Source: Chloroflexota bacterium | GTDB taxonomy: Bacteria; Chloroflexota; Limnocylindria; Limnocylindrales; CSP1-4 | Assembly: GCA_016200665.1 (NCBI GenBank) | Contig: JACQEG010000058.1 | Coordinates: forward strand, 1-32,904 | Reading direction: 5' to 3' | DNA: 32,904 nt | Shown here: piece by piece, positions 1 to 32,904 of the stretch | Layout of the letters: each line of letters begins with the position of its first letter | Position numbering within the stretch: the first letter of the stretch is position 1 | Made by a program: the position numbers and the translations under genes | Notes under the pieces: generated by a model | Database searches by the model: none | What the model saw: only the letters and a program-made list of their open reading frames with translations | What the model was told of the DNA's origin: nothing

Positions 1-504
1 GAGGCACGTCCCCGCGAGATCGAACGTCCCGGCCTCCATGAGCCCGGGGTGCTCGGCCGTCTCGCCCCCGACGAGGGCGCAGCCCGCCTCGCGGCAGCCG
101 GCCGCGACGCCGCCCACGAGGCCCGCGACGGCCTCCGGATCGATCCGCCCCACGGCGATGTAGTCGAGGAACGCGAGCGGCTCCGCGCCGCTGCACACGA
201 CGTCGTCGGCGCACATCGCGACGAGGTCGATCCCGACCGTGTCCCAGCGCCCGAGCGCGGCGGCGATCGCGGTCTTCGTCCCGACCCCATCGGTCGAGGA
301 GACGATCAAGGGCTCGCGGTAGCCGGCCGGCACCGCGATCGCCCCGGCGAAGCCGCCGATCGAGCCGACGACCTCGGGCCGCCGCGTCGACTCGATGGCC
401 GCGCGCATGAGCTCGACGGCGCGGTCTCCGGCAGCGACGTTGACGCCCGCGCCGACGTACGCGGGACGGGGCGCGGTGCCCTTGGTCGAGCCGGCCTCAG
501 CCAT
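1..504 (-). CDS. purM: Phosphoribosylformylglycinamidine cyclo-ligase (AIR synthetase), N-terminal part
   Basis: This is the N-terminal 168 codons of PurM, which closes FGAM to aminoimidazole ribonucleotide using ATP in de novo purine synthesis. The rest lies beyond the left edge. Visible family motifs are the N-terminal [15 protein letters not shown] stretch, the DGVGTK phosphate-binding motif near residue 73, the [14 protein letters not shown] segment and the GGETAEHPG motif near residue 152. The ATG at 504 lies inside the end of purF, giving an 8-bp overlap and likely translational coupling. It is the last gene of the pur operon visible here. The family assignment is secure; only the C-terminus is missing. 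Confidence 0.95.
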
Positions 505-1957
505 GCGTGACGAGGGGCTCTTCCAGCATGAACTTGCGGCTCGCGCTGTCGTACGGGACCGGCTCCGGGTAGCGTCCGTCGAAGCAGGCGAAGCAGAACC
601 GCTCGTAGGGCAGGTCGAGGGCCCGCAGGACGCCCTGGATCGAGAGGTAGCCCAGCGAGTCCGCCCCGATGAAGTCGCGTATCTCCTCGATCGAGCTCGT
701 CGATGCGATGAGCTCCGTCGCGATCTGGGTGTCGATCCCGTAGAAGCACGGGTGATAGATGGGCGGCGCGCTGATCCGGACGTGGACCTCCTCGGCGCCG
801 GCCTTCCGGAGGAGCGCGACGATCTGCTTGGTGGTCGTGCCGCGCACGATCGAATCGTCGACGACCGTCAGGCGCTTGCCCTGGACGACGGCCCGGATCG
901 GGTTGAGCTTCATCGTCACGCCGCGGTGGCGAAGCGTCTGGGATGGCTGGATGAACGTCCGGCCGGTGTAGCGGTTGCGGACGAGGCCCTCGCGGTACGG
1001 CAGGCCCGACGCCTCCGCGTAGCCCGCCGCGGCCGGGGCGCCGGTGTCCGGCACCGGCATGACGAGATCGGTGTCGGCGGGGTGCTCGTGCGCCAGCTCC
1101 ATGCCCATCCGGCGCCGGACCTCGTAGAGGTTGCGGCCCTCCATGTAGGAGTCCGGCCGTGCGAAGTAGATGAGCTCGAAGACGCACAGCGCCGGATCGG
1201 CCGGTGCGTACCGGACCGAGCGCGGCTCGCGTCCCGGCTCCAGGACCACCATCTCGCCGGGCTCGACGTCACGGACGTACTCCGCGCCGACGATGTCGAG
1301 ACCGGTCGTCTCCGACGAGAGGACCCAGCCGTCGGTCGAACCGGCGATCGCCCATGGCGCCGCGTCCGGATCCGATGGGGCGACGTCCGGGATGCGGCCC
1401 AGGACGAGCGGCCGGAAGCCGTGCGGGTCGCGGATCCCGATGACGCTGTCACGGGCCAGGACGAGGAGCGTGAAGGCACCGCGCACGCGGGGCAGGACCC
1501 GGAGGAGGGCGTCCACCGCGTCGGCCGCCGGCTCGTCGGCGAGGAGCGTCGTCAGGAGCTCCGTGTCGGTCGTGGCGGCGAGGCGGGCCCGGCCGCCATG
1601 GAGCTGCTCGAGCAGCTCGCGGGTGTTGACGAGATTGCCGTTGTGGCCGATCGCGAGGGGCCGGCGCGGCCCGAGCCGGAACGTCGGCTGGGCGTTCTCC
1701 CAGACCGTCGAGCCCGTCGTCGAATAGCGGCAGTGGGCGATCGCGAGGTCGCCGTGGAGCGGCGGCAGGCGCCGCTCGTCGAGGACCTGGGCGATCATCC
1801 CGAGGTCCTTGTAGAGGAAGATCTCGGCCCCGTCGCTGACCGCGATCCCGGCCGATTCCTGGCCGCGATGCTGGAGCGCGAACAGGCCCAGCTCGGCGAT
1901 GCTCGCGGCCGCGGTGCCGGAGCCGGGCGGCAGCACCGCCCCGAAGACGCCGCACAT
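497..1957 (-). CDS. purF: Amidophosphoribosyltransferase (glutamine PRPP amidotransferase), Fe-S type
   Basis: PurF catalyses the first committed purine step, PRPP plus glutamine to phosphoribosylamine. The ATG at 1957 was chosen because it places Cys directly after Met (MCGVFGAV), the N-terminal nucleophile expected after Met removal. The open frame continues upstream only as low-complexity residues that overlap purL. There is no long propeptide of the Bacillus subtilis kind. The PRPP-binding motif [11 protein letters not shown] is present. Four cysteines at the positions used for the [4Fe-4S] cluster in B. subtilis-type enzymes are visible in the contexts [22 protein letters not shown] and CFACF. 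The product is 486 aa, normal for the family. The start is 1 bp after the purL stop codon. Confidence 0.95.
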
Positions 1958-1958
1958 C

Positions 1959-4340
1959 TCAGCCGGCCCCCGCGCCGGCATTGCCCGCGCCGGCATAGCC
2001 CGCCGCGGAGCCCGCGTCGCGCCACCCGAGCGCCCGGTCGAGGCCGCCATCCCAGGCGTGGCGCAGGTCGCGCACGGCGACATCGACCGAATCGGCGACG
2101 CGCGAGCCCCGTTCCTCGGCGGCGCCGGTCGCACCGGTGCCGGCGAGCTCGATGACGAGGCGCTCGCCACCGACCGTGCCCAGGAGCTCGACGGGCAGGT
2201 CCGCGGCCTCGGCCAGGCCGATCAGCGCCGGGACGTCGTCCGGCCGCGCGGACAGCACGATCCGGCTCGGGCTCTCGCCGAACAGGTCGACGGCGGGCGA
2301 GCTCGCGACGTGGAGGCGGAGGATCGCCCCGCGGCCGGACCAGATCGCGGCTTCGGCGAGGGCCACGCCGAGCCCGCCGGACGAGACGTCCTGCGCGGAA
2401 GCGACGAGCCCCCGCGCGATCGCATCCCGGACGAAGGCCTGGAGCCGGGCCTCGAGGTCGAGGTCGATCGCCGGCGCGCCGTCCTCCGGCGCGAGGCCGG
2501 CGAGCGTCGCGTACTCGCTGCCGCCGAGCCCCGGCGTGGCCCGCCCGACGAGCAGGACCGTGTCGCCATCGGCCCGGAAGGCCGGACCGGCACGCCGCTC
2601 GACGTCGTCGAGCAGCCCGACGACCCCGATCTCCGGCGTCGGCAGGATCCGGCTGCCCGGTGCCTCGTTGAACAGCGAGACGTTCCCGCCGGTGACCGGC
2701 ACGCCGAGGGCGCGGCAGGCATCGCCGAGGCCGCGGACGGCCTCCTGGAGCTGCCAGAAGGCGTCGGGCTTCGTCGGGTCGCCGAAGTTCAGGCAGTTCG
2801 TCACGCCGAGCGGGCGTGCGCCGGTGATGGACACGTTCCGGGTTGCCTCGGCGACGCTCATCGCGGCGCCGAGCCACGGGTCGAATGCCCCGATGGCGGC
2901 GTTGCCGTCGGTGGCGGCCACGAGCGCCCGCGTCGGCGTGCGCGGCGGCTGGCCGGCGCCGCCACCGTCGATCCGGACGATCGCCGCGCCGTGACCGGGC
3001 CGCACGACGGAGTTCGCCTGGACGGTCGAGTCGTACTGCTCGAAGACCGGGCGGCGGGAGGCGAGGTTCGGCGATCCCAGCAGCGCCAGCAGCACGGCGC
3101 CCGGGTCCATGCCGCGCTCGGGCAGCAGGGCACCGGCCTCGATCGGCGCGCCGGGGGCCGGAGCCTGTCGGCGGCGCTCCGGTGGCGCCGCCAGCCGGTC
3201 GTGGACGATCGCTTCCGACGTCAATGCCCGGGCCGGGATGCGCGCCAGCTCGCGACCCTCGCTCATGACCGTCACGTCGCCGTCGGCGGTGACCCGGCCG
3301 ATGACCGCGCGGGCAAGGCCCCAGCGCCCGCAGATCGCGGCGACCTCGACGTACCGCTCCGGCCGGACGATCGCGACCATCCGCTCCTGGCTCTCCGAGA
3401 TCATGACCTCGAACGGGGCCATGTCCGGCTCCCGCCGCGGGATCGCGTCGAGGTCGACCTCGATCCCGGTGCCGGCCCGGTCGGCGGTCTCGGACACGCC
3501 GCAGGTGATCCCCGCCGCGCCGAGGTCCTGGAGGCCCTCGACGAGACCGGCTTCGATGAGCTCGAGCGACGCCTCGATGAGAAGCTTCTCCGCGAACGGG
3601 TCGCCGACCTGGACGGATGGGCGCTTTGAGGGATCGTCATCCGCGAAGGTCGCGGAGGCGAGGACCGACGCGCCGCCGATGCCGTCGCGGCCGGTCGCGC
3701 TGCCGAACAGGATCACGAGATTGCCCGGGCCCGGGGCGGCCGCCCGGGTGAGGTGGCGCTCCTCGAGGATGCCGATCGCCATGACGTTCACGAGCGGGTT
3801 GCCGGCATACGACCGGTCGAACACCAGCTCGCCGCCGACGGTCGGCACGCCGACGCAGTTGCCATAGCCGCCGACGCCCCGAACGACGCCGTCGACGAGG
3901 TGCCGCGTTCGCGTATCGGTCGGATCGCCGAACCGAAGGGCATCGAGCACGGCCACCGGTCGGGCGCCCATCGCGAAGATGTCGCGGAGGATCCCGCCGA
4001 CCCCGGTGGCCGCGCCCTGGTACGGCTCGACGGCGCTCGGGTGGTTGTGCGACTCGATCTTGAACGCGACCGCCAGGCCCTCGCCGATCGACACCACGCC
4101 GGCGTTCTCGCCGGGTCCCGCCACGACCCCGGCGCCGTGCGTCGGCAGCGTCCGAAGCAGCGGCTTCGAGCTCTTGTAGGAGCAGTGCTCGCTCCACATG
4201 ACGCTGAACATCGCCAGCTCGAGGTCATTCGGGCGACGCCCAAGGCGCGCGACGATCGCGTCGAGCTCGTCGTCGGACAGCCCGAGCGCCCGGTGGAGCG
4301 CCGGCTGGGACGCCGGGCCGGTGCCGGGCTCGAGGGTCAT
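1959..4340 (-). CDS. purL: Phosphoribosylformylglycinamidine synthase subunit PurL
   Basis: This is the ATP-dependent synthetase subunit of FGAM synthase, which works with PurQ (glutaminase) and PurS. It is the small-type PurL: 793 aa, without a fused glutaminase. It has the [14 protein letters not shown] motif near the N-terminus, then [15 protein letters not shown] and [20 protein letters not shown], followed by the second AIR-synthase-like half ([11 protein letters not shown]). The C-terminus carries a Gly/Ala-rich tail beyond the usual end, so the protein is somewhat longer than the roughly 740 aa norm. The start could be ATG 4340, used here, or GTG 4346, which overlaps the purQ stop as GTGA and has GGAAG six bases upstream. 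The two differ by only two codons. Confidence 0.95.
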
Positions 4341-4342
4341 CG

Positions 4343-5092
4343 TCACGCGGCGCTTCCGGCAAGGCGCGGGGCGCGGCCCTCGCGCTCGGCGGCACCGGCG
4401 CTCTCGACGAGCGACCGGATGATCCCGAAGCCGTCGTCCGAGCCAAGCAGCGCCTCGACCGCGCACTCCGGGTGGGGCATCAGGCCGGCGACGTTGCCCG
4501 CGGCATTGATGACCCCGGCGATCGCCCGCAGGCTGCCGTTGGGATTGTCCGGGTCGCCCGCCTCGCCGGCCACCGAGCCGTCGTCATGGACGTATCGGAA
4601 CAGGACCTGGCCGTCGCGCTCCAGGGCGTCGAGCGTCACGTCGTCGGCGAAGTAGCAGCCTTCGCCGTGGGCGATCGGGACGCGCAGCGGCCGCCGCGGC
4701 CCGGCCAGCATCGTGAACGGCGTGTCGAACCGCTCGATGGCGATGTGGACGTCCCGGCCCAGGAACCGCAGGCCACGGTTGCGGAGCAGCGCGCCGGGCA
4801 CCAGGCCGGCCTCGGCGATGACCTGGAAGCCGTTGCAGATCCCGAGCACGAGCCCGTCCCGCTCGGCGAAGGCGCCGACCGCGCGCATGACCGGGCTGAA
4901 CCGGGCAATGACGCCGGCCCGAAGGTAGTCGCCGTAGGCGAAGCCGCCGGGGACGACGATCGCCGCCGATCCCTCGAGGCTCGCCGTCTCGTGCCACAGG
5001 GGCACGGCCTCGCCGCCCGCGAGCTCGATGGCCCGCAGCGTGTCCCGATCGCGATTGGATCCCGGGAAGATGACGACCCCGATCCGGGTCAC
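4343..5092 (-). CDS. purQ: Phosphoribosylformylglycinamidine synthase, glutaminase subunit PurQ
   Basis: PurQ is a class I glutamine amidotransferase that supplies ammonia to PurL for FGAM formation. The 249-aa product has the N-terminal [14 protein letters not shown] segment, the oxyanion [13 protein letters not shown] motif, the nucleophile elbow GICNGFQ (Cys86) and the catalytic His/Glu pair in MPHPE (His207, Glu209). The ATG at 5092 overlaps the purS stop by 4 bp (ATGA), and its own stop abuts the purL start. Length and motifs are normal. Confidence 0.96.
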
Positions 5093-5340
5093 GCGATGCG
5101 CTCCACGCCGTGGGCCTCGATGAGCGGGTTCGCGAGCAGCTCCGAGGCCAGCCGTTCGGCGATGGCCGCCGCGGCGCCCTCGTCCGGCGCCTCGACCGTG
5201 AGCTCGACCCGTCGCCCGACCCGGACCGCCGATACGCCGGCGATGCCGAGGTGCCCCAGGCTGCCCTCGACGGCCCGGCCCTGTGGATCGAGGATCCCGG
5301 GCTTCGGCAGGACGTTCACGGCGAACCGGAACTCGCTCAT
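5089..5340 (-). CDS. purS: Phosphoribosylformylglycinamidine synthase subunit PurS
   Basis: PurS is the small accessory subunit that bridges PurQ and PurL in FGAM synthase. The 83-aa product has the typical beginning FRFAVNVLPKPGILDPQGRAV and the VRVGRRVELTVEA strand. The ATG at 5340 gives the family's normal length. A second ATGAGCGAG, overlapping the purC stop at about 5357, is in a different frame and closes after six codons, so it is not the start. The gene sits 13 bp after purC and overlaps purQ by 4 bp. Confidence 0.93.
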   Translation of the reverse strand: MSEFRFAVNVLPKPGILDPQGRAVEGSLGHLGIAGVSAVRVGRRVELTVEAPDEGAAAAIAERLASELLANPLIEAHGVERIA

Positions 5341-5353
5341 GGCGCGACCTCGC

Positions 5354-6292
5354 TCATGCGATGACGTCCTCCCGGAGGTATCGATCGAAGCTGGCCTCGG
5401 TGATCCGCTCGAACGCCTCGACGTAGCGCGCCCGGGTGCCGGCGACGACGTCCGGTGGCAGCTCCGGGCCGGGCGCCGTCTTGTCCCACGGCTGGCCCTC
5501 GAGCCAGTCACGAACGAACTGCTTGTCGAAGCTCGGCTGCGGCCCGCCAGGGGCGTACGTCGCGGCATCCCAGAACCGCGACGAATCCGGCGTCAGGACC
5601 TCGTCGACGAGGATGAGCTCGCCGTCGGCGAGGCCCAGCTCGAACTTCGTGTCGGCCAGGACGATCCCGGCCCGCTCGCAACGCGTGGCCGCCGCGCGAT
5701 AGAGCGCCAGCGCGACCTCCCGGACCCGTTCCGCCAGGTCGCGCGGCGAGCCGACGTTGCCGTCGCGAACGGCGACGCCCTCGATCTCGGCGACCATCCG
5801 CCCGAAGTCGATGTTCTCGTCGTGGTGACCGGCCTCGGCCTTCGTCGCGGGCGTGAGGATCGGCTCCGGCAGGCGGTCGGCCTCCCGGAGGCCGGCCGGC
5901 AGTCGCACGCCGCAGATGGACCCGGTTGCGCCGTACTCCTTCCAGCCCGAGCCCGCGAGGTAGCCGCGGACCACGACCTCGATCGGGAGGACGGTGGCCC
6001 GGCGGCAGAGCAGCATCCGGCCTCGCAGGTCCGCGCCGACGTCGTCCGGGACCGCGCCGGCCGGGACGTCCGCCGGGTCGGTGCCGACGAGATGGTTCGG
6101 GATGATGCCGGCGGTGTGTCGGAACCAGAACCGCGAGAGACCGGTCAGGACCCGGCCCTTGTCGACGATCGGCGTCGGCAGCACGACGTCGAACGCGCTC
6201 AGCCGATCGGACGCGACGAGGAGCAGCCGATCGTTGCCGACCGCGTACAGGTCGCGCACCTTGCCGGATCGCAGGTACGTGGAGTCCGTCAT
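5354..6292 (-). CDS. purC: Phosphoribosylaminoimidazole-succinocarboxamide synthase (SAICAR synthetase)
   Basis: PurC ligates aspartate to CAIR with ATP to give SAICAR. The 312-aa protein is of the longer type (about 300 aa) rather than the short E. coli type. Visible motifs are SGKVRDLY near the N-terminus, [38 protein letters not shown] and [14 protein letters not shown]. The ATG at 6292 overlaps the purB stop as ATGA, so purC is translationally coupled to purB. Nothing unusual was seen in the coding sequence. Confidence 0.96.
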
Positions 6293-7638
6293 CGGGCGCC
6301 GCCCGCCGGCGCGGCGGTGGCCGGCCTGGTGCCGGCCGGCGCGAGCGCGTCCAGGCGGGCGATGACCTCGGCGACATGGGTCAGGTAGGCCCGATCGTCG
6401 AAGCAGGCGTCGAGGTCGGCCAGGCTGAGGCGCCGGGCCACGACGGGATCGACCGCCAGCAGCTCTCGCAGCGCCCGCCGCTCGTCCTGGGCCCGCAGCG
6501 ACGCCGCCTGGACGATCGCATAGGCCTCCTCCCGCGAGAGCCCCGCCCGCTCGACGAGCGCGAGCAGGACGCGCGAGGACGCATGCAGGCCCAGGCCTCG
6601 CTCGACGTTCTCCCGCATCCGGTCCTCGCGGACCACGAGGCCCTGCACGAGGCTCGTCGCCTTCTGGAGCAGGTAGTCGAGGAGGATCGTCGCGTCCGGC
6701 AGGATGATCCGCTCCGCCGAGGAGTGGCTGATGTCGCGCTCGTGCCAGAGCGGCTGGTTCTCCATCGCCGTGTGGGCGTAGCCGCGGAGCACGCGGGCGA
6801 GACCCGCGATCCGCTCCGACAGGATCGGATTGCGCTTGTGGGGCATCGCCGACGAGCCCTTCTGGCCGGCCTTGAACGGCTCCATGACCTCGGCGATCTC
6901 GGTGTGCTGGAGGTTCCGGACCTCGGTGGCGAGCCGCTCGAGCGTGCCGCCGAGGATCGCGATCGCGGCGATGAACGCCGCGTGCCGGTCGCGCTGGACG
7001 ATCTGGGTGCTCACCGGGTCGGCGTGGAGACCGAGCTGGGCGAGCACCTCGGCCTCGATGTCGGGACCGAGGTGGCTGTACGTCCCCACGGGGCCGGAGA
7101 GCTTGCCGGTGCCGACCTCGTCCGTCGCGATCGCCAGGCGTCGCCGGCCGCGATCGACCTCGAAGGCCCAGCCTGCCAGCTTGAGCCCGAAGGTCGTCGG
7201 CTCGGCATGGACCGAGTGGGTCCGACCCATCATCAACGTGGCAGCGTGCTCGCGCGCCCGTGCGACGAGCACCGTCGTCAGCCGCTCGGCGTCGCTCAGG
7301 AGCAGCTCGCCGGCCGCCTTGAGCTGCAGCGCGAGCGCCGTGTCGACGACATCAGAGGACGTCAGCCCGAGGTGGAGGTAGCGGCCCTCCGGGCCGATCG
7401 TCTCGGCGACCTGGCTCACGAACGCGATGACGTCGTGGTCGGTCGTGGCCTCGATCTCGGCGATCCGCTCGGGGTCGACCCGGGCTCGCGTCCGCATCGC
7501 CTCGAAGGCGTCCGGGGGCACCTGCCCGCGCGCCACCTGGGCCGCCGCGACGGCGAGCTCCACCCGCAGCATCTGCTCGAACCGCGCCTGGTCGGTCCAG
7601 AGCGCCCCCATCTCGGGCAGCGTGTAGCGCCGGATCAT
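6289..7638 (-). CDS. purB: Adenylosuccinate lyase
   Basis: PurB is a fumarase/aspartase-superfamily lyase acting twice in purine synthesis: SAICAR to AICAR, and adenylosuccinate to AMP. The ATG at 7638 begins [14 protein letters not shown] and overlaps the purD stop by 4 bp. Sequence in the same frame further upstream is the shadow of purD. The 449-aa product contains [27 protein letters not shown] and the superfamily signature [12 protein letters not shown] with the catalytic Ser loop. Its position between purD and purC puts both PurB substrates' synthesis in one transcript with purA. Confidence 0.96.
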
Positions 7639-8966
7639 CGGGCCGCTCCGACGAGGTGCGCCGGCTCCGGCAGCTCCGCGGCGATGTCGTGGCGGCGCTC
7701 GACGCCGTCCCACGAGATCGCATCGGCCGCGCGCTCCGCGGCCCTTCGTGCATCGGCGAGCGACGGACCGCGGCCGACGACCGCCAGGACCCGCCCGCCG
7801 TTCGTGCCGAATCCGCCAGCGGGCCGCTTCACGGTGCCGGCGTGGAAGACGAGCGCCCCCTGGCTCCGCGCGGCCTCGATGCCGTCGATCGGGTCGCCCC
7901 GGCGCGGATCGCCCGGGTAACCCCTGGCGGCGAGGACGATGCCGACGGCTGCCTCGCCGCTGGCCGCCACCGCTCGTCGCCCCATGGTCGCCAGGTCCCC
8001 GTGGGCGGCGGCGAAGAGCAGGCCCGCGAGGTCGCCGGCCACCCTGGGCAGGATGACCTGGGCCTCGGGATCGCCGAGCCGGACGTTGCACTCGAGGAGC
8101 CGCGGCCCGGCCGCGGTGAGCATCAGGCCGGCGTAGAGGAACCCTCGGAACGGCGTCCCGCGCCGCGCCATCTCGGCGAGGAGCGGCCGGTGAACGCTCT
8201 CGACGATCGCCTCCACGGCACGATCATCGAGGTCCGGCAGCGGGGAGTAGGCACCCATGCCGCCGGTGTTGGGTCCGAGGTCGCCATCGCACAGCCGTTT
8301 GTGGTCGCGGGCGGCGGGCAGGGCGACCGCATCGTCGCCGTCGCAGATCGCGATGACGCTCGCCTCGCGGCCCTCGAGCCGCTCCTCGACGACGAGCGCC
8401 GGCTGATCCGCGGATCGCCCGACGAGGAAGCTCGGCGCCAGCTCCAGGGCCTGCTCGAGCGACTCGCAGACGACGACGCCCTTGCCCGCGGCGAGGCCGT
8501 CGGCCTTGAGGACGGCGCGAAGGCCCTCAGCGTCCAGCTCCCGGATCCAGCCGAGCGCGGCCCCGGCCTCGCCGCCCGCGAAGGCGCGGGAGCGAGCCAT
8601 CGGAACGCCCGCCGCCTCGGCGACCGCGTGGCAGAACGCCTTCGAGGTCTCGAGCCGGGCCGCGGCGCGCGACGGCCCGAAGACCGCGACCCCGGCTCCC
8701 TCGAGTGCGTCGGCAACGCCCGCTGCGAGCGGGGCCTCCGGACCGACGACGACGAGATCCGCGCCGCTGGCGAGTGCCGCCGCGACGACCGAGGCCGGGT
8801 CCAGGAGCTCGACCTCCCGCAGCACCCGGACCCCCGGCTCGTCGCCGATCCCACCGCTACCCGGCGCGACGACCACCTCGTCGACGCCCGCCTCCGCGGC
8901 GAGCTTCCAGGCGATGGCGTGCTCGCGGCCGCCGCCGCCGAGCACGAGGACCCGGCCGGAAGCCAT
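7635..8966 (-). CDS. purD: Phosphoribosylamine--glycine ligase (GAR synthetase)
   Basis: PurD is an ATP-grasp enzyme joining glycine to phosphoribosylamine. The ATG at 8966 was chosen because it gives the canonical beginning ASGRVLVLGGGGREHA; thirteen upstream in-frame codons lie inside purA. Other motifs are KADGLAAGKGVVV in the ATP-grasp domain and LECNVRLGDPEAQVILPR near the metal site. The product is 443 aa, normal for the family. The start shares one base with the purA stop (TGATG), and the stop overlaps purB by 4 bp. Confidence 0.95.
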   Translation of the reverse strand: MASGRVLVLGGGGREHAIAWKLAAEAGVDEVVVAPGSGGIGDEPGVRVLREVELLDPASVVAAALASGADLVVVGPEAPLAAGVADALEGAGVAVFGPSRAAARLETSKAFCHAVAEAAGVPMARSRAFAGGEAGAALGWIRELDAEGLRAVLKADGLAAGKGVVVCESLEQALELAPSFLVGRSADQPALVVEERLEGREASVIAICDGDDAVALPAARDHKRLCDGDLGPNTGGMGAYSPLPDLDDRAVEAIVESVHRPLLAEMARRGTPFRGFLYAGLMLTAAGPRLLECNVRLGDPEAQVILPRVAGDLAGLLFAAAHGDLATMGRRAVAASGEAAVGIVLAARGYPGDPRRGDPIDGIEAARSQGALVFHAGTVKRPAGGFGTNGGRVLAVVGRGPSLADARRAAERAADAISWDGVERRHDIAAELPEPAHLVGAAR

Positions 8967-10273
8967 CACACGGCCACGGGCGGCCGGTGGCGCATCGGGC
9001 GCCACGCCCGCTCGATCGTCTGCGAGCGCTCCGGCCCGACGGACACGAGCACGATCGGCACGCCGGCGTGCTCCTCGAGGGCGCTCAGGTAGCGCCGCGC
9101 GTTCTCTGGCAGGTCGTTGAGCGCCCTGACCTCATGAATCGGCTCGCTCCAGCCCGGGAACGTCTCGTAGATCGGCCTCGCCCGCCCCAGCATCGACCCG
9201 GACGACGGCCAGTGGTCGACGCGCTTCCCGTCCACCTCGTAGGCCACGCCGAGCTTGATCTCGGGGATCCCGGACAGGATGTCGATCTTGTTCAGCATGA
9301 TGCTGCTGACCGAGTTCACGGCGACCGCGTAGCGCAGCGGCACCGCGTCGAACCAGCCGACCCGGCGCGGCCGCCCGGTGGTGGTCCCGACCTCGTGGCC
9401 ACGCGAGGCGATCCCCTGCCCCACCTCGTCCGTGAGCTCCGTCGGGAATGGCCCCGAGCCGACCCGCGTCGCGTACGCCTTCATGACGCCCATGACCTCG
9501 TCGATCTGGAGCGGCCCGATGCCGCCTCCGGTCGCCGCCCCGCCCGCGACCGGGTTCGAGGAGGTCACGAACGGGTAGCTCCCGTGGTCGAGGTCGAGCA
9601 GCGTGCCCTGCGCACCTTCCAGGAGCACATGCTCGCCGGCCGCGAGGGCGCGCTGGACGAGCCACGTCGCGTCGTCGAGATAGCCCGCCAGCCGCTCGCC
9701 CCAGGCGACCGCCTGGTCGACCAGCGCCCGGACCTCGAACGTCTCGGCACCGAGCGAGGCGAGGATGAGGTTCTTGTCCGGCAGGACGCGCTCGATCCGG
9801 GCCTCGAGCACGGACCGGTCGAGGAGGTCCTCCATCCGCAGCCCGATCCGGTACGCCCGATCGGCGTAGGCAGGCCCGATCCCCCGCCCCGTCGTCCCGA
9901 CCTTCTCGCCCGCCAGGCGGGCCTCGTTGGCCCTGTCGAGCGCGACGTGATACGGCATGAGGACATGGGCACTGCGGCTCACCCGCACCCGCGAGACGTC
10001 GATGCCGCGGCTCGTGAGCATGTCGAGCTCGGCGATGAGGGTCGCCGGGTTCACGACCACGCCATTGCCGATGACCGAGGTGATGTGGGGATAGAGCACG
10101 CCCGACGGCACGAGATGGAGCTTGAACACCTGGTCGCCCCACACGACCGTGTGCCCGGCGTTGTCGCCGCCCTGATAGCGCACGACCATCCCGACCTGCT
10201 CGGCCAGGAAGTCGGTCGTCTTGCCCTTGCCCTCGTCGCCCCACTGCAGCCCGACGATGACGGTCGCCGGCAT
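8966..10273 (-). CDS. purA: Adenylosuccinate synthetase
   Basis: PurA converts IMP and aspartate to adenylosuccinate with GTP, the first step of the AMP branch. The ATG at 10273 gives MPATVIVGLQWGDEGKGK, with the family's N-terminal P-loop and catalytic Asp/His context. NAGHTVV, GTTGRGIGPAYADR and GVGKPF-like C-terminal elements (TTTGRPRRVGWFD, NKIDIL) are present in order. The 435-aa length is normal. It is the first gene of the pur operon, preceded by a structured leader with an intrinsic terminator. No strong Shine-Dalgarno sequence was seen before the ATG. Confidence 0.95.
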   Translation of the reverse strand: MPATVIVGLQWGDEGKGKTTDFLAEQVGMVVRYQGGDNAGHTVVWGDQVFKLHLVPSGVLYPHITSVIGNGVVVNPATLIAELDMLTSRGIDVSRVRVSRSAHVLMPYHVALDRANEARLAGEKVGTTGRGIGPAYADRAYRIGLRMEDLLDRSVLEARIERVLPDKNLILASLGAETFEVRALVDQAVAWGERLAGYLDDATWLVQRALAAGEHVLLEGAQGTLLDLDHGSYPFVTSSNPVAGGAATGGGIGPLQIDEVMGVMKAYATRVGSGPFPTELTDEVGQGIASRGHEVGTTTGRPRRVGWFDAVPLRYAVAVNSVSSIMLNKIDILSGIPEIKLGVAYEVDGKRVDHWPSSGSMLGRARPIYETFPGWSEPIHEVRALNDLPENARRYLSALEEHAGVPIVLVSVGPERSQTIERAWRPMRHRPPVAV

Positions 10274-10337
10274 CAGGCCACGCTCGCGATCGCGATCGCG
10301 GCCGCGGTCGCGCAGGACCCGCGCGCGGCGCCACGGA

Positions 10338-10373
10338 GAAAGAAAAAGGCCCGGGCCGGGTAGCTCGGGACCT
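10338..10373 (-). terminator. Intrinsic terminator / attenuator in the purA leader
   Basis: Read on the minus strand, AGGTCC at 10373-10368 can pair with GGGCCT at 10352-10347 (one G-U pair) around a 15-nt loop. It is followed at once by a T-rich run (TTTTTCTTTCT) ending near 10338. A competing pairing of an upstream GGGA with the TCCC that overlaps the 5' arm could act as antiterminator. Its position upstream of purA, not after a gene, points to attenuation. Confidence 0.55.
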
Positions 10374-10393
10374 GGATAGTTCTCTCCCGTCGG

Positions 10394-10428
10394 GACCGGC
10401 CGCCGAAGCGGCTGGGGTTCTGCCGGTC
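10394..10428 (-). promoter_or_regulatory. Stem-loop with UUCG tetraloop in the purA leader
   Basis: On the minus strand GACCG (10428-10424) pairs with CGGTC (10398-10394). Above it an 11-nt one-sided bulge (GCAGAACCCCA) leads to a perfect GCCGC-TTCG-GCGGC hairpin. Such a stem, asymmetric bulge and tetraloop is the kind of shape seen in ligand- or protein-binding leaders, but I cannot match it to a named riboswitch class. Confidence 0.45.
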
Positions 10429-10524
10429 GCTCGCCCGCCTCACGGGACGGACGACGCGCCCCTCTCGCGCGATCGCAGGACCTCCTGTCGGGGCCGCCTC
10501 GACGTGCGGCCCGGGCACCGCCGG

Positions 10525-10530
10525 AGTATA
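10525..10530 (-). promoter_or_regulatory. -10 box (TATACT) of the pur operon promoter
   Basis: TATACT on the minus strand matches the sigma-70 -10 consensus at 5 of 6 positions in an otherwise GC-rich stretch. No good -35 hexamer is visible 16-18 bp upstream. The expected start of transcription is near 10518, giving a leader of about 245 nt before purA. Confidence 0.5.
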
Positions 10531-10574
10531 GCGGCCTCGACGGACCGCTCTGCTGCCCTTCTTCGGAAGCTCGG

Positions 10575-11138
10575 CTAGCCCTCGTCCCCGGGCCAGCGTT
10601 CCGCGAAGACGGTCTCGCTTCGAGGCAGCCGGCCCTGGCCGGGCGGGCTCTTCGGGGCAAGCGCGGCCTCGGTCGGGTGCCCGACGACGACGATCGTCCT
10701 GACGTAGCGATCCGCCGGCAGCCCGAGGAGGCCCGAGACGAGCGCCCGGACGTCCCTCCGGATCCACGCGATTCCGCCACGAAGGCCGACGAGCTCCGCG
10801 GCGATGAGGAGCCGTTCGGCGGCACGGCCCTCGTCGTAGGCCCGCGAGATGGCCTGGTCGTCGTCCGGCAGGACGATGGCCACGGCTGCCGGCGCGGTCT
10901 TCAGGCCGCGGGTCTGGGGCAGCCCGCCGTCGTGGATTCGCTGGAGCGTGGCGCGGTCCCGGATGACGATGAACCGCCACGGCTGGGTGTTCGTGCTGCT
11001 GCCGGTCCAGCGCGCGGCATCGGCGATCGCGTCCAGCTCGGCGTCGGTCGGCGCCTCGTCCGTGAACTCGCGGATCTGGCGGACCCGGATCAGCGGTCGC
11101 ACGGCGTCCCGCGGAGATGACGACTCGCGCGCGGTCAT
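10575..11138 (-). CDS. Nitroreductase family protein (FMN-dependent)
   Basis: This is a 187-aa member of the nitroreductase superfamily, FMN enzymes that reduce nitro compounds, quinones or flavins with NAD(P)H. The N-terminal FMN-contact motif RQIREFTDEAP and the downstream SSTNTQPWRFIVI segment are clear, followed by the C-terminal GHPTEA motif near the dimer interface. ATG 11138 was chosen because it gives the normal family length; the 53 upstream in-frame codons are Arg/Pro-rich and unlike the family. It is followed by the pur leader and is divergent from ssb. The natural substrate cannot be told from sequence. Confidence 0.85.
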   Translation of the reverse strand: MTARESSSPRDAVRPLIRVRQIREFTDEAPTDAELDAIADAARWTGSSTNTQPWRFIVIRDRATLQRIHDGGLPQTRGLKTAPAAVAIVLPDDDQAISRAYDEGRAAERLLIAAELVGLRGGIAWIRRDVRALVSGLLGLPADRYVRTIVVVGHPTEAALAPKSPPGQGRLPRSETVFAERWPGDEG

Positions 11139-11286
11139 GGAGCCAGTCTGGCACCGCCCGGGAATCCGCGGCGCCCTGGTGCCCGCGGATAAGCGCGAGG
11201 TGGGTGGCGGAAAAGCGACGCGGGCTACGGTCTGCCCATCGAACCGCCGCACGCAGGGTCGGCCCGTGTCCCGTCGGCCGGCCATC

Positions 11287-11293
11287 GAAGGAG
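11287..11293 (+). promoter_or_regulatory. Ribosome binding site of ssb
   Basis: GAAGGAG lies nine bases before the GTG at 11303 and only two before the out-of-frame ATG at 11296. This spacing selects the GTG as the start codon. Confidence 0.7.
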
Positions 11294-11302
11294 CCATGGA
11301 CC

Positions 11303-11731
11303 GTGAACAAGGTCCTCCTCGCCGGCAGGCTGACGCACGACCCGGAGATGCGGGCGCTCGCCTCCGGCAAGCACGTCACCCAGTTCAGCGTCGCCACGAC
11401 CGAGTACGCCGGCAACGGCAAGGAGCGGCCTGAATATCACAACATCGTCACGTGGGATCGCCTCGCGGAGATCTGCGGTCGCTACCTCGGGAAGGGCCAG
11501 CAGGTCGCGATCGAGGGCCGGATCCAGACCCGCACCTGGGATGACGACAAGGGCGCCCGCCACTGGAAGACGGAGATCGTGGCGGGCACCGTGGAAATGC
11601 TCTCGGGCCGGAAGAAGAAGGACTACGCGGCCGAGTCCTCGGCTGAGCCCCTCGAGGCAGCCGCCGAGAAGGACGACGAGGACGCCGCGGCGGCGGCTGC
11701 GGAGCCGATGGCCGAGGAGGTCGCCGCCTGA
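11303..11731 (+). CDS. ssb: Single-stranded DNA-binding protein
   Basis: SSB binds single-stranded DNA in replication and repair. The OB fold is recognisable from VNKVLLAGRLTHDPEMR, the FSVATTE strand, NIVTWDRLAEICGRYLGKGQ and VAIEGRIQTRTW. GTG 11303 is the start: GAAGGAG lies nine bases upstream and the OB fold begins immediately. The ATG at 11296 is in another frame. The product is 142 aa, short for a bacterial SSB. The tail after residue 105 is acidic and Ala-rich but ends EEVAA, lacking the usual DDDIPF-like tip that recruits partner proteins. It stands alone, divergent from the nitroreductase and convergent with rsmI. Confidence 0.93.
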   Translation: MNKVLLAGRLTHDPEMRALASGKHVTQFSVATTEYAGNGKERPEYHNIVTWDRLAEICGRYLGKGQQVAIEGRIQTRTWDDDKGARHWKTEIVAGTVEMLSGRKKKDYAAESSAEPLEAAAEKDDEDAAAAAAEPMAEEVAA

Positions 11732-11782
11732 CGGTTGCCGGGATCACCGCGTCGACGGACTCGCCTCGCTTCCCCCAGTCCC

Positions 11783-11810
11783 GGGCGGCGCGACCTCCCC
11801 CGCGCCGCCC
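11783..11810. terminator. Inverted repeat between convergent ssb and rsmI
   Basis: A perfect 10-bp stem (GGGCGGCGCG with CGCGCCGCCC) encloses an 8-base loop in the short gap between two converging genes. No long T-run follows on either strand, so it may act as a weak or bidirectional terminator. Confidence 0.5.
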
Positions 11811-11818
11811 ACCGTTCC

Positions 11819-12572
11819 TCAGTCGCGCGCCACTCGGTACAGCCCTCGACGCGGCAGGCCGGTCCGGGCGGCCACGTCGCGGACGGCCGCGGAGCGCGCC
11901 ATGCCGCCGGCGACGAGGGCTTCGACCTCGGCGGACCGCCGATGCGAGCTCGCCGAGCGACCCCCGGACGATCTGCTCGTGGAGCTTGGTCAGCTCTCGG
12001 CACACGGCGGCCGGTCGGTCCGCGCCGCACGTCGCGGCGAGATCGCGCAGCGTCGGGAGGAGCCGTCCGGGCGCTTCGCAGATGACGGCACCCCGCTGGT
12101 CGGCCGCCAGGCGCACAAGCCGTTCGCGCCGTTCGCGACCGGTCCGTGGGAGGAAGCCCTCGAAGGTCCATCGCGGTCCCGCGATCCCGCTGGCGCTGAT
12201 GGCTGCCAGCACCGCGGAGGCGCCGGGGATCGGGATGACGCGGCCGCCCTCCGCCGCCCAGGCGCGGACCAGCTCCTCGCCCGGGTCGCTGATCCCCGGC
12301 GTACCGGCATCGGTCGCGAGCGCGAGGTCCGCCCCGCCGCGGAGGTGGTCCAGCAGCGCCGCCAGGCGGCCCGGTCCGCTCCGGGCGTGGAAGCTCGTCA
12401 GCCTGGCGTCGATCGCGTGGCGGGCCAGCAGGCGGCTGGTGATCCGGGTGTCCTCACAGGCGACGAGCGGCACGCTGCGGAGCACCTCGAGGGCGCGCAG
12501 GGTGACGTCCCCGAGGTTCCCGATCGGCGTCGCGACGACATAGAGGACGCCGCCGGGAGCCACCCCCGTCAC
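11819..12572 (-). pseudogene. rsmI: 16S rRNA (cytidine-2'-O)-methyltransferase RsmI, frame broken
   Basis: RsmI methylates the ribose of C1402 of 16S rRNA. From GTG 12572 (GTGA overlap with the nadE stop) about 212 codons read as a good RsmI: LYVVATPIGNLGDVTLRALE, ACEDTRITSRLLARH, ATDAGTPGISDPG, IPIPGASAVLAAISASG and TKLHEQIVRGSLGEL. After GELASA (to 11937) the frame turns into Arg-rich nonsense. The expected C-terminal helix-turn-helix (EVEALVAGGMARSAAVRDV, ending LPRRGLYRVARD) resumes in another reading frame at 11929 and stops at 11819. The segment normally between them, containing a GEFVLVV-like strand, is absent, about 35-40 residues. This looks like an internal deletion that also shifts frame. 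It is either a real lesion or an assembly error. Confidence 0.8.
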
Positions 12573-13501
12573 GTGCGAGCCGAGCCGGGCCTCCGGCGCG
12601 GATACAGGTAGTCGACGCCGGCGGTGCGCGGACCGAGCTTCGCCACGGCGGGCATCTGGCGCTTGAACTCCGAGCGGGCGACGAGCCCGTCGACGCGTTC
12701 CACCGTGGTCCGATCGAAGCCCCGCGCGACGACCTCGTCGACGCTGCGGCGCCGATCGATGCGCCAGTACAGGATCCGATCGAGCTCCTCGTAGTTGAAG
12801 CCACCCTCGAGCTCGTCGGTCTGGTCCGGCCACAGGTCGGCCGACGGCGCCTTCGCCAGGATCGCGGCCGGCACGCCCAGCGCGAGGGCCAGCTGCCGGA
12901 CCTGGCTCTTGTAGAGGTCGCCGATGGGATTGAAGGCCGATGCGCTGTCCCCGAACAGCGTCGTGTAGCCGATCAGGCCCTCGGTCTTGTTGCCGGTCCC
13001 GACGACGAGCCCGCCGAACGTGACCGAGCGGTCGTACAGGATCGACATCCGCATCCGGGCCATGAAGTTGCCGCGGCGGACCGGGCTGGCCTCGAGGGCC
13101 TCCCTTCCGGCAGCCCCCGGCTCGGCGTCGCGACCGAAGTAGCCGTCGACCATCGGCGTGATCTCGACGAGCTCGGAGGCACAGCTGAGCGCGGCCACGA
13201 CCGCCTGGGCATCCGTTCGGGACGCGGGCGAGGAGGTTCGATACGGCATGAGCACCGCGAGCAGCCGTTCGCCGCCGATGGCCTCGGCGAGGAGGTACGC
13301 CACGAGGGCCGAATCGATCCCGCCCGACAGCCCCAGGACGCAGCGCTCGAAGCCCGCCTGGCGAAGCTGGCTGCGGATGAACTCGCCGATGACCCGCCGG
13401 GCGACGTCGGTGTCGATCGCGAGCTCGGACGGGATCTCGAAGGCCGGCCGACCCCGGTCGTCCACCGGGATCGGCGACGGGACCGCGGCGATTCTCGCCA
13501 C
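12569..13501 (-). CDS. nadE: NAD+ synthetase, synthetase domain (NadE)
   Basis: NadE adenylates and amidates deamido-NAD+ to NAD+. The 310-aa protein carries the PP-loop LGLSGGIDSALVAYL (SGGIDS at 59-64), followed by LMPYRTSS, RMRMSILYDRS, GTGNKTEGLIGYTTLFGDSAS and DLYKSQVRQLA. The start is GTG 13501 with GGGGAG seven bases upstream. It lacks a nitrilase domain of its own, but a nitrilase-family amidase gene ends 14 bp upstream. The pair probably forms a split glutamine-dependent enzyme; free ammonia could also be the donor. The stop overlaps rsmI as GTGA. Confidence 0.92.
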   Translation of the reverse strand: MARIAAVPSPIPVDDRGRPAFEIPSELAIDTDVARRVIGEFIRSQLRQAGFERCVLGLSGGIDSALVAYLLAEAIGGERLLAVLMPYRTSSPASRTDAQAVVAALSCASELVEITPMVDGYFGRDAEPGAAGREALEASPVRRGNFMARMRMSILYDRSVTFGGLVVGTGNKTEGLIGYTTLFGDSASAFNPIGDLYKSQVRQLALALGVPAAILAKAPSADLWPDQTDELEGGFNYEELDRILYWRIDRRRSVDEVVARGFDRTTVERVDGLVARSEFKRQMPAVAKLGPRTAGVDYLYPRRRPGSART

Positions 13502-13515
13502 CGCGCCGCTCCCCG

Positions 13516-14478
13516 TCAGCGGCGCCGGGCCGTGAACCCGATGGGCTCACGCGCGGGCTCGGCGGGCTCGAGGTCGAGGCCCGGCTCCGCGCCCGCCTCG
13601 GCGGTCGCGTCCGGCACCAGCCCGGCTCGCTCGGCGACGATTCGCGCCAGCTCGCGGGCCTGCAGCTCGAGCCGCTCGTCGCGCAGCAGCGGCAGGGCGA
13701 TCCGCTCGCGCCGGACATCCGCCAGCTCCACGTCGACGATGTACAGGTCCTCGTCGAACAGCGGCGCGCTGAAGAGCGGCTCACCGGACGGGCCGATGAC
13801 CTCCGAGCCACCCCAGAACGAGATCGACTCGTCGACCCCGACGCGGTTGCAGAACACGACGAACGACCCGGTCAGCTGCGCGTACGTCCGCATGAGGATC
13901 CGCCACGACGTCGCCGTCCCGAGCCCCACCTCGTTGGTGGCCGCGAGATCGCGGCCGGGCGAGGACGACGGATTGATGAGCAGCTGGGCGCCATCGAGGG
14001 CCAGCAGCTGCGGCACGCCGAGGTGCCAGAAGTCCTCGCAGATCGCGAGCCCCACCCCGACCCCGAGGCGCGACGGCACCGCCCGCAGGACGTCGCCGGC
14101 GGCGAAGAACCGCCGCTCGTCGAAGAGGCCGTACGTCGGCAGGAAGAGCTTCCGGTGGACGTGCCGGATCTCGCCGTCCTCGAGCAGCGCCGCGGCGATG
14201 AACAGCCGATGGTCGGCCGACTCCTCGACGAACGACACGACCGCGGACAGGTCCCGCGTCGCACCCGCCAGCGCGGCCAGGCGCGGATCGTCGAGCCGCA
14301 TCGCGACCTCGGACGCGAGGTCCTGGAGCAGGTAGCCGGTCAGCCCGAGCTCCGGGAACACCACGAGGCCGGCCGCGCGGTCGCGGGCCGCGGCGAGGAG
14401 CTCGTGATGGCGCCGGAGGTTGTCGTCGAGCGCACCCAGGCGGGGGGCCAGCTGGGCGAGCGCGATCCGCAGTGACAT
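13516..14478 (-). CDS. Nitrilase-superfamily amidase, probable glutaminase partner of NadE
   Basis: This is a 320-aa carbon-nitrogen hydrolase with the complete Glu-Lys-Cys triad: Glu43 in VVFPELGLTGY, Lys110 in VHRKLFLPTYG and Cys147 in LAICEDFWH. The ICEDFWH and HRKLFLPTYGLFDERR contexts resemble the glutaminase domain of glutamine-dependent NAD+ synthetases more than generic nitrilases. The last 40 or so residues are a Glu/Pro/Ala-rich tail. It lies 14 bp upstream of nadE on the same strand, so channelling ammonia to NadE is a reasonable inference. The ATG at 14478 has no Shine-Dalgarno sequence; a TATCCT box seven bases before it suggests a leaderless transcript. Confidence 0.85.
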   Translation of the reverse strand: MSLRIALAQLAPRLGALDDNLRRHHELLAAARDRAAGLVVFPELGLTGYLLQDLASEVAMRLDDPRLAALAGATRDLSAVVSFVEESADHRLFIAAALLEDGEIRHVHRKLFLPTYGLFDERRFFAAGDVLRAVPSRLGVGVGLAICEDFWHLGVPQLLALDGAQLLINPSSSPGRDLAATNEVGLGTATSWRILMRTYAQLTGSFVVFCNRVGVDESISFWGGSEVIGPSGEPLFSAPLFDEDLYIVDVELADVRRERIALPLLRDERLELQARELARIVAERAGLVPDATAEAGAEPGLDLEPAEPAREPIGFTARRR

Positions 14479-14485
14479 GGGCCGG

Positions 14486-14491
14486 AGGATA
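14486..14491 (-). promoter_or_regulatory. Possible -10 box for a leaderless amidase-nadE transcript
   Basis: TATCCT on the minus strand ends seven bases before the amidase ATG at 14478. That spacing would put the transcription start on or next to the A of the ATG. No Shine-Dalgarno sequence is present. No convincing -35 box was found. Confidence 0.35.
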
Positions 14492-14596
14492 CGCCTGTGC
14501 CACGGCTCCGCCGCCGAGCACGCGACCCGCCACGGTCAGGCCGCTCGTGGACGCTTTGCCGATCGAACTTCCGCGCTCATCGGAGCGTAAACACCC

Positions 14597-14626
14597 GGTG
14601 ACGGGGCCTCTGCACGGTGCTAGGCT
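14597..14626 (+). promoter_or_regulatory. Possible promoter of the plus-strand Dpp/Opp operon
   Basis: GGTGAC (14597-14602) and TAGGCT (14621-14626) are separated by 18 bp, a moderate match to sigma-70 sites. It would give a leader of about 110 nt. A strong GGAGGAGGAG ribosome binding site at 14726-14735 precedes the ATG at 14744 by eight bases. Confidence 0.4.
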
Positions 14627-14743
14627 TCCGCCACTCGTGGCCGGGCGTCACCCCGTAGCGGCCGCGTCGGAGTCTCCCCCGCGCTCGCGTCTGGGACCTT
14701 TGGCCCGACGCCGCAGGGGGACGTTGGAGGAGGAGCAGCGAGC

Positions 14744-16477
14744 ATGACCTTGTTCACCGCGCGATCGTCCCGGTTCGCGACCCTCGTCGCGGCCATGGCG
14801 ATCGTCGTCGGCGCGTGTTCGTCGCCGGCGAGCAACACCCCATCCTCACCGGCCGAGTCCGGCGGGGCCGGCACGCCGGCTCCGAGCACGTCGTCCTACG
14901 CCGCGGAGGCCTACCCGGCCGACGCCGATGCGCCCTGCGACGATGCCACGAAGAACTCGTCCGAGTTCAAGCGCATCAAGGCCGTCGACGAGTTCACGGT
15001 CGAGTTCGACCTGTGCGCGCCCGACGTGGCCTTCCTGTCCAAGATCGCGTTCGCCTCGAACGCCATCCAGGACTCGGATTGGCTGAAGGCCCACATGGCC
15101 GACAAGTCGATCCTGCGCAATGAGAACGGCACCGGCCCCTACACGCTGAAGAGCTGGGACGCCGGCAACCGCATGGACATGACGGCCTTCGCCGGCTACT
15201 GGGGCAACCAGGCGCGCACCCCGAACCTGGAGTTCCAGTGGAGCGACCAGGCAGTCAGCCGGACCCAGGCGCTCGTCGCCGGGACGGTCGACGGCATCGA
15301 CAACCCCGGTGCCGAGGACATCAAGACGATCCAGGGCCACGAGGACCTCAAGTTCAACCAGCGCGAGGGCCTCAGCACCCTGTACGTCGGGATGAACGTC
15401 CTCAAGGCCCCGTGGACCGACGAGAACGTCCGCAAGGCGATCGCCATGTCGATCGACCGACAGTCGCTCGTCGATCACTTCTATCCCCCGGGCTCCAGCG
15501 CCGCCGACTACTTCACCCCGTGCGCCATCCCGTTCGGGTGCGTCGGTGACAAGTGGTACGACTACGACCCGGCCGCGGCAAAGGCCCTCCTGACCCAGGC
15601 CGGCTTCCCGAATGGCTTCACGACGACCCTGTCGTTCCGTGCGGCCGTCCGTGGCTATCTCCCGGATCCGCCGGCCATCGCGACCGCGATCGCTGCGGAC
15701 CTCAAGAAGAACCTGGGCATCACCGCGACCCTGGACCTCCAGGAGTCGGGTGCGTTCCTCAGCAACGCCGCGAACGGCTCGATCGACGGCCTCTACCTCC
15801 TCGGTTGGGGCGCCGACTTCCCGGACGTGACGAACTTCCTCGACTACCACTTCGGCAGCGGCTCGGGTGCCAAGTTCGGCAAGCCGTTCGACGACATCGT
15901 GGCTGCCCTCAAGACGGGTGGCTCGTCGGCGTCGGACGCTGATCGGACCGCGGCGTACACGACCGCCAACAACGCCATCAAGGCTCACGTCCCGATGGCC
16001 CTGGTCGCCCACGGCGGCTCGGGTGATGCGTTCAAGGCCGACGTCGTCGGCTCGTACGCCTCGCCCATCGGCAGCGAGCTCTTCTACGTGATGTCGGCCG
16101 GCACTCGCGACACGCTGGTCTGGATGCAGAACGCCGAACCACTCAGCCTCTATTGCGGCGACGAGTCGGACGGCGAGACGCTCCGCGCCTGCGAGCAGAT
16201 GTTCGAGTCGCTCTACACGTACGAGATCGGTGGCACGAAGGCCATTCCGGCGCTCGCGACGGACTGCGCCCCCAATGCCGACCTGACCGTGTGGACCTGC
16301 CACCTCCGCCAGGGGGTCAAGTTCCATCAGTCCGGCACGCTCGATGCCAACGACGTCGTCGACAGCCTGGCGCTGCAGTGGGATACGAAGAACCCGCTGC
16401 ACGTCGGGAACACCGGCGACTTCGAGTACTTCCCCGGCCTGTTCGGCGGGAATCTCAACCCACCGCCGGCCTCGTGA
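14744..16477 (+). CDS. Dpp/Opp family substrate-binding lipoprotein with circularly permuted domain order
   Basis: This is a 577-aa SBP_bac_5-family lipoprotein that would capture peptides or similar ligands for the downstream importer. A signal peptide ends at a lipobox (VVGAC, Cys25), followed by a Ser/Pro/Ala linker. Residues 73-450 match the region that normally follows the first roughly 110 mature residues: KAVDEFTVEFDL, NGTGPYTLKSWDAG, YVGMNVLKAPWTDENVRKAI, DYDPAAAKALLTQAGFPNG and LLGWGADFPD. Residues 455-577 then match the usual N-terminal segment: DTLVWMQNAEP, LRACEQMFESLYTYE, WTCHLRQGVKFHQ, LDANDVVDSLALQWD and EYFPGLFGG. The order is therefore permuted, with the break in the loop after EYFPGLFGG. 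The second binding protein in this window has the ordinary order. Eight cysteines lie in the mature chain beyond Cys25. The start has a strong ribosome binding site. Confidence 0.88.
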   Translation: MTLFTARSSRFATLVAAMAIVVGACSSPASNTPSSPAESGGAGTPAPSTSSYAAEAYPADADAPCDDATKNSSEFKRIKAVDEFTVEFDLCAPDVAFLSKIAFASNAIQDSDWLKAHMADKSILRNENGTGPYTLKSWDAGNRMDMTAFAGYWGNQARTPNLEFQWSDQAVSRTQALVAGTVDGIDNPGAEDIKTIQGHEDLKFNQREGLSTLYVGMNVLKAPWTDENVRKAIAMSIDRQSLVDHFYPPGSSAADYFTPCAIPFGCVGDKWYDYDPAAAKALLTQAGFPNGFTTTLSFRAAVRGYLPDPPAIATAIAADLKKNLGITATLDLQESGAFLSNAANGSIDGLYLLGWGADFPDVTNFLDYHFGSGSGAKFGKPFDDIVAALKTGGSSASDADRTAAYTTANNAIKAHVPMALVAHGGSGDAFKADVVGSYASPIGSELFYVMSAGTRDTLVWMQNAEPLSLYCGDESDGETLRACEQMFESLYTYEIGGTKAIPALATDCAPNADLTVWTCHLRQGVKFHQSGTLDANDVVDSLALQWDTKNPLHVGNTGDFEYFPGLFGGNLNPPPAS

Positions 16478-16496
16478 GACTCGGCTAGCACGAACA

Positions 16497-16525
16497 GGGG
16501 CGCCGCGACCCGCGGCGCCCCTTTT
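16497..16525 (+). terminator. Intrinsic terminator between binding protein and permease genes
   Basis: A perfect 11-bp stem (GGGGCGCCGCG with CGCGGCGCCCC) with a 3-base loop is followed by TTTT. It lies between the SBP stop and the first permease start, so partial read-through would give more SBP than membrane components. Confidence 0.8.
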
Positions 16526-16569
16526 CACATCCCCTCTCCTGCGCTCTACCGAGGGGGCATCATCCACTC

Positions 16570-17715
16570 GTGACCCGGTTCGTCCTTCGGCGCCTGCTCC
16601 TCAGCATCCCGGTCCTGTTCGGGATCGTGTTCGTCGTCTTCACGACGGCCAGGCTCATCCCGGGAGACCCGTGTCGGGCGGTCCTCGGCGAGCGGGCGAC
16701 CGACGCCACCTGCAACGCCTTCATCAAGCGTTACGGCCTGGACCACGCCATCCTGCCGGGTCTGTATCGGCGCGGCGCGGACCTGGTGTTCGTCCCGGCG
16801 GACATTCCCGAGACCCTCATCGACAACCAGTTCCTGGGCTACCTCGGTGACGTGTCGCGCGGCGACCTCGGCCAGTCGATCAAGCAGTCGCGGCCGGTCA
16901 CCCTCATGCTCATCGAGCGCCTCCCGACGACGATCGAGCTGTCGCTCCTCGCGCTCCTCATCGCCGTCATCGTCGGCGTCCCCCTTGGCCTCATCTCGGG
17001 CTACCGCCGCAACTCGGCCGTCGATGTCGCGACGATGGCCTTCGCCAATCTCGGCGTCTCCATGCCCGTCTTCGTCCTGGGCCTGCTCCTGGCCTACGTC
17101 TTCGCGATCATCCTGAAGGGCACGCCGTTCTCGCTGCCACCGTCGGAGCGCCTGAGCGCGGGCGTCAGCGTCCTGCCGCTCGTGAAGGTCTGGGGCCTCC
17201 AGTCGGTCCAGGGGGCGCCGCGCGCGTTCCTGGACTTCATCTCGGGGATCTACACCTTCACCGCGCTCATCACGGGCCAGTGGGGCGCCTTCTGGGACGC
17301 GCTGCGGCACCTGATCCTGCCGGCGGTCGCCCTCGCCACGATCCCGCTCGCGATCGTCGCCCGGATCACCCGCTCGAGCCTGCTCGACGTGCTCGGCCAG
17401 GACTTCGTCCGGACGGCGCGGGCCAAGGGCCTGCGCGAGCGCTCGGTCGTCATCCGCCACGCGGCGCGCAACGCCCTGCTGCCGGTGGTGACGGTCATCG
17501 GCCTCCAGCTCGGCGGCCTGCTGTCCGGGGCGATCCTCACGGAGACGACGTTCAACCTCGCGGGCGTCGGCCGCTCGATCTTCGAGGCGATCACGGGTCG
17601 TGACTTCGCGGTCATCCAGGGCTTTACCCTGGTCATCGCGGTCTTCTACGTCGCCGTGAACCTGATCGTCGACGTGTCCTACAGCTACCTCGACCCGCGG
17701 GTGCGCCTGCGATGA
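16570..17715 (+). CDS. DppB/OppB-type ABC transporter permease
   Basis: This is one of the two membrane subunits of a peptide-type importer. The N-terminus TRFVLRRLLLSIPVLFGIVF with the first helix and the following LIPGDPCRAVLG loop are typical of the DppB family. Further helices are predicted around residues 120-143, 152-182, 243-265, 305-325 and 347-368. The cytoplasmic EAA loop that docks on the ATPases is visible (DFVRTARAKGLRERSVV, residues 279-295, then HAARNALLPV). At 381 aa it is longer than usual, owing to an insertion after the first helix and a segment at 184-240. GTG 16570 has GAGGGGG twelve bases upstream. The stop overlaps the next permease by ATGA. Confidence 0.92.
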   Translation: MTRFVLRRLLLSIPVLFGIVFVVFTTARLIPGDPCRAVLGERATDATCNAFIKRYGLDHAILPGLYRRGADLVFVPADIPETLIDNQFLGYLGDVSRGDLGQSIKQSRPVTLMLIERLPTTIELSLLALLIAVIVGVPLGLISGYRRNSAVDVATMAFANLGVSMPVFVLGLLLAYVFAIILKGTPFSLPPSERLSAGVSVLPLVKVWGLQSVQGAPRAFLDFISGIYTFTALITGQWGAFWDALRHLILPAVALATIPLAIVARITRSSLLDVLGQDFVRTARAKGLRERSVVIRHAARNALLPVVTVIGLQLGGLLSGAILTETTFNLAGVGRSIFEAITGRDFAVIQGFTLVIAVFYVAVNLIVDVSYSYLDPRVRLR

Positions 17716-18800
17716 GCTCCGAACCGCTGATCAAGGGCGGCCTCGCCGGGGGCCACGGCGGTGCCGGCGGCCCCGGCGGCCCCGGCGCGCCGCCCGGGCC
17801 AGTCGCCACCGCCGATTCGCTGCTGACCGCTCGCCCGGCGAGCCTGTGGCGGGACACCCTCGCCAGCATCCTCCGGCAGCGCTCGGCCGACGTCGGCCTG
17901 TTCATCCTCAGCTTCCTCGTGGTCGTCGGGCTGCTCGCCGGCCCGAGCGTGACGACGACGAGCAAGGGCCTCGAGGACTCCTGGCCGGCGTACGGCACGG
18001 ACCCCGGCGGCATCCACCTCGCTCCGTTCGACCCGACGCTGCCGCTCCTCGGCGAGGCGGGCCAGGAGGGCCTCGCCCGGTTCGCGCCCCCGTGCATCCA
18101 CGCGCTCGGCTGCCCGGCGGCGCAGCCGGAGCACATCTTCGGCGTCGACGGCAACTTCCGAGACCTGTTCAGCCGGGTCGTCTACGGCACCCGTGTGTCG
18201 GTCCCGTCGGGGTTCATCGCGATCGGGATCGCGATCCTCATCGGCACGATGATCGGCGCCGTCGCGGGCTACATCGGCGGCTGGCTCGACAACCTGCTCA
18301 TGCGGATCATGGACGTGCTCCTCGCCTTCCCGTCGTTCCTGCTCGCGATCATCATCACGGTCGCGCTCGGCCGGACGCTCAACAACGCGCTGCTGGCGGT
18401 CGGCATCGTCGGGATCCCGGTCTATGCCCGGATCGTCCGCGCCTCGGTCCTGTCGATTCGCGAGAACGAGTTCGTCACGGCATCGCGGGCCCTCGGCGAA
18501 TCGAGCCTCGGGATCCTCGTCCGGCGGGTCATGCCGAACTCACTGACGCCGCTCATCGTCCAGGGCACGCTCGGCATCGGCGGCGCAGTCCTCGAGATCG
18601 CGGGCCTGGCGTTCATCGGCGTGACCGGCGACATCAGCGTCCCCGAGTGGGGCTCGATGATCAGCCTCGTCCGCGGCCAGCTCTTCAACTCGCCGCACGT
18701 CGTGCTGCTGCCGGGCTTCGCGATCACCCTCACCGTGCTCGGCTTCAACCTCTTGGGCGATGGCCTCCGCGACGCCCTCGACCCGAGGCTCAACCGATGA
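17712..18800 (+). CDS. DppC/OppC-type ABC transporter permease
   Basis: This is the second membrane subunit, 362 aa. An unusual Gly/Pro/Ala-rich cytoplasmic extension (residues 9-31) precedes the first helix at about 61-78. The core has GTRVSVPSGFIAIGIAILIG, AGYIGGWLDNLLMRIMDVLL with the DppC-typical LAFPSFLLAI, and the EAA loop EFVTASRALGESSLGILVRR followed by VMPNSLTPLIVQ. The C-terminus LGDGLRDALDPRL is diagnostic for the family. Start and stop both overlap neighbours by 4 bp. Confidence 0.92.
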   Translation: MSSEPLIKGGLAGGHGGAGGPGGPGAPPGPVATADSLLTARPASLWRDTLASILRQRSADVGLFILSFLVVVGLLAGPSVTTTSKGLEDSWPAYGTDPGGIHLAPFDPTLPLLGEAGQEGLARFAPPCIHALGCPAAQPEHIFGVDGNFRDLFSRVVYGTRVSVPSGFIAIGIAILIGTMIGAVAGYIGGWLDNLLMRIMDVLLAFPSFLLAIIITVALGRTLNNALLAVGIVGIPVYARIVRASVLSIRENEFVTASRALGESSLGILVRRVMPNSLTPLIVQGTLGIGGAVLEIAGLAFIGVTGDISVPEWGSMISLVRGQLFNSPHVVLLPGFAITLTVLGFNLLGDGLRDALDPRLNR

Positions 18801-19960
18801 CCCCCTCCGGGCCGAGCGGGGACGCGACGGTGGCCGAGCTCGTGCCGACGACTGCGACCCGCCGGCCGCGCCGCGCGCCGAGCGCGCCCGGACCGCTCCT
18901 CGACGTCCGGGGCCTGAAGACCTCGTTCCACACTCGCGACGGAATCGTCCGGGCCGTCGACGGCATCGACTTCCACGTCGACCGAGGCGAGATCCTCGGC
19001 CTCGTCGGCGAATCGGGCTGCGGCAAGAGCGTGACGTCGATGTCGATCATGCGGCTCATCGCCAAGCCGGGGGCGATCGAGGCCGGCCAGGTCATGTTCG
19101 ACGGCAAGGACCTGCTGACGTTCTCGCCCGACCAGATGCGGGCCATCCGGGGCGACCGGATCAGCATGATCTTCCAGCAGCCCCAGAGCTCCCTGAACCC
19201 GGTCTGGGACGTGGGGCGCCAGATCGGCGAGGTCCTCGAGATCCACCGGAACATGAAGCGCAAGGCCGCCCGTGACCGGGCGCTCGAGCTCCTCCGGATG
19301 GTCGGCATCCCTGATCCCCAGCGGCGCCTCGCCTCGTTCCCGCACGAGCTGTCGGGCGGCATGGCCCAGCGCGTCATGATCGCGATGGCGCTCGCCTGCG
19401 AGCCGGAGCTGCTCATCGCCGACGAGCCCACGACCGCCCTCGACGTGACGATCCAGGCCCAGATCCTCGACCTCATCCGGGAGCTCCGGGAGCAGACCGG
19501 GACCGCGGTCATCCTGATCACCCACGACCTCGGCGTCGTCGCCGAGATGTGCGACCGGGTCGCGGTCATGTACGCCGGCGAGATCGTCGAGCAGGCCACG
19601 ACGGTGACGCTGTTCCGCGAGCCGCTCCATCCGTACACCCGCGGCCTCATCGACTCGATCCCGGTCGTCGGTGACGTTCGCGACCGCCTCGCGGTCATCC
19701 CCGGCAACGTCCCCAACCTCATCGACCTGCCGGAGGGCTGCCGCTTCGCGCCGCGCTGCGTGACCCGCGAGGTCGAGCACGTCCCCTACTCAACCGAGCT
19801 CCACCCGTCACTGTTCGAGGCGAGCCGCAATCACGACGTCCGCTGCTGGCTCTATCACGACCGCGAGGGCCGGACGATCCGATCGGAGGCGCCGGGGTCG
19901 TTCAAGGCCGCCGTCGTCAGCGAGGCCGAGGCCCTCGCCAAGCTCGGAGGCGACGCGTGA
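18797..19960 (+). CDS. DppD/OppD-type ABC transporter ATPase
   Basis: This 387-aa ATPase energises import. It has Walker [10 protein letters not shown] (71-79), Q-loop IFQQP, signature LSGGMAQR (185-192), Walker B LLIADEP (205-211) and the switch His in THD (243). The C-terminal oligopeptide-transporter domain carries the CRFAPRC motif. In this family four cysteines there can hold a [4Fe-4S] cluster in D-type subunits. Here Cys315, Cys321 and Cys350 are present but the third position is His328. The ATG at 18797 overlaps the permease stop; the first 30 residues are a disordered-looking extension. The stop overlaps the next ATPase as GTGA. Confidence 0.92.
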
Positions 19961-21069
19961 CCGCTGCCTCGGGCGGGTCCACCGCTGCCTCGGGCGGGTC
20001 CACCGCTGCCACCGCGGCGCGCGACGCCGGTCCGTACGCGCCGGCCGCCGTCGGCGAGCCACTCGTCGAGGTCGAGAACCTCGTCAAGCACTTCCCGATC
20101 CGTGGCGGCGTCCTCCAGCGGACGGTCAACGTCGTCCAGGCCGTCGACGGCGTGACCTTCACGATCCGGCGGGGCGAGACGCTCGGCCTGGTCGGCGAGT
20201 CGGGCTGCGGCAAGACGACCGTCGGGCGGGTCCTCCTGCGCCTGATCGATCCGACGTCGGGCACGATCCGCTTCGACGGCAAGGACATCACGACGCTCGG
20301 TGGCTCGGCGCTGCGGCCATACCGGCGTCGGATGCAGATCATCTTCCAGGACCCCTACGCCAGCCTCGATCCCCGGACGCCGATCGGCGACAGCATCGGC
20401 GAGGGCCTCCGGATCCACAAGGTCGGGAGCGGCGCCCAGCGACGCGAGAAGGTCCGCAAGATGATGGACCTCGTCGGGCTCCAGCCGTATCTCGCCCGTC
20501 GCTATCCGCACGAGTTCTCCGGCGGCCAGCGCCAGCGCATCGGGATCGCCAGGGCGCTCGTCCTCGAGCCCGACCTCGTCGTCTGCGACGAGCCGGTGTC
20601 CGCCCTCGACGTCTCCATCCAGGCCCAGGTCCTGAACCTGCTCAAGCAGCTCCAGGGCGAGCTCGGCCTCACCTACCTGTTCATCGCCCACAACATGGGC
20701 GTCGTGGAGCACATCAGCGACCGGGTGGCCGTGATGTACCTCGGCCGGATCGCGGAGGTGGCCGACCGGCGCGACCTCTTCCGGGACCCACAGCACCCCT
20801 ACACGCAGGCCCTGCTGTCCGCGATCCCGGTCCCGGATCCGGAGCTCCGCCGCCAGCGGATCATCCTCAAGGGCGACGTGCCCTCGCCGGTCAACCCGCC
20901 CTCGGGCTGCCGCTTCCACCCGCGCTGCCAGCTGCGGGCCGAGCTCGGCAGCCCGGAGATCTGCGCCGCGGCCGACCCGGAGCTCCTCCAGATCACGGGC
21001 ACGAGCCACGCGGTCGCCTGCCACTTCCGGGGCGAGGCCGGCAAGACGACGCCGCGACCCGCGGCCTAG
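19957..21069 (+). CDS. DppF/OppF-type ABC transporter ATPase
   Basis: This is the second ATPase of the plus-strand importer, 370 aa. It has Walker [10 protein letters not shown] (80-88), [13 protein letters not shown], signature FSGGQRQR (187-194) and Walker B LVVCDEP (207-213), followed by the [16 protein letters not shown] and SGCRFHPRC motifs of the C-terminal domain. The GTG start at 19957 overlaps the previous stop (GTGA). The first 20 residues are encoded by a 21-bp tandem repeat giving TAASGGS twice. It ends the operon and converges on the lipoprotein gene. Confidence 0.92.
19960..20010 (+). repeat. 21-bp tandem repeat at the start of the F-type ATPase gene
   Basis: Two perfect 21-bp copies (19960-19980, 19981-20001) and a 9-bp partial third copy encode [17 protein letters not shown]. 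The repeat is in frame and lies before the conserved ATPase fold, so copy-number change would be tolerated. Confidence 0.85.
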
Positions 21070-21085
21070 GCTCCGGCCCCCCGCG

Positions 21086-21100
21086 GGCGCCTCGGGCGCC
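21086..21100. terminator. Short inverted repeat between the two converging transporter operons
   Basis: GGCGCC-TCG-GGCGCC can form a 6-bp hairpin in the 66-bp gap between the plus-strand ATPase and the minus-strand lipoprotein genes. There is no T-run, so terminator function is only a suggestion. Confidence 0.3.
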
Positions 21101-21135
21101 TCACGCGCCTGACGTCCGGCGCGCGTCGGGGCGGG

Positions 21136-21729
21136 TCAGCGCAGGTAGTTCTTCTGCATGAAGATGGCCTGCTGGGCCTTGTCGCTCAGGTCGGCGCGGA
21201 CGGCCCCGTAGGTCTCGTTCCCGGCGGCGAACTGCTCGAAGCCCGCGGTCACGCCGGCGGCATTGCCCGCCGTCAGCGAATCGTGGATCTGCTGGAGCCC
21301 ATCGATCATCTGCTGATAGGCATTGGCGAGGGCGTCCCCGAGGGCCTTCGTCTCGGGATAGGCCTGGAGCTTCGGGACGTTCTTCTGGGCGCCGGTGAGG
21401 AACGTCAGGCCGTCGGTCGTGACCTGGAGCAGACCCGCCATGTCCGCCGTGTCCACCGTCGTCTGGAGGTCCGACGCGAGCTTGGCGAAGCTCGAGTCCG
21501 CCGCTCCGAGGGCGATCGTCGCGGACACGACGCTGCCCGGCCAGATCGTCGGCTTCGGGGTCTCCCCCGATGCCAGGAAGGGCGTGGTCGGCGTCGAGGT
21601 CGGCGTGGTCGTGAGGTTCGAGCACCCGACGAGGAGCGCGGCTAGGAGAGCCACCGACAGGGCGAGCGGCCTGAGCGATCGCCGGTGGCGGCGCTCGGCC
21701 GCTGCCACGATCGAGGAATCCATCGTCAT
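21136..21729 (-). CDS. Small lipoprotein of unknown function, last gene of the second transporter operon
   Basis: This is a 197-aa predicted lipoprotein. A charged N-region is followed by a hydrophobic helix and a lipobox (LLVGC, Cys36), then a Thr/Pro/Ser linker. The mature part (residues 75-197) is rich in Ala, Gln, Asp and Leu and looks all-helical. I do not recognise the family. The ATG at 21729 overlaps the stop of the upstream ATPase by 4 bp, so it is translated as part of the transporter operon; a second ATG two codons later is also possible. The position suggests an accessory role at the membrane, but no function can be assigned. Confidence 0.75.
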   Translation of the reverse strand: MTMDSSIVAAAERRHRRSLRPLALSVALLAALLVGCSNLTTTPTSTPTTPFLASGETPKPTIWPGSVVSATIALGAADSSFAKLASDLQTTVDTADMAGLLQVTTDGLTFLTGAQKNVPKLQAYPETKALGDALANAYQQMIDGLQQIHDSLTAGNAAGVTAGFEQFAAGNETYGAVRADLSDKAQQAIFMQKNYLR

Positions 21730-23576
21730 TCCACCGCGGCGGCCGTCTCCACGACGTCCTGCGTCTCGACGGTCTCGGCCACCGCGGACTCGCTGATCTG
21801 CTCGGCGAAGTGGCAGGCGGCCCGATGGTGGGCGTCGCCGGTCATCGGCCGGAGCGCCGGGTCCTCGGTTGCGCAGATCTCCGGGTTGCCGAGCCGCTCG
21901 CGGAGCCAGCAGCGCGTGTGGAAGCGACAGCCCGACGGCGGCGCGGCCGGCGACGGCACGTCGCCCTTCAGGACGAGCCGGCTGCGGCGCCGGCGCGGAT
22001 CGGCGATCGGGATCGCGGACAGCAGCGCGACCGTGTACGGGTGGCGGGGGTTGCGGTAGAGCTCGTCGACGGTCCCGATCTCGACGATCTTGCCGAGGTA
22101 CATGACCGCGATGCGATCGCTGAAGTACTCGACGACCGACAGGTTGTGGCTGATGAAGAGGTAGGTCAGGTTGAAGTCACGCTTCAGGTCGAGCAGGAGG
22201 TTGAGGACCTGGCTCTGGATCGAGACGTCGAGCGCCGAGACCGGCTCGTCGCAGACGATGAAGTCCGGCGACAGGGCGAGCGCCCGGGCAACGCCGATGC
22301 GCTGGCGCTGGCCGCCGGAGAACTCGTGGGGGTAGCGGCGGCTGTAGTCGCGGCGCAGGCCGACGACCTCGAGCGCATCGCCGGTCCGCTTGTCGCGCTC
22401 CTTGCGATTGGTCACGCCCTGGGCGAGGAGGCCCTCGCCGATGATGTCGCTGACGGGCATCCGCGGGTTCAGCGACCCGAACGGGTCCTGGAAGATGATC
22501 TGCATCCGGCGGCGGAGCGGTCGCATGTCGTCCGGGTCGACGTCCGCCAGCTCGTAGCCGTCGAAGACGACGTGGCCGTCCGTCGGCGGCGTCAGCTGCA
22601 GGAGCGTCCGGCCGAGGGTCGTCTTGCCGCAGCCCGACTCGCCGACGACGCTGAACACCTCGCCCGGGTAGACGTCGAAGTCGACGCCGTCGACGGCGTA
22701 GATCGTGCCGACGCGGCGACGGAGGATGCCGCCGAGGATCGGGAAGTGCTTCTTGAGCCCGCGGACGGACACGAGCGGATCGACCGCCCCGGTCGCGATG
22801 GCGACGGGCGAGGGCAGGCCAAGCGCCGGTGCCGTGTCACCGCTGCCCGACGCGCTGACCGGCGTGATCTCCGCGAAGCCACCGGTCTCGGCCTCGATCT
22901 CCTGGGCCGTCTTGATCGGGTGACGGGTTTCGGCGGCGAGGAAGAAGGAGCGCTCACGGATGAGGCCCCAGAGCAGGGGCACGCCGAACGCGAGGAACAG
23001 CAGGGCCAGGGTGATCAGGCCGAAGGCGAGGTTGCCGTCGATCGTGCCGCTCGCCGTCGTGGCTGCCCCGGTTGCGCCGCTGGCAAGGGGTGACGCCGCC
23101 GCGGCCGACCCAGCCGGAGCCGCCGTCGCGACGGCGCCGGTGGCAGCAGCCCCGGACGCGGCCGCACCGGACGCGGCCGCACCGGAGGCCCCGGGCGCCG
23201 CGCTGCCGGCTGCCGTTCCGCCCATCGCGCCCGGCACGAGGGCGAGATACGACATCACGACCGCGCCGACGACGAGCACGAAGCCGATGACGAGCGACAG
23301 CCCGAACGCCCACAGCTTGCGGTCGCGGTAGCCTCGCGGGGCGATGTAGGCGAGCGCCGCGACGATGTAGGCCGGCCAGATCTCGACGAGCAGGTCGACA
23401 CCGCCCTTCACCCGGAACAGCACCGACACGACGAGCAGCAGCCCGACGGTCACCAGGACCAGGGCGAGGATGCCGTACAGGATGGCCCTCGCCCGAAGGA
23501 TCCCGCGAGGTGGCCGCTGCCGGAGCGCGCCCTTGATCTTCGGGGCCGCAAGGCCGTGGTCAACCGTCGCGCTCAT
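21726..23576 (-). CDS. DppF/OppF-type ATPase fused to an N-terminal four-helix membrane domain
   Basis: This 616-aa protein is almost twice the length of a usual OppF. Residues 31-54, 61-79, 88-113 and 182-206 are strongly hydrophobic and probably cross the membrane. Between the third and fourth helices lies a loop of about 65 residues made almost only of Ala, Gly, Ser and Thr. From residue 266 it is an ordinary F-type ATPase: Walker [10 protein letters not shown] (312-320), IIFQDPFGSLNPR, signature FSGGQRQR (419-426), Walker B FIVCDEP (439-445) and the SGCRFHTRC C-terminal motif. The reading frame is continuous and the ATG at 23576 overlaps the preceding ATPase stop, so the fusion looks genuine. 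The membrane part is not recognisable to me as a named domain. Confidence 0.88.
   Translation of the reverse strand: MSATVDHGLAAPKIKGALRQRPPRGILRARAILYGILALVLVTVGLLLVVSVLFRVKGGVDLLVEIWPAYIVAALAYIAPRGYRDRKLWAFGLSLVIGFVLVVGAVVMSYLALVPGAMGGTAAGSAAPGASGAAASGAAASGAAATGAVATAAPAGSAAAASPLASGATGAATTASGTIDGNLAFGLITLALLFLAFGVPLLWGLIRERSFFLAAETRHPIKTAQEIEAETGGFAEITPVSASGSGDTAPALGLPSPVAIATGAVDPLVSVRGLKKHFPILGGILRRRVGTIYAVDGVDFDVYPGEVFSVVGESGCGKTTLGRTLLQLTPPTDGHVVFDGYELADVDPDDMRPLRRRMQIIFQDPFGSLNPRMPVSDIIGEGLLAQGVTNRKERDKRTGDALEVVGLRRDYSRRYPHEFSGGQRQRIGVARALALSPDFIVCDEPVSALDVSIQSQVLNLLLDLKRDFNLTYLFISHNLSVVEYFSDRIAVMYLGKIVEIGTVDELYRNPRHPYTVALLSAIPIADPRRRRSRLVLKGDVPSPAAPPSGCRFHTRCWLRERLGNPEICATEDPALRPMTGDAHHRAACHFAEQISESAVAETVETQDVVETAAAVE
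23152..23181. repeat. 15-bp tandem duplication in the Ala-rich loop coding region
   Basis: CCGGACGCGGCCGCA occurs twice in tandem (23152-23166, 23167-23181), encoding part of the alternating Ala/Gly/Ser loop of the membrane-fused ATPase. It is in frame and probably arose by slippage. Confidence 0.7.
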
Positions 23577-24694
23577 GCATCTCCTGGGGTTGCGTCATGG
23601 ACGGGCAGCTCGCGGCCGGTGGCGAGGGCCCGGCGATGGGCCTCCAGGGCGGCCGGCCAGCGGCCGGCGCCCTCCGGCGTGTGCAGGTGGCACCGTGCGC
23701 GGCGGCCGGATGGACCGGAGAGGTACAGCTCCGGCGGCACCGTCCGGCAGCGCTCCCAGTGGTACGGGCAGCGCGGCTCGAACCGGCAGGCCGGCGGCAG
23801 GTTGAACGGCGAGGGTACGACGCCCTTGATCGCGGAGAGCCGGCCACCGCGCTTCTCGACGCTTGGGATCGACTCGAGGAGGCCCATCGTGTACGGCGCG
23901 CGGGGCTCGACGAGGACCTCTTCCACGGTCCCCTGCTCGACGACCTCGCCGGTGTACATGACGATGACGTTGTCGACCATCTCGGCGACGACCCCCAGGT
24001 CGTGGGTGATCAGGACGAGTGCCGAGTCGGTCCGTTGCTGGATCGTCTTGAGGAGCTCGAGGATCTGGGCCTGGATCGTCACGTCGAGCGCCGTCGTGGG
24101 CTCGTCGGCGATGAGGAGCTTGGGCTCGCACGACAGGGCCATCGCGATCATGACCCGCTGGCGCATGCCGCCGGACATCTCGTGGGGGTACTGCTTGACC
24201 CGCCGCTCGGGATTGGGGATGCCGACGAGCGTGAGGCTCTCGATCGCCCGGTCCCACGCCGCCTTCTTGCCGACCTTCTTGTGCAGCGCCACCTGCTCGG
24301 CGATCTGGTCGCCGACGGTGAAGACCGGGTTGAGGCTGGTGAGCGGCTCCTGGAAGATCATCGCCATCTCGTTGCCGCGAATCCGGCGCATCTGGTCCAT
24401 CGGCAGGCCGAGGATCTCGCGGCCGTCGAACCAGACCTCCGACGCGGGATCGATCTGGGCCGGCGGGATGTCGAGCAGCCGCATGATCGTCATCGCCGTG
24501 ACGCTCTTGCCGGAGCCCGACTCACCGACGATGCCGAGGGTCTGGCCGCGGCGCAGCGAGAACGACACGCCGTCCACGGCCGGCACGACGCCGTCGAGGA
24601 CCTTGAAGTAGGTCTTGAGGTTCCGGACGTCCAGCAGGATGTCGCGCTCCGGGGGCGCGCCGCGCGGTGCGTCGGCGCTGATCACCTCGGTCAT
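23573..24694 (-). CDS. DppD/OppD-type ABC transporter ATPase
   Basis: This 373-aa ATPase belongs to the minus-strand importer. It has Walker A GESGSGKSV (57-65), IFQEPLTSLNP, signature MSGGMRQR (173-180) and Walker B LLIADEP (193-199), followed by [11 protein letters not shown]. The C-terminal region has all four cysteines of the D-type cluster motif (CRFEPRC, then WERC and RARC). This contrasts with the plus-strand paralogue, in which one is replaced by His. An Arg/Ala-rich tail of about 40 residues follows. It overlaps its neighbours by ATGA at both ends. Confidence 0.92.
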   Translation of the reverse strand: MTEVISADAPRGAPPERDILLDVRNLKTYFKVLDGVVPAVDGVSFSLRRGQTLGIVGESGSGKSVTAMTIMRLLDIPPAQIDPASEVWFDGREILGLPMDQMRRIRGNEMAMIFQEPLTSLNPVFTVGDQIAEQVALHKKVGKKAAWDRAIESLTLVGIPNPERRVKQYPHEMSGGMRQRVMIAMALSCEPKLLIADEPTTALDVTIQAQILELLKTIQQRTDSALVLITHDLGVVAEMVDNVIVMYTGEVVEQGTVEEVLVEPRAPYTMGLLESIPSVEKRGGRLSAIKGVVPSPFNLPPACRFEPRCPYHWERCRTVPPELYLSGPSGRRARCHLHTPEGAGRWPAALEAHRRALATGRELPVHDATPGDA

Positions 24695-25707
24695 GCGCGG
24701 CTTCGAGGATCGAAGGCGTCCCGGAGCCCGTCACCCACGAAGTTGACGGCGAGGACGGTGAGGATGATCGCGACGCCCGGGAACAATGGCCACCACCAGT
24801 TGCCAACGAGGATGAAGGTCAGCGCGTTCGAGAGGATGTTGCCCCACGTCGGCACGGCCGGGTTGACCCCGAAGCCGAGGAAGCTGATGAACGCCTCGCC
24901 GATGATGTTGCCGCCGATGATCAGCGACGCCACCACGACGATGGGGCTGAGGGCGTTCGGCAGGATGTGCCGGAAGATGATCCGCCGGTCGCGAACCCCG
25001 ACCGCCCGGGCCGCCTCCACGAACTCGCGCTCGCGGATGGACAGGAAGAGGCTCCGCACGAGGCGGCTGACGCCCATCCAGCCGAACAACCCGAAGATCA
25101 TGATGATCGCCCAGACGTTGTCCTTCGAGTTCTGGAAGAACCGCGCGACGACGAGGATGACGAACAGCAGCGGCAGGCTCAGCAGGACGTCGACGATCCG
25201 CATGAGCAGGTTGTCGATGAAGCCGCCGATGTAGCCGGCGATCGCGCCGACGATCGTGCCGATGATCACGCCGATCGCCATGCTCGTGAAGCCGAGGAAC
25301 AGCGACACGCGAGCGCCGTTGAGGACGAGCGTCAGCACGTCGCGCTGGAGGCCGCCGGTCTCGCCCATCGGGTGGACGAGCCCGAAGGCGGTGCAGACGT
25401 GCTTCGCGTTGTCGTACACGGCGCAGAACGGTGGGCGGCCGCCGTAGACGTTCTGGTCGACCCGGGGGATGTCGTCGAAGGCGTATGGCAGGAAGATCGG
25501 GCCGACGATCGCGGCGAGGATGAGGACCGTCATGATCCCCAGGCCGATCAGGGCGAGCTTGTGCTGCCGGAACTTGCGCCACGCCAGCTCCCACTGGCTC
25601 AGGGACTGGAGGCTGACCTCGTAGTCCGATGCGGATGGGGCTGGAGCGGCGCCGAGGTCGTCGTGAAGGGCGCCCGGGCCCGTGGGCGGCTGCAGTGGCT
25701 GCGTCAT
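24691..25707 (-). CDS. DppC/OppC-type ABC transporter permease
   Basis: This 338-aa permease has the DppC-type cytoplasmic N-terminus (SQWELAWRKFRQHKLALIGL), the first helix at about 50-72 and a large extracytoplasmic loop with two cysteines. Then follow NGARVSLFLGFTSMAIGVII, AGYIGGFIDNLLMRIVDVLL and the EAA loop EFVEAARAVGVRDRRIIFRH with ILPNALSPIVV. It ends GDGLRDAFDPR. AGGAG overlapping the upstream permease stop is a possible ribosome binding site, 11-12 bases before the ATG. It is co-transcribed with the flanking genes. Confidence 0.92.
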   Translation of the reverse strand: MTQPLQPPTGPGALHDDLGAAPAPSASDYEVSLQSLSQWELAWRKFRQHKLALIGLGIMTVLILAAIVGPIFLPYAFDDIPRVDQNVYGGRPPFCAVYDNAKHVCTAFGLVHPMGETGGLQRDVLTLVLNGARVSLFLGFTSMAIGVIIGTIVGAIAGYIGGFIDNLLMRIVDVLLSLPLLFVILVVARFFQNSKDNVWAIIMIFGLFGWMGVSRLVRSLFLSIREREFVEAARAVGVRDRRIIFRHILPNALSPIVVVASLIIGGNIIGEAFISFLGFGVNPAVPTWGNILSNALTFILVGNWWWPLFPGVAIILTVLAVNFVGDGLRDAFDPRSRA

Positions 25708-25723
25708 CGGGGGCGAGGCGCTC

Positions 25724-26818
25724 CTAGTACTTGATGCGCGGGTCGACGACGGCGTACAGGACGTCGGCGAGGAGGTTCGCGAGGACGACGAGCAGGCTCG
25801 AGATCAGGAACACGCCCATGAGGATCGTGTAGTCGAAGACCCGGATCGATTCGATCGTCAGGCGGCCGATGCCCGGCCAGCTGAAGATCGATTCGGTGAC
25901 GAGCGCTCCCGAGAAGAGGAACGGGATCTCGAGGCCGATGTTCGTCACGACCGGCAGGAGCGCGTTGCGCAGCGCGTGGCGGAACGTCACGGTGCGACCC
26001 GGCAGGCCCTTGGCGCGGGCGGTCCGGACGTAATCCTGGCTGAGCGCCTCGAGCATCGAGGCCCGCACGAACCGGCTGTCACCGGCGATGTTCACCACGA
26101 CGAGGGTGATCACCGGCATGACCAGGTGCTGGGCGATGTCGAGGATCGCCGGGATCGGGTTCTGGCCGAAGTACACCCAGTAGTTGTCGGTCCCGAAGGC
26201 CGGCGAGAGGCGGGCGTTGACCATGCCGCTGATCGGGAGCCACTTGAGGCTCACACCGAAGATCAGGATCAGCATGATGCCCAGCCAGAAGGTCGGCATG
26301 GCAAAGCCGATGTAGGAGAAGACCGTCGCCGCCTGGTCGAAGAACGAGTAGCGCTTCACCGCGGCGAGGACGCCCAGGACGATGGCGGCGCTGATCCACA
26401 GCAGCAGCGCGGTCCCGGCGAGGATGAGCGTGGGCAGGGCGGCATTGCCGATCCGCCGAGCGACCGATTCGCCCGAGTCGAGGGAGAACCCGAGGTCGCC
26501 GTGCAGGACGCCGTTGGTGGCGCCGGAGATGCCGGTCGGGAGGATGTTCGGCCAACCCGTCGGCCCGAGGAACTGGCCGAGGCCCTGGCCGTCCGGGTTC
26601 AGGAGGCCGACCCATCGGCCGTACTGGATCGGGATGGGCTGGTCCAGGCCCCACGACTTCTTGAAGGCTTCCTTCTGGGCCAGCGTGATCTTGGGGTTGT
26701 TCGCGAACCGTTCCACTGGCCCGCCGGGGGCGGACAGCATGACGGCATAGGTGACGATGGTGATGCCGATGACGACGGGGATCGCCTGGATGAGCCGGCG
26801 GATGAGGTACTTCGTCAT
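25724..26818 (-). CDS. DppB/OppB-type ABC transporter permease
   Basis: This 364-aa permease begins TKYLIRRLIQAIPVVIGITI, the typical first helix of DppB, followed by an extracytoplasmic loop. Other marks are GDLGFSLDSGESVARRI, the GFAMPTFWLGIMLILIFG helix, the EAA loop DYVRTARAKGLPGRTVTFRH with ALRNALLPVV, and the C-terminal LLADVLYAVVDPRI. The ribosome binding site AAGGAAGG lies six bases before the ATG at 26818. It is separated from the binding-protein gene by a long stem-loop. Confidence 0.93.
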   Translation of the reverse strand: MTKYLIRRLIQAIPVVIGITIVTYAVMLSAPGGPVERFANNPKITLAQKEAFKKSWGLDQPIPIQYGRWVGLLNPDGQGLGQFLGPTGWPNILPTGISGATNGVLHGDLGFSLDSGESVARRIGNAALPTLILAGTALLLWISAAIVLGVLAAVKRYSFFDQAATVFSYIGFAMPTFWLGIMLILIFGVSLKWLPISGMVNARLSPAFGTDNYWVYFGQNPIPAILDIAQHLVMPVITLVVVNIAGDSRFVRASMLEALSQDYVRTARAKGLPGRTVTFRHALRNALLPVVTNIGLEIPFLFSGALVTESIFSWPGIGRLTIESIRVFDYTILMGVFLISSLLVVLANLLADVLYAVVDPRIKY

Positions 26819-26870
26819 CGGACGCCTTCCTTGTCTGAGCGCCTGGGATGGCTGGCGAGGCTGGGAGTTG

Positions 26871-26905
26871 CGGTCGGGGCGCCCGCGATGCGGGCGCCCC
26901 GACCG
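26871..26905 (-). terminator. 16-bp perfect stem-loop between binding protein and permease genes
   Basis: CGGTCGGGGCGCCCGC and its exact reverse complement enclose a 3-base loop. No T-run follows on the minus strand, so it may be a partial terminator or an mRNA 3'-end stabiliser for the binding-protein message. It occupies the same relative position as the terminator in the plus-strand operon. Confidence 0.6.
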
Positions 26906-26945
26906 TGTCTTGCGTCTCTAGGACGCCATGAGGCGGAGCCTCAGG

Positions 26946-28784
26946 CTAGCCCTTGACGTACCAGTCGACCGCGTTCCACGTCGGGCCGGCGGAGGTCGGG
27001 TTCTGGAAGTAGTTCCCGAGCTTGCTGCTGACGAGGTCGACGTTCTTCCGGTAGTAGAGCGGGATCTCGACCGTCTTGTCGACGTAGATCTTCTGGAAGG
27101 TCGCCATCGCGTCCTTGATCACAGAGAAGTCGACGCTGCCCTTGACCGTGTCGAGCGCCTTGTCAAGATCCGGATCGTTGACGCTGGCGTCGTTGCCGCC
27201 CTTGGGCTCGGTCAGGGTGCTGTAGTAGGTCGAGTAGCTCGAGTTCGGGTCCAGCGAGGAGCTGAACGCGTGCTCGGCCAGGTCGAAGTTGCTGTGCGAC
27301 AGCGCGCAAGGCGTGTCCTTGGTGCCGTCGTTGTACTCGACGAAGATGTCGGACGGGGAGACGCCGTTGACGACGCTCTCGATGCCGACGTCCTTGAGCC
27401 AGCTCGAGACGAGCGCCTCAGTGTCGAGCCGGACCTGGCGGGTCGTCGTGCACAGCTCGATCTTGGCCCGGAGGCCGTTCTTCGAGCGGATGCCGTCGGA
27501 GCCCTTGACCCAGCCGGCCGCATCCAGGATCTGGTTGGCCTTGGCCGGGTCGAACGTGGCGGGGGTCTGGTCGCTGAAGTACCACGCCTGGGGCGCGATG
27601 TTCGTGTTGGCGACCTGGGCGGTCCCACCGAGGAGCTTGGTGTTGATCTCGTTCTTGTCGATCGCGTAGGAGACGGCCTGGCGCATCGCCGGGTCGCTCA
27701 TCGGGCAGCCCGTGCCGCGGTCGGAGACCGCCGGGTTGCGCGAGCAGCCACCGACATTGCTGGCGGCATCACCGGGTCCCGCCGCCCAGTTCGGGCGAAG
27801 GAACTCGTAGAGCAGCGCCGGCGCGGCGGCGATGTTGTCCTTGAGGCCCTGCTGCTCCAGCTTCGGGATGTCCGAGTCCTGGAGGTCGGTCGCGAAGTCG
27901 ACCTCACCGGCCGCGAAGCCGGCGATCATCGCATCCGCGTCGCCGTACCAGTGCCAGATCAGGGTGTCGAGGTTGGCCGGCTGGTTCGACTTGAAGCCCT
28001 TGTACTGGTCGTTCCGGACGAGCCGCAGCTCCTGGCCCGAGGTGACGGACTGGAACTTGAACGCGCCAGAGGTCGGGACCTTCGGCATGTCGGCGGGCTG
28101 CATGCCCTTGCCCTTGACCTGGTCGGCCATGGGGATGGGCTCGAAGTAGTGCTTCGGCAGCGGAGTCCCGAGGACGTAGTACGCCTCGTAGATCTCCTTG
28201 TAGTGGTAGACGATCGTCGTCGGATCCGGGCAGTCGACGCCGGTGATGCTGTCGTAGCCGACGGTCCCACCGAACAGGCCGGTGTTCGCCGGATCCATGT
28301 TCCAGGACCAGGTGTACTTGAAGTCATCACAGGTGAGGGCCTGGCCGTCGGACCACTTGAGGTCCGCCTTGAGCTTCCAGGTGACGGTCATCGCGTCGCC
28401 GTTGTCGCCCGGGACCTTCACGTCGCCGTTGGCGGTCGTCGCCGGCTCGGCGGCGAGGTCCGGCAGGTACTTGTAGTCGCTCGTCGGCACGACGAGGGAC
28501 GCCCAGACCGCGGAGTTGACGTTCGCCTCGGTGACCTGGCCCGAGTAGAACGGGTTGAACTGGTTGGCTTCCTGCCAGTCTCCGATGAGGATCTGGCCGC
28601 CCTTGGTCCCAGCTGCCGGGGCGTACGCCGAGTCGAAGATGTTCTCGGGGGCGGTGGTCGGCGGGGCCACGGTCTCCGTCGATTGCGAGGCGGTGTTCCC
28701 CGACGGCGTCGTCGTCGCGGGGGAGCTACACGCCGCGACCACGATCGCAGCGGTCGCTACCAACGCCTTGAGCGGTTTCTGCAT
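26946..28784 (-). CDS. Dpp/Opp family substrate-binding lipoprotein, conventional order
   Basis: This 612-aa lipoprotein captures ligand for the minus-strand importer. The lipobox VVAAC puts the lipidated Cys at position 19. The mature chain has the normal family order: GGQILIGDWQEANQFNPFYS near the start, WKLKADLKWSDGQALTCDDF, VPTSGAFKFQSV, MRQAVSYAIDKNEI, FDPAKANQILDAAGWVKG, and the closing lobe segment ending WNAVDWYVKG. ATG 28784 is chosen because GGAGG lies about seven bases upstream; the adjacent TTG at 28787 is closer to it than is usual. A good sigma-70-type promoter lies about 120 bases upstream. The ligand cannot be told from sequence. Confidence 0.92.
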   Translation of the reverse strand: MQKPLKALVATAAIVVAACSSPATTTPSGNTASQSTETVAPPTTAPENIFDSAYAPAAGTKGGQILIGDWQEANQFNPFYSGQVTEANVNSAVWASLVVPTSDYKYLPDLAAEPATTANGDVKVPGDNGDAMTVTWKLKADLKWSDGQALTCDDFKYTWSWNMDPANTGLFGGTVGYDSITGVDCPDPTTIVYHYKEIYEAYYVLGTPLPKHYFEPIPMADQVKGKGMQPADMPKVPTSGAFKFQSVTSGQELRLVRNDQYKGFKSNQPANLDTLIWHWYGDADAMIAGFAAGEVDFATDLQDSDIPKLEQQGLKDNIAAAPALLYEFLRPNWAAGPGDAASNVGGCSRNPAVSDRGTGCPMSDPAMRQAVSYAIDKNEINTKLLGGTAQVANTNIAPQAWYFSDQTPATFDPAKANQILDAAGWVKGSDGIRSKNGLRAKIELCTTTRQVRLDTEALVSSWLKDVGIESVVNGVSPSDIFVEYNDGTKDTPCALSHSNFDLAEHAFSSSLDPNSSYSTYYSTLTEPKGGNDASVNDPDLDKALDTVKGSVDFSVIKDAMATFQKIYVDKTVEIPLYYRKNVDLVSSKLGNYFQNPTSAGPTWNAVDWYVKG

Positions 28785-28790
28785 CAACTG

Positions 28791-28843
28791 TCCTCCACTG
28801 CGGCGATGACCGATCGCCGGGATCCTCCACAGACGCGATGACC
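28791..28843 (-). repeat. Imperfect 21-nt direct repeat including the ribosome binding site
   Basis: Two 21-base copies at 28843-28823 and 28811-28791 on the minus strand (GGTCATCGC, then GTGGAGGA) match at 18 of 21 positions and are 32 bases apart. The downstream copy provides the real Shine-Dalgarno sequence of the binding-protein gene; the upstream copy is a duplicate with no start codon in place. Confidence 0.65.
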
Positions 28844-28900
28844 GCTCCGCGAGGCCCGACGGGCGCGCGCGGGTGAGCAGCGGCCTGATGCGCTGGCGGT

Positions 28901-28929
28901 ACTATGGGGAGCCCCCCGGAGCGTGTCAA
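28901..28929 (-). promoter_or_regulatory. Promoter of the minus-strand transporter operon
   Basis: A perfect TTGACA -35 hexamer (28929-28924) is followed after 17 bp by CATAGT (28906-28901). This is one of the best sigma-70-type matches in the window. The expected transcription start is near 28894, giving a 5' UTR of about 110 nt that contains the direct repeat. Confidence 0.65.
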
Positions 28930-28956
28930 ATTCGGCGACCGACCGTCGGCCGTCGA

Positions 28957-29535
28957 TCAGCGCGCGTCCGGCACCGGCCCCGTGGAACGGGCGGGAGCCA
29001 CCTCCTTCCGAACTGGCCGAAGGTCATCGGGATAGCGTCGGAAGCCGGAGACGGCCGCATCGACGATGGATCCGGCTTCAAGGATCGAGCTCGCGTGCGC
29101 GCCCGCGACGTAGTCCGCTTCGATCTGCCACGAAGCGGCATCGAGCTCCGCGGTGGAGCCGCTGATGATGTCCACCCCGCCGCCGCCGGAGCGCAGTGTC
29201 GCCGGGCCGACGAGCGTCGCGACGACGAGGGCCGACGCAACCATCGCGCCGAGGCTCGTGCGCCACCGCCAGGCCTGCTCGCGCGCTGCCTGGCGGGATC
29301 GCTCGATCCGGGCGCGGAGCCTCGTCCAGGTCGTGTCCATCACTGCCATCTCGGCAGGCTCGATGGCCATCCGACGGAGCGCGATGACCGTGAGCATCAG
29401 GTCGCCGAGGAGCTCCGCGCACTCGGGGCAGCGACCGACATGGGCGATCGCCGCGGTCCCGGCCGGGCTCGCGTCACCGCGCTCCGCGAGGTCGGCCAGC
29501 GCCTCGCGATGGCGCTCGCAGGGCCGTCGACTCAT
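28957..29535 (-). CDS. Zinc-finger anti-sigma factor (membrane-anchored)
   Basis: This 192-aa protein is the likely inhibitor of the sigma factor encoded just upstream. The N-terminal ZAS motif is present: His32-x3-Cys36-x2-Cys39 in HVGRCPECAELL. One transmembrane helix is predicted at about 94-111, followed by an extracytoplasmic part of about 80 residues with no recognised sensor domain. The ATG at 29535 overlaps the sigma-factor stop by 4 bp, the usual arrangement for such pairs. The stop is 28 bp upstream of the transporter promoter. Confidence 0.87.
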   Translation of the reverse strand: MSRRPCERHREALADLAERGDASPAGTAAIAHVGRCPECAELLGDLMLTVIALRRMAIEPAEMAVMDTTWTRLRARIERSRQAAREQAWRWRTSLGAMVASALVVATLVGPATLRSGGGGVDIISGSTAELDAASWQIEADYVAGAHASSILEAGSIVDAAVSGFRRYPDDLRPVRKEVAPARSTGPVPDAR

Positions 29536-30113
29536 GGCCCCGGCCTCCGGACCTCGATCGGTGCCGCGACGCCGACGGCCGTGCCGGCCGGCGCCTCGGC
29601 GCGGCGCTCGCCGGCGAGGTGCTCGCGAAGCGCATGGAGCGCGTAGTGGATCCGGGACTTCGCCGTCCCGAGGGCGATGCCGAGCGTGTCGGCCGTCTCC
29701 TGGAGCGACAGCCCGTTGAGGTAGTACAGGACGATCACGAGCTGGTGCTTCTCCGGCAGCGCGGCGATCCCCCGCCGGATCGACCGGCGGAGCTCCTCCC
29801 GCTCGGCGACCTCCGACGGCTCGGGTCCGTGGTCGCGCAGGGTCCTCGTATTCGTGTCCCCGATCGGCTCGACGGCCAGGCGCCGGCGGCCCAGGCGGCT
29901 GTAGCAGAGGTTGAGCGCAACGCGGTACAGCCAGGGCACCGGGGAGACGTCCAGGCGAAGGGTCTGACGATGGCGGTAGGCCCGCAGGAACGTGTCCTGG
30001 AGGACTTCCTCGGCGATCTGCGGATCGCCGGTCAGGGCGTGGGCCGTGCGCTCGATGAGCGGGCGATGGCGGCGGAAGAAGACCTCGAACGCGCCGAGAT
30101 CGTCAGCCTGCAT
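29532..30113 (-). CDS. ECF-family RNA polymerase sigma factor
   Basis: This is a 193-aa extracytoplasmic-function sigma factor. Region 2 spans about residues 8-75 (EEVLQDTFLRAYRHRQ and PWLYRVALNLCYSRL) and region 4 about 113-165 (LPEKHQLVIVLYYLNGLSLQETAD, an HTH, ending GTAKSRIHYAL). From ATG 30113 the first helix seems clipped: the upstream in-frame residues DHDLLRR look like the missing start of sigma region 2. No ATG, GTG or TTG occurs in that frame back to gcvH. A CTG at 30179, with GGAGA six bases before it, is a possible rare start giving 215 aa. It is paired with the anti-sigma gene and probably autoregulated. Confidence 0.9.
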   Translation of the reverse strand: MQADDLGAFEVFFRRHRPLIERTAHALTGDPQIAEEVLQDTFLRAYRHRQTLRLDVSPVPWLYRVALNLCYSRLGRRRLAVEPIGDTNTRTLRDHGPEPSEVAEREELRRSIRRGIAALPEKHQLVIVLYYLNGLSLQETADTLGIALGTAKSRIHYALHALREHLAGERRAEAPAGTAVGVAAPIEVRRPGP

Positions 30114-30227
30114 CCGGCGCAGGAGGTCATGGTCCGGCGTGGACCCGTCGGCGGCGGCGGCGCGGATCGGTTCGTCCAGCGTCGTTCTCCAGCTCGCGGC
30201 AGGACCTGCGCAGCAGTCCTTGCACGA

Positions 30228-30255
30228 CGATACGCGACCTGCCGGTGAAAGGTTC
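30228..30255 (-). promoter_or_regulatory. Possible ECF-type autoregulatory promoter
   Basis: GAACC (30255-30251), 16 bp, then CGTATCG (30234-30228) resembles the GAAC...CGT pattern typical of ECF sigma promoters. It lies just upstream of the sigma gene, the usual place for autoregulation. Confidence 0.4.
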
Positions 30256-30262
30256 AGCCGGC

Positions 30263-30280
30263 GGCGGCCCGGGACCCGCC
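30263..30280 (-). terminator. Weak stem-loop after gcvH
   Basis: GGCGG and CCGCC flank an 8-base loop 14 bases after the gcvH stop. There is no T-run. It may separate the gcv transcript from the sigma-factor transcript. Confidence 0.25.
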
Positions 30281-30293
30281 TCGCAACGCTGCG

Positions 30294-30674
30294 TCAGCTC
30301 GAGGCGACGAGCTGCTCGTAGGCCGCGGGGTCGAGCAGCCCGGCCAGCTGGGCGGCGTCAGCGACCTTGAGCCGGATCATCCAGCCCTCGCCGAACGGAT
30401 CGCTGTTGACAAGCTCGGGCCGATCCGCCAGCGCCGCGTTGGCCTCGACGACCGAGCCCCCGATCGGGGCGAACAGGTCGCTCACGGCCTTGACCGATTC
30501 GACGACTCCGAACGTCGCGAACTGCTCGACGGCCTTCCCGACCGCCGGGAGGTCGACGAACACGACGTCGCCGAGCTGCTGTGCCGCGAACTCGGTGACC
30601 CCGACGGTCGCCTGGTCGCCCTCGACGCGGACCCACTCGTGATCCTTCGTGTAGCGCAGGTCCGCTGGGACCAT
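30294..30674 (-). CDS. gcvH: Glycine cleavage system H protein
   Basis: GcvH is the lipoyl carrier that shuttles the aminomethyl group between the P, T and L proteins. The 126-aa product starts MVPADLRYTKDHEWVRVEGD and carries the lipoylation site in GVVESVKAVSDLFAP, with Lys62 the modified residue. The C-terminal GEGWMIRLKV is typical. The start ATG 30674 has GAGGAGG eight bases upstream. It follows gcvT by 80 bp. gcvP is not in the window. Confidence 0.95.
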   Translation of the reverse strand: MVPADLRYTKDHEWVRVEGDQATVGVTEFAAQQLGDVVFVDLPAVGKAVEQFATFGVVESVKAVSDLFAPIGGSVVEANAALADRPELVNSDPFGEGWMIRLKVADAAQLAGLLDPAAYEQLVASS

Positions 30675-30754
30675 CCGGCCGTCCTCCTCGTGTGCGCGGG
30701 TGGCCGCGCGGCAGGTGCGGGTCCTCGCCTCGGGACGCTCGCCGTCCCCGAGCG

Positions 30755-31867
30755 CTACGCGGAGCGCTTGTAGAACGGCAGAGGCACGACCTCCGCGGCG
30801 ACCCGCTGATCGCGGATCTCGACGTCGAGCATGGTACCCGGCTCCCCGTCGCCGGGAGCGACGGACGCCATGGCGATCGGGTAGCCGAGGGTCGGCGACT
30901 GGGTGCCGCTCGTCACGACGCCCGTGGGCCGCTCGCCGGCGACGACGTGGTAGCCGTGGCGGGCGATGCCGCGGCCGGTGACCCTGAGTCCGACGAGGCG
31001 CTTCGAGGGGCCTTCGCGCTCGGCCCGCTCCAGGGCGGCTCGGCCGACGAAGTCGCCGGGCTTCTGGAGCTTCACGACCCGCCCGAGCCCGGCGTCGAAC
31101 GGCGTCGTCTGGCGGTCCAGCTCGTTGCCGTAGAGGGGCATGCCGGCCTCGAGTCGCAGGGTGTCGCGGGCGCCGAGGCCGCAGGGCACGACCCCGGCGC
31201 TCCGGCCGGCGTCGGCGAGGACCGCCCACGCGGCGGGTCCTCTCGCCCAGTCGACGAACAGCTCGAAGCCGTCCTCGCCGGTGTAACCGGTTCGGGCCAC
31301 GAGGGCCGGGATGCCCGCGACCTGGCCCTCGGCGATCGCGTAGTACTTCAGCGCGCCGAGGTCCACGTCGATGAGCGGCCCGAGGATGCCGGCCGCGCGC
31401 GGGCCCTGGATCGCGACCAGGGACGTCGCCAGGGAGCGATCGTCGAGGACCGCCTTCCAGCCGCCGAGCCGGGCGGCGAGCTCGTCCGACACGACCGCCG
31501 CATTGCCCGCGTTGGCGACCACGAGGAACCGCTCCGACCCGAGCCGGTAGACGATGAGGTCGTCGATGATCCCGCCGTCGGGCGCGCAGATCATCGAGTA
31601 GTGGGCCCGGCCCACGGTGAGCGTTCGCGGGTCGGTGACGAGGGCCGCGGCGAGGGCGTCGCCGGCGTCGTCGCCCTCGACGAACAGCTCCCCCATGTGC
31701 GACAGGTCGAACAGCCCGGCCCGCTCCCGCACCGCGCGGTGCTCCTCGATGATGCCGGCGTACTGGACCGGCATGAGCCAGCCGGCGAAGTCGATGAGCC
31801 GCGCCCCGAGCGCGCGATGGACGTCGACCAGGGCGGTCTCCCTGGGCGGCTCGACGTGGTCGGTCAT
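30755..31867 (-). CDS. gcvT: Aminomethyltransferase (glycine cleavage T protein)
   Basis: GcvT transfers the methylene group from aminomethyl-lipoyl-GcvH to tetrahydrofolate, releasing ammonia. The 370-aa product has the family's folate-binding elements: DFAGWLMPVQYAGIIEEHRAV, GLFDLSHMGEL, YSMICAPDGGIIDDLIVYR with the conserved Asp, VVANAGN, ARTGYTGEDGFEL and CGLGARDTLRLEAGMPLYG. The C-terminal beta domain ends GYPIAMASV. The ATG at 31867 overlaps the Nudix stop by 4 bp. Length and motifs are normal. Confidence 0.95.
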   Translation of the reverse strand: MTDHVEPPRETALVDVHRALGARLIDFAGWLMPVQYAGIIEEHRAVRERAGLFDLSHMGELFVEGDDAGDALAAALVTDPRTLTVGRAHYSMICAPDGGIIDDLIVYRLGSERFLVVANAGNAAVVSDELAARLGGWKAVLDDRSLATSLVAIQGPRAAGILGPLIDVDLGALKYYAIAEGQVAGIPALVARTGYTGEDGFELFVDWARGPAAWAVLADAGRSAGVVPCGLGARDTLRLEAGMPLYGNELDRQTTPFDAGLGRVVKLQKPGDFVGRAALERAEREGPSKRLVGLRVTGRGIARHGYHVVAGERPTGVVTSGTQSPTLGYPIAMASVAPGDGEPGTMLDVEIRDQRVAAEVVPLPFYKRSA

Positions 31868-32331
31868 GACGGCTCCTCCCCCACCCCGGCATCCGTGGCC
31901 TCGAGCCGGGCGGCAGCCGCCGCCACGAGGGCGCGCTCGGTCTGGAACGTCAGCAGTCCCGGCGCATCGGCGAAGCGGACCCAGCGGACGCGCTCGAACT
32001 CGTGGTCGTGGCGCGAAAGGTCCCCGCCGAGCGGCTCCATGAGGAAATAGTGAACGGTCTTGTGGATGCGGGTGCCGGCCTGGACGAACGAGTAGTCGAT
32101 CGACGGCAGGGGCTCCACGATGCGGACCTGCAGGCCGGTCTCCTCGGTCACCTCGCGGATGGCCGTCTGCTCGACCGTCTCGCCGTCATCTGGCGTGCCC
32201 TTCGGGAGCGTCCACGTGACCGTGTCGCGATCCCGACGCCGCATGCCGACGACGAGCGAGCGGCCGTCCCGCTCGGCCCGGACGACGATCCCGCCTGCGG
32301 AGGTTGCGGCCGCGTCCCTCAGCCGCGCCAC
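31864..32331 (-). CDS. Nudix hydrolase
   Basis: This 155-aa Nudix protein hydrolyses some nucleoside diphosphate-linked compound. The Nudix box is complete at residues 45-67: Gly45, Glu51, then REVTEETGL, with the metal-binding glutamates in place. WTLPKGTPDDGE precedes it. The segment HKTVHYFLMEPLGG and the later FERVRWVRFADA resemble the Ap4A/ADP-ribose-type families, but the substrate is not certain. The start is GTG 32331, without a clear Shine-Dalgarno sequence. It overlaps gcvT, an uncommon partner, so it is probably the first gene of this small operon. Confidence 0.88.
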   Translation of the reverse strand: MARLRDAAATSAGGIVVRAERDGRSLVVGMRRRDRDTVTWTLPKGTPDDGETVEQTAIREVTEETGLQVRIVEPLPSIDYSFVQAGTRIHKTVHYFLMEPLGGDLSRHDHEFERVRWVRFADAPGLLTFQTERALVAAAAARLEATDAGVGEEPS

Positions 32332-32637
32332 GGCGCCACGGGGGCGCTCGCGCGGCGCACGACCACGGAGCGCGACCAGGTGGGCGAGACCACCGGGCGG
32401 GGCAGGCCGTGGGACGATCGGGCGGGGCGGGTCGCGGTGATGGAGCGCGGGTCGTGTCGGAGCCGGACCGCGGGTGCCGGGTCGGCTCGGCGGAGAATCG
32501 TCAGCCGCGCCGTGGCCGGCTGGAAGGCGTGGCCGGACCGCAGCCCGAGGCGCGGGCGCGGCGAGGCCGGGGTGGCCTTGGGAAATCGTGCTGCCGGCCG
32601 GGTTGCGAAGCGGGCAGCGAGGCTGTGCTCCATCGCG
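32332..32637. other. 306-bp intergenic region, no gene seen
   Basis: This gap lies between the DUF2520-type gene and the Nudix gene, which read in the same direction. Open frames cross it on both strands, but they are Arg/Pro/Ala-rich and resemble no protein, as expected by chance at this GC. No clear promoter, terminator or riboswitch was found. It presumably contains the promoter of the Nudix-gcvT-gcvH unit. Confidence 0.5.
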
Positions 32638-32904
32638 TCACATGGTACCGGTTCGGTCCGCCGTCGCAACCGCATCTCGAATGGCTGCGGCCGCCTCGGG
32701 GGCCAGCGCGCCGCGAGATTCGGCGATCGCGACCTCGCGCTCGGCGACGGCGCGATACAGGGGCAGGACGTCGGGCGCGTCGCGCGCCAGGACCTCGAGA
32801 TGGCGGCGGATCGTCCCGAGGACGCCGCGGACCATCGGCCCGGTGAGGGCCCGGGCGATGCCGAGGGCGCGGGCGTTGCCGAGCGTCTGCTCGACGAGAC
32901 CACC
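32638..32904 (-). CDS. Rossmann-fold / DUF2520 family protein, C-terminal fragment
   Basis: This is the last 88 residues of a protein that continues beyond the right edge. The frame is open to the edge and ends at TGA 32638. The pattern ALTGPMVRGVLGTIRRHLEV, followed by APDVLPLYRAVAEREVAIA, resembles the C-terminal helical domain of DUF2520 proteins, which have an NADP-binding Rossmann N-terminus and are related to ProC-like reductases. In other genomes such genes are often near pantothenate genes, but that context is outside this window. The call rests on the C-terminal helices only. Confidence 0.6.
   Translation of the reverse strand, partial: GGLVEQTLGNARALGIARALTGPMVRGVLGTIRRHLEVLARDAPDVLPLYRAVAEREVAIAESRGALAPEAAAAIRDAVATADRTGTM

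Follow-up and report, generated by a model that had tools for sequence, protein, structure and literature searches.

The pyrBI operon of Escherichia coli has a U-rich pause tract. The operon's terminator sits inside a leader gene of 135 bp and escapes repression when UTP is at normal levels, and pausing sites couple the ribosome to RNA polymerase, according to the sections of the source available to us (PMC4824070). In a related account, of which an excerpt was available, termination at a pyr leader hairpin is inhibited by the advancing ribosome (PMC5021804). Among the matches listed in open PubMed Central, as judged from titles and the openings of abstracts, none described a translated attenuator before purA.

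Here we describe a leader that precedes purA and the pur operon in an uncultured Chloroflexota lineage. The DNA analysed, referred to below as the window, is a stretch of 32,904 nucleotides (contig JACQEG010000058.1). Comparison of this leader with those of relatives reveals a reading frame (frame Y) that is kept open, ends at the start of purA and has a terminator within it, together with a hairpin that presents the motif RUGA. From these sequence features we infer that frame Y is translated, that transcription terminates at the terminator hairpin and that the two are linked in a regulatory logic; on balance, we regard it as fairly probable that the leader is a translation-dependent transcription attenuator. 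The features of the window on which this reading draws, all on the minus strand, are as follows.

10525-10530, minus: TATACT, the -10-like box of the presumed leader promoter, seen in the sequence.
10481-10485, minus: GGAGG, the Shine-Dalgarno sequence of the leader frame, unchanged throughout an alignment of 17 leaders from the window's clade (GGAG is also a condition of the anchoring rule given below).
10471-10473, minus: AUC, where the leader frame most probably starts in the window's clade, judged from its being in frame in 17/17 leaders.
10273-10473, minus: leader frame Y by translation, 66 codons and a UGA (10275-10273) that overlaps the purA AUG.
10440-10443, minus: GUGA, the stop of a short first ORF overlapping the frame-Y GUG, and the putative restart point in clades with UUG (GTGA in 67 and ATGA in 8 of 75 leaders).
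10432-10453, minus: hairpin P2 (CGUCCG / CGGGCG) with GUGA within its 10-nt loop, identified by covariation among 55 distinct leaders.
10380-10390, minus: purine-rich tract ACGGGAGAGAA directly 5' of the terminator, a possible RNA polymerase pause region (GGG in 68/75 leaders).
About 10341-10373, minus: predicted intrinsic terminator inside frame Y, with tail UUUUUCUUU, from a folding scan (-14.0 kcal/mol).
8966-10273, minus: purA, the first gene of the pur operon, found in the window with its AUG at 10273-10271.

Read from AUC 10473, frame Y of the window translates as IAREGRVVRPVRRASDRQNPSRFGGRSRRERTIQVPSYPARAFFFLRGAARGSCATAAAIAIASVA. An earlier note on this DNA had held that no open frame fills the leader, a claim at odds with these 66 codons that run from AUC 10473 to the UGA at the purA AUG and whose openness is conserved. 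The TATACT box that it named is indeed present at 10530-10525, and 58/75 relatives have a TATACT-like box no more than 90 nt 5' of their leader GGAG, but a strict sigma-70 scan of positions 10200-10700 returned no promoter. The ORF upstream of the leader, which ends at 10575, is one that we take to be nitroreductase-like. Elsewhere in the window, a family 5 solute-binding protein (14744-16477, plus strand) has its halves swapped relative to the dipeptide-binding protein 5f1q_A: residues 456-571 match the N-terminal part of 5f1q_A (29-151) and residues 78-454 match 155-536. This arrangement reflects a circular permutation or else a fault in the assembly.

A blastn search (60 relatives, E < 1e-6) found the leader in 18 loci beyond the window (L009-L023 and L025-L027); L024, whose match is a GC-rich repeat-like stretch near the purA start only, was set aside. 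purA lies 3' of the leader on the same strand in 18/18 of these loci, and the upstream nitroreductase is present in 0/18, flanks of at most 1,500 nt having been searched. The conserved block spans the -10 box to the U-tract. Across family f1, purA was found in 96 of 107 genomes (26 of 27 genera), and its 96 upstream stretches, less three duplicates, gave 93 distinct sequences. These were screened by an anchoring rule (GGAG, then ATTG, GTTG or ATCG, then an in-frame stop after 6-12 codons) that 75 of the 93 pass and 18 fail; the leaders are kin, so counts across them are not independent. Leaders are still recognisable in seven unanchored upstreams (L021, L027, L098, L100, L115, L120 and L133), and none is recognisable in L066 and L074. 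L118 is incomplete, and L081, L088, L103, L116, L125, L126 and L140 were assigned to neither group. At L114 (genome G078, contig C72) about 360 nt separate the leader from purA (the model matches 5200-5359 and purA begins at about 5717), and an insertion may thus have occurred between them.

Searches with a covariance model of the leader (R1) delimit its spread. Among 400 genomes of the phylum, 30 f1 genomes match, 29 of them scoring at least 80 bits and one (G030) 32 bits, and three f1 genomes have no match. Two additional weak matches (25-28 bits) occur in f1 genomes G031 and G106. Twelve genomes of other families score 24-29 bits, matches that we take as chance; the weak match in G060, of the same class, sits off the contig that carries purA. 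Among 80 purA loci from a protein search, one matches R1 at E up to 1 (L188), with a leader sequence that is that of L065 and hence not an independent case. R1 also scores 119 bits on JAJYKX010000096.1 (Chloroflexi bacterium DBS2-1.bin55), a sequence that has both ORFs and a leader identical to that of L065, which puts f1 within Chloroflexota. By eye, such a leader is absent from 20/20 purA upstreams in four non-f1 families of the class (12, 4, 3 and 1).

purD follows purA in 29 of 30 f1 loci, the exception having purB; purB follows purA in two loci of the sister family; and three further families, with five loci between them, have no purD, B, C, S, L or F in the roughly 2.5 kb after purA. The leader thus accompanies a purA that heads a pur operon. 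A terminator-bearing leader upstream of purA is real, conserved and purA-linked across f1. This much supports the earlier note in so far as it saw an attenuator-like leader before the pur operon; the ligand- or protein-binding aptamer that it envisaged is unsupported.

Frame Y is the frame opened by the RUG of RUGA, and its openness is no part of the anchoring rule. It has a stop before purA in 0/75 leaders, compared with 27/75 and 20/75 for the other two frames, and in 0 of 18 genera, compared with 11 and 8. In 55/75 leaders frame Y ends within -12 to +2 of the purA start (0 and 3 for the other frames), so that stop and start overlap or abut, the hallmark of a translationally coupled pair; in the remaining 20/75 its end falls 13 nt into purA, where the purA sequence itself carries a stop in that register. 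Counted by genus, the majority of leaders end at the purA start in 14/18 for frame Y and in none for either of the other frames. Pairwise gaps are divisible by three in 225 of 285 comparisons within five clades (67/75 leaders, the other 8 belonging to no clade set; pairs are not independent), and in 12 of 24 within the g2 set. purA lacks a Shine-Dalgarno sequence of its own in 12/18 leaders of the AUC clade vs 7/57 others, as expected if coupling feeds purA there.

Two arrangements of the start can be distinguished. Behind GGAG, the 75 anchored leaders have UUG (57) or UCG (18), with an in-frame stop 6-12 codons on, and this first-ORF stop always lies within RUGA (GUGA in 67, AUGA in 8). Since the anchoring rule itself demands an in-frame stop, we recounted without that requirement, and UUG is in frame with RUGA in 58/59. 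In the UUG clades, which are most clades, a first ORF of about 10 codons (e.g. LPEEGAASVP) terminates in RUGA, and frame Y can restart at the RUG. In L067, L095 and L135 a stop closes frame Y between UUG and GUG, as a GUG start would allow.

In the window's clade UCG replaces UUG, so that the first ORF cannot start there. One base before the UCG is an AUC, 7 nt behind GGAGG in the window, that is in frame Y in 17/17 leaders of the clade (L112, differently built, was set apart from this count). Upstream of it no ATG, GTG or TTG is common to the 17 leaders; the in-frame GUG at 10518 is the window's alone. In four leaders without the GUG (L021, which has GUU; L098, which has GCG; L115; and L120), frame Y stays open from AUC as far as a stop that overlaps purA, and L027, L100 and L133 have their AUC in register with the RUGA stop. 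In-frame conservation, the lack of a shared upstream start and the openness of GUG-less leaders make AUC 10473 the likeliest start of frame Y in this clade. AUC is a rare start codon. Precedent comes from infC of Streptomyces, which starts with ATC according to the part of the source available (PMC5472188).

Two hairpins accompany these frames. In P2, RUGA is held in the loop of a stem that varies in sequence (CGUCCG/CGGACG, GUUCG/CGAAC, AUCGG/CCGAU and CUCGGU/ACCGAG are examples) and reaches at least 5 bp in 61/75 leaders vs 27% of shuffles. Among the 67 GUGA leaders (55 distinct; the eight AUGA leaders were excluded), P2 pairs in 81.8% of cells, with a covariation of 0.395 vs 0.187 for shuffles and no more than 0.154 when slid. 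The earlier note had looked to covariation among relatives as a check on the leader, and it is found here, in a hairpin that the note did not describe. The second hairpin is the predicted U-tailed terminator, which the same note had also picked out: a hairpin with a T-rich tail is found by folding scan in 62/75 leaders vs 14/225 shuffles (at about 10373-10341 in the window, where a strict scanner reports none), and 13/75 lack one under the criteria used. Its tail starts 82-105 nt after RUGA, whereas the distance to purA varies between 20 and 194 nt. Pairing holds in 89.3% of terminator cells, with slight covariation (0.179 vs 0.150), and GGG stands directly 5' of it in 68/75 leaders. A family-wide RNAalifold consensus contains only nine pairs, all in P2 and the terminator, and the window's leader, taken in full, is no more stably folded than its shuffles (z -0.43). 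A stem with an 11-nt bulge and a UUCG cap, proposed earlier, can be drawn in the window (10428-10394), yet a UUCG-capped hairpin of 5 bp occurs in this region in 1/75 leaders, the window's own, and is not conserved.

The pairing potential of P2 lends itself to a different account, in which a ribosome arrested at the end of the first ORF of about 10 codons, mostly at Pro-UGA, would cover the P2 loop and free the G-rich tract to pair with the 5' arm of the terminator, giving readthrough. The last first-ORF codon is Pro in 66/75 leaders, the P2 loop can pair with the G-rich tract over at least 5 bp in 57/75 (vs 32% of shuffles) and the tract with the terminator arm in 46/75 (vs 35%), margins over the shuffles that are modest. 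We consider arrest unlikely, however: UCG in place of UUG prevents the first ORF from starting in the window's clade, and L021 and L098 have lost its stop altogether.

P2 might instead belong to an RNA that binds a ligand or protein, as a riboswitch or PyrR-type attenuator, with the frames incidental. Its covariation would suit such a role, and its loop fits the PyrR box, whose consensus we took to be UCCNGNGAGG, in 26/75 leaders including the window's. pyrR is present in the window's genome, with 32/41 genomes exceeding the family cut-off, and PyrR-like boxes precede pyrR and probable carA. Against this, RF00515 exceeds its cut-off in 0/41 genomes, the strict loop is missing in 49/75 leaders, consensus pairs are nearly nil beyond P2 and the terminator, and frame Y is left unexplained, all of which make a binding RNA quite unlikely. 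A PyrR site at the conserved GUCCCGUGAGGC was rejected as a general explanation, given that UGA alone among its bases is common to the clades and the strict loop is confined to that minority. Several of the variable bases of the P2 loop in GUGA leaders fall on third positions of frame Y, so that stop and start codons explain the loop better than a PyrR box does.

The Rfam searches agree, as far as they go, with the earlier note's statement that no known riboswitch is recognisable. The scan of the window against Rfam 15 gave nothing at gathering score, and the best sub-threshold match to the leader itself reaches 14.3 bits vs a cut-off of 50. Eleven relatives' loci yielded only two SAM riboswitches, which lie outside the purA leader, upstream of it and on the other strand (L025:891-1006 and L188:1111-1226, both minus). 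Several PyrR-like boxes below the Rfam cut-off were also observed. One lies directly before pyrR in the window's genome (L046, minus strand near 2088) and overlaps a Shine-Dalgarno-like GGGAGGAG; others precede probable carA in relatives, in tandem at L031 (1503 and 1525) and L032 (1505 and 1527), and at L028 (minus, near 1165). An RNA gene such as 6S RNA, considered for the pairing potential between the ends of the window's leader, was rejected: Rfam gave nothing, and the leader stays with purA.

If frame Y is translated, its product appears to matter little. In frame Y (other two frames in brackets) the fraction of changes that are synonymous is 0.179 (0.122, 0.216), 0.302 (0.211, 0.288), 0.197 (0.151, 0.204) and 0.143 (0.164, 0.222) in four clades, which hold 59/75 leaders, the other 16 being in none. 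There is no clear excess in frame Y, which ranks highest in one of the four and then narrowly, so the case for coding is built on the open frame, its register and the place where it ends. Clade g3 gives a local hint of coding, in that one Pro codon is kept in 19/19 leaders with all four third bases used. It is very unlikely that frame Y is a functional small protein co-expressed with PurA and the hairpin an ordinary or useless terminator: the open frame and the g3 Pro codon would suit a conserved small protein, but the synonymous-change comparison weakens the idea, the window's frame-Y product has no Pfam match, peptides differ between clades, and a U-tailed hairpin is retained inside the frame in 62/75 leaders. 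A frame that is kept while its peptide is hardly constrained suggests that the act of translation in cis, rather than the product, is probably what matters.

Translation-dependent attenuation would proceed as follows. RNA polymerase would start near 10520 and transcribe the leader, and the leader Shine-Dalgarno sequence and start would load ribosomes into frame Y, either at AUC 10473, as in the window's clade, or at UUG with a restart at GUG or AUG. A ribosome following closely would cover the 5' arm of the terminator and let transcription enter the pur operon; it would then finish frame Y at the overlapping stop and start, and restart on purA. With translation late or absent, the terminator would form. 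The leader's style of coupling carries on down the pur operon, given the four-base overlaps of purD/purB, purB/purC and purS/purQ (7635-7638, 6289-6292 and 5089-5092).

As for the signal, our favoured candidates are a purine-NTP-sensitive pause in the G-rich tract and discrimination by IF3 against the AUC start. Pausing is the more attractive by analogy with UTP and pyrBI. In such a purine counterpart of pyrBI, low purine NTPs would cause a pause at the G-rich tract, the ribosome would catch up, and the terminator would be suppressed as the ribosome moves onto purA, with gating by AUC and IF3 in the window's clade; we offer this fuller scheme as a possibility, and a doubtful one. If the attenuator reading is true, an uncultured lineage controls its whole purine pathway by coupling translation to transcription, with neither riboswitch nor repressor; the logic of pyrBI is extended to purines, with a conserved use of an AUC start added; and supposedly untranslated leaders can be frames that start at codons ignored by gene finders.

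Set beside the known classes of leader, this one departs from the trp/his/ilv type in that a run of codons for a single amino acid is, by eye, absent from the ORF X and Y peptides, and in that frame Y ends at or after the far side of the terminator rather than before it; the one ORF that finishes ahead of the terminator is the short first ORF in the UUG clades. It recalls ilvB-II of Corynebacterium, where a conserved element before a biosynthetic operon, at first regarded as an RNA motif, proved to be an upstream ORF with attenuation, but the peptide there is enriched in the sensed amino acids, with no such enrichment apparent here, and the frame here crosses the terminator to reach the gene (as far as the available part of PMC10272879 describes that system). 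The P2 loop resembles the PyrR box of the PyrR attenuator (RF00515) in about a third of leaders, but GAGG is not kept family-wide, no match exceeds the cut-off, and the genes downstream are purine genes. With the IF3-discriminated starts of infC and of sigR of Streptomyces (excerpt of PMC5472188) the leader shares a non-canonical start behind a strong Shine-Dalgarno sequence, although the start here is a predicted one and belongs to a leader frame rather than to a gene product.

The closest likeness in layout is to pyrBI, from which this leader nonetheless differs in several ways. Here the genes are those of purine synthesis, and most leaders have the stop overlapping or adjoining the first gene; there is a second short ORF with an RUGA overlap in most clades, and an AUC start in the window's clade; and a purine tract replaces the U-rich pause tract. 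As far as known, the two leaders are not homologous. A frame that reads through an intrinsic terminator, the mark of the pyrBI type, is found computationally, open in 75/75 leaders with the terminator inside it in 62/75. As in the pyrL leader, to judge from the available sections of both sources, the frame holds its terminator about 100 nt in, before a nucleotide-synthesis operon, and the proximity of a ribosome would be expected to suppress it (PMC4824070, PMC5021804).

Follow-up and report, generated by a model that had tools for sequence, protein, structure and literature searches.

A circularly permuted SBP_bac_5 lipoprotein encoded with a Dpp-type importer in Chloroflexota

Introduction

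The E. coli dipeptide-binding protein DppA (1dpe/1dpp, 8z1y; cluster C, SBP_bac_5) binds the carboxylate of its dipeptide through R383 and the amino group through D436, and a charge-reversed DppA mutant shows no dipeptide binding (PMC12136057). A second system of relevance is the Treponema pallidum lipoprotein Tp0684 (TpMglB-2), which binds glucose and is permuted; the authors of that study proposed a 'Cluster Bc' for it and discussed the permutation as a possible adaptation to tethering (PMC4990184). Natural permuted binding proteins are rarely documented, the sole natural case in the literature that we searched being this sugar-binding protein; the same searches, with most subscription journals outside their range, returned nothing relevant on permuted OppA, DppA, oligopeptide-binding or SBP_bac_5 proteins. 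Here we describe a gene for a permuted cluster C protein in a 32,904-nucleotide stretch of DNA from a Chloroflexota bacterium (the whole stretch is referred to as the window), together with its family and with similar permutations in other lineages.

Results

Order of the segments in the 577-aa protein

The gene and the parts of its product are as follows.

14744-16477, + strand: circularly permuted SBP_bac_5 (DppA-like) lipoprotein, 577 aa (ORF list, profile and structure-chain matches, rotation scan)
14726-14735, + strand: purine-rich ribosome-binding site GGAGGAGGAG (GGAGGAGG at 14726), read from the sequence, as is the next feature
14744-14818, + strand: lipoprotein signal peptide with lipobox VGAC; lipidation predicted at Cys25
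14819-14920, + strand: low-complexity linker, residues 26-59, disorder predicted for most of it (segments with pLDDT <50 end at residue 43)
14921-16099, + strand: segment B, residues 60-452, corresponding to DppA from mature residue ~125 to the C-terminus (DppA match; Pfam positions 61-365)
16106-16465, + strand: segment A, residues 455-574, corresponding to the first ~120 residues of mature DppA (DppA match; Pfam positions 2-55)
15650-15652, + strand: Arg303, aligned with DppA R383, which contacts the dipeptide carboxylate (PMC12136057)
15815-15817, + strand: Asp358, aligned with DppA D436, which contacts the dipeptide amino group (PMC12136057)

In phmmer searches against the PDB, residues 76-447 of the protein match residues 125-501 of DppA (1dpe; i-Evalue 3.3e-36) and residues 485-566 match residues 31-118 of the same chain (3.7e-8), in swapped order relative to the first match. 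Against the precursor chain 8z1y, residues 456-566 match 29-146 (1.3e-8); overall, segment A matches the start of DppA over residues 456-571. The Pfam profile PF00496 is split in the same way, with its positions 61-365 at 14915-15865 followed by positions 2-55 at 16241-16402, and the remaining five SBP_bac_5 genes of the genome have one-piece matches. The protein scores well within the family (227 bits against a curated cut-off of 32.4) and departs from the ordinary N-to-C order of the SBP_bac_5 fold. When the mature sequence was turned through all offsets and aligned globally at each of them with four ordinary relatives, the best alignment started at residue 451-456 and scored 427-548, as opposed to 323-427 in the native order; rotation brought no gain to an ordinary protein used as a control.

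These results confirm that the 577-aa protein is a circularly permuted SBP_bac_5 lipoprotein and uphold the sequence-only reading, which had described the later part of the SBP_bac_5 protein as coming first and its start as coming last. The swapped DppA matches, the split PF00496 match and the rotation scan all bear this out; the break point lies where that reading had placed it, in the loop after EYF-x-G and before V-D-D-N-T-V-x-F, and the window's other binding protein (26946-28787, - strand) has the ordinary order, as it had also claimed. In the permutation-aware alignment that it had recommended, rotation at ~455 is best against every ordinary relative tried. Most family members end no more than 4 residues past segment A, which places the new C-terminus exactly at the break loop, and a lipobox-like motif is found in 120 of the 128 homologues with a readable N-terminus.

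The rotated order would have arisen by tandem duplication followed by fusion and then trimming; no duplication intermediate (A-B-A) was seen among the homologues. Tandem arrays of the type from which a permutation could arise do exist, as on a Phyllobacterium plasmid with four tandem ordinary peptide-binding protein genes (L146, 779-7476). Such arrays are also compatible with domain shuffling, in which the original N-terminal part was lost and segment A was acquired from another binding-protein gene, as A and B could then derive from two neighboring paralogues, and the authors of the Tp0684 study raise the same possibility for their permuted sugar-binding protein (PMC4990184). We regard shuffling as unlikely here because A and B both match the same relative, DppA, and its outcome would in any case be identical, namely a fold whose parts are unchanged and whose order is rotated.

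Importer operon, ligand residues and fused relatives

The circularly permuted gene is followed directly by genes for the DppA partners DppB, DppC, DppD and DppF.

16497-16525, + strand: GC-rich inverted repeat, then TTTT, separating the binding-protein gene from dppB; putative attenuator-like terminator (sequence reading)
16570-17715, + strand: DppB-like permease with scoop residues E41/R42 (alignment to E. coli DppB 8z1v)
17712-18800, + strand: DppC-like permease (ORF; orthologues at the same place in other loci)
18797-19960, + strand: DppD-like ATPase (ORF, start at 18797)
19957-21069, + strand: DppF-like ATPase (ORF; comparison of loci)

The repeat and T-run at 16497-16525 would favor expression of the receptor above that of the permease. 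Among the 66 loci with more than 6 kb downstream, the arrangement binding protein-DppB-DppC occurs in 60, and in 22 DppD-DppF are present too. The window's DppB has an extra stretch past the scoop (residues 59-85). Adjoining the first operon on the opposite strand is a second complete peptide importer operon (21726-28787, - strand), with the ordinary-order binding protein, whose start is listed as TTG, and an OppF-type ATPase ORF (21726-23576, - strand) that carries an N-terminal extension of ~250 residues with several hydrophobic segments.

Both residues that contact the dipeptide in DppA have equivalents in the window protein, R303 for R383 and D358 for D436, and these are found in 66/71 and 65/71 sequences, respectively. 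The protein is thus very probably a permuted cluster C receptor of dipeptide type, serving the Dpp importer encoded directly downstream, although the loss of the ligand residues in a few divergent members means that specificity may vary.

Several relatives carry additional domains. The permuted domain stands behind a complete SBP_bac_3 (amino-acid type) domain in at least 10 members and behind a Peripla_BP_6 domain in L018 and L024, and L020 and L034 contain in addition a CxxCH stretch with a match to a haem-binding family. The loci with SBP_bac_3 or Peripla_BP_6 fusions, each encoding one lipoprotein, are L018 (4624-7503), L024 (1-2328), L020 (4669-7518), L025, L034, L048, L059, L064, L077, L079, L083 and L169. 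A model of the fused protein L059, built from a 10-row alignment, was poor (pLDDT 69, pTM 0.45). The extra amino-acid-binding type domains of some relatives, the haem-type stretch in two of them and the absence of R303/D358 from a few members would fit a protein that has kept the fold but has a role outside dipeptide import, receiving or sensing some other ligand. We consider this improbable, as DppB and DppC lie directly downstream in 60 of the 66 loci and as the window keeps both the ligand pair and the scoop pair of the permease.

Structure prediction and cysteines

The AlphaFold2 model of the permuted protein (71 homologues) has a mean pLDDT of 91 and a pTM of 0.87 and is confident everywhere except for the signal peptide and linker. 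The top Foldseek matches are dipeptide-binding proteins, with an rmsd of 2.1-2.2 Å over ~390 columns, which correspond to the order-keeping B part. The confident model and this close B-part match to DppA would be compatible with a bilobed peptide-binding fold. It is highly improbable that the last 120 residues form an independent domain next to an already complete protein in residues 73-450: we found nothing in favor of this, a sequential Foldseek match limited to B being what a permuted chain requires, and A, which like B is predicted with high confidence, is homologous to exactly the ~120 residues of lobe 1 that B lacks, as B starts at DppA residue 125.

Four cysteines, C65, C91, C471 and C483, are conserved without exception in the family (with one column of alignment slack allowed), and the pairs C260/C266 and C508/C519 are each jointly present or jointly absent in every sequence. 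The family cysteines are absent from ordinary relatives except in isolated cases at 471 and 483. They look like disulfides acquired with or after the rotation, and a putative C65-C91 disulfide could staple the new N-terminus.

Distribution and phylogeny of the permuted family

The window protein has more than 120 distinct homologues with its order and break point. Scanning a GTDB-based collection and searching the taxonomic family of the window yielded about 100 distinct relatives, the intact ones all being B-A; across the data, the order is B-A in every intact family homologue and A-B in the ordinary relatives in which both segments were found. In at least 37 of 301 Chloroflexota genomes a match extends across the junction (>=487 bits), a lower bound since the scan scored at most four candidates per genome, and the best ordinary protein in the same scan reached 295 bits, with B alone aligned. 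Among the carriers are two single-contig assemblies as well as Bellilinea caldifistulae GOMI-1 and Thermanaerothrix daxensis GNS-1, both of them cultured strains, and family members are also present in genomes labelled Actinomycetota or Acidimicrobiia. We found no family-specific model in Pfam or NCBIfam, and the best 60 PDB matches listed for the family profile include no permuted chain, only B-part matches past residue 100, in line with the ordinary order.

For the phylogenetic analysis, segments were rearranged to canonical order. The 24 permuted rows of the main family form one clade with support of 100/100, so that the homologue search and tree suggested in the sequence-only reading point to a common break point in a single, strongly supported group. 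Its sister is a group of ordinary Chloroflexota SBP_bac_5 proteins (e.g. L148, L151, L155) with support of 90/89, and the two together are supported at 100/99. At one locus (L007, 2040-5667) there is a tandem pair of diverged permuted binding-protein genes, and at L109-L112 a fast-evolving permuted subgroup of the window's family adjoins a binding-protein gene of ordinary order that is encoded on the other strand.

An assembly artefact, two ordinary tandem genes collapsed into one ORF, has practically no likelihood: while the window's assembly consists of 175 contigs at 82% completeness and tandem peptide-binding genes are known elsewhere (such as the four in a row on the Phyllobacterium plasmid), the permutation in the window cannot be one because the same order and break point recur across unrelated projects, in more than 120 distinct homologues, some of which come from cultured strains or single-contig assemblies. 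For the main family, assembly collapse is refuted by these independent genomes, in agreement with the initial judgement that it was unlikely.

Separate permutations in other lineages

Permuted proteins also occur outside of the main family. In one plasmid record, which bears the label Subdoligranulum variabile, a complete Opp operon includes a permuted binding protein (L143, 596 aa) with its break in the loop used by the main family; the closest relatives found for it are ordinary Acetoanaerobium (47%) and Ilyobacter (45%) proteins, and a collection of viral contigs yielded no relative of this Clostridia protein. Two Actinomycetota proteins, L166 (genome G384) and L195 (G689), are again permuted at the same loop. 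The Clostridia case is known from one record, and L166 and L195 are each known from a single genome, which leaves an assembly fault possible in those single cases. A different break is seen in L191 (Actinomycetota G483; 3207-5039, - strand), in which the chain starts at the entry to lobe 2 and OppB/OppC-like genes lie downstream, and a contig-edge fragment, L199 (G701; 1498-1749, - strand), has the same C-terminus as L191 followed by an OppB-like gene.

In the tree, all of these proteins are surrounded by ordinary ones; five changes are needed to account for the permuted and ordinary labels, and at least four are required by well-supported branches. L166 and L195 may represent a pair of gains, or a gain plus a reversal. 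A single origin of all permuted proteins was rejected by an AU test on the first tree, which included some long branches (p-AU 0.0013). Similar permutations have separate origins in a Clostridia Opp operon and in Actinomycetota, in one case with a different break point. Taken together, it is likely that cluster C binding proteins have been permuted repeatedly, in at least four events (Chloroflexota Dpp; Clostridia Opp; Actinomycetota Opp at the same loop; Actinomycetota Opp at the lobe 2 entry), that the EYF-x-G loop is preferred, and that the moved N-terminus serves as a port for the lipid anchor and for fusions with additional binding domains.

Discussion

We propose that the chain was opened in lobe 1, in the loop that leads from the EYF-x-G helix to the next V-D-D-x-T-V strand, and that the former N- and C-termini were joined, so that the lipid anchor and linker would enter at that loop. 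Once folded, the protein would enclose its dipeptide in the manner of DppA, the carboxylate being bound by Arg303 and the amino group by Asp358; it would then dock on DppB/DppC, where the DppB scoop (E41/R42) would help to displace the ligand, and import would be powered by DppD/DppF. Fold closure, dipeptide specificity and docking are the parts of this reading that we infer.

A large family with one break point, along with separate repeats of the event, poses the question of why this fold tolerates or favors rotation. The family also allows one to ask whether membrane tethering drives rotation, as proposed for Tp0684, and what effect a relocated anchor has on docking to the importer, and it is a source of natural break points for permuted peptide-binding sensors.

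Compared with E. coli DppA, the window protein has homology over both segments, the ligand residues, the DppBCDF partners and the DppB scoop E41/R42 in common, but its N-terminal 120 residues are at the C-terminus, it is a lipoprotein and it has family-specific cysteines; against the NCBIfam equivalog model for DppA (NF043070) it scores 176 bits where the cut-off is 1005, and thus falls outside that model. The ordinary Chloroflexota SBP_bac_5 proteins of the sister group (L148, L151, L155) differ in having the A-B order and, isolated cases at 471/483 aside, none of the family cysteines. With Tp0684, the family shares a natural permutation of the binding protein of an ABC importer, in which the N-terminal part of lobe 1 has moved to the C-terminus of a tethered lipoprotein (PMC4990184). 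Tp0684 has a type I, cluster B sugar-binding fold, rather than a cluster C peptide-binding one, and represents a separate event in another family. Of the features that define 'Cluster Bc', the window protein has the circular permutation but not the type I/cluster B fold, being an SBP_bac_5 protein with DppA-like structural matches. The window family is the cluster C counterpart of Tp0684, its closest precedent.
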